DNA of 64,000 nt. It comes from an uncultured Thalassolituus sp. Lineage in GTDB: Bacteria > Pseudomonadota > Gammaproteobacteria > Pseudomonadales > Oceanobacteraceae. The notes beneath the pieces were generated by a model. The model saw nothing but the letters and a program-made list of their open reading frames with translations, had not been told where the DNA came from and did no database searches. The stretch covers positions 1-64,000 of the forward strand of contig NZ_CATMFB010000001.1 of assembly GCF_950066645.1 (NCBI RefSeq), given 5' to 3'. Positions 1-64,000 of the stretch are shown here, in pieces; the stretch's first letter is position 1; the number at the start of each line of letters is the position of its first letter. Both the position numbers and the translations under genes were made by a program.

Positions 1-1848
1 CTGAATAACTGGTATCAGGCACTGAGCAACGCAGATGTCGACACCAAAGGTGACATGTACGCTGCTCAGATTGAAGCCGCTGCGGAACTGCTGCCTGCGT
101 TTGATGAAATGTCGACTGAGATAGAGAACTTCACAAGCCTGGTTGTCACTACCAGACCAGAATGCGCAGAGATCTACAGTTACTACAGTTATTACTACCA
201 ACAGTACTTTGCCTACTGTACCGCCTATCGCGACGTCACTGGTCCCGGCCCCCTCCTTGATGCTGCTGAACTTGTCGGGTGGTTAGGCCAATACGCTCAG
301 TACATAGAAAATAACCATGCAAGCCTGCCGTATTCCATCAATGCGGACAGAAGTTACAGCCTGAATACCGCAGCACTCGGAAGTCGACTGAATCACCTCG
401 GGATTAAAAAATTTCTTACATACGATGACGGCTATAACGACCCAGGCTCAAGTATCACCGCAAACTACCAATGGAGTAATGGACAAATCTCGGAAGTCAC
501 TTTCTATGGCATGAGTAACAATTTCAAAATTTCCAGCAGCACCCAACCTGCGTATCTTTCGGTAGAACAGAATGGTTCATCGTTAACCTATGAAATGACC
601 AACCTGAAACTGACACCCCGGTCCTACTATCGCGCTGGATTCACCGAAGTGTCTGTCCCTTCCACCGCCGTGACACTTAACTTTGACAGCCCATACAGCG
701 TCAGGAACTATCTTTACGCTGTCTACTACGACTATGGCGAGATTGACCCGGGTAGTCTCGAGTCAATGACGGCTGTCTCCTCAGGTCATGCCAAAGGCTA
801 CACAGGTACCGCTGCATTCAGTCTGAATACTGAACTGACGTCTCCTTCCGAAAACTCGCGACTACTGACAAACCGCCTGACGATATCCAGTGATGACAGC
901 AGGGGCGAAGCACCGGATATGTCAGGAGACATAAACATTTCCGTATCAGGAGATTACGAGCAGCAAGGAAGCAGATTTCTTGGGTTCTCCGCCAGCCTTG
1001 AAAATGCTTCGCTGACGTCGGATTTTCAGGGGTATGCACAAGCGTCTGTGAGCGACGGCAGCGTTGCCCGCTTCGAAGGGAAAATCTCCGCATCTGTATC
1101 AGACAGCAATGCTCAACAAGTGATTGCACCGACAGGCGAAGTTGCTTTTGAAGGTGTAATGACGGTCAGTAATGCGGCTGCCTACCCAACAGAAACAACA
1201 GGTTTTTCAGGCGCAGCCCGTATAAAGATGAAAGCCAGACAAGCCACAGATGGTAGCCTTGTCATTATTGATAATGAGCCCGTCATACATCCATACGAAG
1301 CCACTATCGCTGGAGAGCTGAATACAGTATCAGCCGGTGAGAGTGCGTCAGTAAGCATCAATGGACTGATGCATGTAAATCGTATGGAAGATATCGACGA
1401 TCCGGAGACGTATGGGGATGTAGCGCTTGCACTGCGCATTGGCTCCACTATCAGCGGGCTGGATAATGCAAAAATATTAGTGTCTGCAATACGCAGAGCT
1501 CAGGAAGATGTAAATGGGATTATCCAACTGAGTTACAACAGCCCGGATTCCAGCATAGAACGAATCATAAATATCAATCTGGATTCCAGTGCCGACGTCA
1601 CCGACGGAGAGTTCAACTATCTGACTGTTGCAAATGCAGATACCGAGATGACCATTCAGGCGACCTGTGTTTCAGGTGACGGAACTTCTGACTGCGACGA
1701 GTTCGAATTCACCGGTGTTATTACCGTCGCAGGCCACCAGGTAGGTGTACTGGAATCCCGTGATGGTGTGCCGGTATTTAAATTCGGCAACGAAGAAAGA
1801 TACCGCATTCTGACGCCGAACTTTCTGGTCGAGAGAGTCAGCAACTGA
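1..1848 (+). CDS. Large beta-rich secreted-type protein, 5' end outside window (partial)
   Basis: The frame is open from base 1, so the start lies upstream; the first in-window ATG is at 55. The visible part is about 615 residues. The first 100 or so residues look helical and include a tyrosine-rich patch (SYYSYYYQQYFAYC). The rest is rich in Ser, Thr, Asp and Gly in alternating hydrophobic patterns typical of extracellular beta structure, with repeated phrases such as FSGAA, FEGVM and FTGVI. No membrane segment, catalytic motif or known domain is recognisable. A strong hairpin terminator follows the stop, and an outer-membrane barrel gene starts 72 bases downstream, so a surface or periplasmic role is likely. 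I do not recognise the family. Confidence 0.7.
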   Translation: MNNWYQALSNADVDTKGDMYAAQIEAAAELLPAFDEMSTEIENFTSLVVTTRPECAEIYSYYSYYYQQYFAYCTAYRDVTGPGPLLDAAELVGWLGQYAQYIENNHASLPYSINADRSYSLNTAALGSRLNHLGIKKFLTYDDGYNDPGSSITANYQWSNGQISEVTFYGMSNNFKISSSTQPAYLSVEQNGSSLTYEMTNLKLTPRSYYRAGFTEVSVPSTAVTLNFDSPYSVRNYLYAVYYDYGEIDPGSLESMTAVSSGHAKGYTGTAAFSLNTELTSPSENSRLLTNRLTISSDDSRGEAPDMSGDINISVSGDYEQQGSRFLGFSASLENASLTSDFQGYAQASVSDGSVARFEGKISASVSDSNAQQVIAPTGEVAFEGVMTVSNAAAYPTETTGFSGAARIKMKARQATDGSLVIIDNEPVIHPYEATIAGELNTVSAGESASVSINGLMHVNRMEDIDDPETYGDVALALRIGSTISGLDNAKILVSAIRRAQEDVNGIIQLSYNSPDSSIERIININLDSSADVTDGEFNYLTVANADTEMTIQATCVSGDGTSDCDEFEFTGVITVAGHQVGVLESRDGVPVFKFGNEERYRILTPNFLVERVSN

Positions 1849-1869
1849 TTCTGATCAGAATTTGATGAC

Positions 1870-1902
1870 AGGTCCGGCAGCGTAAGCTCCGGACCTTTTT
1901 TA
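1870..1902 (+). terminator. Rho-independent terminator
   Basis: An 8-bp perfect GC-rich stem (AGGTCCGG at 1870-1877, CCGGACCT at 1889-1896) with an 11-base loop is followed directly by a T run. It lies 21 bases after the stop at 1848 and ends 18 bases before the next ATG, so it probably attenuates rather than separates the two genes completely. Confidence 0.85.
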
Positions 1903-1920
1903 TAATTTCTGGACCATCTG

Positions 1921-2958
1921 ATGCGATTATTAGTTTTCGTCTTCTCCGCGCTTGTATTCACCTCACAATGCGGCGCTGAATCCCAGACCGGTGTGAGCTT
2001 TGAGTACGAGGGTATTGCTCACACGGGGCCGATGGCCATCGATGCCGTCGTCAACGACTGGGATGGAAAAATAATCAAGGAAGATGACGGATTTCTCTGG
2101 CAGCAGACCAGCGCCAACTTGTTTTTCGGACCCTGGCGGGTGAGTTACCTTAACCGCTTCCATGCTGAGTATCGCTTTCCATATCAGTTAGCAGAAGGCT
2201 TTTACTACGCAACTAACGATATCACTCCCGACAACGAATACTCCAGGTACAGCCGTATAGAAGCACGTGATTATCGGGGCAAAGGCTGGGAGGTCAGCCA
2301 CACGTTCGAACTGACGCCTCAGTTGACTCTGACACCTAAAATTAGCTGGTTACTGCTGGACCGGATTCTCTGGGGAAGCGTCGAAGGTGATGTGAGGTAT
2401 GGCTCGCCAGACGACTGGGGAGGGCGCCTTGATATCGACTATGGATATACCGAAGATAAAATCCTGCGCCGGACTCTTGAGCAGGAGCACTACGGAGACC
2501 TTTACGCATTGGGTCTTGAAGCTTCCTTCCGGAAGGGCCGCTATACAGCCTATTACCGTGGTGAAAATCTGTTGGGGGTTATCGACTGGCAGGGAATTCC
2601 GTACACAGATGCCAGGCTGGATACCGAAGGAAATTATCTTCTGGACGGCTATGAATATTATGACACAGTTAATCTGACACCCTCTGCCATCCATTGGCTG
2701 ACACAACGCTGGCAGTTTCACGGCCGTCACCAGGCGTCACTGGAACTGTTGCTCACCGAAATACAGACCAGTGCGGCAATTAAATATTCCCGGATACTCG
2801 ATAATTTGCAGCTGAGTGCTGGTTACCACCCACAATGGCGGGCTGCGTCACTGGGAATAAACAGTCGCTATGCCGGACTGGAAATATTAAGTGATTCTCT
2901 GGATCCGGATAGCAGTCGGAGTCTGACCATCAGTGCCCACATTACGGCGTCATTCTGA
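1921..2958 (+). CDS. Putative outer-membrane beta-barrel protein
   Basis: This is a 345-residue protein with an N-terminal signal peptide (about residues 1-19, hydrophobic core LLVFVFSALVF). The mature chain is built of amphipathic strands rich in Tyr, Trp, Arg and Asp, and it ends in a terminal Phe, the usual BAM recognition residue of outer-membrane barrels. No named family is recognised. It follows the beta-rich protein ending at 1848 in the same direction, across a terminator. The ribosome-binding site is weak. It ends only 3 bases before the convergent gene at 2962. Confidence 0.65.
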   Translation: MRLLVFVFSALVFTSQCGAESQTGVSFEYEGIAHTGPMAIDAVVNDWDGKIIKEDDGFLWQQTSANLFFGPWRVSYLNRFHAEYRFPYQLAEGFYYATNDITPDNEYSRYSRIEARDYRGKGWEVSHTFELTPQLTLTPKISWLLLDRILWGSVEGDVRYGSPDDWGGRLDIDYGYTEDKILRRTLEQEHYGDLYALGLEASFRKGRYTAYYRGENLLGVIDWQGIPYTDARLDTEGNYLLDGYEYYDTVNLTPSAIHWLTQRWQFHGRHQASLELLLTEIQTSAAIKYSRILDNLQLSAGYHPQWRAASLGINSRYAGLEILSDSLDPDSSRSLTISAHITASF

Positions 2959-2961
2959 CGA

Positions 2962-3402
2962 TCAGTGCAGATAGCCCGCAGAAACTCCATGAGTCTGACG
3001 CTGGGCCTGTAACAGCGCATGAGCATAGCCTTCATCGCCGAACGCCAGTTCCCGTAACAACGACAGGCTTTCATGTGAACACTCGACCCGGGCTTCCTGT
3101 TCCAGTCGTGAGAGTACCTGGCTGAAGACAAAGCGGCAGCCATCTGACTGCTCTCCTGCCCGCAGCGCCCACATCATCTCACCAGCTGTTTCGATGTAGC
3201 GCTGCTGACTTCCACGTCCGGGCTGAGCTGACAGCAGCAGCTCGGACATTTCCCAGGCATTGCCAAAGAATACCGCCGCCTGATGCCAGTGCTCTTCAAC
3301 AAGAGCCTCCCGCCCCATCCTGCAGGTACGTCGCCAGCCGGGCAGCAGCTCTTCAGGGTTTTGAGTCAGCCAGAGTCTGTGTTTTCCGCAAAGAAACTTC
3401 AT
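2962..3402 (-). CDS. Small hypothetical protein co-transcribed with flavodoxin
   Basis: This 146-residue soluble protein has no signal peptide or membrane segment. It is mostly helical and rich in Trp, Arg, Gln and Glu. The ATG is preceded by a strong AGGAGG ribosome-binding site 7 bases upstream. It lies 41 bases after the flavodoxin stop on the same strand, with no terminator between, so it is probably the second gene of the Fur-controlled flavodoxin unit. I do not recognise the family; a role in iron-limited metabolism is inferred only from position. Confidence 0.65.
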   Translation of the reverse strand: MKFLCGKHRLWLTQNPEELLPGWRRTCRMGREALVEEHWHQAAVFFGNAWEMSELLLSAQPGRGSQQRYIETAGEMMWALRAGEQSDGCRFVFSQVLSRLEQEARVECSHESLSLLRELAFGDEGYAHALLQAQRQTHGVSAGYLH

Positions 3403-3443
3403 GATGGATCCTCCTGAAGTGCTGAGATGCCTGAATGCTGACG

Positions 3444-3992
3444 TTATGCGGCGGCCAGTGCGTCGTATTCGGAAATAATCTGGGCAACCCAGGTTTCAAT
3501 CCGGGAATCACTGAGTTCAAACTGCTGATCTTCGTCGATTGCCAGTCCGCAGAAGAGCGTGTTGTCTTCGTTCACAGCCCGTGATGCCTCAAACTCATAG
3601 CCTTCGGTAGGCCAGTAGCCAATCAGACGCGCACCGGCTTTTTCGACGTACTCCTTCAGCCAGCCCATCGCATCAAGAAAGAAATCACCGTAACCAAACT
3701 GATCACCCAGTCCGTAGAGGGCCACAACCTTTCCTGAAAGGTTCAGGTTGCTGAGCGTATCGGCGATATCTTCCCAGTCGGCCTGAATACCGCCGAAATC
3801 CCAGGTCGGAATGCCCATGATGGCCAGGTCGAAGCGTTCCAGATCGTCAGCACTGACGTCTGTGACATTCAGCATCTCGGCGACCACACCCGCATCGGTA
3901 AGCAGCTGACTGATTTTTTCACCGACTTCTTCGGTGTTACCTGTGTCTGTACCGTAGATAATGCCTACGCTCGCCTGACCAAGTGAACTCAC
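3444..3992 (-). CDS. fld: Long-chain flavodoxin
   Basis: An FMN electron carrier that replaces ferredoxin under iron limitation. The FMN phosphate loop is TDTGNT (residues 15-20). The isoalloxazine loops are PTWDFGG, with the stacking Trp, and GLGDQFGYGDFF, with the long-chain insertion after it. The length (182 residues) fits the family. I chose the GTG at 3992: it has AGAGGG 7 bases upstream, and the region before it carries the promoter. A further in-frame ATG at 4016 would lie within a few bases of the predicted transcription start, overlapping the Fur site region. A small hypothetical gene follows in the same unit. Confidence 0.93.
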   Translation of the reverse strand: MSSLGQASVGIIYGTDTGNTEEVGEKISQLLTDAGVVAEMLNVTDVSADDLERFDLAIMGIPTWDFGGIQADWEDIADTLSNLNLSGKVVALYGLGDQFGYGDFFLDAMGWLKEYVEKAGARLIGYWPTEGYEFEASRAVNEDNTLFCGLAIDEDQQFELSDSRIETWVAQIISEYDALAAA

Positions 3993-4018
3993 GGGGTATC
4001 CCTCTGATAAATACATTT

Positions 4019-4037
4019 AATGCGAATCATTATCATT
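4019..4037 (-). promoter_or_regulatory. Fur-type iron box at the flavodoxin promoter
   Basis: The minus-strand sequence AATGATAATGATTCGCATT closely resembles the 19-bp Fur consensus GATAATGATAATCATTATC. It covers the predicted -10 hexamer and transcription start of the flavodoxin gene, the usual arrangement for repression by Fe-Fur. Flavodoxin induction on iron starvation is well known in this phylum. Confidence 0.8.
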
Positions 4038-4057
4038 ACATATCAATGCAAACGCAA
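4029..4057 (-). promoter_or_regulatory. Sigma-70-type promoter of the flavodoxin gene
   Basis: On the minus strand there is a -35 TTGCGT (4052-4057), a 17-base spacer and a -10 GATAAT (4029-4034). The start of transcription should fall near 4022, giving a leader of about 30 bases to the GTG at 3992. Confidence 0.7.
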
Positions 4058-4059
4058 CC

Positions 4060-4092
4060 CCCTGTCAGACAATTTTGTGTCTGTCGTCAGGG
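4060..4092 (-). terminator. Hairpin between the hem-linked gene and the flavodoxin promoter
   Basis: An imperfect stem pairs 4060-4064 with 4088-4092 and 4066-4071 with 4078-4083. It lies 28 bases beyond the stop of the gene at 4120. No T run follows, so termination is uncertain; it may simply insulate the flavodoxin promoter. Confidence 0.3.
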
Positions 4093-4119
4093 CTTAAAAA
4101 GGGAAGAGAAAAGCGGCGT

Positions 4120-4575
4120 TCAGCGGCGCCGGAATGGCTTGATGACGGACATAACACCCAGCGGGATTGCCAGCGCGAGCCATATCACCAGAGAGGTAAT
4201 AAAGTACGAAATCTGCACTTCAGCGAAGAGGTTCGCCTGCAGGATGATCTGGAACACCGCATACATTGCCATGCCCCCGAAATAGAAGAGACCAAATACC
4301 AGCCAGCGGGGAAGGACATTCCCCTCAGACATGACGATGCGACGGGCCAGCTTGACGGATTGATCCATAAAGAAGAACAGCCCCATCACGGTCAGCGCAA
4401 TTGCCAGAGCATGGCGGAGAGGCGCGTCCCAGTACCCGGCGGCGGTGTCAGTCACCGGATCAACCGTTGCTCCTGACCAGAGAGAATACGCGCCACTGAA
4501 CACAGTAAACGCTGCGGTAATGATCGTCAGATAGTCTGCGACTGCAGACCGGTAAGGTGGGCGGTATTCCGTCAT
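4120..4575 (-). CDS. Four-helix inner-membrane protein of unknown function
   Basis: About 151 residues with four hydrophobic helices (around YLTIITAAFTVFSGAYSLW, ALAIALTVMGLFFF, WLVFGLFYFGGMAMYAVF and ISYFITSLVIWLALAIPLG) and a basic tail FRRR. I prefer the ATG at 4575, which has GGAG 6 bases upstream. An upstream GTG at 4602 in the same frame would sit inside a 10-bp hairpin. It follows hemY on the same strand after about 66 bases, so it may be read from the hem operon. No family recognised. Confidence 0.65.
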   Translation of the reverse strand: MTEYRPPYRSAVADYLTIITAAFTVFSGAYSLWSGATVDPVTDTAAGYWDAPLRHALAIALTVMGLFFFMDQSVKLARRIVMSEGNVLPRWLVFGLFYFGGMAMYAVFQIILQANLFAEVQISYFITSLVIWLALAIPLGVMSVIKPFRRR

Positions 4576-4588
4576 GTGAGGCTCCGTT

Positions 4589-4616
4589 GCCTCTGCCGGC
4601 ACTGCACGGCAGAGGC
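4589..4616 (-). terminator. Perfect 10-bp hairpin after hemY
   Basis: GCCTCTGCCG (4589-4598) pairs with CGGCAGAGGC (4607-4616) around an 8-base loop, 25 bases after the hemY stop. The minus-strand side lacks a T run, so this may be a processing or attenuation hairpin in the hemY to 4120 gene spacer rather than a full terminator. Confidence 0.45.
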
Positions 4617-4641
4617 GTTCTTATTCTATGGAGGCTTCTGG

Positions 4642-5859
4642 TCAGTGACCCAATGCGAGCTGGAAGTGCTCACAGGCGAGCGTTTCATCACCCTCGGCCA
4701 GCATCACTTTGCCCATTTCTGCATGGAGGCCAGGCAGACCTTTGATGCGCAGACCCGTCTGCAGGTATTCGCGGGCCTTCTCGATATCATTCTGGCGCAG
4801 AGCCAGACGTCCCAGAGTCAGCAGCAGAACGGGATCATTAGGACGCTCCTGCAGTTGCTGCTCAGCGAACAGAAGCTGTTTACCAGCATCGGCGCCTTTG
4901 AGTCGGCCAAAGGTCTCCACGAGGTCATCGTGCCAGACACTCTTCAGACCTGAACGGAGTGCTTCTTCTGCTTTTTCTTCCTGCTCCGTTTCGAGCAGCA
5001 GTCCGACATAGCAGGACAATACAGTGTGGGTGTTACGGACATCGCGCGACAGACCATCGAACGTTTTAACCAGATCACGGCCACCATGAGCATGACGAGC
5101 CCGGTCGAGCAGTTGCAGAGCAACCTTCTCTTCCAGCTTTTTCAGTTCGTCGGCCGGGATCTTCGTCGCTTTACGCAGCGTCGGGAGCAGCTCATTAAGT
5201 GCAACCCAGTCGCTCAGGTCCTGCAGCGTTTTCACCAGCAGTTTAAGCAGGTATGGGTGACGCGGATGATCTTCACGCAGCTTCAGCAGAACCGCCAGAG
5301 CCTGTTCATTCTGATTACGCGACTGCAGTAGCTGAACCTGAGTGATGCCGACGGCCAGATCAGAACCTTTGGTGCTCTGACTGGCGGCTTTCAGCCATTC
5401 GTCAGTCGCTTCGTTTTTTCCCTGCTCATAGGCCGCACGCGCAGCCGCAAGGTAGTTAATCAAAGGCTGATCAGCATCTTTTGCACTGCTGGTCAGATTG
5501 CGTTCTGCACGACGCCACTGCCCCTGTGCGAGAGCCAGCAGTCCCCGGGTGGTCTGGCGACGGGCACGGACGCTACGACGGCGCTGACGCCATTCATTGA
5601 AGCGACGGTCACTGCCGATAATCACCAGCAGGGTACGCAGGACAAAATACACGGCAAAAAGCGCAACGGCGGTCAATATCAGGAACATCCAGAAGCTGGT
5701 TTCCAACGTCAGGGATTCGTAGCTGAGCATGACGTAGCCCGGATCAATATCCAGACCCAGAGCAGCAAACACATTCCACTGGTTAAACACCGCGAGTACC
5801 GCACCGCCTACCAGTGCCAGTGCAACGACAACCAGCAATGTGACGATCAGGAGTCTCAT
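4642..5859 (-). CDS. hemY: HemY, heme-biosynthesis-associated TPR membrane protein
   Basis: 405 residues. Two N-terminal membrane helices (LIVTLLVVVALALVGGAVL near residues 3-22 and FWMFLILTAVALFAVYFVL near 57-76) form the HemY_N region. A long helical TPR-like cytoplasmic region follows. The proteobacterial HemY of this type is encoded after hemX and is associated with heme synthesis, but it is not the protoporphyrinogen oxidase of the same name. The ATG overlaps the hemX stop by 4 bases (ATGA), indicating translational coupling. This is the fourth gene of the hemC-D-X-Y operon. Confidence 0.9.
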   Translation of the reverse strand: MRLLIVTLLVVVALALVGGAVLAVFNQWNVFAALGLDIDPGYVMLSYESLTLETSFWMFLILTAVALFAVYFVLRTLLVIIGSDRRFNEWRQRRRSVRARRQTTRGLLALAQGQWRRAERNLTSSAKDADQPLINYLAAARAAYEQGKNEATDEWLKAASQSTKGSDLAVGITQVQLLQSRNQNEQALAVLLKLREDHPRHPYLLKLLVKTLQDLSDWVALNELLPTLRKATKIPADELKKLEEKVALQLLDRARHAHGGRDLVKTFDGLSRDVRNTHTVLSCYVGLLLETEQEEKAEEALRSGLKSVWHDDLVETFGRLKGADAGKQLLFAEQQLQERPNDPVLLLTLGRLALRQNDIEKAREYLQTGLRIKGLPGLHAEMGKVMLAEGDETLACEHFQLALGH

Positions 5860-6962
5860 GCCTCGCCCTCCGCTGCAGCGTCAGCAGCCACTTCATCAGT
5901 GACTGGCTGTGCCGGCGCAACTGTGCCACGGCGTTGTTCTTCAACCAGTTTGCGCAGCAGAACCAGTGAGGCACTGATGTCTGGCACCTGCGGAGCAACG
6001 TCCCAGGTCATCAGCTCGGCCAGCGAGGCATAGGCTGCGCGGGTGCGCTCGTCTTCAATGATCAGGTACTGATCCAACCACTCCTGCACACGCTTCAGGC
6101 TGTGAACATACAGTTCTGGTTCTTCACGCAGCAGTGCCACCTGAGCCTGTTCCAGCATCAGCAGCATGTTCTGCTGCAGGTAATACTGCTGATCAGGCGT
6201 CAGAGGCGCTTCAACTGGCTTACCACGGTCGCGGATACGTACCATACGCTGAACCTGTTCCTTGATGGCGTACCAGGTCTTCCAGAACATGGTCTGCTCT
6301 TCAAGCGTCCGTGGCTCCTGCTCTGCCACAGGTTCTTCAATCAGTTTTTCAGGCATCCACGGCAGAGCCGTAACTTTTTCCTGCAGTGCCTGGATACGAT
6401 AGACCGCACCGACGGTGTCAATCGCTGGTACTGCACGAAGCGCCATCAGTTCACGGGCAATCAGTGAACGGACTTTATTCATCGCCGGGTTGCGGGTTTC
6501 GATCAGTACGTTATCTGCGGCCACCAGCATGCTGACTGCGCCGTCCCAATCGCTTTCCAGCTCAAGACGCTGGTTCGCCAGGCGCAGCAGATACTCAGCC
6601 TCAGCGAGCAGCCAGTCCTGACGTTCAGCACCCGGCAGTTTGCCCAGACGTTCAGAGTTATGAGCCACCTGTGCCTGCAGAGTTTCTGCCGCGGCAGCAA
6701 GCGCTTCTGCGCGGGCCATTAATTCATTTTCACGGGCAGCACTGGCGTCGATACGGCTCAGTGCGTTGGCCAGATCATTTTTCAGAACAGCGGACTCTGC
6801 CGTCGCGTTCTGTTGTTGCTGCCAGCCCAGCCAGCCAGCAAATCCGGCCAGCAGGAAGAGGATGACGATCAGGACCAGATTGACCCAGGACAGCAGGTTA
6901 CCACCACGCTTTGCCTGCTTGCTCTGTCCCGCTGGGGATGCGTTCTGTTGCTCGTTGCTCAC
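5856..6962 (-). CDS. hemX: HemX, membrane-anchored protein of the uroporphyrinogen operon
   Basis: 368 residues. It has a basic N-terminal stretch, one membrane helix (LLSWVNLVLIVILFLLAGFAGW, near residues 23-44), a coiled-coil region rich in Ala, Glu and Arg, and a helical domain. HemX is often annotated as uroporphyrinogen-III C-methyltransferase, but the SAM-binding methyltransferase motifs are not visible here, so that activity should not be assumed. The start is a GTG with AAGGAA upstream. It follows hemD after 39 bases and overlaps hemY by 4. Confidence 0.88.
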   Translation of the reverse strand: MSNEQQNASPAGQSKQAKRGGNLLSWVNLVLIVILFLLAGFAGWLGWQQQQNATAESAVLKNDLANALSRIDASAARENELMARAEALAAAAETLQAQVAHNSERLGKLPGAERQDWLLAEAEYLLRLANQRLELESDWDGAVSMLVAADNVLIETRNPAMNKVRSLIARELMALRAVPAIDTVGAVYRIQALQEKVTALPWMPEKLIEEPVAEQEPRTLEEQTMFWKTWYAIKEQVQRMVRIRDRGKPVEAPLTPDQQYYLQQNMLLMLEQAQVALLREEPELYVHSLKRVQEWLDQYLIIEDERTRAAYASLAELMTWDVAPQVPDISASLVLLRKLVEEQRRGTVAPAQPVTDEVAADAAAEGEA

Positions 6963-7001
6963 TGTCGGTTCCTTATAAATAAAAATGCCTTCCGGCTATC
7001 A

Positions 7002-7784
7002 CTATCTATCAGCTGCGGCTAACCACGCGCGCAGGCTGTGCAAAGTATCTTCATTACGGGCACTGGCCGCAACCAGAACCTCCCGGAAGCCCCGGGCTCT
7101 GGCCTGATCGGCAACTCTGGTGCTGGGTACCAGAATACCTGCGACCCTCTGGGGCAGGTCTGCGACCTGTTCCATGGCGATATCCAGCGCCTGGCCACTG
7201 CTCAGTAACAGCAGCGGCCCGTCTTCCAATGCGGCATCCCAGTCGGCTCCGCTGTAGTCAATCTGACGCCGCTCGTACAACTCCGCATAGTCAACGCGGG
7301 CACCGCGCTGGCGTAAAACGCTGGCCAGGGTTTCACGCCCACCCACACCACGCCAGATCAGTATTTTTTCACCTTCGATCACGGCTGCCTGCAGACCGTC
7401 CAACGCCAGCACACCTTCACTGTCAAAGCGCTCCGCCGGCATCTCGACCGGCAGACCTGCACCGCGCAATACCTCTGCCGTGGTCGGGCCAACGGCGTAC
7501 CAGGTGATACCTACCGGATGTTGCGGCCAATAGTCGTCGAGCCATGCCAACCCGGCTTCGGCGGCATTCTGGCTGATGGCGATCACAGAGTGATAGCCAT
7601 CAATATCCAGTATCCGCTGCTTCACCGCAGATGATTCGGGTGTGCCATCATCACGGAAACCACGGATATCAATCAAAGGGTGGTGACGGACGTCATTGTC
7701 CAGCACTGACAGGGATGACAATAATTCAGACGCCTGATCCGAGGGCCGGGTCACAACGAGCGGAATATTTTTCCTGTCGGTCAC
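7002..7784 (-). CDS. hemD: Uroporphyrinogen-III synthase
   Basis: 260 residues, the usual size. It cyclises hydroxymethylbilane with inversion of ring D to give uroporphyrinogen III, the branch point to heme, siroheme and cobalamin. Recognisable features are the N-terminal VTRP motif ([10 protein letters not shown]), the HPLIDI segment, and the two-lobed arrangement with TSxxA-like SQNAAEAGL and the conserved [11 protein letters not shown]. The GTG start overlaps the hemC stop by 4 bases (GTGA). The sequence is divergent, as is normal for this enzyme. Confidence 0.92.
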
Positions 7785-8713
7785 TTCACTTCATGTCCAT
7801 AAACGGCCGAGAGGATATCACCTGCGCCCTGAGCTAACAGGTCTTCTGCTGCCTGAATGCCCAGTGCCTCTGCCGTTTCGGCCTTCCCCTGGTATTCGCA
7901 ACGCAGAATCGTCGCACCGTCCACGCTGCCGACCAGGCCGCGCAGACGCAGATCATCGTCCTGACGCTCGGCATAACAGGCAATCGGGACCTGACACCCG
8001 CCCTGCAGGCGACGGTTGAGCGCACGTTCTGCCAGTACGCAGCTGGCGGTCACTTCATCGTGCAGCGGACGGATCAGCGCCTGAATGTCTTCATCACCTG
8101 TACGCCATTCGATACCCAGCGCTCCCTGACCACCTGCGGGCAAGGACTCTTCGGCCGGCATAAATGCCGCAATGCGATCATGCATTTCCATACGCAGCAG
8201 ACCGGCTGACGCCAGAATGATGGCATCGTATTCACCAGCGTCCATTTTCCCGAGACGGGTCTGAACATTACCACGCAGGCTCTTGATGACCAGATCCGGA
8301 CGACGCTGCTGTACCTGACACTGGCGACGCAGGCTGGAAGTCCCGACCACGCTACCGGCAGGCATGTCATCAATACTCTTGTACTTATTGGAGACAAACG
8401 CATCGAGAGGATTCTCACGCTCGCAGATCACCCCCAGCTCCAGCCCTTCCGGGAATTCCATCGGCACGTCTTTCATTGAATGCACGGCGATATCAGCGCG
8501 ACCATCCAGCATGGCGGCTTCCAGCTCTTTAACGAACAGGCCTTTACCACCGATCTTTGCCAGCGGCACGTCGAGAATCTTGTCACCCTGCGTCGTAAAG
8601 GTGACCAGTTCAACGGACAAGCCTTCGTGCAGCGCCTCAAGGCGGGCCTTGATATGTTCAGCCTGCCACATGGCAAGCGGGCTTTTACGGGTAGCAATAC
8701 GCAGCACAGACAT
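7781..8713 (-). CDS. hemC: Porphobilinogen deaminase (hydroxymethylbilane synthase)
   Basis: 310 residues. It polymerises four porphobilinogens to hydroxymethylbilane in the cytoplasm. The N-terminal [13 protein letters not shown], the catalytic Asp in VHSMKDVPM (Asp82), the arginine-rich SSLRRQCQ segment and the dipyrromethane-cofactor cysteine in [10 protein letters not shown] (Cys240) are all present. It is the first gene of the hemC-D-X-Y operon, 86 bases after algR on the same strand. That spacer contains a possible promoter. Confidence 0.97.
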
Positions 8714-8750
8714 CGTCGTTACAGACCTTCAATGGAAATTTCAGCCGCGG

Positions 8751-8759
8751 ATGATAACA
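8751..8759 (-). promoter_or_regulatory. Possible extended -10 promoter of hemC
   Basis: The minus strand reads TGT followed by TATCAT, an extended -10 element, in the 86-base gap between algR and hemC. There is no convincing -35 hexamer. The predicted start is about 30 bases upstream of the hemC ATG. Confidence 0.35.
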
Positions 8760-8799
8760 GGAATTTGCTGCGCGTTCTTTGACCAGTGCGCGACAGGCG

Positions 8800-9531
8800 T
8801 CAGGCGCTGCTGTAGTTCTTAAGATAGCGGCGCACACCCGCCAGATGACGACGACTGACCGGCAGGCCTTCACTGCAGTTGCGCAGATGAATAAACGTCC
8901 CTTCGTCATCCGTTTCCAGGCGCTCAATCGCATGCGCAGCAACGAGAGTGCTGCGGTGCGTGCGCAGAAACTGATCACCGAACTCTTCTTCCAGCTGCTT
9001 CAGCGATTCATCGATCAGCGTTGTGCCACCACTGTGCACGACTGAGACGTACTTCTGATCGGCGGTGAAATACCGGATGTCTTCAACGGCGATCAATTCC
9101 AGACCGTGGTGTGTACGGGCGCTGATATGAGTCCGGGTTGAGACCGGCTCTGAGGGCGACTGACGTTGCAGACGCTCCTGCGCACGGCCCAGCGCACGGG
9201 AAAGCTCTTCTTTCCGGATGGGCTTCAGCAGATAGTCTGCCGCATTCACGCGAAACGCAGGCAAGGCATGATCGTCATAGGCGGTGCAGAAGATCACCAC
9301 GGGAGGCCGTTCCAGCGACAGAAAGTGTTCCGCAGCATCAAGGCCATCCATTCCCGGCATCTGAATGTCCAGCAGGACGACGTCGGCCTCAAACTGCTTT
9401 AACCAGTCAACCGCCGCCTGACCATCCCCCGCTTCGGCGACAATCCGGAAGTCTGCGTGTTCCTGCAGAAGTCGCTTCAGTCGCTCGCGGGCGAGAGGCT
9501 CATCATCAACGATCATCAGGCGATATGTCAC
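8800..9531 (-). CDS. algR: AlgR/LytR-type response regulator
   Basis: 243 residues. A receiver domain (residues 1-120) has the acidic pair in MIVDDEP, the phosphorylation site Asp55 in VVLLDIQMPGMDG and the conserved Lys in LLKPI. It is followed by a C-terminal LytTR DNA-binding domain (FLRTHRSTLVAAHAIERL region). In pseudomonads AlgR next to hemC controls alginate, twitching motility and virulence genes, but the regulon here cannot be read. The ATG overlaps the kinase stop by 4 bases (ATGA). Confidence 0.9.
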   Translation of the reverse strand: MTYRLMIVDDEPLARERLKRLLQEHADFRIVAEAGDGQAAVDWLKQFEADVVLLDIQMPGMDGLDAAEHFLSLERPPVVIFCTAYDDHALPAFRVNAADYLLKPIRKEELSRALGRAQERLQRQSPSEPVSTRTHISARTHHGLELIAVEDIRYFTADQKYVSVVHSGGTTLIDESLKQLEEEFGDQFLRTHRSTLVAAHAIERLETDDEGTFIHLRNCSEGLPVSRRHLAGVRRYLKNYSSA

Positions 9532-10565
9532 AAGCCCGCCCCCCGGGGCAATGACAGGCGGGCAATATAACGCTCCCCCTGATCACTGACATCAAGGCGG
9601 GCTTCGCTGCCGAACTGCGCTTCCAGCCGGGCGCGGATATTCTGATGAGCAATACGGTTGCCGCCTTCTGCACGGACACCCGCAGCTTTGCTGTTGCTGA
9701 TGACCATCTCCCATCCTGTTTCTTGCTGACTGAGAACAACCCGGATATCACCGGGAGCAACGACAGGCTGAATACCGTGATAGACCGCGTTTTCCAGCAG
9801 TGGCTGCAGTATCAATTGTGGCACCTGTAAATCCGGCAGGCTGTGAGGTAATTCCCATTCCACGCTCAGACGATCCCCAAGACGCGTCTGCTCGATATCC
9901 AGATATCCTTTACTCAGCTCAATTTCCTGACGCAACGAGGTACTGGCTTCAGCACCACGCAGTACCGCCCTGAATAACTGCGCCAGCTCCAGCAGCATCT
10001 GTTCGGCTTTATCCGGATCAATGACAATCAGAGACGCCACTGTATTCAGCGTATTGAAGAAAAAATGTGGGCGGATATTCGCCTGCAGCGCTGCCAGGCG
10101 GGAGCGCAGCTCAGCCTGAGTCTGCATGCGCCACTGGCTCTGAACGTAGAAATAGCGCAGAGCCATCGCTGTAAAAATGGCACTCACCAGTTGATTACGC
10201 AGTATCCACAACCAGTCGATGTCCGGCCCCGCTCCGGGGAGAATGGCATCCCCCAGCAGGCTGATCACCAGAGTAATGATCTGGGTGATCGCCATTGCGA
10301 TAGCCGCAGCGCCGACAACGGGCAGACGCGCAAGCAGCCGGCGGGACTGGCACAACACCCCCACCGACAACAGAGCAATCCACTGTACGAACAGAGATAC
10401 CAGACCAAAACGTGACAATGAGAATGCTTCGACACCGGTTTCAACCAGCGTCAGTGCCAGTACCAGTGCTTCAGTCACAATGAGCAGTATCAGAACTGCA
10501 CGGGTGTTGCAGAGATCAGGAAGGAAAAATCCCTCCAGTAATTTATCGTCCCGGGTATCTGTCAT
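9528..10565 (-). CDS. algZ: AlgZ/FimS-type LytS-family sensor histidine kinase
   Basis: 345 residues. Four hydrophobic segments occupy the first 160 residues. They are followed by the His_kinase motif [15 protein letters not shown], whose His is the expected phospho-acceptor, and an HATPase domain with N box [15 protein letters not shown]. It pairs with the downstream algR by a 4-base overlap. It is divergently transcribed from argH, the same order as in Pseudomonas, across a 120-base intergenic region. Confidence 0.9.
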
Positions 10566-10619
10566 GCGCGTACTTCAGCCTGCTTGGGTAACGCTCAGTC
10601 TCCTGTGCCGGGCGTCTTC

Positions 10620-10648
10620 TGTAAACCCCCGGGGCAAACAGGTATAAT
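10620..10648 (+). promoter_or_regulatory. Predicted argH promoter
   Basis: A consensus -10 TATAAT (10643-10648) has a weak -35 TGTAAA (10620-10625) at 17 bases. The predicted start near 10655 leaves a leader of about 30 bases before the ATG at 10686, and so excludes the longer open frame that begins at 10584. Confidence 0.55.
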
Positions 10649-10685
10649 CCGCGCCGTTTCCCCCATCATCACCCTGAGGTGCTTT

Positions 10686-12080
10686 ATGTCTGATCAGTCC
10701 ACCAACGTTTCCTGGGGCGGCCGCTTTTCCGAGCCGACCGACGCCTTCGTTGCCCGCTACACCGCTTCTGTGGAGTTTGATCAGCGCATGTACCGCCAGG
10801 ATATTCAGGGTTCCGTCGCGCACGCAACCATGCTCTGCAAAGTCGGCGTTCTGACTGAGCAGGAACGCGACGATATCATTCAGGGTCTGAGCGAAATTCA
10901 GGCGGATATCGAAGCCGGTAACTTCCAGTGGTCTGTGGAACTCGAAGACGTCCACATGAACATTGAAGCCGCACTGACTGCCAAAATCGGCATCACAGGC
11001 AAGAAATTGCATACCGGTCGCTCTCGCAATGATCAGGTGGCCACCGACATCCGACTGTACATGCGGGATGAAATAGACGTTATCTCCGCTGAGCTGACGC
11101 GCCTGCAGCAGGGTCTGGTCGATCTGGCTGAACGCGAAGCAGACACTATCATGCCTGGCTTCACCCACCTGCAGACCGCACAGCCAGTGACGTTTGGCCA
11201 CCACCTGCTGGCCTGGAACGAAATGCTGGAGCGCGATTACGCCCGCCTGCAGGACTGCCGTAAGCGTGTTAACCAGATGCCTCTGGGCGCCGCCGCACTG
11301 GCAGGCACGACCTACCCGATCGACCGTCACCTGACGGCTGAGCTGCTGGGCTTCGAGGCTCCGACCGAGAACAGCCTCGACTCCGTATCAGACCGCGATT
11401 TTGCGATTGAATTTACCAGCGCCGCCTCGCTGATCATGATGCACATGTCGCGTTTCTCTGAAGAGCTGGTGCTCTGGGCCTCCGCTCAGTTCCAGTTTGT
11501 TGACCTGCCAGACCGCTTCTGCACAGGCTCGTCCATCATGCCGCAGAAGAAGAACCCGGATGTGCCTGAACTGGTTCGTGGCAAAACCGGCCGGGTATAC
11601 GGCCACATGATTTCATTGCTGACACTGATGAAATCGCAGCCACTGGCATACAACAAAGACAATCAGGAAGACAAAGAACCGCTGTTTGACACCGTCGACA
11701 CCATCCGTGACTCACTGCGTGCCTTCGCCGACATGGTGCCTCACCTGCAGGCAAAGAAAGAATATATGCGCGAAGCGGCCATGCGCGGCTTCTCTACCGC
11801 CACCGATCTTGCCGACTACGTGGTGCGCAAAGGCATCCCGTTCCGCGATGCACACGAAATTGTCGGTAAAGCCGTGGCGTACGGTATTGAGACCGGTAAA
11901 GACCTGAGTGAAATGACGCTGGAAGAACTGAAGCAGTTCTCTGGTGAGATCACCGCAGACGTCTTTGATGTGCTGACACTGGAAGGCTCAGTTGCCGCTC
12001 GCGATCACATCGGCGGTACCGCTCCGGATCAGGTTCGTGCTGCCGCAGGCCGTGCCCGCCAGAAACTGAGCGCGCGTTAA
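10686..12080 (+). CDS. argH: Argininosuccinate lyase
   Basis: 464 residues. It splits argininosuccinate to arginine and fumarate, the last step of arginine synthesis. It has the N-terminal WGGRF motif, [20 protein letters not shown] and the fumarate-lyase-superfamily signature [12 protein letters not shown] with the catalytic Ser. I placed the start at 10686, where TGAGGT precedes ATG and the protein begins [14 protein letters not shown] like its homologues. Upstream in-frame codons lie before the promoter. It is divergent from algZ. Confidence 0.97.
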
Positions 12081-12100
12081 GACATATCCGGCTTGCAGGT

Positions 12101-12123
12101 CAGTGGCAACCGCTTTGCCACTG
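12101..12123 (+). terminator. Probable argH terminator
   Basis: The stem CAGTGGCAA (12101-12109) / TTGCCACTG (12115-12123) starts 21 bases after the argH stop, with extra flanking pairing. The following sequence CGTTTACTTT is only moderately T-rich. Confidence 0.5.
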
Positions 12124-12174
12124 GACTGACCGTTTACTTTCCGGACAGTCTTTGAGAATTAGTACAGAAGAAGA

Positions 12175-12198
12175 AGACCCTGACAGACGTCAGGGTCT
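12175..12198 (-). terminator. Terminator of the helix-hairpin-helix gene
   Basis: A 10-bp perfect stem, AGACCCTGAC (12175-12184) / GTCAGGGTCT (12189-12198), has a 4-base loop. On the minus strand it is followed by a pyrimidine-rich TCTTCTTCT tract. It lies 12 bases beyond the stop at 12211. Confidence 0.65.
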
Positions 12199-12210
12199 GA
12201 TCAAGCGATA

Positions 12211-12936
12211 TCAGAGCTTAATGCTGTCCTTAATACGGGTCAGCAGTTTCACCCCCATACCTTTCACACGCAGCAGTTCGTTCGGGCTGGTGTACGGACG
12301 GCCGGCCACAATTGCTGCCGCCAGTTTCTCAGAAACGCCTTTCAGTTCAGCAACGTCAGCAACAGACGCATCGTTGATTGAAATCAACTCAATGCTGCCT
12401 TTCTTTTTTGCCGACTTTTTAGCAACAGACTTCGCTTCAGCTTTGGCTTTTGGCGCGGTTTTAGGAGTCGCTTTCGCTTTTGGCTGTTCTGTTTTTGGTG
12501 TTTCTGTCCTGGCGACAGGCGCAGCTTTTTTCACTGGTGCCGCAACTTTTTCTGTGCGGTCTGCAATTTCACAGAAGGCCACCGTATCGTAGGATGCGCC
12601 ATTCCATTCACGCAGCATGACCACAGGTCGTTCTGCCTGATTGCTGAAGGTCAGATTAATCAGGTCATATTCACAGGCAGGGTAGCAGTACCCGGACGTC
12701 AGTGTGCCAACTGTAAAGCCCGCCAGCGGCTCACCATTGAAATCGCCACCACTGTAGGGCGCATCGAGGTCCCACAGTTCAATACGTAAAGTACCGCTGA
12801 TGTTCCCTTCGGCACGGTTGTTCATAATAGCTGGCATATCCAGCTGAACGCGCCCGAAGCCCATTGTGATTGATGGTGTACCTTCAAGGCGGATGCCAGA
12901 GGCAAGTTGTGTTGGTTTCTGGAGTTGCAGTTCCAT
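12211..12936 (-). CDS. Helix-hairpin-helix protein with novel N-terminal beta domain
   Basis: 241 residues with no signal peptide. Residues 1-125 form a beta-rich domain with a CYPAC motif that I do not recognise. Residues 130-182 are a low-complexity Ala/Lys/Pro/Thr linker of the histone-tail type. Residues 185-241 are a helix-hairpin-helix domain (SINDASVADVAELKGVSEK, then GRPYTSPNELLRVKGMG) like the ComEA/PulK DNA-binding module. The architecture suggests a cytoplasmic nucleic-acid-associated protein. A Pho-box promoter lies 44 bases upstream, suggesting phosphate control, and a terminator follows the gene, so it is probably a single-gene unit. Confidence 0.75.
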   Translation of the reverse strand: MELQLQKPTQLASGIRLEGTPSITMGFGRVQLDMPAIMNNRAEGNISGTLRIELWDLDAPYSGGDFNGEPLAGFTVGTLTSGYCYPACEYDLINLTFSNQAERPVVMLREWNGASYDTVAFCEIADRTEKVAAPVKKAAPVARTETPKTEQPKAKATPKTAPKAKAEAKSVAKKSAKKKGSIELISINDASVADVAELKGVSEKLAAAIVAGRPYTSPNELLRVKGMGVKLLTRIKDSIKL

Positions 12937-12963
12937 GTTGTTTTTCCCTTTTAAAAAGTCAGG

Positions 12964-12997
12964 ACTCTAATGTCATCAGATGACAGTTTTACGACAG
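12964..12997 (-). promoter_or_regulatory. Pho box and -10 element upstream of the helix-hairpin-helix gene
   Basis: The minus-strand sequence CTGTCGTAAAACTGTCAT (12980-12997) matches the E. coli Pho box CTGTCATAAAACTGTCAT at 17 of 18 positions, including the 11-base repeat period. A -10-like TAGAGT (12964-12969) follows after 10 bases, the normal spacing for PhoB-activated promoters, where the Pho box replaces the -35. The second half-site also forms part of a palindrome, TGTCATCAGATGACA (12971-12985). Confidence 0.7.
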
Positions 12998-13010
12998 TCG
13001 TTGTCTTGCC

Positions 13011-13889
13011 TCACAACCTGGCAACATCCACAGACACAGTCATAATCGGATCGGTGCCACCACCGAAGATTACCCCCTTCAGCGGCGTCACATCATAATA
13101 ATCTCTGCCCCAGGCGGTGATGATATGCTGTTCACCTGCCATGCAGTTATTGGTCGGATCAAATTCAAACCAACCTTCTCCCGGTGAAAATACCGACAGC
13201 CAGGCGTGCGACGCATCAGCACCGACCATCTTTTCCTGCCCCGGAGGCGGCAGTGTTTCGAGATAACCCGACACGTACTTTGCGGCAAAGCCCAGAGCCC
13301 GCAGACAACCTATCTGCACATGTGCGAAATCCTGACAGACGCCTTTGCGGTTCTTCATAACTTCGGAAATCGGGGTGGCGATCGTCGTCGCCAGTGGCGA
13401 ATATTCGAACTCAGAGTAGATACGTTCGGTCAGTGCCGCCACCGCCGACAGCAGCGGCCGGTCATCTGTGAACAGATCGGCAGCAAAGTCACGCAATTCT
13501 GCGGACGCCCGCACCATGGCAGAGTCCAGCTGAAATTCGCGGGCAAGGATGACTTCTTCCAGACGTGCCTGCTGCATCTGGCGTCTTGCTTCGGCACATG
13601 TCCGCCCCAGATCCAGATTGGTGTCTCCGATCTGCGAGTGTGTTTCAACCTCACTGGTGGCCGTAATCACCAGCTCGCGATGCGGCTTCTGAATTTCAAA
13701 GTGATAGGCGGTATTGCCAAAATAGTCTTCGCGACGGGAACCCGCGGCGACAACCGGCGTGACGTCGATGCGTGAGTTATGACAGGTCTGACGGCGAGAG
13801 CTTCGCGGGGTCATCTGCGCCAGGTTGTAGCAGTGTGACACCCTTCCGGCGTATTTGTATTCAGTGATGTGACGGATACGGTAGCGCAT
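13011..13889 (-). CDS. Transglutaminase-like cysteine protease/amidase, last gene of ATP-grasp operon
   Basis: 292 residues. A bacterial transglutaminase N-terminal domain (residues 1-80, starting MRYRIRHITEYKY) precedes a transglutaminase core. The catalytic triad is visible: Cys185 in RKGVCQDFAH, His228 in ASHAWLSVF and Asp244 in FEFDPTNN. There is no signal peptide. I chose the ATG at 13889, which forms a TGATG overlap with the upstream fusion gene and has GGGAGG before it. Proteins of this type in such operons are thought to hydrolyse or exchange amide bonds made by the partner ATP-grasp enzymes. The substrate is unknown. Confidence 0.88.
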   Translation of the reverse strand: MRYRIRHITEYKYAGRVSHCYNLAQMTPRSSRRQTCHNSRIDVTPVVAAGSRREDYFGNTAYHFEIQKPHRELVITATSEVETHSQIGDTNLDLGRTCAEARRQMQQARLEEVILAREFQLDSAMVRASAELRDFAADLFTDDRPLLSAVAALTERIYSEFEYSPLATTIATPISEVMKNRKGVCQDFAHVQIGCLRALGFAAKYVSGYLETLPPPGQEKMVGADASHAWLSVFSPGEGWFEFDPTNNCMAGEQHIITAWGRDYYDVTPLKGVIFGGGTDPIMTVSVDVARL

Positions 13890-16396
13890 CAGAGGCCCTC
13901 CCAACGGGCGGTAACCAGCTGCTGAGATTCTTCACGGTGATCGAAGTAACGGTCACTGATCATGTCACTGATCTGCATCAGGTTGTCTCCCAGAGCCGCC
14001 ATCGCCTCTCTCAGTCCCTGTCTTTCGCCGTCCTGATCCGCGGTTAACTCGCTCAGAATCGACAGACGGATATGAGTTGCACAGCTGACTAACGCACGTT
14101 CGGCAGGAGGAAGCTCATGCAGGAAGCCCTTATTGTTAGGCAGTTTACGGACATGTATCAGCATCTGATCCAGCTGATACAGCAGCGATCTTGGGTTGTC
14201 GGTATCCAGCATCACCAGGTCGAGTCCGGTCTGAATCGCAGTGCGGGCGCCATACCGCCGACGATAACTGATCAGCCCTTCCAGGGTTAACAGCAGGGCT
14301 TCTGTCATGCGCGACTGCTCCGGCTCCGCCAGGACTGGCCCCAGGAGTTCACCCATCATGCCCGAGCTCTGCAACGCCCGTTCGAGACGTCGGCCCAGCT
14401 CCATAAAACGCCAGCCATAGCCCCGCATCATACTTTCATGATTAAGGCCCGACAGCGCCATTAAGGCAGTTACAAGAGGGTCAATCACTTCATCCGCGGT
14501 ACGGTAATCGTCCGGTGCAGCATTCAGCACCGGCAGAGCGTCACGGATGTCATTGATCACCCGGTAGGTATCCGAAGACAACAGCTCTTTGGCTTCATCC
14601 GCACAGAAGAGCATGCTGTTCAGCACCCCGGCAATGGCATGTGGAATCGCGCCTTCGCGCAGCAGTACTCCCATCGCTTCATCTGACTCCGGCAGCGGGG
14701 GTACCGCGGTAGCCGCAATGCTCGACAGTGAACGCAGCAGATAAGTACGCATGGCGGGTGTAACCGGCTCTTCGCCATTCAACAGGGCATGGGTCGTACG
14801 CAACAGACGCAGTGCAGCCTCTGCCCGCTCCGCATAGCGCCCCATCCAGTAAAGGTTTTCCAGCACCCGACTCGGCAGGTTAATCATGTCGGCTTCACGT
14901 GCCGCCTGATCTTCCGCAGGCTGATTGGTGATCAGCCGCTCGGGTTCCGAGGCCACCACCCAGGTGTCCTTACTCGATGCACCAGTCTGACTGGAGATGA
15001 TAAACGCACCCTCATCCAGCCCTACCCGGGTAAGGCCGCCGGGCATCACACTGTATGAGCTGGTGCCAGCCACCGTAAAGGTACGTAGAATTCCCGGCCG
15101 TGGGGTCAGCACCGCGCCATCCAGCGTCGGGATATAGCTGGCGCCAATGACCGGTTGTGCAACAAACCCCAGCGGGTTCTGCATAATACGGGCTTTAAGC
15201 GCGTCCAGTTCTTCTGCGGTCGCCTGTCCGGCATTGATACTCAACTCACCCGGACGACGGTTGATGGGTTTAATCACCATTTCCTGCAGATGCTCAAGGA
15301 CATACGCTTTGTCCTGTTCATCGCCACACCAGTAGGTCTGTACCGTCGGCATCCGCAACTCACGACCCAACAGTGCCTTGCTGATACCCGGCAGATATTT
15401 CAGCAGTACCGGGTTTTCCAGTACACCGGAGCCGAGCGGATTAGCGACCACCAGATTCCCGGAGCGGACCACCTCCAGCAATCCGGGCACCCCGAGGCGT
15501 GAATCACTGCGCAGTTCTACCGGGTCACAGAACCAGTCATCGACTCGCCTGAGTAGCACGTCAACGCGATTCAGGCCGTCGAGCGATTTCATCCACAGGA
15601 AACCGTTCCGGACAATCAGGTCGTCGCTCTGAACCAGATAGAAACCCAGGTAATTCGCGATGTAGGCATGTTCGAAATAGGTTTCGTTGCGTGGACCCGG
15701 GGTCAGTACCGCCACCCGCGGACGGGCACGGTTTGGGCACAGGCTCAGCAGCTTCGAGCGCAGCTGCTGAAAATACGCCGCTAACCTGTGAACATGACTG
15801 TCGCGGAACAGACTGGGGAACGTCCGGGACATAACGGTGCGGTTTTCCAGTGCATAACCAGCACCACTCGGGCATTGAGTGCGGTCAGCCAGCACCAGCA
15901 TATTGCCGTCCGCACCACGTACCATGTCCACCGCGTGGGTGATCAGTTCATGCTCGCCGGGGGTACGGACGCCCTGACAGGCGCGCAGAAAACCACGATG
16001 CGAAAAGAGCGCCTCAGGCGGCAATACTCCCGTACGGATCAGCGTACGCGGGCCGTAGAGGTCACGCAGCAGAAGGTTCAGCAGCTCAGAGCGTTCCAGC
16101 AGCCCCGCCTCAATGTCCGCCCACTCTTCGCTACTGATGACGTTGGGAACCAGATCCAGACCCCAGATCCGGGGGGGATTAATATCGTCACTGTAGACGT
16201 TATAGGTCGCACCATCATCCCGCAGCAGTCGTAATGCTTTACTCTGACGTTCTGCAAGCGCATCTGCGGGCAGCGCAGACAGGCTGTCCAGCACATACTG
16301 CCAGTGTGGCAATACCTGCCCCTCGCTGTCGCGGATATCATCCCCCGCCCGGTCGAGCGGGGGGTAATGAAGGTTCAGTTCGGATTCGCCGGACAT
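13889..16396 (-). CDS. Fusion of circularly permuted ATP-grasp domain and alpha-E domain
   Basis: 835 residues. Residues 1-490 are a circularly permuted ATP-grasp domain (PSGAGYALENR, RPRVAVLTPGPRNETYFEHAY, SSQTGASSKDTWVVASEP). Residues 508-835 are an all-helical alpha-E domain (NLYWMGRYAERAEAALRLLR). Compared with the separate ATP-grasp protein at 20802-22265, the metal-site motif LEDN is LADR (169-172), and the glycine-rich loop after KPxN is RRPGELS instead of ESGGYGM. This copy may therefore be catalytically altered or use another substrate. It lies 59 bases after the large transglutaminase and is coupled by TGATG to the last gene. Confidence 0.88.
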   Translation of the reverse strand: MSGESELNLHYPPLDRAGDDIRDSEGQVLPHWQYVLDSLSALPADALAERQSKALRLLRDDGATYNVYSDDINPPRIWGLDLVPNVISSEEWADIEAGLLERSELLNLLLRDLYGPRTLIRTGVLPPEALFSHRGFLRACQGVRTPGEHELITHAVDMVRGADGNMLVLADRTQCPSGAGYALENRTVMSRTFPSLFRDSHVHRLAAYFQQLRSKLLSLCPNRARPRVAVLTPGPRNETYFEHAYIANYLGFYLVQSDDLIVRNGFLWMKSLDGLNRVDVLLRRVDDWFCDPVELRSDSRLGVPGLLEVVRSGNLVVANPLGSGVLENPVLLKYLPGISKALLGRELRMPTVQTYWCGDEQDKAYVLEHLQEMVIKPINRRPGELSINAGQATAEELDALKARIMQNPLGFVAQPVIGASYIPTLDGAVLTPRPGILRTFTVAGTSSYSVMPGGLTRVGLDEGAFIISSQTGASSKDTWVVASEPERLITNQPAEDQAAREADMINLPSRVLENLYWMGRYAERAEAALRLLRTTHALLNGEEPVTPAMRTYLLRSLSSIAATAVPPLPESDEAMGVLLREGAIPHAIAGVLNSMLFCADEAKELLSSDTYRVINDIRDALPVLNAAPDDYRTADEVIDPLVTALMALSGLNHESMMRGYGWRFMELGRRLERALQSSGMMGELLGPVLAEPEQSRMTEALLLTLEGLISYRRRYGARTAIQTGLDLVMLDTDNPRSLLYQLDQMLIHVRKLPNNKGFLHELPPAERALVSCATHIRLSILSELTADQDGERQGLREAMAALGDNLMQISDMISDRYFDHREESQQLVTARWEGL

Positions 16397-16455
16397 GTGA
16401 ACACTCTGTGATGTCAGATAAGGCTTTTATTATGGCAGATCGTTCACAACAAGAC

Positions 16456-19400
16456 TCAGCTACGTCGCCGCGTCCGCAGGTCCAGCGTTAACGGATACTC
16501 ATCGTATGATTCTTCCGGTGGCGGCGCCATAGGACGCGGCGTGGTATGCGGGAAGAACTGACGCAGAGCATCAACATCCGGACGCGGAGTGAATGGCCCC
16601 TGAGTATGGCTCAGATCATCGAAACGGTTACCCCGGCGGGACTCCGCTTCAAAGGCATTCACAGGGAAGGTGTCATAACTACGCCCGCCCGGATGCGACA
16701 CATGGTATGTACAACCACCCACCGAACGTCCGTTCCAGGTATCGATAAGATCAAACACCAGCGGCGCATGAATATCGATGGTCGGGTGCAGTGCCGACGG
16801 CGGAGCCCAGGCTTTATAACGCACACCGGCAACAAACTCACCATGCCGACCGGTACTGCGCAGCGGCACCCTGCGACCGTTACAGGAGAGCACGTAGCGA
16901 CTGCCCGTCATACCGCTCACGCGTACCTGCAGACGCTCCACTGAAGAATCCACGTAGCGCGCCGTGCCTGAGCTGGTCACTTCTTCACCGAGAACATTCC
17001 AGGGCTCAATCGCCCAGCTCAGTTCCAGCTGGATATCATCGAGTTCAACGCGACCGTAGTTCGGGAACCGGAACTCACGGAAAGGCAGCAGCCACTCCGC
17101 ACGGAAATCCAGACCATGAGACTGAAGATCGTCAGCGACTTCCTTCACGTCCTGCCAGATGTAGTGAGGCAGCATAAACTGATCGTGCAGGCGCGTTCCC
17201 CAGCGTTCCAGCTTCTGCTTGTACGGCTGTTTCCAGAAACGGATCACCAATGCACGCAGCAGCAGAGCCTGCACCATGGCCATACGACTATGAGGCGGCA
17301 TTTCGAAGCCACGGAATTCAAGAATCCCCAGACGTCCGGTGGAACTGCCCGGCGCAAACAGTTTATCAATACAGAACTCTGCCCGGTGGGTGTTGCCCGT
17401 CAGGTCGATCAGCAGGTTACGCATGATGCGGTCCACCAGCCATGGCTGAGCGACTTCCCCGTCAGGCATCTGCTGAAACGCAATTTCCAGCTCGTACAGT
17501 GATTCATCACGACCTTCATCGACACGAGGCGCCTGACTGGTTGGCCCCACAAAGGCACCAGAAAACAGATACGACAAGGAAGGATGGTTCTGCCAGTAAG
17601 TAACAAAACTCCGCAGCAGATCCGGACGACGCAGCAGCGGACTGTCTGCAGGCGTCGAACCACCCAGCGTAATATGATTACCACCACCTGTGCCGGTATG
17701 ACGGCCATCAAGCATAAACTTCTCTGTCCCCAGACGGGACTCACGCGCCGCCTGATAGAGTTCTGTCATGTTGCTGACCATATCACGCCAGTTGGTCGCC
17801 GGGTGAATATTCACTTCAATCACACCGGGGTCTGGCGTCACCAGCAGTTTCTGCAGACGATGATCTTTCGGCGGCTCATAGCCCTCGATAATCACCGGCA
17901 GATCCAGCTGCTCTGCGGTTTCTTCAATAAGCGCCAACAGATTGATGTAGCTTTCAAGGTACGGCAGCGGTGGCAGGAAGATATGAATTTTACCTTCACG
18001 CGCTTCCACACAGAGTGCCGTGCGCACCAGGTTCTTCCACAAGTAGCCATCGTCACGAGGATTGCCTGACTTATCCGTGCCCGCTTTCTGCGGCTGGGTC
18101 AGTTGCGCAGTCCTGGTACTCAGTGCCTCTACACGCTCCAGCGCCACCTGAACGGCATGCGCAGCCGTTTCGAGCGGGTCTGTTTCACGCATAGGGTCTG
18201 CTTCCTGCGGCAACCGGTCTTCATCAGCGATCGGCGGCAGGCTGTCCAGCGGTAAGCGCAGGCCGACCGGAGAATCCCCGGGGATCAGGGTCAGGCGCTC
18301 GCGACGGAACTCCCACCGGCTCGACTGCCAGCGGTGCGCGTAAAAATCCCATTCCACCGGAATCACAAAGCCCGAAGGTGTATCCAGGCCCTGCTCCAGA
18401 ACCCGTGCCAGACGACGTCGATCCAGACTGTCTTTGGCAGAAGCGATATGCGCATCAACCCCCGGAGGCAGGTTCTGCTCCTGCAGCAGGTAGTGCAGGC
18501 CATCTTCGTACGCAGGGTGCACGCAGAAATCAGCAATCCCCATCAGGGTGGCGAGGCGCTGAGAGAACAGCTCCGCATCGCGATGGCTGTGGCCGTAATT
18601 TTTGTCCACCCGCGCAAGATAGTCCTGGCGCTGCCAGAGCGGCTCGCCATCGGTACGCCAGAACAGGCCCAGCGCCCAGCGTGGGACTTCCTCACCCGGA
18701 TACCACTTGCCCTGCCCGTAATGCAGCAGGCCTTTGGGCGCAAAATGATCCCGCAGACGCAGCAGCAGTGTCTTCGCCAGCGAAAGTTTCTCTTTGCCCA
18801 GGGCTGCGGTATTCCACTGTGCGGATTCCATATCATCGATCGATACAAACGTTGGCTCACCCCCCATGGTGAGACGCACGTCGTTTTCCAGCAGCAGCTT
18901 GTCGACCTTATCGCCCAGAGCCAGAACATCGGCCCACTGGTCATCGGTATAAGGTTTGGTCACCCGCGGATCTTCGTGAATCCGGGACACTTCATTGCTG
19001 TATGAAAACTCAACTTCACACTCATCGGTGAAGCCACTGATCGGAGACGCAGACACAGGATCAGGCGTACAGGCCAGAGGAATGTGACCCTCAGACGCGA
19101 ACAGACCCGAGGTGGGATCAAGGCCCACCCAGCCTGCGCCTGGCAGGAAGACTTCGCACCAGGCGTGGAGATCTGTGAAGTCGGCTTCCGGACCCGATGG
19201 ACCGTCCAGTGATTTTTCATCTGACGTCAGCTGCACCAGATAACCTGAAGCAAAACGTGCCGCCAGCCCCATGTGGCGCAACAGCTGCACCAGCAACCAG
19301 GCGGAATCACGGCAGGAGCCTTTCATCAGCGTCAGCGTTTCTTCCGGCTCCTGAACGCCGGGCTCAAGGCGCACGCCGTACTCGATCATTTCCTGCAGAC

Positions 19401-19851
19401 GCTGGTTAATCGCCACCAGAAAATCAATCGTACGTGTCTCTTTGCGTGGAATACTTTCCAGCAGTTCGGTGAACTTATCGCCTTCTACGGTGCAGGCGAG
19501 ATACGGCTCCAGCTCATGATGAAGCTGCTTGTCATAGCGGAACGGGAAATTTTCGGCGTATTCTTCGATGAAGAAGTCGAATGGGTTGATCACTGTCATC
19601 TCAGCGATCACTTCTACCTCGACGGACAACCGGCGGGTCTTCTCAGGAAACACCAGGCGCGCCTGGAAGTTACCGTAAGGGTCCTGCTGCCAGTTAAGAA
19701 AATGCTCTTCCGGACCAATCTTCAGACTGTAGCTTTTGATCGGCGTGCGGCTGTGTGGCGCAGGGCGCAGCCGCACCACATGCGGCGACAGGTTAACCGG
19801 GCGATCAAAATCGTAATAGGTATTGTGCTGTATAGCGACGGTAATCGTCAT
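16456..19851 (-). CDS. Large transglutaminase/DUF2126 protein
   Basis: 1131 residues. The order is a transglutaminase N-terminal domain (1-90), a transglutaminase core with Cys180 (LMKGSCRDSAW), His229 (DLHAWCEVF) and Asp245 (VGLDPTSG), and a long C-terminal DUF2126 region (about residues 300-1110). DUF2126 contains conserved MGGEPTFVSIDD, DGRHTGTGGGNHITLGG and EFRGFEMPPHSRM; the glycine- and His-rich segments look like part of an active site, but I cannot assign a reaction. It lies 15 bases after the alpha-E gene, with CAGGA before the ATG. No signal peptide, so probably cytoplasmic. Confidence 0.9.
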   Translation of the reverse strand: MTITVAIQHNTYYDFDRPVNLSPHVVRLRPAPHSRTPIKSYSLKIGPEEHFLNWQQDPYGNFQARLVFPEKTRRLSVEVEVIAEMTVINPFDFFIEEYAENFPFRYDKQLHHELEPYLACTVEGDKFTELLESIPRKETRTIDFLVAINQRLQEMIEYGVRLEPGVQEPEETLTLMKGSCRDSAWLLVQLLRHMGLAARFASGYLVQLTSDEKSLDGPSGPEADFTDLHAWCEVFLPGAGWVGLDPTSGLFASEGHIPLACTPDPVSASPISGFTDECEVEFSYSNEVSRIHEDPRVTKPYTDDQWADVLALGDKVDKLLLENDVRLTMGGEPTFVSIDDMESAQWNTAALGKEKLSLAKTLLLRLRDHFAPKGLLHYGQGKWYPGEEVPRWALGLFWRTDGEPLWQRQDYLARVDKNYGHSHRDAELFSQRLATLMGIADFCVHPAYEDGLHYLLQEQNLPPGVDAHIASAKDSLDRRRLARVLEQGLDTPSGFVIPVEWDFYAHRWQSSRWEFRRERLTLIPGDSPVGLRLPLDSLPPIADEDRLPQEADPMRETDPLETAAHAVQVALERVEALSTRTAQLTQPQKAGTDKSGNPRDDGYLWKNLVRTALCVEAREGKIHIFLPPLPYLESYINLLALIEETAEQLDLPVIIEGYEPPKDHRLQKLLVTPDPGVIEVNIHPATNWRDMVSNMTELYQAARESRLGTEKFMLDGRHTGTGGGNHITLGGSTPADSPLLRRPDLLRSFVTYWQNHPSLSYLFSGAFVGPTSQAPRVDEGRDESLYELEIAFQQMPDGEVAQPWLVDRIMRNLLIDLTGNTHRAEFCIDKLFAPGSSTGRLGILEFRGFEMPPHSRMAMVQALLLRALVIRFWKQPYKQKLERWGTRLHDQFMLPHYIWQDVKEVADDLQSHGLDFRAEWLLPFREFRFPNYGRVELDDIQLELSWAIEPWNVLGEEVTSSGTARYVDSSVERLQVRVSGMTGSRYVLSCNGRRVPLRSTGRHGEFVAGVRYKAWAPPSALHPTIDIHAPLVFDLIDTWNGRSVGGCTYHVSHPGGRSYDTFPVNAFEAESRRGNRFDDLSHTQGPFTPRPDVDALRQFFPHTTPRPMAPPPEESYDEYPLTLDLRTRRRS

Positions 19852-19866
19852 GGCGAATCCTGCCTG

Positions 19867-20802
19867 TTACTGGTCTGTAAGGAACCAGGTAGTACCGATC
19901 AGAAAGTGCAGTTGCTGAATGGCAATCTGCAGGTCATTAAGTTCATCGCGGAACTCAGTGCCATATTCCTCATGTTCAAAGTTACCCATGACAACACGAT
20001 GAACCTTGCGTATGGCCGCAATCACTTTTTCCGAACGGGGCAGAGCCTCCGCAGCATTAATCAGTTCGCTCAGGCAAAAACCGACCGAACGCGGGAAGTG
20101 AGGATCTGTCATCAGAAACTCCACCACTTTCGGCCCCTTGATTGAGCTGCGCATAGCACGACGATACGGCTGGTCGGCATTCAGTGAGCGGACAACATTC
20201 CCCCAGATAATCTGGCGGCTGTTCACCGCGTGCTCATCATCTTCGACCTGCATGATGGCGGCAACGCCCGCATCCAGATTCCGGGTCGTCATGTCGGCTC
20301 GCTCAATGTTCTGGCCAAGCATCAGCATTTCCCAGCCTTCGTCCCGAGGCATACTGACGTACAGCAGACCTGCGATCTGCTGGCAGGATTTGATCAGGTA
20401 TTCGAGAAATTCATGACGATTACTGCGGTTGATGCCCTGCGCCAGGTTCTCCTGAACATACAGGCTCAGTTCATTAACCAGCTCCCAGGCCTCTGCGGGG
20501 ACCACATCGCGCGTGGTGCGGATGTTCTCGCGGATTGCGCGCAAGGAAGATACGACAGAGCCAGGATTGGAATCATCACCAATCAGGAATTTCACCACGT
20601 TACGCTCGTCCTGAACGGTATAGCGCTCAGCAAACGCAGATTCGAGGCTGTTAATGACGATCAGGTTATACCAGCCCAGGTTAACCTGACGCGGCATATC
20701 AAACAGCAGCATGTCATAGATGCTGACCAGGCGTGCTGTGTTCTCTACCCGCTCAAGATAACGGGCAGCCCAATAAACGCGTTCTGCAACTTTTGAAAGC
20801 AT
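19867..20802 (-). CDS. Alpha-E domain protein
   Basis: 311 residues, all helical, starting MLSKVAERVYWAARYLERVENTARL, the signature start of alpha-E (DUF403) proteins. These are found only with circularly permuted ATP-grasp and transglutaminase partners, and were proposed to help peptide or amide formation. The start codon overlaps the ATP-grasp stop as TGATG, so the two are translationally coupled and probably form a complex. The fusion gene at 13889 carries a second alpha-E domain covalently linked to an ATP-grasp domain. Confidence 0.9.
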   Translation of the reverse strand: MLSKVAERVYWAARYLERVENTARLVSIYDMLLFDMPRQVNLGWYNLIVINSLESAFAERYTVQDERNVVKFLIGDDSNPGSVVSSLRAIRENIRTTRDVVPAEAWELVNELSLYVQENLAQGINRSNRHEFLEYLIKSCQQIAGLLYVSMPRDEGWEMLMLGQNIERADMTTRNLDAGVAAIMQVEDDEHAVNSRQIIWGNVVRSLNADQPYRRAMRSSIKGPKVVEFLMTDPHFPRSVGFCLSELINAAEALPRSEKVIAAIRKVHRVVMGNFEHEEYGTEFRDELNDLQIAIQQLHFLIGTTWFLTDQ

Positions 20803-22265
20803 CAGGATTTACTCGTTCCGGTATCTACAATCCAGGTGTCTTTACTGCCACCGCCCTGAGAAGAGTTCACCACCAGCGACCCCTTCTTCATTGCCACCCG
20901 GGTTAATCCACCGGTGGTGACATAACTGTCTTTGCCCTGAAGGATGAAGGGTCGCAGGTCGAGGTGTCGTGGCTCGACTTTATTACGACCAATCAGTGTT
21001 GGAGCAGTCGACAGTGCCAGCGTTGGCTGAGCAATGTAGTTACGCGGGTTCGACTTAATCAGATCGGCAAACTGCTCCCGTTCCTTTTTCGTAGAATGAG
21101 GCCCGACGAGCATGCCGTAGCCGCCAGACTCGTTCGCCGGCTTGACCACCAGCTTATCCAGATTCGCCAGGACATATTCACGTTGCTTATCGTCGTAGCA
21201 GAGGAATGTTTCGACGTTCGGGATCAGTGGATCCTGATCCAGATAGTATTTGATAATTTCCGGAACGTAGGCATAGATCACCTTGTCGTCGGCTACGCCC
21301 GCACCCGGAGCATTTGCCAGTGCGACCTTACCTTTGCGCCAGGCGCGCATCAGCCCGGGGACACCCAGTACAGATTCCGGATGGAAGACTTCCGGGTCAA
21401 GGAACATGTCATCAATACGGCGATAAATAACGTCCACACGCTCAAGACCAGCGATGGTCTTCATGTATACGCAGTCGTCTTTACCGACGATCAGGTCGCT
21501 GCCTTCTACCAGCTCAGCCCCCATGCGCTGCGCCAGAAAAGCGTGTTCAAAATACGCTGAGTTGAAAATGCCGGGCGTCAGTACCACCACAACCGGGCGC
21601 TCGTCTTTGCGCGGAGACAAAGAGGCAAGCATGTTAAACAGGTTCTCCGGATAATCACCGACCGGGGCAATATTCACCTTTTCAAAGACTTCAGGAAGAA
21701 CTCGCTTCATGATCGACCGGTTTTCAAGCATGTAAGACACGCCCGACGGTACCCGCAGGTTATCTTCAAGAACGTAGAACTGGCCATCCTTATCGCGCAC
21801 CAGATCGGTGCCGCAAACGTGTGCCCACACACCAAAGCGGGGCGATACGCCCTCACACTCTTTGCGGTAGTTCTTCGACTGTTTCAGCACAAACTCAGGA
21901 ACGATCCCATCTTTCAGAATCTTCTGATCGTGGTAGAGGTCATCGATAAACATATTCAGCGCCTGCAGACGCTGCTTGAGCCCTTCTGCCGTTTTATCCC
22001 ACTGATTACGGGAAATGACACGCGGAACAATATCAAACGGCCAGGCACGGTCGATATTCCCACCCTCGGTATAGACGGTGAATGAAACCCCCATGTCTTT
22101 GATGGTGGATTCCGCCGCAATCTTCCGGGAGAGAATATCTTCTTCGGTGAGGCTACTCAGATAGTTTGCCAGCTGGCGCGCTGGCTGACGGGCATTTCCG
22201 GGAGAGCTGATCAGCTCATCGTAGAATCCGTCCTGCAGTTCATACTGCTTCCAATCGATAGACAT
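20802..22265 (-). CDS. Circularly permuted type 2 ATP-grasp protein
   Basis: 487 residues. It has the full set of motifs: VLEDNLRVPSGVSYMLENR (Glu167 and Asn169 as expected metal ligands), VVVVLTPGIFNSAYFEHAF, VDVIYRRIDDMF, the ATP loop KPANESGGYGM (Lys375 onward) and SSQGGGSKDTWIVD. ATP-grasp enzymes ligate a carboxylate, via acyl phosphate, to an amine. I placed the start at 22265 (MSIDWKQYELQDGFYDE), with AGGAAG just before it, rather than at a frame beginning at 22325. It is the first gene of the five-gene operon 22265-13011. Confidence 0.9.
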   Translation of the reverse strand: MSIDWKQYELQDGFYDELISSPGNARQPARQLANYLSSLTEEDILSRKIAAESTIKDMGVSFTVYTEGGNIDRAWPFDIVPRVISRNQWDKTAEGLKQRLQALNMFIDDLYHDQKILKDGIVPEFVLKQSKNYRKECEGVSPRFGVWAHVCGTDLVRDKDGQFYVLEDNLRVPSGVSYMLENRSIMKRVLPEVFEKVNIAPVGDYPENLFNMLASLSPRKDERPVVVVLTPGIFNSAYFEHAFLAQRMGAELVEGSDLIVGKDDCVYMKTIAGLERVDVIYRRIDDMFLDPEVFHPESVLGVPGLMRAWRKGKVALANAPGAGVADDKVIYAYVPEIIKYYLDQDPLIPNVETFLCYDDKQREYVLANLDKLVVKPANESGGYGMLVGPHSTKKEREQFADLIKSNPRNYIAQPTLALSTAPTLIGRNKVEPRHLDLRPFILQGKDSYVTTGGLTRVAMKKGSLVVNSSQGGGSKDTWIVDTGTSKS

Positions 22266-22334
22266 AACTTCCTGTCTCAACAGGTAAACGACACATAACC
22301 CACGACGAAAAACCGCCGCTGCCAATCAGACCGC

Positions 22335-22376
22335 AATATACACACCCGGGTCACACAAGAATGTCACATTTGTCAC
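22335..22376 (-). promoter_or_regulatory. Possible activator-dependent promoter of the ATP-grasp operon
   Basis: A -10-like TATATT (22335-22340 on the minus strand) lacks a good -35. Three GTCAC repeats (plus-strand positions 22350, 22363 and 22372) lie just upstream of it, at about -23 to -48 relative to a start near 22328. The repeat spacing is 13 and 9 bases, so it is not a classical Pho box. The last repeat runs into the stop codon of the gene at 22373. Confidence 0.3.
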
Positions 22377-22615
22377 TTTTCCATGCTTTTTGACGGGGAT
22401 TTGCGAAACCACTCAGGCACCCGGTTCACGGATACGAAGCGGAACACCAACACGGCGTGCACCAGCGCAATGATCAGCCCTATGGCAGCATCACCGGCTT
22501 CCATCAGGTCCCACACCATCATGGGCAGGGTAAGAATCGGGAACCAGGCAAAGTAGCGGAAAAAAATCCGCTCAAACCGGGTGGTCGGCTGTTCAGGATT
22601 ATTGTGCGTGGACAT
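22373..22615 (-). CDS. Small two-helix membrane protein
   Basis: 80 residues with two hydrophobic segments (IFFRYFAWFPILTLPMMVW and AAIGLIIALVHAVLVFRFV) and a basic C-terminus. The ATG at 22615 has AGGAG 7 bases upstream; the adjacent ATG at 22618 is also possible. It is upstream of the ATP-grasp operon on the same strand, 107 bases away, so it may share its transcript, but a candidate promoter lies between. Family not recognised. Confidence 0.6.
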   Translation of the reverse strand: MSTHNNPEQPTTRFERIFFRYFAWFPILTLPMMVWDLMEAGDAAIGLIIALVHAVLVFRFVSVNRVPEWFRKSPSKSMEK

Positions 22616-22763
22616 CATATTTCTCCTCATGATCACTCCTCAGAGGAACACAGAGCCCTGCTCACCGGTATTAGTCTAAAGTCGCACATATCCGGCCTTT
22701 TAAGATAACCCGGGAATCGCTGCTAGACTGAAAGTTGACCACTATTAAGGAAAGCGCATTAAC

Positions 22764-23711
22764 GTGACTCTGAGATTGCTGTTCAGTCTGATCACAGTTC
22801 TGTCCCTGAGCGGCTGCCTCCAGGAGGATACGCCCCTGCGTATCGGTACGAACGTATGGCCGGGCTACGAGCTACTATATCTTGCGAGAGATAAAGGGCT
22901 GCTGCCGGAAAATCACGTCCGGCTGGTTGAACTGCCCGCAGCGACCGATGTGATGGAGGCCGTCATGGTTGGCCGGCTGGAAGGCGCCGCAGTGACGCTG
23001 GATGAAGCCATTCGCCTGCGCGAGCGTGGCGCCCCCGTGGTCGTCATTCTCGTCTGCGACATATCAGATGGCGCAGACGCCGTACTCGCCCGGGAATCGG
23101 TCAGGGACCTCGCCGATATCAAAGGCCGCGTTGTGGCTGTTCCCTTTGATTCTGTCGGGCTGCTCGTTCTGGACGCTGCTCTGACAGAAGCGGGCCTGAC
23201 GCTCAACGATGTTACTCTGCGCGACGTTCCGCCGGGTCACCATGTGTCTGTGCTTGAACAGGGTAAAGCCGATGTACTGGTCAGTTTCGAGCCCTTCAGC
23301 AGCCATCTTCGTGACCGCGGTGCAGTCACCCTGTTCGACAGCTCTGCCATTCGCGGACGCATTGTCGATGTGCTGGTCGTACGTCAGGAGGCAATCGACG
23401 ATCACCCGGAGAAAGTCAGTTCGCTGACCCGCGGTTTCCTGGAGGGACGGCGGGTACTTATGGCACACAGAGAAGAGAGCCTTGCTCATATCAACCGCCG
23501 CCTGCAGTTATCCCCTTCTGAGCTTCAGACGGTGTATAACAAGCTTCATATTCCCGGTGCAGAAGAAAATAAACGCCTGCTGGATAAAAGCAGTGGACGC
23601 CTGATCCGCACCTCCGAAGCTCTGACCACCCTCATGAAGCTTAACGGAATGCTGGGCTCACCTCCTGATCTGAGCGGTTTTATCACCGACGAATTTATTC
23701 CGGAGCCCTGA
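22764..23711 (+). CDS. ABC-type substrate-binding lipoprotein (NMT1/SsuA-like)
   Basis: 315 residues. The lipoprotein signal ends in LSGC (Cys18). The fold is that of NMT1/THI5/SsuA-like periplasmic binding proteins: RIGTNVWPGYELLYLARDKG at the start, LVELPAATDVMEAVMVGRLEGA, and VAVPFDSVGLLVLDAALTEAGL in the second lobe. No permease or ATPase gene is adjacent. Instead a GGDEF-EAL gene starts 2 bases after its stop, so it probably acts as a ligand sensor feeding the membrane-bound second-messenger enzyme rather than in import. The start is a GTG with AAGGA rather far upstream. Confidence 0.85.
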   Translation: MTLRLLFSLITVLSLSGCLQEDTPLRIGTNVWPGYELLYLARDKGLLPENHVRLVELPAATDVMEAVMVGRLEGAAVTLDEAIRLRERGAPVVVILVCDISDGADAVLARESVRDLADIKGRVVAVPFDSVGLLVLDAALTEAGLTLNDVTLRDVPPGHHVSVLEQGKADVLVSFEPFSSHLRDRGAVTLFDSSAIRGRIVDVLVVRQEAIDDHPEKVSSLTRGFLEGRRVLMAHREESLAHINRRLQLSPSELQTVYNKLHIPGAEENKRLLDKSSGRLIRTSEALTTLMKLNGMLGSPPDLSGFITDEFIPEP

Positions 23712-23712
23712 A

Positions 23713-26145
23713 ATGCAGCAGCGCTCCATTACCCTGATTCTGCGCAACTGGTCGGCCCTTATGCTTGGGGTAGTGATCATCTCGCTCGGGTATTTTCTGC
23801 TGCAACTGCGCCTTGATCACTTCGAGGAATCCTGGCACCACCGCATTCTGTTTGAACTGGAGTCACTCCAGAATACGATCGAAAGTAACTACTCAGATCA
23901 CGACCAGATTGCCGCGGACAGTCAGCTGGCTCTCATGGCCACCGATCATCAGGTTCACTATCTCGCGCTCTTCTCTGGCGAGAACAACAACACCCTGTTG
24001 AGCACGCGCCGCGCTGATATCCAGAACACGCTGCCGGTCCGCCTCGGCGAACTGAGTCTGAACCCGGATGTCCGCATGATTCAGATTGAACGGCACCTGA
24101 ACAATTTCTACGTACTCTATCCGGTACGGCTCAAAAGCCAGGACCCACTGCGTCCTCAGAATGCTTGGCTATACGCCCACTACGATGCCGACCGCGATTA
24201 CCGCATGATGCTCCTGTCGACGGCAGGCAAAGTTCTGCTGATGGCGCTTCTGGTACTGGCGTATCTGTTGATACAGAATCAGCTGGTCAAACAGTATCTG
24301 ATTAACCCCATCCGCAACCTGGTACGGATAACGACGTCGCTACAGGAGGGGAAGCTCGGGCAGACGACCAAGACCGCTGCTTCTGTGGAGCTGGGAAAGC
24401 TCGAAGATGCGGTGAATGAACTCAGCATTCACCTGGCAACTTCCCGCCTGCAGATCCAGCAACAGCAGGCCCTTACCTCAGCCTTCACTCTTGCCTTCCC
24501 GGATGTCGGCCTAGTAGTCAACAGCAGCGGTATCATCCGCGGCCGCTTCGGAAATCAGTCCAGCCCGGTCATACGTCTCAACAGCGACCTGATAGATACC
24601 CCATATACCGCCTGGGCAAACCTGTCTGAGGTACACGCGATTGAACAGAGCCGGCGCCGCGCACTGGATACCGGAGAGCTGATCGTGCATGAGTTCCGTC
24701 ACGATGACCTGTGCCTGGAATCCCGCATGGTCCCACTGCCGGAGGAGGAAGGCGATGAGGGCGAAAAGCGCGGTATCATCTGGCTGATCCGTGACATCAC
24801 TGACCTGAAGCGCAAGCAGCAACTGATCGAGTACCAGGCGAATTATGATCCACTGACCGATCTTGCCAATCGCCGGATGGCGCTGCAGGAGCTGGACCGC
24901 CGGGTGCACGAAGCGGCCCAGAAAGCGCTCTGGGGGGCTGTGCTTTTTATCGACCTCGATCACTTCAAAACGATCAACGACTCACTTGGACACCCCATTG
25001 GTGACCGCCTGCTGATTGATATGTCCCGCCGGTTAAAAGACTGTGCTGCCGACGGCGACCTGATTGCCCGCCTTGGGGGTGATGAATTTCTGGTGATCTC
25101 CGGCGAGCTGGCGACCAACGCTGACGAAGCGGGAAGGCTCGCCATGCAGCTGGGTGAACGCCTGTTGGACACCATCCGTCAGCCGGTCATTATCGACGTC
25201 AATAATTTCCACCTGTCTGCCAGTATCGGGATCGCGCTGTTTCCAACCAGCGCATGCAGCGCCAACGATCTCGTTCGCCAGGCGGATACCGCTATGTACC
25301 GGGCCAAGAAGGAAGGACGCTCGCGTATTTCAACCTACAACAGCCATATGCAGGAAGAAACGCGGGAGCGACTACACTTATTTAATGACCTCTACCAGGC
25401 AATTCAGGAAGAGGCTTTCACTCTGGTGTTCCAACCTCAGGTTAACGCCAGTGGCGAAATCACGGGGGCTGAAGTGCTCTGTCGCTGGATCAATCGCGGC
25501 CAGTCGGTATATCCGGATGTCTTTATCGCCGCTGCCGAAGAGACGAATCTTATTCTGCCGCTGGGTGACTGGGTACTTGCCCAGGCCTGCCGCGTACTGA
25601 GCGAATGGCACAGCCAGAACTGCCTGCCTGAAAGCTTTCGTAAGCTGGCAGTGAACATCAGTGCCGCACAGTTTATGGCTCAGGATTTTGAATCTCAACT
25701 GATGCAGACCGTCCAGGCCAGTGGTATTTCCCCTGACATGCTGGAACTGGAGCTGACGGAAAGCCTTTTCATGGGCGACAAAGACCTGATCAGAGAAAAG
25801 ATGCAGCGCCTGCACGAACTCGGCTTTACCTTTGCGCTGGACGACTTCGGCACCGGTTACTCTTCACTCAGCTATCTGCAGAAACTCCCCATCGACAAAC
25901 TTAAGATCGACCGCTGCTTTGTCATGGACATCGAAGGCGACGCTCCGCAGGCCAGTATTGTTGATGCCATCATTCAGCTCGGCAGTAATCTGAAGATGGA
26001 AATCATCGCAGAGGGAGTAGAGTCACAACAGCAAAGGAATTACCTCTGCGACCAGGGGTGCCTGTTATACCAGGGATATCTGTTCAGCCGACCACTGCAG
26101 GAAAAGCGGTTCCTCTCGTTTATCAATCCCGCCAGTCCCTCCTGA
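23713..26145 (+). CDS. Membrane-bound dual GGDEF-EAL cyclic-di-GMP enzyme
   Basis: 810 residues. First helix about 15-33, periplasmic sensor region about 34-168, second helix about 170-190 and HAMP about 190-245. A poorly conserved PAS-like segment follows, then GGDEF (intact GGDEF near 455-459) and EAL (starting as GAEVLCRW, with NISAAQF, ELTES, DDFGTGYSS and AEGVE). GGDEF lacks the upstream RxxD inhibitory site. The EAL core residues for phosphodiesterase activity look complete, so either activity is possible. It is coupled to the lipoprotein gene just upstream, its likely ligand-sensing partner. Confidence 0.92.
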   Translation: MQQRSITLILRNWSALMLGVVIISLGYFLLQLRLDHFEESWHHRILFELESLQNTIESNYSDHDQIAADSQLALMATDHQVHYLALFSGENNNTLLSTRRADIQNTLPVRLGELSLNPDVRMIQIERHLNNFYVLYPVRLKSQDPLRPQNAWLYAHYDADRDYRMMLLSTAGKVLLMALLVLAYLLIQNQLVKQYLINPIRNLVRITTSLQEGKLGQTTKTAASVELGKLEDAVNELSIHLATSRLQIQQQQALTSAFTLAFPDVGLVVNSSGIIRGRFGNQSSPVIRLNSDLIDTPYTAWANLSEVHAIEQSRRRALDTGELIVHEFRHDDLCLESRMVPLPEEEGDEGEKRGIIWLIRDITDLKRKQQLIEYQANYDPLTDLANRRMALQELDRRVHEAAQKALWGAVLFIDLDHFKTINDSLGHPIGDRLLIDMSRRLKDCAADGDLIARLGGDEFLVISGELATNADEAGRLAMQLGERLLDTIRQPVIIDVNNFHLSASIGIALFPTSACSANDLVRQADTAMYRAKKEGRSRISTYNSHMQEETRERLHLFNDLYQAIQEEAFTLVFQPQVNASGEITGAEVLCRWINRGQSVYPDVFIAAAEETNLILPLGDWVLAQACRVLSEWHSQNCLPESFRKLAVNISAAQFMAQDFESQLMQTVQASGISPDMLELELTESLFMGDKDLIREKMQRLHELGFTFALDDFGTGYSSLSYLQKLPIDKLKIDRCFVMDIEGDAPQASIVDAIIQLGSNLKMEIIAEGVESQQQRNYLCDQGCLLYQGYLFSRPLQEKRFLSFINPASPS

Positions 26146-26199
26146 ACTGGCACTTCACTTGCTCATTATCCCCTGCACACCCGCACTGCACGCGGGCGA

Positions 26200-26227
26200 T
26201 GCTCTGGTTTCGCACCACACCAGAGCA
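26200..26227. promoter_or_regulatory. Inverted repeat upstream of cynS
   Basis: TGCTCTGGT (26200-26208) and ACCAGAGCA (26219-26227) form a perfect 9-bp inverted repeat with a 10-base spacer, 42 bases before the cynS ATG. No T run follows. It could be an operator for the nearby LysR-type regulator or the terminator hairpin of the preceding GGDEF-EAL gene. Confidence 0.45.
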
Positions 26228-26269
26228 CCCCGGTGTTGCTGATGCCTCACAATCAATCAGGAGAACAAC

Positions 26270-26713
26270 ATGATGGATAAAGCCACCATGACCGAAACCA
26301 TCATCGCGCAGAAACTGGCCAAAGGCCTGAGCTGGGAAACGATGGGCACCGACCTTGGTATGTCGCCAGTCTGGCTGACATCTGCCTGTCTGGGCATGAA
26401 CAGTGCACCAAAAGAGAAGGCCGCAGCGATTGCCGAATATCTTGGCCTGGGCAGCGACGTCGCCACCGCACTGGAGGCTTACCCGACCAAAATCTGGGAT
26501 CAGGCCGTTCCGACTGATCCGCTGGTCTATCGTCTCTACGAAATCGTGGGCGTCTATGGAGAGACATTGAAAGAAGTGATTCAGGAGAAGTTCGGTGACG
26601 GCATTATGAGCGCCATCGACTTTTCGATGGAGGTCGACAAAATCGAAGATCCCAAAGGTGACCGCGTACTGTTAACGCTGAATGGCAAATTCCTGCCCTA
26701 CAAGAGCTGGTAA
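26270..26713 (+). CDS. cynS: Cyanate hydratase (cyanase)
   Basis: 147 residues. It converts cyanate and bicarbonate to ammonia and CO2 via carbamate. An N-terminal helical domain (1-75) and the catalytic C-terminal domain are present, with Arg88 and Glu91 (LVYRLYEIVGVYG) and Ser114 (GDGIMSAIDFSM) corresponding to Arg96, Glu99 and Ser122 of the E. coli enzyme. AGGAG lies 7 bases before the ATG. No cyanate transporter or carbonic anhydrase gene is adjacent, unlike the E. coli cynTSX operon. The convergent LysR-type gene ends 3 bases after it. Confidence 0.97.
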   Translation: MMDKATMTETIIAQKLAKGLSWETMGTDLGMSPVWLTSACLGMNSAPKEKAAAIAEYLGLGSDVATALEAYPTKIWDQAVPTDPLVYRLYEIVGVYGETLKEVIQEKFGDGIMSAIDFSMEVDKIEDPKGDRVLLTLNGKFLPYKSW

Positions 26714-26716
26714 CTT

Positions 26717-27637
26717 TCAGAACAGGTCGAGCATCTGATCCCGCAGCCACATGATCGCGGGATCCCGCTCTGACTTGCTGTGCCAGTAGAGATGTATGTC
26801 CACGGGCTCCGACAGCACAGGCAGCGGGCGGGTGACATGCTTCTCCGGGTTCAGCAGATATCCGGCAAAGGTCTCAGGCAGCGTCAGCAGCATATCGGTG
26901 TCGCTGATCACCTGTAGAGCCGAGAGGTAATTCTGGCAGCGCAAACGGATATTGCGGTTATGACCTGCACGGGACAGCGCAAAATCCTCCACCCCGGGAC
27001 CTTCCGGGCGGCTGGATACCAAGATGTGATCCGCAGCCACGTATGCATCCAGGTTCCACGTCGTTAATGCCAGTGGATGATGCCGACGCATCGCAACAAC
27101 CAGCGACTCTGACAGCACATGGCGGTGTCGTAGCTCATCACTGACGGGCAAAAGGACGTCCGCTGCCAGATCAACACGACCGTTTGCCAGTGCAGCCTCC
27201 ATGTCCCGGCGGGACAGGCGGACACTGCGCAGGCGCACAGCCGGAGCAATGTCCTGGAAGCGGCACATCAGTTTATTCAGCGTCGCTGACTCCATTGCAT
27301 CGCGGCAGGCAATGGTGAACTCACGGTCCGACTCCGCTGGATCGAATGCCAGCCCCTCGGCCATCGCCGATTCCAGTTCAGCGAGTGCAGCACGCACACG
27401 CGTGACAATGGCCTTTGCCATGGGCGTTGGCTGGACACCTTTGCCTGCGCGCTCAAACAGGGGGTCATCAAAGTTTTCGCGCAGGCGCGCCAGTGCATGA
27501 CTGACCGCTGGCTGCGAGAGACTGAGCTTATCTGCTGCCCGTGTCAGGTTCTTTTCACGGTAAATCGTGTCGAACACCACGAAAAGATTCAGATCAACAC
27601 GGTTGAGCCCATCCCGCTTCGCGCCTGGCTTTGCCAT
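26717..27637 (-). CDS. LysR-family transcriptional regulator
   Basis: 306 residues. The N-terminal winged helix-turn-helix (LTRAADKLSLSQPAVSHALARL, residues about 30-50) and a C-terminal effector-binding domain are clear; the LNLFVVFDTIYREKNLTRAA start is of the NodD/LinR-type subgroup. I chose the ATG at 27637, 4 bases after the acyl-CoA ligase stop, which suggests co-transcription with the ligase. It is convergent with cynS. Possible targets are its own operon or cynS; neither is shown. Confidence 0.88.
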   Translation of the reverse strand: MAKPGAKRDGLNRVDLNLFVVFDTIYREKNLTRAADKLSLSQPAVSHALARLRENFDDPLFERAGKGVQPTPMAKAIVTRVRAALAELESAMAEGLAFDPAESDREFTIACRDAMESATLNKLMCRFQDIAPAVRLRSVRLSRRDMEAALANGRVDLAADVLLPVSDELRHRHVLSESLVVAMRRHHPLALTTWNLDAYVAADHILVSSRPEGPGVEDFALSRAGHNRNIRLRCQNYLSALQVISDTDMLLTLPETFAGYLLNPEKHVTRPLPVLSEPVDIHLYWHSKSERDPAIMWLRDQMLDLF

Positions 27638-27641
27638 TCGC

Positions 27642-29093
27642 TCAGAAACCCGGACGACCGGCAGCAACCAGCTGCTCACGGAAGGAGGCCGCCATCTGTA
27701 CCCGCAGAGGTTTCCCCATCTGATTACGTGGCACTGAATTCACCCGGAACAGGTGCTGAGGAACCGCCACCGGATTAAGCTCTGCACGTAAAGCGGCCTG
27801 CAATGCCGGAATATCAAAATCTTCCGGAATCACCAGTGCCGCTGCGACTTCGGCAACACCCAGTTTATTCTCAACACCAAACACCGCAGCGTCTTCAATG
27901 CCGGGATAGCTCTGCAGGAAATTATCAATCAACACCGGGCTGATTTTTTCTCCGCCACGGTTAATGACTTCGGCCTCCCGAGCGCTCAGTGTGAGCAGGC
28001 GCTCGCTCGATAAGCTGCCACGATCTCCGGGGTAAAACCACCCGTCGCGGAACGCATCGGCATCCACATCATTCAGGTAACCGCTGATGTTAGCAGCACT
28101 CCGGACCCGCACAATGCCCTCTGCTCCGGGCAGAAGCACCTCATCGTTTTCATTGACGATCTCCACATCCACCTGAGGACGGACGTAGGCTGTCTTAGTA
28201 AGGTCTGCCGGCGAATCCAGCTTCACCATGCCCGTACCCCCGGCTTCTGTAGAGCCGTAAATGCTGTACACGTCGACATTGAATGTCTGCAGAATGGCGT
28301 TCAGCAGCCTCGGGCTGACGGCACTGCCAGCCATACGGATTTCCTTCAGCGCAGGCAGTGGTGTGCGCTCCCGCTCATAAATCTGCAGAAACTTGGATAT
28401 CTGCGCGGGTGAACCGGTAAGGCACGACATCCCGGTACGGGCCAGTAAACCGACCAGTCCAGCTTCAGAAAATACGGTGAAATACGGGCGGCCAGCGCGC
28501 CAGGAGTATAGCGCTGATGATAAACCGCCGATGGTCGAGAGCGGCATCAGGTTGAGGCCATCCCCCAGAGGAGACACCCAGTCTCCGATCAACTGTTCAA
28601 CCCGGTGCCGGAGAGAATTGAGACTCAGAGGCGCTCCCTTGGGAATTCCCGTGGTGCCGCTGGTAAGAATGATTCTGACGCACTCATCAGCCTCATACCG
28701 CGCAGCAGGCTGATCTGCCGGATACGCACCGAGCCCGTTAAACCATGCCTGATCAATCCGGATCACATTCTCGCCTTCGATCCCGTCGCGGTCAGTGACG
28801 ATCCAGTCCGGGGTAAATGGCAGCTCATCACCGACCACAGCTCCCGGGTGAGCCGAACAGGACACACAGCCTCGATGAAACAGAGCCGCTGTCGCAATCC
28901 ACTCGATATTAGGCTGCATAAGAACGTAGATTTTCTGGCCGCTGTTAACGCCCTGGGAAGCCAGCCGCGCAGACATCCTCGCACTCAGATCACGCAACTG
29001 AGAAAAGGTCAGCGATTCCTGGCCATTACTCAATGCGGTTTTATTGCCATGGATGCGTGCCTGCTGCTCGAGCAGTTGATAAAGGTTGTTCAT
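27642..29093 (-). CDS. AMP-forming acyl-CoA synthetase/ligase
   Basis: 483 residues, slightly shorter than typical acyl-CoA synthetases. It has the adenylate-binding loop ILTSGTTGIPKG, the YGSTEAGG motif A5, GWFYPGDRG with its adenylate-binding Asp, and the C-terminal catalytic Lys in PRNQMGKPLR. The substrate (short, medium or aromatic acid) cannot be read. It lies between an outer-membrane protein gene (29 bases upstream) and a LysR regulator (4 bases downstream), all minus strand, suggesting a small operon for uptake and activation of a carboxylic acid. Confidence 0.88.
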   Translation of the reverse strand: MNNLYQLLEQQARIHGNKTALSNGQESLTFSQLRDLSARMSARLASQGVNSGQKIYVLMQPNIEWIATAALFHRGCVSCSAHPGAVVGDELPFTPDWIVTDRDGIEGENVIRIDQAWFNGLGAYPADQPAARYEADECVRIILTSGTTGIPKGAPLSLNSLRHRVEQLIGDWVSPLGDGLNLMPLSTIGGLSSALYSWRAGRPYFTVFSEAGLVGLLARTGMSCLTGSPAQISKFLQIYERERTPLPALKEIRMAGSAVSPRLLNAILQTFNVDVYSIYGSTEAGGTGMVKLDSPADLTKTAYVRPQVDVEIVNENDEVLLPGAEGIVRVRSAANISGYLNDVDADAFRDGWFYPGDRGSLSSERLLTLSAREAEVINRGGEKISPVLIDNFLQSYPGIEDAAVFGVENKLGVAEVAAALVIPEDFDIPALQAALRAELNPVAVPQHLFRVNSVPRNQMGKPLRVQMAASFREQLVAAGRPGF

Positions 29094-29122
29094 ATCCGGG
29101 TCCGTACTGCAGATTGGATGGG

Positions 29123-29716
29123 TCAGAATAATTGACGCAGAGAAAAGCGCAATGCATTGACGGTAGCATTTGCCTCTCTACCGTCATCATTTTCCGTATT
29201 GGCGTCCCATTTCATAATGCGATGAAGAAAGCTGACATCGGCTTCCAGCGTGCGCGTGATGTTACCGACAAGAGCCAGTCCGAATTTATAAGAGACCGCC
29301 TCGTTATCAGCGCCCTCCTGGTTGAAAAAGCTTTCCGCCTTGGCAGAACTGCGATCGCCATAATAACGTTGCAGTCCTGCGCCTATGATCAGATACGGCC
29401 GTAGCCGTCTGGTGGGATCTCCCGGCAGCCAGAGATCAGCATCCATCCCGGAAGTGATCCAGTCTCCGCTCGAGTCGACCAGGCGCGCCCAACTAACTTC
29501 AAACCGAACCGCCTGCGGGCCGACGCCCCCCAGTGCGATAACCGGGGCTGCGACATCATAGTTGCCCTGTCCGGTCAGACTCTGGTCAAGCTTACCCGCC
29601 TCATATCCCAGGCTGAGATACCAATGCCCCTGACCGCTGTAGTCCTCGTAGTAGGTATTGGCATAGACGAGTACCGAGGAGCAACACCAGAGTATTAAAA
29701 TCAGACATGTCCGCAT
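29123..29716 (-). CDS. Small outer-membrane beta-barrel protein
   Basis: 197 residues with a signal peptide (ILILWCCSSVLVYA, cut near residue 19). Amphipathic strands follow, and the protein ends in Phe (SLRQLF). The pattern YLSLGYEAG, ALGGVGPQAVRFEVSWARL fits an 8-stranded OmpW/OmpA-like barrel. The ATG lies about 29 bases upstream of the ligase gene in its transcription direction, so it may belong to that operon. Function unknown. Confidence 0.65.
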   Translation of the reverse strand: MRTCLILILWCCSSVLVYANTYYEDYSGQGHWYLSLGYEAGKLDQSLTGQGNYDVAAPVIALGGVGPQAVRFEVSWARLVDSSGDWITSGMDADLWLPGDPTRRLRPYLIIGAGLQRYYGDRSSAKAESFFNQEGADNEAVSYKFGLALVGNITRTLEADVSFLHRIMKWDANTENDDGREANATVNALRFSLRQLF

Positions 29717-29814
29717 AACCGTAAACCCTGCAACATCATCTGCTGATAATACACGGGATAAACGGCGCAGTGATCAGAAGACAGCTTCAGGCTGTCATTT
29801 TAAGAAAAGAGAAA

Positions 29815-29831
29815 GGCCGGCAATACCGGCC
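29815..29831 (-). terminator. Terminator after the barrel gene at 29839
   Basis: GGCCGG (29815-29820) / CCGGCC (29826-29831) is a 6-bp GC stem with a 5-base loop. On the minus strand it is followed by TTTCTCTTTTC. It starts 8 bases beyond the stop of the gene at 29839. Confidence 0.75.
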
Positions 29832-29838
29832 CTGAGGT

Positions 29839-30444
29839 TCACTGAAACAGAATCCGGAATCCTGCACTGGCATAACTGAAGTCATTGCCCAGGTCGTAGT
29901 CAAAGGTGTTTCCGTTGCTATCGGTGTAGTTCAGATCTTCCCAACCAATCGATGTGTAGTGATAACCCACATCAAGCTCCAGCTGTGGCACCACCTCTAT
30001 AAGCAGACCCGCACCACCGGACAGAGCGAAACCCCGCAGGTCTTCATTCTTACCAGCGATATCTTCGTGAGAGCCTACATAGTTAGTGAAGCCAAATCCC
30101 AGGCGCACGAATGGACGCACCCGGAACTCCGTGACAGTGATCACTGCATCGAGATTGAGACTGGTGATCTGTTCATCAGACCAGTCGTCACTGGAAAGAT
30201 CGTTCTGCACATACGAAATCTCAAAACGATTATCCTGGTGACTGCGGAAACCAAGGGTAAAGCGGGTAAGATCATGATCAACATCAGAGCTGAAGTCCTG
30301 ATCACCGATCAGATAGGTCTCCTCACCGGAGCCCGTTCCCAGCTCGGCACCCAGATACACAACCGGGCGTTCCTTGATTTCGAGTGCCGATACTGTGAAA
30401 GGCACCACTAACACAACGAATGACAACAATGCTGTTCTGTTCAT
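29839..30444 (-). CDS. Small outer-membrane beta-barrel protein, paralogue 1
   Basis: 201 residues with a signal peptide (MNRTALLSFVVLVVPFTVSALE). Its mature start YLGAELGTGSGEET closely parallels YLGVNFGFGSGDET of the next gene, so the two are likely paralogues. It has acidic loops and alternating strands. It ends in Q after ILF rather than in an aromatic residue. I chose the ATG at 30444 over an upstream TTG at 30450. A terminator follows. Function unknown. Confidence 0.68.
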   Translation of the reverse strand: MNRTALLSFVVLVVPFTVSALEIKERPVVYLGAELGTGSGEETYLIGDQDFSSDVDHDLTRFTLGFRSHQDNRFEISYVQNDLSSDDWSDEQITSLNLDAVITVTEFRVRPFVRLGFGFTNYVGSHEDIAGKNEDLRGFALSGGAGLLIEVVPQLELDVGYHYTSIGWEDLNYTDSNGNTFDYDLGNDFSYASAGFRILFQ

Positions 30445-30473
30445 AAACAATCCATGTAATTAAGACCTCTGAT

Positions 30474-30491
30474 GCTCGCCTAAAGGCGAGC
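30474..30491 (-). terminator. Hairpin between the two paralogous barrel genes
   Basis: GCTCGCC (30474-30480) and GGCGAGC (30485-30491) form a 7-bp stem with a 4-base loop, 9 bases beyond the stop at 30500. It lacks a following T run on the minus strand, so it is a weak terminator candidate. Confidence 0.4.
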
Positions 30492-30499
30492 CTTATTGA

Positions 30500-31084
30500 T
30501 CAGAAGAGTACTCGTCCACCAATACTGATAACGCTCAATGAGTTGCTCGTCTCGAAATCGGTCTCAAAGACTTCAACTGTTTCCCATACAATCGCTTTCA
30601 TCCGGTAAGAAGCATCTAACTCGAAATTATCAGCTGCGGAAAAAATCACACCACCGCCTAACTGAAAAGACAGGCCTCCGAGGTCATCGCCATCGTCAAT
30701 AAACTCTCCCGTATCTTCATAGGTCGCTATGCCAATACCGCCGGTGATGTAGGGTGTAATTTCGTCAGAAGGAAACAGAAGAATGCCATCGAATTCGAGA
30801 ATATTGACATCACTCTCGCCGCCACCATCAAACTCAAAGTCATAAGTGTTGTATGACCCTTCAAGTCGCAGGCGCTCATCAAGTATGAGACCGGCGGAAA
30901 GTCGGATTGTCGACACATCTAAGTCATCTTCATACTCTTCGTCGTCAAACTCGATTGTCTCATCACCCGAACCGAAGCCAAAATTCACGCCCAGATAAAG
31001 TTTCTTTTCAGGCTCCTGTGCCTGAGTGAAGGATGATGCCAGCGTTAAAGCGATAGCAGATGCTAATACAGTTTTCTTCATCAT
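30500..31084 (-). CDS. Small outer-membrane beta-barrel protein, paralogue 2
   Basis: 194 residues. The signal peptide (KKTVLASAIALTLASSFTQAQ) is followed by YLGVNFGFGSGDET and very acidic loops rich in Asp, Glu and Gly. The chain ends in GGRVLF with a terminal Phe, as expected for BAM-assembled barrels. It is next to the similar barrel gene at 29839 and 116 bases beyond the ATP synthase terminator, so it is probably its own unit. Two adjacent ATG codons (31084 and 31081) are possible starts. Function unknown. Confidence 0.72.
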   Translation of the reverse strand: MMKKTVLASAIALTLASSFTQAQEPEKKLYLGVNFGFGSGDETIEFDDEEYEDDLDVSTIRLSAGLILDERLRLEGSYNTYDFEFDGGGESDVNILEFDGILLFPSDEITPYITGGIGIATYEDTGEFIDDGDDLGGLSFQLGGGVIFSAADNFELDASYRMKAIVWETVEVFETDFETSNSLSVISIGGRVLF

Positions 31085-31183
31085 TGCTCTATTTCCATAT
31101 TTTCCTTGAGTACGCTACAACGAACCACCCAGCTTTCTAGATAATCATCTGTTTCAGCGACATTGATGGTTCAAGCCAAAAAA

Positions 31184-31201
31184 AACCCGCCGTAGCGGGT
31201 T
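31184..31201 (-). terminator. Terminator of the ATP synthase operon
   Basis: A 7-bp stem, AACCCGC (31184-31190) / GCGGGTT (31195-31201), is followed on the minus strand by a run of eight T. It lies 19 bases after the atpC stop. Confidence 0.9.
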
Positions 31202-31220
31202 CTTTCTGATCCGATAAAAC

Positions 31221-31649
31221 TCAGTGCTTACCAAGTTTCTCACGGATCTGCTGAATCGTACGCAGCTGTGCTGCCGCTTCAGCGAGCTGAGTCAGTGCGC
31301 GGGAGTAATCAAAGTCTGCACCCTGATTCTCAATCGCCTGTTCAGCATGTTTCTTAGCCTCCAGTGCGGCAGCCTCGTCGATATCTTTCGCGCGTACGGC
31401 GGTATCGGCAAGGATAGACACTGAATTTGGCTGTACTTCGAGATAGCCGCCAGACACGTAGACAATCTCTTCTTCACCGCCTTGTTTTACAATGCGGACC
31501 GGGCCTGGTTTCAGCGGGCTCAGCAGGGCTGCGTGGCCGGGTTCAATACCCAGATCACCCAGAGTACCTGATGCAATCACGCGCTCTACCAGTCCGGAGA
31601 AGAGGTTCTCTTCTGCGCTGACGATATCGCAGTGGACGGTCATTGCCAT
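31221..31649 (-). CDS. atpC: ATP synthase F1 epsilon subunit
   Basis: 142 residues. An N-terminal beta sandwich ([62 protein letters not shown]) and a C-terminal helical hairpin give the usual central-stalk subunit that couples gamma to the c-ring and inhibits ATP hydrolysis. Last gene of the minus-strand order atpI-B-E-F-H-A-G-D-C, followed by a strong terminator. Confidence 0.97.
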
Positions 31650-31711
31650 AGTGTATTCCTCTGTTCAGAGGAGGCAGAGCGCTGGGCTTTCACTCAGCGC
31701 CTGCCCGCCCA

Positions 31712-33118
<1,407 letters not shown>

Positions 33119-33144
33119 TTAACTTAAACCTTTCGTTACCGGGC

Positions 33145-34005
33145 TTATACCGCCGCGGCACCGCCAACGATTTCTGAAATTTCCTGGGTGATAGCCGCCT
33201 GACGAGCTTTGTTATACAGCAAGTTCAGCTCGGTGATCATGCTACCGGCGTTATCGGTGGCGTTTTTCATTGCCAGCATACGCGCGGCCTGTTCACAGGC
33301 GTTGTTTTCTACTACACCCTGATACACCTGAGATTCTACGTAGCGCACCAGCAGACCTTCGAGGATCTCTTTGGCGTCTGGCTCGTAGATGTAGTCCCAG
33401 TGATGCTTCAGTGTTTCGTCTTTTTCTGCCTTGAGTGGCAACAACTGCACCGCTTCAGGCGATTGGGTCATGGTGTTCACGAAACGGTTGTAGATGATGT
33501 ACAGACGATCGATACGACCTTCGTCGAACGCTTCCAACATCACTTTAACCGCACCGATCAGGCTGGCCAGCTCAGGTGCATCGCCCAGTTGAGACTGAGA
33601 CGCTACTACCTTGCCGCCAAAGCTGTTGAAGAACAGAGATGCCTTAGAGCCAATAGCACAGTATTCGACTTCGACACCTTTGCCCTGCCAGTCTTTGGCT
33701 TGCTGTGAGAGGCGCTTGAACAAGTTGTTGTTCAGACCACCACAGAGGCCACGGTCGGAAGACACCACGATATAGCCAACTCGCTTGACGTCGCGGTCCT
33801 GCAGATAACGATGACGGTATTCAGATGTGGCATTCGCCAGATGACCGATCACATCACGGATTTTATCCGCGTATGGACGGCTCTGCTGCATGCGCATCTG
33901 AGCGCGACGCATTTTACTTACAGCAACTTTTTCCATTGCTGAAGTAATTTTCTGCGTGCTTTTTACGCTCGTAATCTGCTCTTTAATTTCTTTACCGACT
34001 GCCAT
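33145..34005 (-). CDS. atpG: ATP synthase F1 gamma subunit
   Basis: 286 residues. This central shaft protein rotates inside alpha3beta3. The N-terminal helix [20 protein letters not shown] and the C-terminal helix [20 protein letters not shown]-type region (here [16 protein letters not shown]) are conserved, and [11 protein letters not shown] is present. I placed the start at 34005, where the family begins, rather than at the frame opening 54 bases upstream. Confidence 0.97.
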
Positions 34006-34074
34006 AGTGCAACCTTGTTTAGCTGAGTGAATCCAGCTGGCGGCTTGCCTTAACAGCAACCGCCAGCACCGGAC

Positions 34075-35613
34075 TTACCAGGTCTGAGTGCTCTTGAACT
34101 TCTCGATACACTCTTTCAGACCTGCCGCGATCTCATCGTTGTAGTCGCCCTTAACGTTGATCTTCGCCATCAGTTCAGCGTATTCGCTGTTGGCGTAGCT
34201 CAGCAGAGCGGCTTCAAATGCCTGGATCTTGGCAACTTCAACATCTTCAAGGAAGCCTTCAGTAGCAGCATAAATCGACAGACCCATGTCTGCAGTAGAC
34301 ATTGGAGCGTACTGACCCTGTTTCATCAGTTCAGTAACGGCTTTACCGTGCTCCAGCTGCTTACGGGTAGCTTCATCAAGGTCAGATGCAAACTGAGCAA
34401 ATGCTGCCAGTTCACGGTACTGAGCCAGTGCCAGACGGATACCACCGCCAAGCTTCTTGATGATCTTGGTCTGTGCGGCACCACCTACACGAGAAACCGA
34501 GATACCTGCGTTCATCGCCGGACGGATACCGGAGTTGAACAGGTTAGTTTCCAGGAAGATCTGACCGTCGGTAATAGAGATCACGTTGGTCGGTACGAAC
34601 GCGGATACGTCGCCGCCCTGGGTCTCAATGATAGGCAGAGCAGTCAGGGAACCAGTCTTACCTTCAACACCGCTTACCTGCTTAACGTAGTCAGCGTTTA
34701 CGCGACATGCGCGCTCCAGCAGACGGGAGTGCAGGTAGAAAACGTCACCTGGGTATGCTTCACGGCCCGGTGGGCGCTTCAGCAGCAGGGAGATCTGACG
34801 GTATGCCCATGCCTGTTTAGTCAGGTCATCGTATACGATCAGAGCGTCTTCGCCGTTGTCGAGGAAGTATTCACCCATCGCACAACCACCGTACGGAGCC
34901 AGGAACTGCATTGCTGCAGGATCGGCTGCGCCAGCGGCAACGATGATGGTGTTTTCCAGAGCGCCGTGCTCTTCCAGCTTACGTACAACGTTAGCGATAG
35001 AGGACTGCTTCTGACCTACAGCTACGTAGATACATTTAACGCCAGTGTTTTTCTGGTTGATGATGGCGTCGATAGCCATCGCCGTTTTACCAGTCTGACG
35101 GTCACCAATGATCAGCTCACGCTGACCACGGCCAACCGGTACCATGGAGTCAACAGCTTTGTAACCAGTCGGCAGAGGCTGATCAACACCCTGACGTGCA
35201 ATAACGCCCGGTGCAACGCGCTCTACTGGAGCTGAGGTAGAAGTCTCAATAGGACCTTTACCGTCAATCGGGTTACCCAGAGCGTCAACTACACGGCCCA
35301 GCAGGGCGTTACCAGTAGGTACTTCCAGGATGCGGCCGGTACACTTCGCAGTCTGGCCTTCAGCCAGACCTTTGTAGTCACCCAGTACAACAGCACCAAC
35401 GGAGTCACGCTCCAGGTTCATTGCCAGGCCGAATACGCCGCCTTCAAATTCAATCATTTCACCGTACATGGCGTCAGCCAGACCGTGAATACGAACGATA
35501 CCGTCGGATACAGATACGACAGTGCCCTCGTTCTGGGCTTGTGAAGTTACATCAAGGCTTTCAATTCGCTTCTTGATTACTTCGCTGATCTCAGATGGAT
35601 TCAGTTGCTGCAT
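34075..35613 (-). CDS. atpA: ATP synthase F1 alpha subunit
   Basis: 512 residues. This is the regulatory nucleotide-binding subunit of F1. It starts [18 protein letters not shown], and has the P-loop [13 protein letters not shown], the signature [17 protein letters not shown] and the C-terminal helical domain. It lies between atpH (15 bases upstream) and atpG (70 bases downstream) in the standard order. Confidence 0.98.
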
Positions 35614-35628
35614 GAATCGTCCCTCAAA

Positions 35629-36165
35629 CTAGGATTTCATCGCTTCGGCTAACTTCGACAGTTTGCCAGTTACGGTACCGTCAATAACCAAGTCCCCGGC
35701 ACGTATGATCGCACCACCGATGAGAGACTCATCGATTTCACTGGTCACACGCACATCACACTGCAGTTTGGCTTTCAAAGCTGTTGCCAGTTTGTCAGCC
35801 TGAGCATCGCTAAGCTCGAATGCAGAAGTCACAACTACATCAACAGTGTTCTGCAGTTGAGCTTTCAGCTCTTCGTAGAGCGCCGCGATTTCAGGCAATA
35901 AAGCCAGACGCTTGTTTTCGGCCAGAATGGCCACCAGGTTTTTGGCTGCTTCGTTCAGCTTGTCGCCACATACGTCGATAAGTGCCTGTGCCTGCTTCTC
36001 AGAAGTCAGAGACGGGTGCACCAGTACTTTTGCCAGATCGGCATCTGCTGCAAATGCAGACAGAGTTGCCAGGTCGTCAGACCAGGCGTCGAGTGCACTC
36101 TTCTCGCTTGCTTCAGCAAACACGGCCTTAGCGTATGGCCGAGCGAGAGTTGTTAATTCAGCCAT
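35629..36165 (-). CDS. atpH: ATP synthase F1 delta subunit
   Basis: 178 residues. It forms part of the peripheral stalk and links the b subunits to alpha. It has an N-terminal helical domain ([22 protein letters not shown]) and the C-terminal [26 protein letters not shown] signature typical of the family. It follows atpF after 12 bases. Confidence 0.97.
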
Positions 36166-36177
36166 GGAAAACCTCGC

Positions 36178-36648
36178 TTAGAGCTCTTCGGCCAGTTTAT
36201 CCAGCAGCTCGTTGTGAGCTGTTGCATCTACTGATTTGCCAAGGATTTTCGCTGCACCGGCTACTGCCAGTTCAGACACCTGCTTACGCAGAGCTTCTTT
36301 AGCGCGGTTTGCCTCTTGCTCAACTTCAGCTTGAGCAGCAGCTACGATGCGCTGACCTTCGGAACGAGCAGATTCTTTTGCTTCGTCCACGATCTGGTTA
36401 GCACGCTTATTCGCTTGCTCGATGATTTCAGCAGCTTTTTCTTTCGCAGCACGCAGCTGGTCAGCGGCTTCTTTCTGAGCCAGTTCCAGATCACGTGCAG
36501 CGCGGTTAGCTGCGTCCAGACCATCAGCGATTTTCTTTTCGCGTTCTTGCATAGCCGTCAGCAGGTGAGGCCATACAAACTTCATGCAGAACCACACGAA
36601 GACGCCGAAAGTGATGATCTGGCCGATCAGAGTCAAATTTATGTTCAC
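36178..36648 (-). CDS. atpF: ATP synthase Fo b subunit
   Basis: 156 residues. It has an N-terminal membrane helix ([26 protein letters not shown]) followed by a long charged coiled coil rich in Ala, Glu and Lys, the homodimeric peripheral stalk of a proteobacterial enzyme. It lies between atpE and atpH. Confidence 0.97.
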
Positions 36649-36699
36649 GCCAGAGCCCTCATGTTCGTTGATTAAGGAAGTTCGTTAAAAAATGAACCC

Positions 36700-36951
<252 letters not shown>

Positions 36952-37032
36952 TTAGTGAGTTAAAAGTTAAATTGTGGCTCTGCCTGCAATCACAGCCAGA
37001 GCCGGTTAAACCCTTGTTACCGGCGATTCAGA

Positions 37033-37935
<903 letters not shown>

Positions 37936-37955
37936 TCACTCTCAAATCTTAAGGT

Positions 37956-38336
37956 TTATAAATTGGCAATTCTCGCCGAGGCGATGTGCCCCAGCTGCAC
38001 TGTTATGAATCCTGCAAACAGTGCCAGAACATTCAGAGGCTCAACGCGTTGGAAGATGACACCAAAACACAACGCCGTGAGCACAAACTTCCAGGACTCT
38101 CCCTGGTAAAACGACTGCACCACCTGAGTGGCTGATCTTGCACCTGTGTAGCGGAATGCTCGCCAGATAAAGTAGGCGTTTGGCAAGGCACATGTGAGTC
38201 CTCCCAATAACGCCGAATAGGCAGCTACATCGCTATGCATCCAGGCCAGAGCGGCGGAAATCAGTGTCAGGGCAAGCTGTAAAATAATGACCCTGTAGAC
38301 CGGTGGACGCGGTATCGAAGACAACCTGTGCTCCAC
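37956..38336 (-). CDS. atpI: ATP synthase accessory protein AtpI
   Basis: 126 residues with four hydrophobic segments (VIILQLALTLISAALAWM, YSALLGGLTCALPNAYFIW, FVLTALCFGVIF, VLALFAGFITVQLGHI), typical of AtpI, which assists c-ring assembly or magnesium supply. The frame begins with GTG at 38336. A TTG 12 bases further in has a better-placed GGAG, so the exact start is uncertain. First gene of the operon, about 50 bases downstream of its promoter. Confidence 0.88.
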   Translation of the reverse strand: MEHRLSSIPRPPVYRVIILQLALTLISAALAWMHSDVAAYSALLGGLTCALPNAYFIWRAFRYTGARSATQVVQSFYQGESWKFVLTALCFGVIFQRVEPLNVLALFAGFITVQLGHIASARIANL

Positions 38337-38393
38337 TTATCAGTACGATTTCTGCAACACCCTGTTCGGGCAACCCATTTTCAGGGCGCGGAG

Positions 38394-38422
38394 ATTATAG
38401 GGGGTCAGCCTCTGCGCTTCAA
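38394..38422 (-). promoter_or_regulatory. Promoter of the ATP synthase operon
   Basis: On the minus strand a -35 TTGAAG (38417-38422), a 17-base spacer and a consensus -10 TATAAT (38394-38399) predict a start near 38386, with a leader of about 50 bases to atpI. This is the best sigma-70 match in the window. Confidence 0.8.
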
Positions 38423-38493
38423 CCGCTCAGACGTGAAAGAGAGAAGAAATATAGGACGCAGCACGCCACGTCAGGGGAGGGGATGCGGCCAGC

Positions 38494-38778
38494 TCAGCGG
38501 CGGCGCACGTCTACGGTAACACCCGTTGCAGGCAGCACAGGGGCCGTATTCAGGATTCGGGGAGCGTTTTCTGACGATCTTGAATCGCTGGGAAGCGTGT
38601 CGCGTTCAAGCTCTTTATCCCGACTATTCTCCTGATTGTCCTCAAGATTCACCTCAGTGAAGTAGTCGACCCGCGTCTGCTTCAGCTGAGTATCATCCAA
38701 CATTTCCATCAGACGGGGGGCAGCAAGTACGTGAACGCTTACCAATGAAAGAATGAAAGTAAGTGATAGATACTTCAT
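38494..38778 (-). CDS. Small exported protein of unknown function
   Basis: 94 residues. A signal peptide (KYLSLTFILSLVSVHVLA, cut near residue 19) is followed by a short, highly charged, probably disordered region rich in Asp, Glu, Arg and Ser, ending VDVRRR. AGGAG lies 6 bases before the ATG, and the start codon lies inside a nested inverted repeat. It is 73 bases from parB and upstream of the atp promoter, on the same strand. Family not recognised. Confidence 0.6.
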   Translation of the reverse strand: MKYLSLTFILSLVSVHVLAAPRLMEMLDDTQLKQTRVDYFTEVNLEDNQENSRDKELERDTLPSDSRSSENAPRILNTAPVLPATGVTVDVRRR

Positions 38779-38824
38779 AGTCGACTCCTGAATACTTGTT
38801 AAGTATAGACAGAGGTCGACTATG
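38776..38824. repeat. Nested inverted repeats at the start of the small exported gene
   Basis: An outer pair CATAGTCGAC (38776-38785) / GTCGACTATG (38815-38824) encloses an inner pair ATACTT (38792-38797) / AAGTAT (38801-38806). The outer left arm contains the start codon, and the ribosome-binding site lies between the arms, so an RNA hairpin could hide it. A dimeric protein could also bind it. Confidence 0.55.
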
Positions 38825-38850
38825 GTCAGGCAGACTGACAGGTTAGCCAG

Positions 38851-39777
38851 TTATTTAATGTGCGCGATGATACCGTCGAGTTCATCGAGGTTGGTGTAGT
38901 TGATCACCAGCTTTCCCTTCCCTTTTGCTGAGTGCTGGATAGCAACTCTGGCCCCCAGCTTTTCGCCCAGCATACGCTCCAGGCGCTGCACATCCGGATT
39001 CGGCCGGGAGTCTACTTCTTTCTTACCGCTGCCTGACTGGAGATTACGCACCAGAGCCTCGGTCTGCCGGACAGTCAGAGCCCGGCTGACCACGTCATTG
39101 GCGGCAGTACTCTGCTGATCACCTGAAAGCCCCAGTAGCGCACGGGCATGCCCCATTTCAATGTCACCATGCTCGAGCATCTTTTTGACATCGTCATTCA
39201 GGTTCATCAGGCGCAACAGGTTGGCCACCGTCGCACGGTTTTTACCGACGGCTTCAGCGACTTCCATCTGAGTCAGTTCGAATTCATTCTGCAGACGGTG
39301 AAGCGCCATGGCTTCTTCCATCGGATTCAGGTCTTCACGTTGAATGTTCTCAATCAGCGCCATGGCAATGGCCGCTTCATCGGGCACATCCCGCACCAGG
39401 GCAGGCACCTTATCCAGCTGCGCCAGCTGAGTTGCACGCCAGCGACGCTCACCGGCAATAATCTCAAAGCGATCCGTCTGCCCCGGCAGAGGCCGCACAA
39501 CGATTGGCTGCATCAGGCCCTGCGCCTTAATCGACGCCGCCAGCTCCTCCAGCGCCTCAGGCTGAATATCACGGCGCGGCTGATAGCGGCCGGGCTGTAC
39601 CCACTCAACAGGCAGGTGCCTTAATTCACTCTGTACACCAAGTGCTGCGACTGCCTGCGCTTCAGGCACGGATGTATCGGGGGCGTCGCCGCTGACCGTC
39701 GGTACCGCATCTGCCCGGCTGCTCGCCAGCAATGCATCCAGTCCACGACCAAGCCCACGTTTTTTCTTTGCTACCAT
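38851..39777 (-). CDS. parB: Chromosome partitioning protein ParB
   Basis: 308 residues. The order is an N-terminal Lys/Arg-rich start (MVAKKKRGLGRGLDALL), the ParB/Srx CTP-binding domain with the arginine motif IIAGERRWRA, a helix-turn-helix (LTQMEVAEAVGKNRATVANLL) and a C-terminal dimer domain. It binds parS near oriC. It follows parA by 27 bases on the same strand. No clear parS site was found inside the window. Confidence 0.96.
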   Translation of the reverse strand: MVAKKKRGLGRGLDALLASSRADAVPTVSGDAPDTSVPEAQAVAALGVQSELRHLPVEWVQPGRYQPRRDIQPEALEELAASIKAQGLMQPIVVRPLPGQTDRFEIIAGERRWRATQLAQLDKVPALVRDVPDEAAIAMALIENIQREDLNPMEEAMALHRLQNEFELTQMEVAEAVGKNRATVANLLRLMNLNDDVKKMLEHGDIEMGHARALLGLSGDQQSTAANDVVSRALTVRQTEALVRNLQSGSGKKEVDSRPNPDVQRLERMLGEKLGARVAIQHSAKGKGKLVINYTNLDELDGIIAHIK

Positions 39778-39804
39778 CAGTTTCTGCCTGCTTCAGCAAC
39801 GCCC

Positions 39805-40599
39805 TCAGGCGCTTGCTGCTTCTTTTTTTGCTGCCGCTTTCATACGGCGATTCAGTTCTCCGGCCAGCGCGAGATACGCCATCGCGCCGCGGGATGATTT
39901 GTCGTATATCAGCACCGGAACCCCATGACTGGGAGCTTCCGCCAGACGGACGTTTCTCGGAATCACCGAGGTAAACAATCTGTCACCAAAGTGCGCTGCA
40001 AGCTGCTCTGACACGTCATTCGTCAGGCTGTTTCGTGGATCATACATGGTCCGGATCAGCCCACTGATTTCCAGCGCCGGATTAGGGCCGGTCTGGATGG
40101 ACGTGATTGTCTGGATCAATGCGCTGAGACCCTCCAGAGCGTAGTACTCACATTGCATAGGAATAAGCACGCCCTGCGCCGCCACAAGAGCATTCAGAGT
40201 CAGCATATTCAGCGATGGTGGACAGTCGATCAGAATGTAGTCGTAGGAAGACTTTAGCGGCTCCAGTGCCGCCGCCAGGCGACGCTCACGCCTTTCAACT
40301 TCCATCAGCTCAACTTCTGCTGCAGTCAGATCACCATTGGCTGGCAGCACATCAAAGCCTGCCGCTTCACTGCGCTGCACAGCATCAATGGCAGCGCATT
40401 CGCCCGTCAGTACCTCGTACATCGACTGCTCGAGGTCATATTTGTCAACGCCACTGCCCATGGTGGCATTTCCCTGAGGGTCCAGGTCAATCAACAGCAC
40501 CCGGCGTTTGGTCGCCGCCAGTGACGCGGCAAGATTCACTGCCGTGGTCGTTTTACCGACACCGCCCTTCTGGTTCGCAATGGCAAAAATATGAGTCAC
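39805..40599 (-). CDS. parA: Chromosome partitioning ATPase ParA
   Basis: 264 residues. This is a deviant Walker-type ATPase: KGGVGKTTTAVNLAASLA (residues 11-28), DLDPQGNATMG and IDCPPSLNMLTLNA are all intact. It drives segregation of ParB-parS complexes. It follows rsmG by 12 bases in the common order rsmG-parA-parB. Confidence 0.97.
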   Translation of the reverse strand: MTHIFAIANQKGGVGKTTTAVNLAASLAATKRRVLLIDLDPQGNATMGSGVDKYDLEQSMYEVLTGECAAIDAVQRSEAAGFDVLPANGDLTAAEVELMEVERRERRLAAALEPLKSSYDYILIDCPPSLNMLTLNALVAAQGVLIPMQCEYYALEGLSALIQTITSIQTGPNPALEISGLIRTMYDPRNSLTNDVSEQLAAHFGDRLFTSVIPRNVRLAEAPSHGVPVLIYDKSSRGAMAYLALAGELNRRMKAAAKKEAASA

Positions 40600-40611
40600 A
40601 GATTACGTCCT

Positions 40612-41247
40612 TTATGGCTTAGCCGGGAGCATTCTCAGCAGATGTCGCTGACCTTCTACCCCTGGCACCTGCAGCTCGGTAGTGTGGGTGACCACGAACT
40701 GACCTTGCAGATCATCAATTTCCTGCTGCGGAAACTGGCCCTTCATGGCCAGAAAGCAGCCGTCTTCAGCACGCAGGTGCTGACACCAACCGGTCATATC
40801 AGCCAGCGATGCAAATGCGCGGCTGACAATCATATCGAAGGGCTGCGGAGGATTATATGCCTCAACCCGATCGTTCACTATGGTCACATTGCTCAGACCC
40901 AACGCCGTTTTTGCCTGAAAAAGAAACCGGGTTTTTTTGCCGTTACTGTCCAGCAGGGTGAAGTCTTTTCCGGGATTCATAATGGCCAGGACAATCCCGG
41001 GTAATCCGGGGCCGGTGCCGACGTCGATAATACGCTGCACATCCGCCACGGCCGGGTGAACGGCCAGGCTGTCCAGAAGGTGCAGCGCCACCATGCCACT
41101 TTCATCGCGGATGGCCGTCAGGTTGTAGGCTTTGTTCCACTTCTGCAGCAGCGCCAGATAATCCAGTAACGCCTGAAGTTGTGCCTCAGACAACTCAATC
41201 CCAAGCGACTCAGCGCCTTGTCGTAACTGCTGTTCAGGAGTGCTCAT
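40612..41247 (-). CDS. rsmG: 16S rRNA (guanine527-N7)-methyltransferase RsmG
   Basis: 211 residues, the normal size. It is SAM-dependent and modifies G527 of 16S rRNA. The SAM loop IIDVGTGPGLPGIVLAI, the helical N-terminus (LGIELSEAQLQALLDYLALLQKWNKAYNLT) and SRAFASLADM are conserved. I placed the start at 41247 (MSTPEQQLRQGAES); the frame opens further upstream, but homologues begin here. Normally it directly follows mnmG; here about 9.5 kb of other genes separate them. Confidence 0.96.
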   Translation of the reverse strand: MSTPEQQLRQGAESLGIELSEAQLQALLDYLALLQKWNKAYNLTAIRDESGMVALHLLDSLAVHPAVADVQRIIDVGTGPGLPGIVLAIMNPGKDFTLLDSNGKKTRFLFQAKTALGLSNVTIVNDRVEAYNPPQPFDMIVSRAFASLADMTGWCQHLRAEDGCFLAMKGQFPQQEIDDLQGQFVVTHTTELQVPGVEGQRHLLRMLPAKP

Positions 41248-41324
41248 AAAAGTATCGGTCTGAGATTGGAAAGTGCGCGAGTTTACCACAGCTTTCACCC
41301 GAGTCGGACGTGGGACTTACGACA

Positions 41325-42230
41325 TCAGAAAGAGATCAGTGACAGATCCGGCCGTATCATCAGCGCAGGTACTTCCTGCTCCCGCAACCAGTGTTCAGCA
41401 CTGGCTTCCTTCAGCATGGCGATGCTACTCAGAGTTCCTGCCAGCAGACAGGTCGGAGCCACCACAGTAACTGATGCCCAGTAACTGACCGGGAAACCTG
41501 TCTGAGGATTCAGCAGATGACAGTAACGCTGACCATCCAGCTCAAAGAAACGCTCGTAATCACCACTGGTTGCCATGCCTCCCTGTGCGACCGGCAGGCT
41601 GGCAGTGGCTTTTTCTGGTATCCGGGGATGGCGCACCCCCAGCATCCAGGGAGCACTCCCCTGAGGATCGGGGCGCGGGCCAATCACCTGCAGATCACCG
41701 CCCAGGTCGATGATCCCCCAGGTGACGCCCAGACGGCGTGCCACACCGGCAGCAGCATCCGCGGCGTATTCTTTACCAATGCCTCCGAGATCCAGTTCCA
41801 TATCCGGCGGCATCAGCAGCAGGTTGTCTTCCAGCCGGATTCTCTCAAGACCAATCCGACGCAACAAAGGGGAGAGGTGTTCACTTTCAGGAAGCGCCGG
41901 CTCCCGGAAGTTCCATGCCTGTCGCAGGATTCCGGAACTGATATCAAATAAGCCATCACTCTGCCGGAAGCACTCGCGGGCATACCCCAGCAAGGCCGTC
42001 GTCTCCCCATCGAGCGGGGTCTGCTGGCCTGCATTCTGATTGATCTGGCTGAGCACACTGTCGTCGCGATAACGACTGTACTTCTGCTCGATACGACGCA
42101 CTTCGGCTTCAATGGCGTCTGCCACCTCCTGCCAGCGCGGGTGATCAGCAGGCAGGTGCAAAGCACAGGGGGAGGCCATCGCTTTAAAGCGATGGATCTT
42201 TACGTCAGTTGATACGGTATTCGACACCAA
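41325..42230 (-). CDS. ApbE-like FAD:protein FMN transferase
   Basis: About 301 residues. ApbE family proteins attach FMN covalently to Thr/Ser of partner proteins. Conserved features are YSRYRDDSVLSQIN, the LDLGGIGKEYAADAAA motif, TSGDYERFFELDGQRYCHLLNPQTGFPV and the Mg-site region APTCLLAGTLSSIAML. It lacks the usual lipoprotein signal, so it may act in the cytoplasm or the start may be misplaced. It overlaps the upstream DUF3570 gene by 26 bases; its substrate protein is not obvious in the window. Confidence 0.88.
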   Translation of the reverse strand: MVSNTVSTDVKIHRFKAMASPCALHLPADHPRWQEVADAIEAEVRRIEQKYSRYRDDSVLSQINQNAGQQTPLDGETTALLGYARECFRQSDGLFDISSGILRQAWNFREPALPESEHLSPLLRRIGLERIRLEDNLLLMPPDMELDLGGIGKEYAADAAAGVARRLGVTWGIIDLGGDLQVIGPRPDPQGSAPWMLGVRHPRIPEKATASLPVAQGGMATSGDYERFFELDGQRYCHLLNPQTGFPVSYWASVTVVAPTCLLAGTLSSIAMLKEASAEHWLREQEVPALMIRPDLSLISF

Positions 42231-43383
42231 AACTCAGCACCATAAAGTCGACCAGTGCCGGAGTTTCGCTATCCGGCGATGGCAACAGTACCAGATCTTC
42301 ACGCGACATATACTGTTGCCAGTCGGCACTCAGGGTCCACTTCTGCAAGTGCAGCTGAGCGGTAGCGCCAAGGGTCAGAGCACCGTAGGTGGCAAGCCGG
42401 TAGTCTGAGCTGTTGTACTCATCGGCCGGCGGCTCAAGTTGCAGCGAGTAAAAGCTGGCCTGGGTCTGACGGTAGTACCGGACCATCGGAGTGACCTGCC
42501 AGCGCAGATCCCCCTGAAGTATTTCCTGTGCCCAGCGAAGCGTCAGTGTCTGCGAGTACACCCCCCAACTGTCGGAATACAGACGGGCATCCGCATGCAG
42601 AGCGGCACCATCACCGACATCCATAAACCGCCGGTACTGACCACTGACATTGAACTGTGTGCGCTCACCGGGCCGCCGGTCCTCAAACTTATAAGGATCG
42701 GAGAGATATCCGGACATCCGGGTAAAACCCGCGCCGACCAGCAATACAGACTTTCTGTTCAGAACCTGAGACACACCCTGATACAGTGAAATACTGCGTT
42801 TTACCCGGCCATCAGCCGCCTCACGTGCATCCGACAGGAAGGCATCCGTTGGCGACAGCTGGTCGTAGGACATACTCAACGAACCGAACAGGGTTGTGCT
42901 GCGGTTAAACAGATCGAGCGAGCCATCGACTCCGGCGGAGACTGAGTCGTAATCGTTTTCAGTCGACATGGCCAGCGTGCCACCCAGAGTAGCGTCGACG
43001 CGTTCACTGAAGTAGCGGGTCGGTGACACTTTAATATCAAAACGGCTCTCATCAATACTGGCGCCACTCATCAGCACCACGCTCTGATCTTCGCTGTTCC
43101 GGTAGGTCTGCATGGGAGAGGCGCCACTCAGGGTTTCGTATTGCGCTTCGCCATTGATGTACCAACCACCGCCCAGTGGCCTTCCGTAACGCACCTGATG
43201 CACATCAATGTCGTAACGTTGCGTCACCGGGGTGTAGGTCCGCTCCTGAGGGATATCGCCTTCCTGATAACTGGTGTAGCGATAACCGACCACCTCTTCG
43301 ACGGGCGCAGGCTCGGCTGCGGCGTGAAGGGCCGTAGACGCCGCCGCAAGAGCGGCCAGCGAGCGCACGGGTTTACTGCTCAT
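42205..43383 (-). CDS. DUF3570-type outer-membrane protein
   Basis: 392 residues with a signal peptide (LAALAAASTALHAAAEP). The mature N-terminus (EEVVGYRYTSYQEGDIPQERTY) and long alternating strands match the DUF3570 family of predicted outer-membrane barrels commonly encoded next to ApbE-like proteins. GAGGAG lies just before the ATG, beside the DUF1501 stop 9 bases upstream. It may be a surface or electron-transfer conduit partner; function unproven. Confidence 0.82.
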   Translation of the reverse strand: MSSKPVRSLAALAAASTALHAAAEPAPVEEVVGYRYTSYQEGDIPQERTYTPVTQRYDIDVHQVRYGRPLGGGWYINGEAQYETLSGASPMQTYRNSEDQSVVLMSGASIDESRFDIKVSPTRYFSERVDATLGGTLAMSTENDYDSVSAGVDGSLDLFNRSTTLFGSLSMSYDQLSPTDAFLSDAREAADGRVKRSISLYQGVSQVLNRKSVLLVGAGFTRMSGYLSDPYKFEDRRPGERTQFNVSGQYRRFMDVGDGAALHADARLYSDSWGVYSQTLTLRWAQEILQGDLRWQVTPMVRYYRQTQASFYSLQLEPPADEYNSSDYRLATYGALTLGATAQLHLQKWTLSADWQQYMSREDLVLLPSPDSETPALVDFMVLSFGVEYRIN

Positions 43384-43391
43384 AGTGCTCC

Positions 43392-44744
43392 TCAGGTGAA
43401 GATACGGAATGGATTCTCTGGCAGTGGATACTCTCCAGCCAGAGATGCCGACCCCATTCCGAGAAGATCGCGCAGGGCTCGGTTAACGTGCGCCGGTGTC
43501 ATTTGCTGACCACTCGCATCCGCAACACCGGTGCTCGTATTCAGTGACTGCGCCAGAAACGCCGATGTCGACGCCCCAAACACACGTCCACCGGTCGAGC
43601 CAGGGTGCAACACAATCATACTGGTCACCGGCCAATGGTCTTTGCCATTGCCAGAGTTGTAATAAGGCGTGCGACCAAAATCTGACCCAAGTACCACGGT
43701 CGTTCTGTTGGCAATGCCCGCGTACTCCAGAGCAGCCATCAGAAAGTGAACGCCCTCGAGCATATCACCAAGCTGGGGGTAGGCATTCGCATCGTGATTG
43801 CCGTGCGTATCAAACCCACCAATGTTCAGGTTGGCACTGGCGGTCAGGCCGGCAGCCATGGACGCGACCACCACCTCTGCCTGACCCTTGAGGCTGTTCG
43901 CCCGGCCTGCATTCCAGTTGTCGTCGCGCAGAACATTTGCGGTAATGCCTTCAAGCTGAACATTCAGCTGCCCGAGGTTACTGGTCTCACTGCGGATCGC
44001 TAAAAGACGCTCCAGCTGAGCACGCCTCTGTGGCAGCGCCTCGTTATTTAACTGCCGCGCAATCCGCGCTGCCTGAGCCTGACGGACATCGTCGTGCAGG
44101 TCAGCGCTGCGGTTAGCACTGCGATAGAGAAATCCGATGTCGTCGTAGTAACGATTCGGGTCAGCGACCTCTGTCACAAAGGAAGCACTGCTTGCTCTCG
44201 CCCTTGCCACCAGAGAATCGGTAAAGTCATAACCGCCATTACTGATGTATGCCAGCGGCAGTGTCGGTGCTGTTGCCGCCGCAAAACAGGCCGCCAGACT
44301 CGGGTAGCCCATCTCGTCCTGCCCGGACCAGACAAAGCGGTTACCCGTATCGTGGTTATTGGTACCAGTATTGATGCCATTAATCACCGTCATACGGTTG
44401 CCGTACGTATTAAAAAACTGATCAAACTGATCATTAATGCGCTGACGGACGGCTTCGTCATTAGAGACGCCTTCGGGGATGGCGCTCCAGCGGATCGGCC
44501 CAAACGCTTTGTTCGCATCAAGATCGACAGAGTTTGTGGAGCCACCAAAACGATCAGACCGATCGGTATAAGCGGCGTTCAGTCCCTTCGGATCGCAGAT
44601 AGAGGTTGGGTCCCAACCGCCGGAGGCATTCACCACAACCAGAAAATTCTGCGGTGCAGCAGCCTCCGCACGAGGTGCCCAGACCGGCATCTGGGCGGTA
44701 AGACCGGTAGCGGCAAGTAGCTGCAGAAAATTACGACGTTTCAT
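43392..44744 (-). CDS. DUF1501 family Tat-exported protein
   Basis: 450 residues. The N-terminus MKRRNFLQLLAATGLTAQ is a twin-arginine signal. The body resembles DUF1501 (sulfatase/phosphatase-like fold): FLVVVNASGGWDPTSICDP at the start, GLTASANLNIGGFDTHGNHD, and VVLGSDFGRTPYYNSGNGKDHWP, the conserved metal-site-like segments. I chose the ATG at 44744, with AGGGG 7 bases upstream. It lies 10 bases after the cytochrome-like gene stop. Substrate unknown. Confidence 0.87.
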   Translation of the reverse strand: MKRRNFLQLLAATGLTAQMPVWAPRAEAAAPQNFLVVVNASGGWDPTSICDPKGLNAAYTDRSDRFGGSTNSVDLDANKAFGPIRWSAIPEGVSNDEAVRQRINDQFDQFFNTYGNRMTVINGINTGTNNHDTGNRFVWSGQDEMGYPSLAACFAAATAPTLPLAYISNGGYDFTDSLVARARASSASFVTEVADPNRYYDDIGFLYRSANRSADLHDDVRQAQAARIARQLNNEALPQRRAQLERLLAIRSETSNLGQLNVQLEGITANVLRDDNWNAGRANSLKGQAEVVVASMAAGLTASANLNIGGFDTHGNHDANAYPQLGDMLEGVHFLMAALEYAGIANRTTVVLGSDFGRTPYYNSGNGKDHWPVTSMIVLHPGSTGGRVFGASTSAFLAQSLNTSTGVADASGQQMTPAHVNRALRDLLGMGSASLAGEYPLPENPFRIFT

Positions 44745-44754
44745 CTCTTGCCCC

Positions 44755-47022
44755 TTACTCAAAAATAAACCGGAAATCGGACAGCAGGTACGTCATCACC
44801 GCAATCCAGGCCCTGAGGGTGTATTTGGAATCCTGCTCAATACGGTCCTGCGACGGCAGACCATCACCGGTGCGCCCGTCTTCCTGACGTTCCCAGCGAG
44901 CCCGGCACTCCCACTCAAGATAGGTACTTGGAGACGGGCTGTAGGCGTCGGGGTTGTCGAGCATCTCCTGCCCCTGATTCATCACTGACACAAAAAGGTT
45001 ATAGGTCGCGTCCACTTCCGGGTCGTCGGCAGCTATCCGTTCGCCCAGCAGAACCCAGTGCAGATGACGGATATTCTCGCGGATACGCGCAATATTCGCT
45101 GGGGTATCAGGCTCGGTAATGGTTTCTACGTTGGGAAACAGGCGTCGCTCTGTCGCCGGAGACAGAAAATCATAAGCCGTGGCGCGACAGGCCATTTCTG
45201 ATGCCATGCGGCTCTGAATCGCAACGATCAGGCCACCCGGATCCGTGATCCGCTCAATGATGCTGTCAGAATCCATACCGCCAAACATGATGCGGTTGTC
45301 TTCCCAGCGGAAATCGTCCCAACCAAAGCCCAGTGTCGCCACCAGTTTGTTGTGCAGCCGCTCCGGACTGATGAACTGGCTGGACCCAATATGGCTGTTG
45401 GCAACCAATGTCTCACTGTCTACCGCCCGCGCACGATAGTAAGGACTGAGGATGATCGCTTTTACCGCCTCTTTGACATCCCAGCCACCCGCGACCATCA
45501 CGTCACCAACGTCGTTCAGAATCGCGCGTTGACTGTTAAAGGCAAGAATATCAGCCTCTGCAGCACCTTCACCCGGAGCAATCAATGGCGGCTGTCCGAC
45601 CAGCCCGGTATAGAGAGTACGGACAGTAGCGCGCACAAAACGGGGGTCCTGAGCAATTTTCTGTCCGAGCCACTGCAACAGATTACGGAAGTAACCACCG
45701 CTTCCAGAGAGCGGTGTCGATTCACCACCGAGTCCTGGCGGTTCAATATCTGAGCCATCCCAACGGTTAGCCGATGACCGCCCGGTCGTTATGTACTGGC
45801 CGCGATCGGTCCAGTGCTGGAACGCCGACGACACAGGATCCATGATCTGGTGACAGGAATAACAGGCAGGATCAAGCAGTGTCGGGTTGTCAGAGCCATT
45901 GCCAATGCCATCCCCCGGGCGCTCCCCCTCAATCGCGAGAATGTCGGTATCCAGGAAGAAGTCGAATACCTTACGCGCCCTGTGACGGTTGCGGTTGGTA
46001 TCCGTCGTCGGGAAGCGGTTCAGGAACATAGGCGATGTCAGAATCCCGGCGTGCGGGAAACCACCCAGCTCATGCTCCAGGTCTTTGGTCACCCGTGCCG
46101 GACGGAAGTCCGTCGGATCGTAATACACCTGCACGCCATTCGCATCGCAGACGGGCTCGTCCAGCTGGCGGAATGACACGCTACGATCGAGTAATTCGGC
46201 TTCATACACCTGCTGGCTATACCAATTAACCATCATAAAGTCGGCGGTCATAAATAGCGTATGAGGCAACTCATTACGGGCGGCGTAACTCACCAGCTCA
46301 AGCGGTTCGCGGGCGACAGCGTCATTGGTCACGGCACGGAGACAACCGCGGATACTGCCCTGGTCGTCCCCGGAGTACTGATCGTTGTACCATTTGCGAC
46401 CGGGAAAATCGTCGGTATCGAGCAGATTGATACCGCCCTCATTCAGATTGCGGGTCAGGTACTTGTCAGTGAGCAATTGCTGATTGAAGGTCTCCATCAG
46501 CACGTCATAGAAGGTATCTTCCTGCATCAGGGTATCAAGAGCCGCACTGAGAGCGACTTCACCTTCCGCCTCTACCGCCGCAATTTCAGCACTGGTTGGC
46601 ATACGCCCGGCCAGTTGCAGAGACGCTTTGCGCAGCGTGACAGCCAGTTCATCGGTGGCAACACCTTCAATCGTGACCTTGGCATCCGCCAGGGATTTAC
46701 CGTTAAAGGCATAAAGAATGTATTCGGCAGTATCGCGGGCACAGCTGTCCGTACAGGCTTCCACATCTCCGACGGGCATAGTGCGGTTAATCTCGTCCGC
46801 AAGCACCAGGAAGGATGAACAGGTCGCACAGCCCACCAAGGTCGGGCCGATTGAGGTACCGTTACCATCGATACCATGACAGGACGCGCACTGTTGTTGA
46901 TACAACGCGTGGCCGACGGCGTTATAGCCATCATCTTCTAAGTCGTCTGAAAACCGCTCGCAACCTGTCAGCATGGTCAGCAGGCCTAAGAGCAGCAACA
47001 GCCCCCGGATGTTATTCATCAT
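44755..47022 (-). CDS. c-type cytochrome lipoprotein with DUF1588-like C-terminal region
   Basis: 755 residues. The lipoprotein signal has lipobox LTGC (Cys21). A cytochrome-c heme motif CASCH (45-49) lies in a short cytochrome domain (YQQQCASCHGIDGNG). A second CYSCH lies near residue 388 in LLDPACYSCHQIMDPV, characteristic of DUF1588/DUF1592 proteins, with DUF1585-like C-terminal segments. A strong AGGAG precedes the ATG-ATG start. It is first in the operon with DUF1501, DUF3570 and ApbE-like genes. Probably periplasmic and redox-active. Confidence 0.83.
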   Translation of the reverse strand: MMNNIRGLLLLLGLLTMLTGCERFSDDLEDDGYNAVGHALYQQQCASCHGIDGNGTSIGPTLVGCATCSSFLVLADEINRTMPVGDVEACTDSCARDTAEYILYAFNGKSLADAKVTIEGVATDELAVTLRKASLQLAGRMPTSAEIAAVEAEGEVALSAALDTLMQEDTFYDVLMETFNQQLLTDKYLTRNLNEGGINLLDTDDFPGRKWYNDQYSGDDQGSIRGCLRAVTNDAVAREPLELVSYAARNELPHTLFMTADFMMVNWYSQQVYEAELLDRSVSFRQLDEPVCDANGVQVYYDPTDFRPARVTKDLEHELGGFPHAGILTSPMFLNRFPTTDTNRNRHRARKVFDFFLDTDILAIEGERPGDGIGNGSDNPTLLDPACYSCHQIMDPVSSAFQHWTDRGQYITTGRSSANRWDGSDIEPPGLGGESTPLSGSGGYFRNLLQWLGQKIAQDPRFVRATVRTLYTGLVGQPPLIAPGEGAAEADILAFNSQRAILNDVGDVMVAGGWDVKEAVKAIILSPYYRARAVDSETLVANSHIGSSQFISPERLHNKLVATLGFGWDDFRWEDNRIMFGGMDSDSIIERITDPGGLIVAIQSRMASEMACRATAYDFLSPATERRLFPNVETITEPDTPANIARIRENIRHLHWVLLGERIAADDPEVDATYNLFVSVMNQGQEMLDNPDAYSPSPSTYLEWECRARWERQEDGRTGDGLPSQDRIEQDSKYTLRAWIAVMTYLLSDFRFIFE

Positions 47023-47047
47023 CGCACTCCTTCGTGGGATGTCGGAT

Positions 47048-47056
47048 TTTATAGCA
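47048..47056 (-). promoter_or_regulatory. Extended -10 promoter of the cytochrome operon
   Basis: On the minus strand the sequence TGC-TATAAA (47048-47056) is an extended -10 element. It is placed 26 bases before the ATG at 47022. No good -35 is seen. Confidence 0.45.
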
Positions 47057-47275
47057 AGGAGAGTGACGGAAAAATGTGAGCCCGTTCGGAAAACCTTCTG
47101 AATCGCAGGGTTACTTCTTTTTTGTTACTAAAAATGCGCCATTGATTACTTTTTGCCAGAACAATCCCGGGTTTGCGTCCGCACCAGCCGCGATTAACGC
47201 AACAGTCTGTCTACCAAAGAAGGGCTGCAGCGCTCCGGTCGCGCAGATATACTCCGCGCTTGCACTGAGGATGTT

Positions 47276-48457
47276 ATGAACCCACGTAGCCCGCTTTTAC
47301 CTCTTCTGGCCGCCGCAACTACCCTGATTGTGGTTCACGGTTTTGGCCGCTTCATCTACACCCCGCTGATTCCACTGCTTGTCAGTGATGGCTTACTGAC
47401 CCTGCAACAAGCTGCACAGCTCGCCACCTGGAATTACATCGGCTATCTCAGTGGCGCAATGATCGCCCTGTTCGCCTGGCAGAGCGGCTGGGGCCGCAGC
47501 GCATTGCTCGCAGGGGTACTCGGCAATGCCATCATTACTGTGCTGCAGATCGGCGGCGACTATTACCCATACATGGCCGGGCTGCGCCTGTTCAACGGCA
47601 TCACCAACGGTGTTGTCTTTGTACTCGCACCGGCACTGGTGCTGGAGTGGCTGGCAGCACGCAACAAGGCCACGCTCAGCGGGCTGATGTACCTTGGTGT
47701 CGGCGCAGGGCTGCTGCTCAGCAATCAGATCGTTGAAAGCACCGCTATCTGGCTTCAGGGTAACGACCGCTGGATCCCCGCTGCGGCAGTCAGTATTCCG
47801 CTGGCTCTTTGGTCGGGTATCTATCTGTTCCGGCTCAGTTCCGGTGACGCCCCTGTCAGTCGTGATGATCACTCCGCGCTGTGGGATAAGCAGAGCACGC
47901 CACTCTTTCTGTCGTATTTTGGCGCCGGACTTGGCTACATTCTGCCGATGACTTTCCTGCCCGCCGTTGCGCAGGAATGGAATATCGACGTCAGTCCAAG
48001 CCCCTGGCTGATCGCCGCACTGGCTTCTGTGCCTGCCATCTTCATCTGGAATTCACTGGGCAACCGGATGGGTGACCGCAACGCCCTGATTCTGAACTAT
48101 GCCGTACAGGCTGTTTCTGTCGCTGCCATTCTGATTCTGCCGGGCACAGAGCAGGGGCTGTGGCTCTGCGCTGCGCTTATGGGTGGCAGCTTCCTGGGGG
48201 CTGTTTTTCTGACTCAGCGGCTGGCTCGTGCCATTCACCCGCATCAGGGGCCACGCCTCAGCGCTGCACTGATCGCACTCTATGGTGTCGCCCAGTTGCT
48301 CGGCCCGATTGTCGCCGAAGCAGGAATTCATATGGGCGCGACGCTGGCCTCAACCTTTATCTGGGGGCTGGGGGCATGTGTGTGGGCGCTGGTGTTGATG
48401 GCGTGGGTTCCGAAAAACCCAATCGTTCATCACAACCCGGCCGCCAATCAGAAATAG
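47276..48457 (+). CDS. MFS transporter, YbfB/YjiJ family
   Basis: 393 residues with about 12 hydrophobic helices. The N-terminal TTLIVVHGFGRFIYTPLIPLL segment is typical of the YbfB/YjiJ group of uncharacterised major-facilitator permeases. GAGGAT is found before the ATG. It is divergent from the cytochrome operon across a 253-base gap with no other feature I can support. It converges on the DUF4105 gene, overlapping its last 10 bases. Substrate unknown. Confidence 0.87.
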   Translation: MNPRSPLLPLLAAATTLIVVHGFGRFIYTPLIPLLVSDGLLTLQQAAQLATWNYIGYLSGAMIALFAWQSGWGRSALLAGVLGNAIITVLQIGGDYYPYMAGLRLFNGITNGVVFVLAPALVLEWLAARNKATLSGLMYLGVGAGLLLSNQIVESTAIWLQGNDRWIPAAAVSIPLALWSGIYLFRLSSGDAPVSRDDHSALWDKQSTPLFLSYFGAGLGYILPMTFLPAVAQEWNIDVSPSPWLIAALASVPAIFIWNSLGNRMGDRNALILNYAVQAVSVAAILILPGTEQGLWLCAALMGGSFLGAVFLTQRLARAIHPHQGPRLSAALIALYGVAQLLGPIVAEAGIHMGATLASTFIWGLGACVWALVLMAWVPKNPIVHHNPAANQK

Positions 48458-50199
48458 TGACGGTAATCCAGAGACAGGCTGGTTTCAGCCTGATTACCGG
48501 CCAGCTCACGACCTGCGATGAATACCAGCCTCCCGGTATCACCCACCGCCAGGCTCTGGTCCCACAGTAGTCTGGTGACGGCCTCCCCTTGAGCGGGCAG
48601 GTCGTATCCGATACGGATCCGGCTTTTCATATTGCCAACCTCATATATCCAGGCGCCGGCTTCAGGTAACAGCGACACTCTGGCGTCATCACTGAAGAAT
48701 CGGATGCCCGCGCCCAACAGGGCATATACTCCAATGTCCCGGTGCAGATTCCACGCAGCGCCAACCCCGCCTGATAACTGGAACGTCAGCCTGTCGTGCT
48801 CCTGGCCCGGCATCAAAAAGCGACGGAAGCCAAAATTGAAATATCCGGAAACACCGCCCGTCAGCGAATGACGCGGGTTAAGCGCAGCAGTCTCATACAG
48901 CATCCATTCATCGAGCTGAGGCAGGGAATAAGCCCGGCTGTATCGGAACGTCATTGCAGTAAGCCGCAGCAGGGTCTCGCCAAAATAATTGCGGTTGTCA
49001 TCGCTGAAGTCATGCGCAGCCGGCAGCCAGCCAAACGTGAGCCAACGATGATCCAGCTGATGTCGCCAGCCTACGCTCAGGTGGCTGTCAGGCGCTGACT
49101 TGAGGGGGTCCCGGTAGTCATCGAGTGACACACTGACCTCTGGCCAGTCAGTCGAAGCCTGTAACACATCCTGATAAGCAGCTTCAGTGATAAAGCCTTC
49201 GGTGAGGCGGAAGCGTGCCAGCGTCAGAGCCAGCCGTTGTTCCAGCGGATCAGCCAGAACACCCGCTGCCGGGCTCTGGATAAACGCCTCTACCCGACGC
49301 TCCTGTTCTGTGGTCATAAAGTCGGCCAGCATACGTACCTGCCACTGATCTGAAGGCATCAGCTTCCGCTCTCCGATCAGGCCTGCTCTGTCGGCATAGC
49401 GGACCACGTCAACGGGGCTGATCCAGTCACGCCGCTCACCAGCCTCAGGCAGTACAGCCCGGAGAATATCCAGTGTCATGGTGGCGCAGTTGTGCCCCTG
49501 AAACAGATAGGGAATATTGGCCTGACGCAACTCCCACAGATGTGCCTGTAGCAGAGCTTTCTGCCCTTCGGTCAACGCCAGCGGATAACGCCAGACGTTG
49601 CGTTGCTCACCAAAACGGTAAGTCGTTATCGCCTTTCCTAACGGCTGTACGACAAAGAAGCCTTCTTTACCGGTAAACAATGTCTGAGAGATAAACGTCA
49701 GCGGCGTGGAGAAATCGAGAGAGGTAAAGAAGGTGGCCACGTGATCTACAGGGACTGAGTCATCATTCACGCCGCTCATCGATAACATGATGTGGCCCAT
49801 CATGCTGCTCGGCCGGGTCAGGTGCTCTGATGCAAAAATAAGACTGACAGTATCTACCGGGACTTTACGGCGGAATTCATCAAACTCAGGGCAGACGACA
49901 GGGTCCTCCGACAGCAGCCCTTGTTGTCTCAGATACAGTGCGCGGGCAGGGTAGTCACACTCCAGCTGAGGAAAATCCCGAAAACGTTCTGCAGCACTAT
50001 GCCCGGATATCACATCATCAGCGGCGCCCATCGACAGAAAGCGGGAATCCGGAATCTGGGCCTGTCCGTTATGAAAATGCAGCAGGCGCTGCCATTGGTC
50101 GGAGCTGTTGCTGTGTGCAGAAGAGAAAGGCAGAAGAACAAGAAGCCAGAAACACACAGCAGGAGGCGCGATACGCCCCCTTCTGAACAACGGAGGCAT
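48448..50199 (-). CDS. DUF4105 (Lnb N-terminal) periplasmic protein with barrel-like C-terminus
   Basis: 583 residues with a signal peptide (AVCFWLLVLLPFSSAHS). The N-terminal half has the DUF4105 pattern: VSLIFASEHLTRPSSMMGHIMLSMSG, FFTSLDFSTPLTF, and the cysteine motif GHNCATMTLDILRA, resembling NlpC/P60-like papain-fold sites with a conserved Cys and His. The C-terminal half is beta-rich and ends in YRHYF, like an outer-membrane barrel. It is coupled to the upstream lipoprotein by a TGATG overlap. Function unproven. Confidence 0.8.
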   Translation of the reverse strand: MPPLFRRGRIAPPAVCFWLLVLLPFSSAHSNSSDQWQRLLHFHNGQAQIPDSRFLSMGAADDVISGHSAAERFRDFPQLECDYPARALYLRQQGLLSEDPVVCPEFDEFRRKVPVDTVSLIFASEHLTRPSSMMGHIMLSMSGVNDDSVPVDHVATFFTSLDFSTPLTFISQTLFTGKEGFFVVQPLGKAITTYRFGEQRNVWRYPLALTEGQKALLQAHLWELRQANIPYLFQGHNCATMTLDILRAVLPEAGERRDWISPVDVVRYADRAGLIGERKLMPSDQWQVRMLADFMTTEQERRVEAFIQSPAAGVLADPLEQRLALTLARFRLTEGFITEAAYQDVLQASTDWPEVSVSLDDYRDPLKSAPDSHLSVGWRHQLDHRWLTFGWLPAAHDFSDDNRNYFGETLLRLTAMTFRYSRAYSLPQLDEWMLYETAALNPRHSLTGGVSGYFNFGFRRFLMPGQEHDRLTFQLSGGVGAAWNLHRDIGVYALLGAGIRFFSDDARVSLLPEAGAWIYEVGNMKSRIRIGYDLPAQGEAVTRLLWDQSLAVGDTGRLVFIAGRELAGNQAETSLSLDYRHYF

Positions 50200-50564
50200 C
50201 AGCCGCCGCAGTTAACCAGCGCAGTATCTGCGTAGGTCCACATCTTCTTGGTTGAGTAGTCGGTCGTAGAACCGAGCAGACCACCAGTCAGGATGTTACC
50301 GAAGAACGCTGGCTCAAGCTTACGAGGCAGAACAGTCTGGCCCTGACAGCTTTCAGAATCTGCAACGAGGATTTTGTCAGTACCTGTCTTATGCAGTACA
50401 GCAACACCTGGAGCAGTGAACGTCTGACCATCAATCTTGACCTGAGTTTCTTTACCGTTAGAGGTAGTCAGGTTAACAGAGGTAGTCTGGTCAGTAACGA
50501 TACTGGCACAACCAGCCAGTGTAGAAAATGCAGCAATCGTTGCTACAGCGAAGATCTTCTTCAT
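50199..50564 (-). CDS. Small lipoprotein
   Basis: 121 residues. The lipoprotein signal is MKKIFAVATIAAFSTLAGC (Cys19). The mature part is beta-rich with two further cysteines (ESCQGQTVLPRK and ALVNCGG) and a glycine-rich stretch GNILTGGLLGSTTDY that may form a membrane-associated loop. I placed the start at 50564, with GAAGGA 9 bases upstream. The TGATG overlap with the DUF4105 gene suggests a shared role in the envelope. Family not recognised with confidence. Confidence 0.75.
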   Translation of the reverse strand: MKKIFAVATIAAFSTLAGCASIVTDQTTSVNLTTSNGKETQVKIDGQTFTAPGVAVLHKTGTDKILVADSESCQGQTVLPRKLEPAFFGNILTGGLLGSTTDYSTKKMWTYADTALVNCGG

Positions 50565-50724
50565 TCCATTGTTTCCTTCAGAAGAATAGTTATATGGGAT
50601 TGTCCCGCAGAGGATTATTACAGACTTATCAATAACGGACAATCAGTGCCAGACTGTCAATTCGCGACCTCAATGGCCTGATTTCAAACGGAATTTAAGC
50701 CAGCACCGAATTCAGTCAAAGAGA

Positions 50725-52623
50725 TCAGGCGCTCATTTTTCCTGCCAGATTACGCTTCTTCAGATGAATCAGAATCTGACTGATGGCGGCTGGAGTAATG
50801 CCCGAGATACGTGATGCCACGCCTAATGTTTCAGGCTGAACGGTGCGCAGTTTCTGCTTCACTTCGTTCGACAGACCACCAATGGCATCGTAGTCGAGGT
50901 CGTTGGGCAGCAGGGTGTTTTCATAGCGACGCAGCTGTTCGATTTCTTCCAGCTGACGGGCAATATAACCATCGTACTTCGCCTGAATCTCAACCTGCTC
51001 AGCGACCTGTGCATCACCAACAGGCTCGCCTTTCAGACCCGCCACATCGGCATATACCAGACCCGGACGCTTAAGCAGATCATGCAGGTTGTACTCGCGC
51101 TGAAATTCGCTTTCGCCTTTGGCTTCCAGGATGGCCGCTTCGGCAGACTTCGGCTGAATCCAGGTGGTTTTCAGGCGCTGCGCTTCTGTGTCGATTGACT
51201 CTCGTTTGGCCGTAAATGCCGCCCAACGCTCGTCATCGACTAAGCCCAGATTGCGGCCGATCTCCGTCAGACGCAGGTCAGCGTTGTCTTCACGCAGCAC
51301 CAGGCGGTATTCCGCACGGGAGGTGAACATACGGTACGGCTCTTTAGTGCCCATGGTGATCAGATCGTCGACCAGAACACCAATGTAGGACTGGTCACGG
51401 CGTGGAACCCAGGCGTCTTTCTCGAGCGCGCGCAGGGCAGCGTTCGCACCGGCCAGCAGCCCCTGAGCGCCGGCTTCTTCATAACCGGTAGTGCCGTTAA
51501 TCTGGCCAGCAAAGAAAAGGTTATTCACAAACTTGGTTTCAAGGCTGTGCTTCAGATCCTGCGGATCGAAGTAATCGTATTCGATGGCGTAACCCGGACG
51601 GGTTATGTGCGCATTTTCGAAGCCCCTGATGCTGTGGATAAGATCCAGCTGCACATCAAACGGCAGCGAGGTTGAAATACCGTTCGGGTACAACTCATTG
51701 CTGTTCAGGCCCTCTGGCTCAACAAACACCTGGTGGCTGGTTTTATCAGCAAAGCGGGTGACCTTGTCTTCGATCGACGGGCAGTAACGCGGCCCGATGC
51801 CTTCGATCACGCCAGCAAACATCGGCGAGCGATCGAGATTCGCACGGATGATCTCATGGGTGCGCTCGTTGGTGTGGGCAATGTAGCAGGACACCTGCTC
51901 AGGGTGTTCATCCACCGACCCCATAAAGGACATGACTGGGATGGGCGTATCACCCGGCTGCTCCTGCATCACAGAGAAATCCACAGAGCGGCGGTCGATA
52001 CGCGCTGGGGTACCGGTTTTCAGGCGGCCAACATTAAATGGCATTTCACGCAGACGCTTTGACAGCGCAATTGATGGCGGATCACCGGCGCGGCCACCGG
52101 AGTGGTTTTCCATACCAATGTGGATAAGTCCACCCAGGAAGGTGCCAGCAGTCAGTACCACGCTGGTCGCATGAATACGCATATTGGTGTTAGTCACAAC
52201 ACCAGCCACGGTAGAACCAACGCCATCGCCCTGCATGATCAGGTCATCACAGGCCGCCTGGAAAATATCCAGATTCGGCTGGTTTTCCACAATATTGCGG
52301 ATTGCGCTGCGGTACAGTGCCCGGTCGGCCTGAGCACGGGTCGCCCGGACAGCAGGGCCTTTGCGGCTGTTCAGTACGCGCCACTGAATACCGGCTTTGT
52401 CGGTCGCGCGCGCCATGGCGCCGCCAAGCGCATCAATTTCTTTTACCAGATGGCTTTTACCGATTCCGCCAATCGCCGGATTACAGGACATCACGCCCAC
52501 GGTATCGGTGTTGTGGGTAAGCAGCAGAGTCCTGGCTCCGGTACGCGCCGACGCCAGCGCCGCCTCAGTACCTGCATGACCACCACCAACAACAATCACG
52601 TCATAACGAACGGGATAATCCAC
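50725..52623 (-). CDS. mnmG: tRNA 5-carboxymethylaminomethyl uridine modification enzyme MnmG (GidA)
   Basis: 632 residues. With MnmE it modifies the wobble uridine of several tRNAs, using FAD. The FAD motif [17 protein letters not shown] starts at residue 13, followed by [24 protein letters not shown] and the C-terminal helical domain. I chose the GTG at 52623, with GAGGTG upstream; the alternative TTG at 52635 lacks this. mnmE is not adjacent; the gene lies against the origin, as in Escherichia and Vibrio. Confidence 0.97.
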
Positions 52624-52659
52624 AACACACCTCAATCTTCTGGTTCACACCGGCCCTGC

Positions 52660-52957
52660 CGGTGAAAAAGGGCGCGCATTGTAACACCGACGCTGAAAAG
52701 GCCATAGCGATTGATTGATTTTTGATCAAACAGATTATTCACATGCGATATTCAGTGAGCGCCGGCTGTGAGAAAAGATTATCCACACCCCTGTATAAAC
52801 AGCCCCAGTCCACACATACTGTGGATCAGAAGGTGTGTATAAGTATGTTGATGAATGTGGATAATTATTGAGTTCCAGGTCAATAATAAAAGTTATTATC
52901 CAGTCCGTACAACTAACCCACGAGTTTTATGCACATTTATCACAGGGTTATCCACAG
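52660..52957. other. oriC: Chromosomal replication origin (oriC)
   Basis: About 300 gene-free, AT-rich bases beside mnmG contain seven DnaA boxes of the TTATNCACA type. Forward boxes are at 52735-52743 (TTATTCACA), 52779-52787 (TTATCCACA), 52927-52935 (TTATGCACA) and 52948-52956 (TTATCCACA). Reverse boxes are at 52834-52842 (TGTGTATAA), 52856-52864 (TGTGGATAA) and 52820-52828 (TGTGGATCA, one mismatch). AT-rich stretches suitable for unwinding lie at 52711-52740 and 52870-52900. Two GATC sites are visible. Confidence 0.88.
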
Positions 52958-53791
52958 CTATTCCGTGGTTTCTTCTGAGTCATCCGCCGTCTCATCTGTG
53001 GTATCTGTCGTATCTGTACTGGTGGCAGGATTAAAGCGGGCATAAAACAGCTGTGAGTCACGGCGGATAAACCATTCGAGATCACCATCGGCGTTTACCG
53101 TGGCGTAGCCAGGGGCGTTGGTGACATTGAATCCATTACAGTTTTTACGCTCGGCCATCTGTACCCGGTACAGATTCACCGCACTGTCGACAACTTCCAT
53201 CGTCCCGCGGCTGGTGCAGCCGGCGACCGTACTGCTGACCTCACGGAAAGAGAGCTCGCCATTCACCTCGGTCAGATAAAGGTCGTATCCGGTCGCACCC
53301 CACTGGCCACGGATACTGGTCAGCGACGACCGGGTCGTCCAGGTTCCATCGTCGGCCAGCAGAAAACTGCCCACGTTGCTTCCGCCCTCGTAGTCTCCTA
53401 CCAGGGTGTCGTCTGCTTCAGTGGTTGGATACAACAACCCCCAGAACTCGTACGAAGTACCGGTGCCACCAGCGACCCGCTGATCCGCGCCGGTATCGGT
53501 GGAGGAATAGCTGTACGCCGTGAGAGTGGCAGACATGGCCGCGTCTTCTTCGGTGAGGGACACGGTGCCGTAGTAGGCCAGCGTGTCATCAAACGCAAAC
53601 AGATTGCCGTTATAGATGAGGGTGCGCAGGGCGCCAGCCTGATCCAGCTGTCCGTTCCATAACCCATTCAGTCGTAGGGTAGGATCCGCCACTGTCTCAC
53701 CCTGATCGTTAAGAATGTCGTCCTCATCATCCTTCGCGATGCATGCAGACAGACACAGAGGTAGCACAATGAAAAAGAGGGCGCGTAACAT
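52958..53791 (-). CDS. Hypothetical lipoprotein
   Basis: 277 residues. The lipoprotein signal ends LPLCLSAC (Cys17). A short acidic linker (KDDEDDILNDQGE) and a beta-rich domain follow (LRLNGLWNGQLDQAG, GTVSLTEEDAAMSATLT, LTSIRGQWGATGYDLYLTE), with a Thr/Asp/Glu-rich tail. The stop lies 2 bases from the last DnaA box. The AGGACTGATC before the ATG serves as ribosome-binding site. It is divergent from the TetR gene across 103 bases that hold a palindrome. Family not recognised. Confidence 0.72.
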   Translation of the reverse strand: MLRALFFIVLPLCLSACIAKDDEDDILNDQGETVADPTLRLNGLWNGQLDQAGALRTLIYNGNLFAFDDTLAYYGTVSLTEEDAAMSATLTAYSYSSTDTGADQRVAGGTGTSYEFWGLLYPTTEADDTLVGDYEGGSNVGSFLLADDGTWTTRSSLTSIRGQWGATGYDLYLTEVNGELSFREVSSTVAGCTSRGTMEVVDSAVNLYRVQMAERKNCNGFNVTNAPGYATVNADGDLEWFIRRDSQLFYARFNPATSTDTTDTTDETADDSEETTE

Positions 53792-53814
53792 GATCAGTCC
53801 TGAAATTTGAAACT

Positions 53815-53833
53815 ACTGATCTGAAAGATTAGT
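53815..53833. promoter_or_regulatory. Putative operator between the lipoprotein and tetR-type gene
   Basis: ACTGATCT (53815-53822) and AGATTAGT (53826-53833) form an inverted repeat with one mismatch around a 3-base centre, the size of a TetR-family site. It overlaps a TTGACT -35-like hexamer for the lipoprotein gene on the minus strand. Confidence 0.4.
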
Positions 53834-53894
53834 CAACCACCGGGATTTTGCCGCTGGCAGAGCCGCGGAATGCATAGAGAGTAGGGAGGCAACC

Positions 53895-54443
53895 ATGTCA
53901 GAGACGAGAACGCAGCTCAAATCACTGGCCATCGATCAGATCCGCCAGGCCAACCTGCAGGCCGCCAGTTTCCGCGAGCTGGGCAAGGCCGCAGGCATCA
54001 AGTCCAGCTCAGTGCACTATCACTTTCAGAGTCGCGATAAGCTCCTGACTGAACTGCTGCATGATTACGACATGGAGTTCTTTGAGCACCTGGATGTGCT
54101 TACCGAAGGAATTCACCGCCCCAAAGAGCGCCTGAAAGCCCTGGTGAGCGTGTTTGAACAGAGCCATGCCGAAAAACGCCAGTGCATGAGTCTCGCTTAT
54201 GCCGCCTCACCCCATGAGTTAAGCGACACCAATCTGGCGGCTGTGGATAAGTTTATCTTTCATCTGGAAAACTGGGTCACAGACACCCTGCAGAACGCCA
54301 GCCTGCTACCGGTCCCCAGGGATGAGCTCGCGTGTGTCATCGTTGCAGCTCTCGAAGGTTCGCTGCTCTTTGATCGCCTGCACGACGACCCCCGTCACCT
54401 GAACGCTGCCCGCCGCTGGATTGCCAGCCTGAGCAGCTACTGA
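53895..54443 (+). CDS. TetR-family transcriptional regulator
   Basis: 182 residues. The N-terminal helix-turn-helix is clear (SFRELGKAAGIKSSSVHYHFQSRDKLLTELL, about residues 26-56). A ligand-binding helical domain follows (C-terminal tail HLNAARRWIASLSSY). GGGAGG lies 5 bases before the ATG. It is divergent from the lipoprotein and upstream of two di-iron-like proteins; any of these could be its targets. Confidence 0.9.
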   Translation: MSETRTQLKSLAIDQIRQANLQAASFRELGKAAGIKSSSVHYHFQSRDKLLTELLHDYDMEFFEHLDVLTEGIHRPKERLKALVSVFEQSHAEKRQCMSLAYAASPHELSDTNLAAVDKFIFHLENWVTDTLQNASLLPVPRDELACVIVAALEGSLLFDRLHDDPRHLNAARRWIASLSSY

Positions 54444-54451
54444 TTCACCAC

Positions 54452-54474
54452 CAGGCCCCATTCTGTGGGGCCTG
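54452..54474 (+). terminator. Hairpin after the TetR-family gene
   Basis: CAGGCCCCA (54452-54460) / TGGGGCCTG (54466-54474) is a perfect 9-bp stem with a 5-base loop, 8 bases after the stop. No T run follows, so termination may be incomplete. Confidence 0.5.
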
Positions 54475-54604
54475 AGACCAATTCTGTACGTCTCAGTCCG
54501 CATCTTGAGCACCGAACTTGTCTGCCTCGCACCTGTCTTAGCCAATATCCAGCAACTATCTTAGAAACACACTAACGACAACCGCAGTTGCAAGGCAGGT
54601 AGGT

Positions 54605-55447
54605 ATGACTCAGTCATCACGTGAAATCAGCGCTGATATTCAGTTTCCTGGCCGCAAAATGGATTTTGGTTTCGAGTTTAAGGATCTCCCGCGCTACTGG
54701 AACGACAACGACGCGTTCAAAACGCACTTTATGAACGCACTGTCGTGCCTGTTTCTCGAAGGCGAGCGCATGTTCATCGATGCCGTTCGCGACCACCAGC
54801 ACCTGGTCAACGATGAGCGCCTGCAGGAGCAGGTAAAAAGCTTCATCAAGCAGGAGGCTATTCACGGCCACGAACACCATCAGTTCAGCAAGTATCTGGA
54901 TTCGATCGGCTACCCGGCGACCAAAGTTGAAAACTTTGAGCGCAAAGAAAAGCAGCTGATGAAAAAGTACATGCCGGCCCGTCGTCGCCTTGCGATCACC
55001 TGTGCTGTCGAGCATTTCACCGCCATTCTGGCCCACCAGGTACTGACCAATCCTGAGGCCACCGAAGGTATGGACCCGCGCTTTGCCGAAATGTGGAAGT
55101 GGCACGCGATTGAGGAGACCGAGCATAAAGGTGTCTGCTACGATGTTTACGAACAGACTGGCGGTGGCTACTGGCTGCGCGTATTTGCCATGTTCAACGT
55201 CACCTGGATGTTCCTGCTGAGGACCACCATAGTGCAGAGCATCTTCCTGTGGAAAGACGGCAAGCTGTTCAGCCCGTCAACGTGGAAATCAGGCTTCCGT
55301 TTCTTCTGGAAACGCCCGGGTCTGATCCCCAGCATCTGGCAGGACTACAAAGACTATTATCGTCGCGATTTTCACCCGTGGGATCACGACAACCGTGAGC
55401 TGCTGCAGGGCTGGCAGGCAGAGCACGACAATTTTAAAACCGTATAA
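54605..55447 (+). CDS. COG3687-type protein with di-iron-like ligand pattern, copy 1
   Basis: 280 residues of the family annotated as predicted metal-dependent hydrolase (Pfam Metal_hydrol). It begins FPGRKMDFGFEFKDLPRYW. The acidic and His residues fall in the order Glu54 (LEGER), Glu84-x-x-His87 (KQEAIHGHEHH), Glu136 (AVEHFTA) and Glu171-x-x-His174 (IEETEHKGV), the ligand pattern of ferritin-like di-iron oxygenases rather than of a hydrolase. No signal peptide. The next gene, about 20 bases downstream, is a paralogue. The RBS is AGGTAGGT. Confidence 0.85.
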   Translation: MTQSSREISADIQFPGRKMDFGFEFKDLPRYWNDNDAFKTHFMNALSCLFLEGERMFIDAVRDHQHLVNDERLQEQVKSFIKQEAIHGHEHHQFSKYLDSIGYPATKVENFERKEKQLMKKYMPARRRLAITCAVEHFTAILAHQVLTNPEATEGMDPRFAEMWKWHAIEETEHKGVCYDVYEQTGGGYWLRVFAMFNVTWMFLLRTTIVQSIFLWKDGKLFSPSTWKSGFRFFWKRPGLIPSIWQDYKDYYRRDFHPWDHDNRELLQGWQAEHDNFKTV

Positions 55448-55467
55448 CGACAATAACAGGACAGGCC

Positions 55468-56322
55468 ATGAACGACATGACACCTCAGGCGGCGCGCGAA
55501 ATAAGCGCTGGCATCAGCTTTCCGGGACGCAAAATGGACTTCGGATTCCGCTTCGAAGACCTGCCACGCTACTGGTTTGGTGATGATGCCTTCAAAAGCA
55601 CACTGATGAATGGACTGTCATGCCTGTTCCTGGAAGGCGAGCGCCTCTTTATTGATGCGGTCCGTGACAATGAACACCTGATCAAAGACGAGCGGCTGAA
55701 AGAGCAGGTGAAAAACTTCATTAAGCAGGAAGCGATTCATGGCCACGAGCACCACACCCTGAGCGAATACCTTGATACCCTGGGATACCCGGCCACCAAA
55801 GTTGAAGCTGAAGAGCGGGCGGTGCGACTCTTTCTGAAGAAATATGTGTCCGCCAAAGATCGCCTGGCCATCACCTGCGCTGTTGAACACTTCACCGCCA
55901 TGCTTGCTCATCAGATGCTGACCAACGATGAACTGACCGGAGAAATGGATCCGCGCATCCGCGAGATGTGGAAGTGGCACGCCATCGAAGAAACGGAACA
56001 CAAAGGTGTGTGCTTCGATGTATACGAAGCCATCGGTGGTAGTTACGGCCGCCGGGTTTTCCATATGGCGACCATTACCATGACCTTTGTTACCCGGCTG
56101 AGCATAGTTCAGGCTCGCTTCCTGTGGCGCGACAAACAACTGTTCAAATGGTCTACCTGGAAATCTGCGTTCCGCTTTTACTGGAAAACCCCAGCCCTGA
56201 TTCCGGCCATCTGGCGTCAGTACCGGGATTACTACCGTCGCGATTTTCACCCCTGGCAGCATGACAACCGCGAGCTGCTGGAGGGCTGGATAGCCGAACA
56301 CGACAATTACAAAACCGTATAA
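55468..56322 (+). CDS. COG3687-type protein with di-iron-like ligand pattern, copy 2
   Basis: 284 residues, a close tandem paralogue of the preceding gene over its whole length. The same ligand segments are kept (FLEGERLFIDAV, KQEAIHGHEHH, CAVEHFTAML, HAIEETEHKGVC). It differs in the middle loops and near the N-terminus. AGGACAGG precedes the ATG; the spacer from copy 1 is 20 bases, so the two are co-transcribed. A strong hairpin follows the stop. Confidence 0.85.
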   Translation: MNDMTPQAAREISAGISFPGRKMDFGFRFEDLPRYWFGDDAFKSTLMNGLSCLFLEGERLFIDAVRDNEHLIKDERLKEQVKNFIKQEAIHGHEHHTLSEYLDTLGYPATKVEAEERAVRLFLKKYVSAKDRLAITCAVEHFTAMLAHQMLTNDELTGEMDPRIREMWKWHAIEETEHKGVCFDVYEAIGGSYGRRVFHMATITMTFVTRLSIVQARFLWRDKQLFKWSTWKSAFRFYWKTPALIPAIWRQYRDYYRRDFHPWQHDNRELLEGWIAEHDNYKTV

Positions 56323-56327
56323 AAAAC

Positions 56328-56364
56328 ATTTATCGGGCGGCGCTCTGTGCGTCGCCCGATAAAT
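56328..56364 (+). terminator. Terminator after the tandem paralogues
   Basis: A 12-bp perfect stem (56328-56339 with 56353-56364, left arm ATTTATCGGGCG) starts 6 bases after the stop codon. It is AT-rich at its base and could act in both directions. Confidence 0.65.
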
Positions 56365-56476
56365 ATATTCCCCAACAGTTTTACTCCGCCGTTACGTTTC
56401 CCGACAGCCACTGTCTCGCTTTAGACCCTGCCGTCAGCTAGTATCAACAGAATAATTTTCTGTGTAGATTCAAGGC

Positions 56477-57736
56477 ATGAATTCTAAAATTTCCCTTCTC
56501 ATGGCTGCGGTGGTTCTGCAGAGCGGCTGCGCCACACTTTCAGGTACCAGTGACACCAGCAAAGAGCGCAATGACTTTATCGACGTTGCGGCCTTTCCGG
56601 ATTGGTTTCAGCAGGCAATGAAGCGAGAGTCAGACGATGAAACCACCTCGGTTCTGGATATTCACTATTACAATATAAATACCCCGGTGAAGGGCGAAAT
56701 TACGCTGCTGTATGAAGACGAGCGTCTGCTGAATTACGCCATCGACTTCGGTGCGGATGCGCCCGCCGAATGCTACGTTATTTATGAACACAGCGGCCTC
56801 TCAAATACACTGAATAAACTCACCGATGTTCAGATTGCGACCGTTGCCGAAAATAACCAGAAAGACCTCGTCAACCGCCTGACCTGGGCACTGAATGTGG
56901 GCATGGTCACGGATACTCCTTATCTGTCTCTGGACACTCTGCTGACTCTTGAGGCTGATGGTGAGAGAGTTCTGGGCATGGTTAAATCCCGTGCCGCTCA
57001 GACCAACGACAGCCTGCAGGCGTGCTTCCATAATTCGGTGGGATATCGCGACAGTTTTGACGCTGTCTTTGAATCTTTTGTCAGCGCATTTACCGACGGT
57101 GAAACCAGCCCTGAATTTTTCGAAAACATCGTCACCCTGTCACTGGCGGACCGCACCATTGGTTACGCCCGTGAAAAATACACTCTGGATGCCGATGGCG
57201 ACATCGCGGGCACGAAAGACACCGCTCTGCTGATTCCTGTAGATCCGGGCAACCTGATGAGTTCTGATTCAAAAGTACTCAGCTGGGCCCGCACTGATGG
57301 CACATTAATTAACCAGTTTAATACCTCGGTCGACAACGGCGAACTGTCTTCCCGCTACCTGATTCAGAACGATGGCGCGCAATGGCAGGTCGAAGGTGAA
57401 CTGCAGAAAAAGCCGATAGCAGCGACGCTCGATTATCAGGGACCACTGGTGTCTGATTACGGGCACTACCTTAAATACGTCGACCTGCTGAACAGTGAAG
57501 CGCCTGAGCTGAGCGTCTACGGCTGGGTAGCCGAAGCCGACCCGACCAGTGCGATGGAAATCCGCCTGGAGAAGGCAGATGCCGCCGATCACAATATGGT
57601 GATGTATGCCGGCCCGTTGACGGTTAATTTTATCGCCAATGAAGACGGCACGTCAGAAACTGGATCACTCACTCAGGGCCCGGTTGTTTTCAGCTATCAG
57701 AAAATTTACCAGAAAGGTGAGCCACAGCTGCCATGA
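56477..57736 (+). CDS. Hypothetical lipoprotein paired with a transglutaminase-like protein
   Basis: 419 residues with a lipoprotein signal (VVLQSGC, Cys18). The mature chain is acidic and mixed alpha/beta, with two halves: a helical/strand region to about residue 260 and a beta-rich C-terminal domain with repeated strand patterns (YGWVAEADPTSAMEIRLEKA). No family recognised. Its stop overlaps the following transglutaminase start by 4 bases (ATGA), so the two are translationally coupled, likely acting together in the periplasm. Confidence 0.75.
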   Translation: MNSKISLLMAAVVLQSGCATLSGTSDTSKERNDFIDVAAFPDWFQQAMKRESDDETTSVLDIHYYNINTPVKGEITLLYEDERLLNYAIDFGADAPAECYVIYEHSGLSNTLNKLTDVQIATVAENNQKDLVNRLTWALNVGMVTDTPYLSLDTLLTLEADGERVLGMVKSRAAQTNDSLQACFHNSVGYRDSFDAVFESFVSAFTDGETSPEFFENIVTLSLADRTIGYAREKYTLDADGDIAGTKDTALLIPVDPGNLMSSDSKVLSWARTDGTLINQFNTSVDNGELSSRYLIQNDGAQWQVEGELQKKPIAATLDYQGPLVSDYGHYLKYVDLLNSEAPELSVYGWVAEADPTSAMEIRLEKADAADHNMVMYAGPLTVNFIANEDGTSETGSLTQGPVVFSYQKIYQKGEPQLP

Positions 57737-58512
57737 AACTGGCTCTGCTGTTTCCGCTGTTAATCAGCATGACGGTATCAGCATCCGACTGGCTGATACC
57801 GATCAGTCAGGTCAGAACTGAACTTGCTCAGGGGCAGGGCCTGCCGCTGGGCAACACCATCCAGTTCCGGATTGAAAACCCGGGTGCTCAGAAAATTTCA
57901 GAAAATCTCTCTGACTACCAGGGCATCAATGCTGAGATAACAGGGCATAATCAGCTCGATATTACTCTGGATAAACACCACGTTTTCACCGGCGGCATTT
58001 TACCGCGCCACCGACACAGCAGCTTTGTTATCGATTTTGACGAGCCCAGCGCCGTTGGTATGACCGAGCAGTTTAAGAGCCAGTATGCGGCGCCATTCCG
58101 CATCAAGGATATTGCAGAATTTATTTCTGTATTTCTCGATAAACCATCTCTGATCCATGGCTTTAACATTGCCTCAAAGGTTGCCGTTTCGAAGGCAGGT
58201 GACTGTACCGAATACGCGGTGCTGACAACGGCACTGGCCCGTGCTCTGGGCTTTCCTGCTCGCCTGATGGTGGGTACCACGCTGATTGAAGAGCAGCGGT
58301 TTGTGCTTGGTTTCGGTCACGCCTGGACCGAAGTATATGCAGACGACAAGTGGCAGATACTCGATGCGGCGCTCTACACGGCAAACAAAACACAACGCTT
58401 TTACCTTCCCATAGCAGAGCTGAGCAACGAAGGCCCCGGGTTTAGCCTGAGCCTGATCTCAACGATTGGCCTCAGCCCCGCGGCACTGCAGGACGTCCGT
58501 TCAGTACCCTGA
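57733..58512 (+). CDS. Periplasmic transglutaminase-like protein
   Basis: 259 residues. A signal peptide (LALLFPLLISMTVSAS) precedes a beta region and a transglutaminase core. The catalytic triad is Cys158 (KAGDCTEYAVL), His196 (GFGHAWTEVY) and Asp211 (QILDAAL). Exported proteins of this type are thought to act as proteases or peptide-modifying enzymes; the substrate is unknown. It is coupled to the preceding lipoprotein gene, and its last 41 bases overlap the convergent histidine kinase gene. Confidence 0.85.
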   Translation: MKLALLFPLLISMTVSASDWLIPISQVRTELAQGQGLPLGNTIQFRIENPGAQKISENLSDYQGINAEITGHNQLDITLDKHHVFTGGILPRHRHSSFVIDFDEPSAVGMTEQFKSQYAAPFRIKDIAEFISVFLDKPSLIHGFNIASKVAVSKAGDCTEYAVLTTALARALGFPARLMVGTTLIEEQRFVLGFGHAWTEVYADDKWQILDAALYTANKTQRFYLPIAELSNEGPGFSLSLISTIGLSPAALQDVRSVP

Positions 58513-59800
58513 CCTCGGAATACCAGTGCGTCGCTGTCTGTTGCTGATCGAACTTCCAGCCCAGTTGCTCGCAGAGTTTTTCCGTCAGGGCTAAGCCCAG
58601 GCCAAACCCCAGGTCTGCGACACTTTCATCGCCATCTGGCGACTCCAGCGTGTTCACCACGGTAACAAGGTCGCCAGTCTGCCGGATCTCTACCTTCCCC
58701 GCCCAGGTATGCTGAAAGGCGTTACGGATCAGGTTACCAAACACAATGCGTGCGGCGGCTTCGGGCAAGGTGCTGGTGTGCGCTTCAGTAGTGACCTCCA
58801 GTTCAACGTCTTTCCCCTGCAGCAGATACTTAAGCTCTTCGGCCAAAGACTCCAGCAACTGATCAAGTTGCACATCCGTCTGCGGAAGGTCTTCGTGGTC
58901 CTCCCGGCCCAGCCACAACAGAGTTTCTGTCAGGTGCTTCATGGTCAGGCTGGCGCGGTCGATACGCTCAATCGCAGCCAGCTCTTTCGGGTTCGTTTCT
59001 GTTTCAGCGCTGCGTTGTTTCAGAGTTGAAATAAGCTGGATGTTGTTGCGGATAACGCTGATCGGCGTACGTAACTCGTGGCTGGCGTGGCGCAGGAATG
59101 TCTGCTCACGGTCCAGAGCATCACGAACACTGACGAGGCTGTTGCGAACAATGGCGGCAAACTCATTCAGGTCGCGATAACGGAAATCAGGAATTTCCTG
59201 CTGAAGGCTGGTTTCGTTCAGACTCCGCGCCCAGGCACCCAGCTCGGTCACAGGCTGTGTCATCCGGCGCCACAGCCACCACACCAATAGTGAAATCAGC
59301 AACACACTGCCCAGCCCGATGGCCGCAAGCACCTTGAGCGAGCCAGTGACGTTTTCAAACACGAGTTGAGAGACTTTGTCCGGCGACACCTGATAACTGA
59401 CGTAGTAGCGTTCGCCCGCCTGCTCTGTCATCAGGTAAAAGTACATCTTTCGATCGTTCTCATCCGCGCTCTCACCTTCGCTCTGAGCGTCATCGTCGAT
59501 ACGCAGTTGCTGAAGTTGATCGAGTGTCTTCGGAGGCTCAGCAATGTGTGTCGTCATATCCTGCGGCTGGCCCTGCCACGTCGGTGTCACCCGGAAACTG
59601 GAATAAATACTGTGCCCACTGACGAACTCACCACGCGATTCCGCGACTGCTGCGCGCACCAGGTTTTCGGTGATCAACGTGTCCATGCCAGCAATAAGGT
59701 AGCGCGAAGAAAGAAGGCTGTACCCGACGACAAGAATCAGTGCCACGCTGGCAAAGGTCAGCATAAGCACGGCACGCAGACTCAGATTGGGTGCTTTCAT
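58472..59800 (-). CDS. Sensor histidine kinase of the RND operon
   Basis: 442 residues. It has an N-terminal membrane helix, a periplasmic sensing region (about 35-155), a second helix (LAAIGLGSVLLISLLVWWLW), HAMP, HisKA with the phospho-acceptor in HASHELRTPISV, and HATPase (NLIRNAFQHT, GFGLGLALTEKL). The ATG overlaps the response-regulator stop by 4 bases, so it is last in the adaptor-RND-regulator-kinase operon. Its 3' end overlaps the convergent transglutaminase gene. Confidence 0.93.
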   Translation of the reverse strand: MKAPNLSLRAVLMLTFASVALILVVGYSLLSSRYLIAGMDTLITENLVRAAVAESRGEFVSGHSIYSSFRVTPTWQGQPQDMTTHIAEPPKTLDQLQQLRIDDDAQSEGESADENDRKMYFYLMTEQAGERYYVSYQVSPDKVSQLVFENVTGSLKVLAAIGLGSVLLISLLVWWLWRRMTQPVTELGAWARSLNETSLQQEIPDFRYRDLNEFAAIVRNSLVSVRDALDREQTFLRHASHELRTPISVIRNNIQLISTLKQRSAETETNPKELAAIERIDRASLTMKHLTETLLWLGREDHEDLPQTDVQLDQLLESLAEELKYLLQGKDVELEVTTEAHTSTLPEAAARIVFGNLIRNAFQHTWAGKVEIRQTGDLVTVVNTLESPDGDESVADLGFGLGLALTEKLCEQLGWKFDQQQTATHWYSEVRVLNGRPAVPRG

Positions 59801-60516
59801 TCGCTCTTACCCGTATTCGCATTACCTGCATCAGCAGCATCGCGGTCAGAGGGATTCACCAGCGCAAAACCGTATCCTGTCACTGTCTCAACCATAGACG
59901 CATCAGCACCACCATCGATGACTTTACGCAGATGATGCATATGCACTTTGAGTGGATTGCTATCCGGCGGCACATCCCCCCAGACCTGCGCCTCAAGCTT
60001 CTGACGGGATACCGCCGCAGGGGCCGCACGCATCAGAGCTTCGAGAAGCTGCCATCCAATTGGAGAGATTTTTAATACGGTACCCGCGCGGCGGACTTCA
60101 TGACGATTCAGGTCCATGCTCAGATCGCCAACACGCAATAACTTGCTCTGACCACTGCGCCGCCGGGCCAGTGCATGAATGCGCACCTCAAGCTCGGCGA
60201 GTTCAAACGGCTTCACCAGAAAATCATCGGTGCCCGAATCAAAGCCCTCCAGTTTGTCCTGCAACTGATCCCGCGCCGTCAGCATAAGCACCGGAATATC
60301 CTGCCCCTGCTCGCGCAATGTGCGGCACACCGTTAAGCCGTCGATGCGCGGCAGGTTGAGATCCAGCAGCAGTACGTCGTAGCGATTTTCAGACAGTAGC
60401 TGCAAGCCCTGAGCGCCATTCGCGGCGTGATCGCAGCGCAGGCCAATCAGTTCCAGATAATCGACAACGGTAGCGGCCAGATCGCGGTCGTCTTCGACCA
60501 GCAGAATGTCAGTCAT
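59797..60516 (-). CDS. OmpR-family response regulator
   Basis: 239 residues. The receiver domain has Asp8-Asp10 region LLVEDDRD, phospho-acceptor Asp52 (VLLLDLNLPRIDG) and the Lys in FLVKPFE. The C-terminal winged helix includes ISPIGWQLLEALM and VWGDVPPDSNPLKVHMHHLRKVI. The ATG overlaps the RND stop (TGATG). It probably activates this efflux operon in response to the kinase. Confidence 0.94.
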   Translation of the reverse strand: MTDILLVEDDRDLAATVVDYLELIGLRCDHAANGAQGLQLLSENRYDVLLLDLNLPRIDGLTVCRTLREQGQDIPVLMLTARDQLQDKLEGFDSGTDDFLVKPFELAELEVRIHALARRRSGQSKLLRVGDLSMDLNRHEVRRAGTVLKISPIGWQLLEALMRAAPAAVSRQKLEAQVWGDVPPDSNPLKVHMHHLRKVIDGGADASMVETVTGYGFALVNPSDRDAADAGNANTGKSE

Positions 60517-63500
60517 CAGGCCTCGGCTCCTTCGGTATTATCGGTATGCTCAATAGTAGAACTCCCTTTGATCCAACGCTGCAGCAGGCGTGCAATGTCT
60601 TCCTGAATTTTCACCAGCGCCGGAATCAGAATCAGGGTAATCACGGTCGCGAACACAATACCATAGGCCAGCGATACCGCCGCCGGAATCAGAAACTGTG
60701 CCTGAGTAGAGGTTTCACCCAGCAGCGGCATCAGACCCGCAAAGGTAGTCGCAGACGTCAGCAGTACCGGACGCAGACGACCAGTACAGGCAGTGATCAT
60801 GGCCTGACGATGATCTTTGGTGTTTTTCACTTCTTCATTGTACTGGCTGACCAGCAGCAGACTGTCATTAACCACCACGCCCGACAATGCGATCACCCCG
60901 TTCAGCGAGAGGATGCTGAGCGACAGATCATTCAGCCAGTGGCCGAGAATAGCCCCCACAATACCAAACGGAATCGCAGTCATAATGATGACAGGCTGAA
61001 TGTATGACTTCAGCGGAATCGCCAGCAAAGCATAGATCGCCAGCATAGCCAGCAGGAACATGGTCACCATTGACGACGAGGTCTCCTGTTGCTGTTCGGC
61101 TTCACCGGCGAAGTGAATATCCAGCCCCGGATACTGGGCCTCCAGGTCCGCGGCGGCGGTGGCTTTGAGTCGGGCCACCAGTTCCGTCACCGACGTTGTG
61201 TCTTTATCAACGTCAGCGGTGATGTAGACCGCGCGCTTGCCATCAATGCGGGTGATGCTGTCACGGGCGAAACCGTACGTCGCTGTCGCCACCGACGACA
61301 CCGGTACAACGTCGCCGTTCGGCGTACGCACGTTGGCATTCAGTACGTCGGCGATACTGCCGCGTGCGGATTCCGGATAACGGACCTTCACTTCGACTTC
61401 ATCGCTGCCACGCTGATAACGCTGCGCGACCTGACCACTGAACGCCTGATAGACCTGCGAAGCCAGCTCATCCGTGGTCATGCCCAGCGCTTTGCCCTGC
61501 TCGGTTAATGCCAGATTCAGCTGCGGCATGGTCGGCGTCAGGTTGTCTTCAATACCGCTGATCGCAGCAATCGCCTGCAGCTGAGTTTTCAGCGCACCGC
61601 CAGCCTGACTGAGTACGTCGTCATCGCTGGAGCGCAACTCTATCCGCAAGGCATCGACCATACCGCGTCGACTCTGAATACTCAGGGTGCGCGTCCCCTC
61701 GGGTTCGGTCGTGCTCTCGCGCCAGCGACGGGTAAACTCCGCCAGTGTGTATGGCGCATCTTCGGTCAGCTCTACCGTAACACTGCCCGACTGATCCGCC
61801 TCAGAGATCACCTGCAGATTGGCGATACCGATGTCACCCGAATTCGCCCCGCTAACACCATCGATAACACCATCGCTACCGGCCAGCTCGTGCGCCACAC
61901 GAAACGCATTTTCTTCAAGCTGACTCAGGCCTTTATGAGTCAGCCCGTAGCTGACGTCCTGCTGCATAGTGAGGCTGGCGGTGATGGTCTCGGCCGGGAC
62001 GTCCGGGAAGAAACTGATGCGCACCGTGCCGTTAAACGGCATTGAAATGACCAACGCAAACACCCCCACACCGATCAGCAGCACGGCGTAACGAAGACGA
62101 ATCGCGTGCTCAATGGCTGGCGTGTAGACCTTCTCGTTAAAGCGGGCGAGCAGGCGGTCGGCACCGTTCTGCAGCGACTGCCAGCTACGGCTGAGCAGGT
62201 TGCGCTTTTCTCCGTCACGGTGGGTTTTCAGGTGCGCCAGATGCGCAGGCAGAATCAGCTTGCTCTCGACCACCGAGAGCAACAGACAGATAGTGACGAC
62301 CACAGCGAACTGGGCATACAGCTGACCCAGCATGCCGCTGGTCTGCGACAAAGCCGCAAAGGCGGCCACTGTAGTAAACACGCCGAATAAGGTCGGAATG
62401 GCCACCGCCATGGTGCCGCGAATGGTGTTGCCCAGGGTATCGCCGTACTTCTCCCGTGTGGTGTATACGCTTTCACCAACGACCACCGCGTCATCGACGA
62501 CAATCCCCAGGGCCATGATAAAACCGAACGTCGTAAATTCGTTCAGCGACAGGCCGGTAAAACCATCGCCCATAAAAAACAGAGTCCCGAAGAAAATAAA
62601 CGGCAGGCCCATCGCCACCCAGAAAGCGACTTTCAGATTCAGGAACACCGCCAGCAACAGAAACACCAGCACAATCCCCATGACCGCATTTTCGCCCAGC
62701 AGGCTTAACCGGCTGGTGATGTTTTCGCTGCTGTCGCTCCAGCTGGTCAGTGACACGCCGGCGGGCAACTTGCCATCGGCCTGCCATTCTTCAATCACTT
62801 GATGCACCGCGGTGACGGTACGCACAACGTCATCGGTGCCCGTGCTGACCACCTTCAGGGCCAGGCTGTTTTCACCGTTAAAACGTGACAGGACCGGCGT
62901 GGTGTCATCAAAAGTATCGCGGATATCCGCCACATCGCCGAGGCGGACCACCCCTTGCCCATTGGTACTGACCAGCGGAATCTGAGCAAACTGTGTGGCG
63001 TAATAGGCCTGTTGCGACGCCTGCACCTGCAGGTAAAGACGCTCGTGGCGCAGAATGGCGGTAGACGAAGTCGACGATGACTGGTTAATCGCATCCTGAA
63101 CGTCCGTCAGAGACAAACCGTAGGCCTGCAGTGCCGCATCTTTGATCTCAATCGCCATCACCGGGTCGACCCAACCCGAAAAACTGACACGACTGATATC
63201 ACTTTCCGCCAGCAGATCCGCCTTCAATTGACGACCCAGCTGTTGCAGCGTCTGGCGGTCAGCGTTGCCATAAAGCTGCAACGTAATGGCATCGGATTCC
63301 CGCTCGCCCTTTTCGACCACGGCTTTTTCAGCGGTAGAGGGCAAATTAGAAACGCTGTCGACTTTGTTTTTCACATCCGTCAGCAAGGCATCCAGATCGT
63401 AATCTGACTGGCGCTCGACTGTAATGGTCACGCCACTGCTGTTCGACGACGAGGTGATGGTCTTTATACCCGTCACACCCTCAAGCGCCTCTTCAATTTT

Positions 63501-63716
63501 GATCGCGACGCCTTCTTCACTCTGCTGCGCCGAGCCACTCAGATACGTCACCGAGACCGTAATCGTGTCCGGTTCAGACGCCGGAAACGCCTCTTTGCGC
63601 AACTGACCCGCTGTGAGCAGGCCAGCGACAATGACCATAATCATCAGCAGGTTGGCGGCAACCGGATTAGCGGTAAACCAGGGAATAATTCCGCGTGCCT
63701 GTGCTTCATTCGCCAT
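60516..63716 (-). CDS. RND-family efflux transporter permease
   Basis: 1066 residues, the inner-membrane proton-driven pump of a tripartite system. It has N-terminal VAANLLMIMVIVAGLLTAGQL, large periplasmic loops with TVSVTYLSGSAQQSEEGV, and the TM4 Asp pair in ALGIVVDDAVVVGESVY, the proton-relay residues of the HAE/AcrB group. The final helices end IATLILIPALVK-like. It overlaps the adaptor gene by 11 bases and the regulator by one. Drug or metal specificity cannot be read. Confidence 0.93.
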   Translation of the reverse strand: MANEAQARGIIPWFTANPVAANLLMIMVIVAGLLTAGQLRKEAFPASEPDTITVSVTYLSGSAQQSEEGVAIKIEEALEGVTGIKTITSSSNSSGVTITVERQSDYDLDALLTDVKNKVDSVSNLPSTAEKAVVEKGERESDAITLQLYGNADRQTLQQLGRQLKADLLAESDISRVSFSGWVDPVMAIEIKDAALQAYGLSLTDVQDAINQSSSTSSTAILRHERLYLQVQASQQAYYATQFAQIPLVSTNGQGVVRLGDVADIRDTFDDTTPVLSRFNGENSLALKVVSTGTDDVVRTVTAVHQVIEEWQADGKLPAGVSLTSWSDSSENITSRLSLLGENAVMGIVLVFLLLAVFLNLKVAFWVAMGLPFIFFGTLFFMGDGFTGLSLNEFTTFGFIMALGIVVDDAVVVGESVYTTREKYGDTLGNTIRGTMAVAIPTLFGVFTTVAAFAALSQTSGMLGQLYAQFAVVVTICLLLSVVESKLILPAHLAHLKTHRDGEKRNLLSRSWQSLQNGADRLLARFNEKVYTPAIEHAIRLRYAVLLIGVGVFALVISMPFNGTVRISFFPDVPAETITASLTMQQDVSYGLTHKGLSQLEENAFRVAHELAGSDGVIDGVSGANSGDIGIANLQVISEADQSGSVTVELTEDAPYTLAEFTRRWRESTTEPEGTRTLSIQSRRGMVDALRIELRSSDDDVLSQAGGALKTQLQAIAAISGIEDNLTPTMPQLNLALTEQGKALGMTTDELASQVYQAFSGQVAQRYQRGSDEVEVKVRYPESARGSIADVLNANVRTPNGDVVPVSSVATATYGFARDSITRIDGKRAVYITADVDKDTTSVTELVARLKATAAADLEAQYPGLDIHFAGEAEQQQETSSSMVTMFLLAMLAIYALLAIPLKSYIQPVIIMTAIPFGIVGAILGHWLNDLSLSILSLNGVIALSGVVVNDSLLLVSQYNEEVKNTKDHRQAMITACTGRLRPVLLTSATTFAGLMPLLGETSTQAQFLIPAAVSLAYGIVFATVITLILIPALVKIQEDIARLLQRWIKGSSTIEHTDNTEGAEA

Positions 63717-64000
63717 CGCTATTCTCCTGCTGTGGATTCACGCTCATGCCGGCGCTGTAACTGCTCAGTGGCTGTACCAACACGTGAGCGCCATCAGTCT
63801 GATCACCCACTGGCGTGACGTAGATATGTTGGTTATCTGAAAATTTCACCTGAGCCGGCCAGGCAGCCAACAGGTTGTCGTCAGAGACTGTCCAGATTTC
63901 GCCGCGCTGGCTCAGCGCCGAGGCTGGCAACTGCCAGAGGCCGCTCATTTCCGCACCTTTGAGGCTGACGTTAACGAAAGTCCCCGGAAACAGCGGCGTC
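63706..64000 (-). CDS. RND membrane-fusion (adaptor) protein, C-terminal part (partial)
   Basis: Only the last 97 or so codons are in the window; the start is beyond 64000. The visible part begins TPLFPGTFVNVSLKGAEM, like the conserved beta-barrel end of HlyD/AcrA-type adaptors, and continues with a domain (LPASALSQRGEIWTVSD) typical of the membrane-proximal region. The stop at 63706 overlaps the RND start by 11 bases. The N-terminal lipoyl and helical hairpin regions cannot be seen. Confidence 0.85.
   Translation of the reverse strand, partial: TPLFPGTFVNVSLKGAEMSGLWQLPASALSQRGEIWTVSDDNLLAAWPAQVKFSDNQHIYVTPVGDQTDGAHVLVQPLSSYSAGMSVNPQQENSDGE

Follow-up and report, generated by a model that had tools for sequence, protein, structure and literature searches.

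A probably nitrogen-linked five-gene ATP-grasp, alpha-E and transglutaminase operon with a degenerate fusion gene in an uncultured Thalassolituus, and its possible role in making and breaking amide bonds

The window analysed here, a whole stretch of 64,000 nucleotides from an uncultured Thalassolituus sp., carries at 13011-22265 a five-gene minus-strand operon (genes A to E, Table 1), which is confirmed as real and lies exactly where the original prediction had placed it. I propose that it is quite possibly, though at somewhat less than an even chance, an amide make-and-break pathway that operates under nitrogen stress. The types of chemistry encoded are supported by sequence and by structural models; its substrate, its flux direction and the part played by gene D are inferred. 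In the proposed scheme, A together with B, as well as the ligase domain of C, would activate carboxylates by ATP and join them to amines, and the transglutaminase-type sites of C and E, with the protein Anbu encoded elsewhere in the genome, would later cleave or transfer the bond, while D, itself non-catalytic, would act as scaffold or regulator for A-B. Such a pathway would probably serve to capture, store or recycle nitrogen when ammonium is scarce. Analogues for this logic are gamma-glutamylmethylamide synthetase, and the bifunctional glutathionylspermidine synthetase/amidase. The scheme has A and the DUF2126 half of C as candidate ligases, together with a pair of candidate bond breakers, a putative non-catalytic partner and probable nitrogen control, and it names the active sites to disable for trapping the product.

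Read directly from the sequence, the A/B and D/E junctions are TGATG overlaps, and spacers of 15 and 59 bases separate B from C and C from D, respectively. This arrangement of five minus-strand genes is as originally described, and Pfam supports every domain assigned to them. The interior of the operon has no room for a small gene, in agreement with the earlier statement that it contains no precursor gene, and no RNA element in the window matched Rfam at the gathering threshold. Genome-wide, two alpha-E and two Bact_transglu_N matches were obtained at E <= 0.001, all of them inside this operon. The operon had also been called complete, which holds for the five genes, but not for Anbu, the usual partner; this protein and the link to nitrogen stress had both been overlooked.

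Table 1. Positions and assignments of the operon genes, of the two parts of gene C and of the upstream element (window coordinates).
Feature	Coordinates	Strand	Description	Pfam match
Gene A	22265-20802	-	487 aa, ATG start	CP_ATPgrasp_2 PF14403 6.3e-167, PF04174 1.9e-139
Gene B	20802-19867	-	311 aa, stand-alone alpha-E protein	Alpha-E PF04168 2.7e-75
Gene C	19851-16456	-	1131 aa	Bact_transglu_N + Transglut_core + DUF2126 (E 0)
Gene C, N-terminal part	19027..19851	-	transglutaminase-like domain	PF08379 + PF01841
Gene C, C-terminal part	16456..19026	-	DUF2126, modelled glutamine-synthetase fold, predicted amide ligase	
Gene D	16396-13889	-	835 aa, ATP-grasp/alpha-E fusion	CP_ATPgrasp_2 PF14403 2e-148 + Alpha-E PF04168 1.1e-63
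Gene E	13889-13011	-	292 aa, stand-alone transglutaminase-like protein	Bact_transglu_N PF08379 4.4e-26, Transglut_core PF01841 8.2e-19
Weak sigma54-like GG-N10-GC element	22332..22347	-	82 bases before the A start; non-consensus, score 10.5 of 15.5	

Eight further genomes of the genus were compared, and gene C was matched in every one of them (in G203 only partially); the order A-B-C-D-E is kept in all seven loci taken from these eight genomes; the association is therefore not a matter of chance. The wider comparison covers 141 loci centred on DUF2126, namely the window, 60 Pseudomonadota stretches (DUF2126 occurs in 63 of 200 sampled Pseudomonadota genomes, and 60 of these 63 were used) and the best 80 of at least 593 candidates; in all counts given here, the loci are phylogenetically non-independent. 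Among recognised core genes, A-B-C-D-E occurs in identical order and strand in 16 of the 141 loci, window included, and C-D-E is consecutive in 84, both being lower bounds because of contig ends. Consecutive and adjacent are meant here among recognised core genes, between which other genes may intervene, as citrate synthase does in three methylotroph loci. Those 80 best candidates all carry gene C and, going by their titles, include gamma- and betaproteobacteria, Desulforhopalus, Cytophagales, Flavobacterium, Planctomycetes, Verrucomicrobia, Nitrospirota and Acidobacteria. Across the 200 sampled Pseudomonadota genomes, alpha-E is found in 112, DUF2126 in 63 (all 63 with alpha-E) and Anbu in 68 (67 with alpha-E), and the three occur together in 35. 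From these co-occurrence counts, A-B therefore looks like a core, to which C/D/E and Anbu would be separate add-ons.

The operon belongs to the ATP-grasp, alpha-E and transglutaminase association published in 2009, and is not a new system: the families (circularly permuted ATP-grasp, alpha-E and transglutaminase, with DUF2126 or Anbu) and the gene adjacency are common to both (Iyer et al., 2009, as quoted in PMC6376114, PMC5666114 and PMC3597751). The original prediction was right that a role in modifying peptides or amides had been proposed for this association before. No known product was found for it in the literature searched, and there is no functional study of the gene set among the literature matches listed. 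The 2009 paper reportedly treats DUF2126 as part of the association. Beyond that work, the present analysis contributes the apparent degeneracy of D, a glutamine-synthetase fold in the model of DUF2126, and the recurrence of sigma54-type sites upstream. The four-gene Anbu operon (P. putida PP_2685-PP_2688, Y. bercovieri) possesses A and B of the same families, and its induction by nitrogen limitation is known; here, in contrast, Anbu is unlinked, and C, D and E replace the simple transglutaminase gene.

Gene A matches the model of the circularly permuted ATP-grasp family and has its conserved E-x-N, Lys and GGYG, with 3n6x_A as a solved relative (E 2e-157). Seven residues, E167, N169, K375, G381, G382, Y383 and G384, are present in all 75 A sequences compared, that of the window included. 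E167 and N169 resemble, and presumably correspond to, the metal-binding E-x-N of ATP-grasp enzymes. Gene B, whose model is all-helical (pLDDT 93.5), scores above the PF04168 cut-off and has the residues conserved in stand-alone alpha-E proteins: it carries the motif R91-E92-N93-R95, and R91, E92, N93, R95, R174 and W200 are kept in 72-77 of the 77 B sequences. A sequence search of the PDB with alpha-E found nothing. In a fold comparison with the nitrate/nitrite antiterminator NasR, the score stayed under the level of roughly 13 attainable by unrelated helical bundles (Foldseek E about 1); NasR as a fold neighbour of alpha-E, and with it a NIT-type sensor role, is a lead only. The purified ATP-grasp protein of Y. 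bercovieri is reported to release phosphate from ATP, without stimulation by glutamate or glutamine (PMC6376114); this release may be plain ATP hydrolysis. It partially answers, for a relative only, the refuting condition given with the original prediction, which concerned ATP hydrolysis by the ATP-grasp/alpha-E pair.

The N-terminal domain of C, and E, belong to the transglutaminase-like superfamily by their Cys-His-Asp triads, and two transglutaminases had indeed been predicted. In C the triad is C180/H229/D245 and is intact in 140 of 140 sequences, and in E it is intact in the window and in 118 of 119 sequences. The predicted model of DUF2126 has the fold of the glutamine synthetase superfamily, and its catalytic motifs (GEP, E, GxGxH-like and E-x-R) follow the glutamine-synthetase order, a correspondence of motif and order rather than a structural alignment of residues. 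The roles assigned to these glutamine-synthetase-type motifs in DUF2126 are presumed ones. Counting against the main explanation, Foldseek gave no match for DUF2126 at E <= 0.001; hhalign of DUF2126 with GS and GCS2 gave no signal, and neither did the positive control of GCS2 with GS. From its model, the DUF2126 half of C is predicted to be an amide ligase of the glutamine-synthetase type. The best sequence-profile match in the PDB, to a lincosamide resistance protein (E 0.044 over 45 residues), was judged to be due to chance, and the word DUF2126 was not found in the literature searched.

Within the glutamine synthetase superfamily, for instance in gamma-glutamylmethylamide synthetase, the modelled DUF2126 finds a likeness in fold and motif order, but it differs in having only ∼10% identity, extra domains and a fusion to a transglutaminase-like domain. 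Glutathionylspermidine synthetase/amidase, with a ligase and a cysteine amidase on one chain, can be likened to gene C, and 3n6x, the solved relative of A, is itself named a putative glutathionylspermidine synthase. In C, however, the predicted ligase has a glutamine-synthetase fold and not that of ATP-grasp, and the hydrolase-type domain is transglutaminase-like.

Control of the gene set by nitrogen is probable. Against the main explanation, no consensus -24/-12 site of the sigma54/NtrC regulon precedes the window operon, the best candidate being the weak element in Table 1. A similar GG-N10-GC element is found 75-89 bases before A in five of the seven other genus loci (L190, L192-L195) and is absent from the other two (L191 and L196). 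Across loci, -24/-12 sites were scored against the usual consensus with a score and weights of my own devising, and three thresholds were tried, of which 13.0 of 15.5 is quoted. Scores of at least 13.0 were obtained for 32 of 59 A starts and 24 of 73 C starts, against 26 of 492 flanking genes (Fisher 3e-20 and 1e-10, respectively), and for 2 of 23 D, 3 of 15 E and 1 of 15 Anbu starts; base shuffles of all 232 upstream stretches yielded sites in 3%. NtrC-type boxes are rare but enriched (8/132 A and C starts versus 5/483 controls, p 0.002), with no difference when only starts with a sigma54-type site are compared (6/56 versus 3/34 controls).

Published expression data are largely consistent as to nitrogen but conflicting as to sigma54. 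Upon nitrogen limitation, P. putida PP_2686-2688 were up 11-37 fold in the wild type and in relA/spoT and rpoN strains, and NtrB/NtrC is named as the putative regulator (PMC7801951). They were still up 14-20 fold in the rpoN mutant, which speaks against simple sigma54 dependence in P. putida, and PP_2685 barely changed (1.12) in the wild type of that study (PMC7801951). PP2685-2687 were up 6.6-11.1 fold in chemostats limited for nitrogen relative to those limited for carbon (PMC3325844), and PP_2685 and PP_2688 were up on nitrate versus ammonium (PMC8050072). In B. cenocepacia, I35_5080-5083 were down in an ntrC mutant, and are given as common sigma54/NtrC targets (PMC5491218). In marine metagenomes, these domains associate with urea-metabolism domains (PMC3597751).

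Anbu is a proteasome-like protein, part of the published four-gene operon (PMC6376114, PMC5666114). In the genome of the window it is a stand-alone gene on another contig (C2, L035:8834-9547), away from its usual partners. It adjoins a gene which, from its translation, I take to encode a ferrochelatase. In a relative (L202), Anbu is still found divergent beside A. The main rival to the amide make-and-break pathway is protein tagging and turnover with Anbu, put forward in the Anbu papers (PMC6376114, PMC5666114) and in my estimate somewhat unlikely. Here A-B (and C) would attach a small tag by amide bonds, the transglutaminase-type proteins would remove or swap it, and Anbu would degrade or trim, with turnover going up in nitrogen starvation. 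The company that Anbu keeps with alpha-E (67 of its 68 genomes in the sample of 200) is consistent with this, as is the presence of Anbu, fragments included, inside 30 of the 141 loci. However, Anbu was not matched in 28 of the sample's 63 DUF2126 genomes, and alpha-E genomes with Anbu do not have DUF2126 more often (35/67) than those lacking it (28/45; p 0.34). Against the main explanation, the authors of the Anbu structure prefer a role in protein degradation to one in peptide synthesis, and they describe expression as unchanged under several other conditions (PMC5666114). Speaking against tagging, the Anbu proteins of three bacteria had no peptidase or amidase activity on standard substrates, and, against the main explanation, co-expression pull-downs of the Y. 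bercovieri operon proteins gave no specific complex, both according to the Y. bercovieri report (PMC6376114).

A further point against tagging comes from the flanking genes. I clustered 1648 flanking ORFs of at least 50 aa from the 141 loci, and 19 clusters occur in at least four loci. No small precursor or tag gene recurs among these ORFs in at least four of the 141 loci, the shortest cluster having a median length of 168 aa, in a search that could miss short peptides that diverge quickly, or small genes hidden beneath longer spurious ORFs. The comparison of operon context across genomes suggested with the original prediction hence returned no co-conserved small peptide or protein at this scope.

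Synthesis of a peptide natural product or storage peptide is unlikely. Two ligases would then assemble a storage or signalling compound, either a short peptide or an amide, with the transglutaminases shaping the product, and this suits the presence of two ligase folds and two transglutaminase-type sites, as well as an earlier reading of the association as a peptide synthesis or modification system (PMC5666114, PMC3597751). However, the sole transporter type recovered is one ABC cluster, in five loci and at a median distance of 2371 bases (10 of the 19 cluster representatives were Pfam-checked), gene C is spread over several phyla, which would be unusual for a natural product, and nitrogen starvation is an odd time for making a nitrogen-rich one.

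The amide make-and-break pathway assigns to D a non-catalytic role. The ATP-grasp domains of A and D form two clades (FastTree support 1.0), with sequences assigned by best profile score and then checked in the tree, and domains below a set length were dropped before residues were counted. D matches the family in Pfam, but the seven conserved A residues are found together in none of the 104 D sequences, with at most three in any one: E167 is kept in 2, N169 in none and K375 in 48, the window's among them. At the seven positions, in the order given above, D of the window has A, R, K, P, G, E and L, whereas its A has all seven. In the alpha-E half, R91, E92, N93, R95, R174 and W200 are kept in only 2-16 of 103 D sequences, and N110 is lost less (76/77 B versus 31/103 D sequences). 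Mean identity is 0.40 for D versus 0.60 for A (1596 pairs, 57 loci), and D is the more variable in 99% of locus pairs; it has near-invariant residues of its own. Among the genomes listed, all 37 with a D-type alpha-E, as counted by eye, have a B-type one too. By its sequence D is a long-standing fusion copied from A and B, retained although its conserved ATP-grasp and alpha-E residues are gone, and is best read, from these patterns, as a non-catalytic partner of A-B, a pseudo-enzyme. Two ligase modules had been predicted, and two ligase-type sites are present, but the second is in DUF2126 of C and not in D. The single compound or protein tag that these modules had been predicted to build and trim is a possibility. 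The degeneracy of D was not found in print in the literature searched, where the sole match to an ATP-grasp with a pseudoenzyme was a tubulin ligase.

A nitrogen-starvation complex, which I consider distinctly unlikely, would have A-B work with D, its fused and catalytically dead copy, as an obligate subunit that regulates it or holds the substrate, and pass an intermediate to C, whose ligase and transglutaminase-type site would form and cleave one amide, in an unrecognised nitrogen capture or gamma-amidation route present in several phyla. That D is catalytic after all, by altered ATP binding or other chemistry, giving three ligase-type sites, is very unlikely: of the 110 columns invariant in A it shares 41 (R183, E240, D257, D290, R438 and D476 among them), besides its own near-invariant residues and the partly conserved K375, but nearly all D sequences lack the putative metal-binding E-x-N (both positions) and the glycine-rich loop, and its greater variability also argues against catalysis.

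Several neighbouring genes recur, though none is general enough to define the pathway. A zinc-ribbon Peptidase_Mx cluster (PF15887 + PF10005 in the Pfam-tested members) is found in 12 of the 141 loci (L056, L058, L070, L076, L081, L086, L123, L131, L134, L137, L138, L149), sometimes abutting B. A protein of 267-445 aa adjoins C, E, A or Anbu in eight loci (L050, L109, L110, L122, L126, L132, L146, L176); its tested members had no Pfam match over the cut-off, though a vicinal-oxygen-chelate fold is hinted at by weak similarity to Glyoxalase_4 (E 0.12). A citrate synthase gene, with one member Pfam-tested, stands beside C in four methylotroph loci (L109, L111, L113, L117). In the window, a gene just downstream of the operon (12211-12936, minus strand) encodes a protein with a C-terminal ComEA-like helix-hairpin-helix and an N-terminal part of no assigned family. 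Divergent from the operon, at 22764-26145 (plus strand), an SsuA/NMT1-type binding protein, with a lipobox recognised by eye, is directly followed by a GGDEF-EAL protein, and the pair is possibly a ligand sensor coupled to cyclic-di-GMP. A cyanase gene follows at 26270-26713 (plus strand); a cyanase gene is also present in six of the seven other genus loci, and its proximity to the operon would be a second link to nitrogen scavenging.
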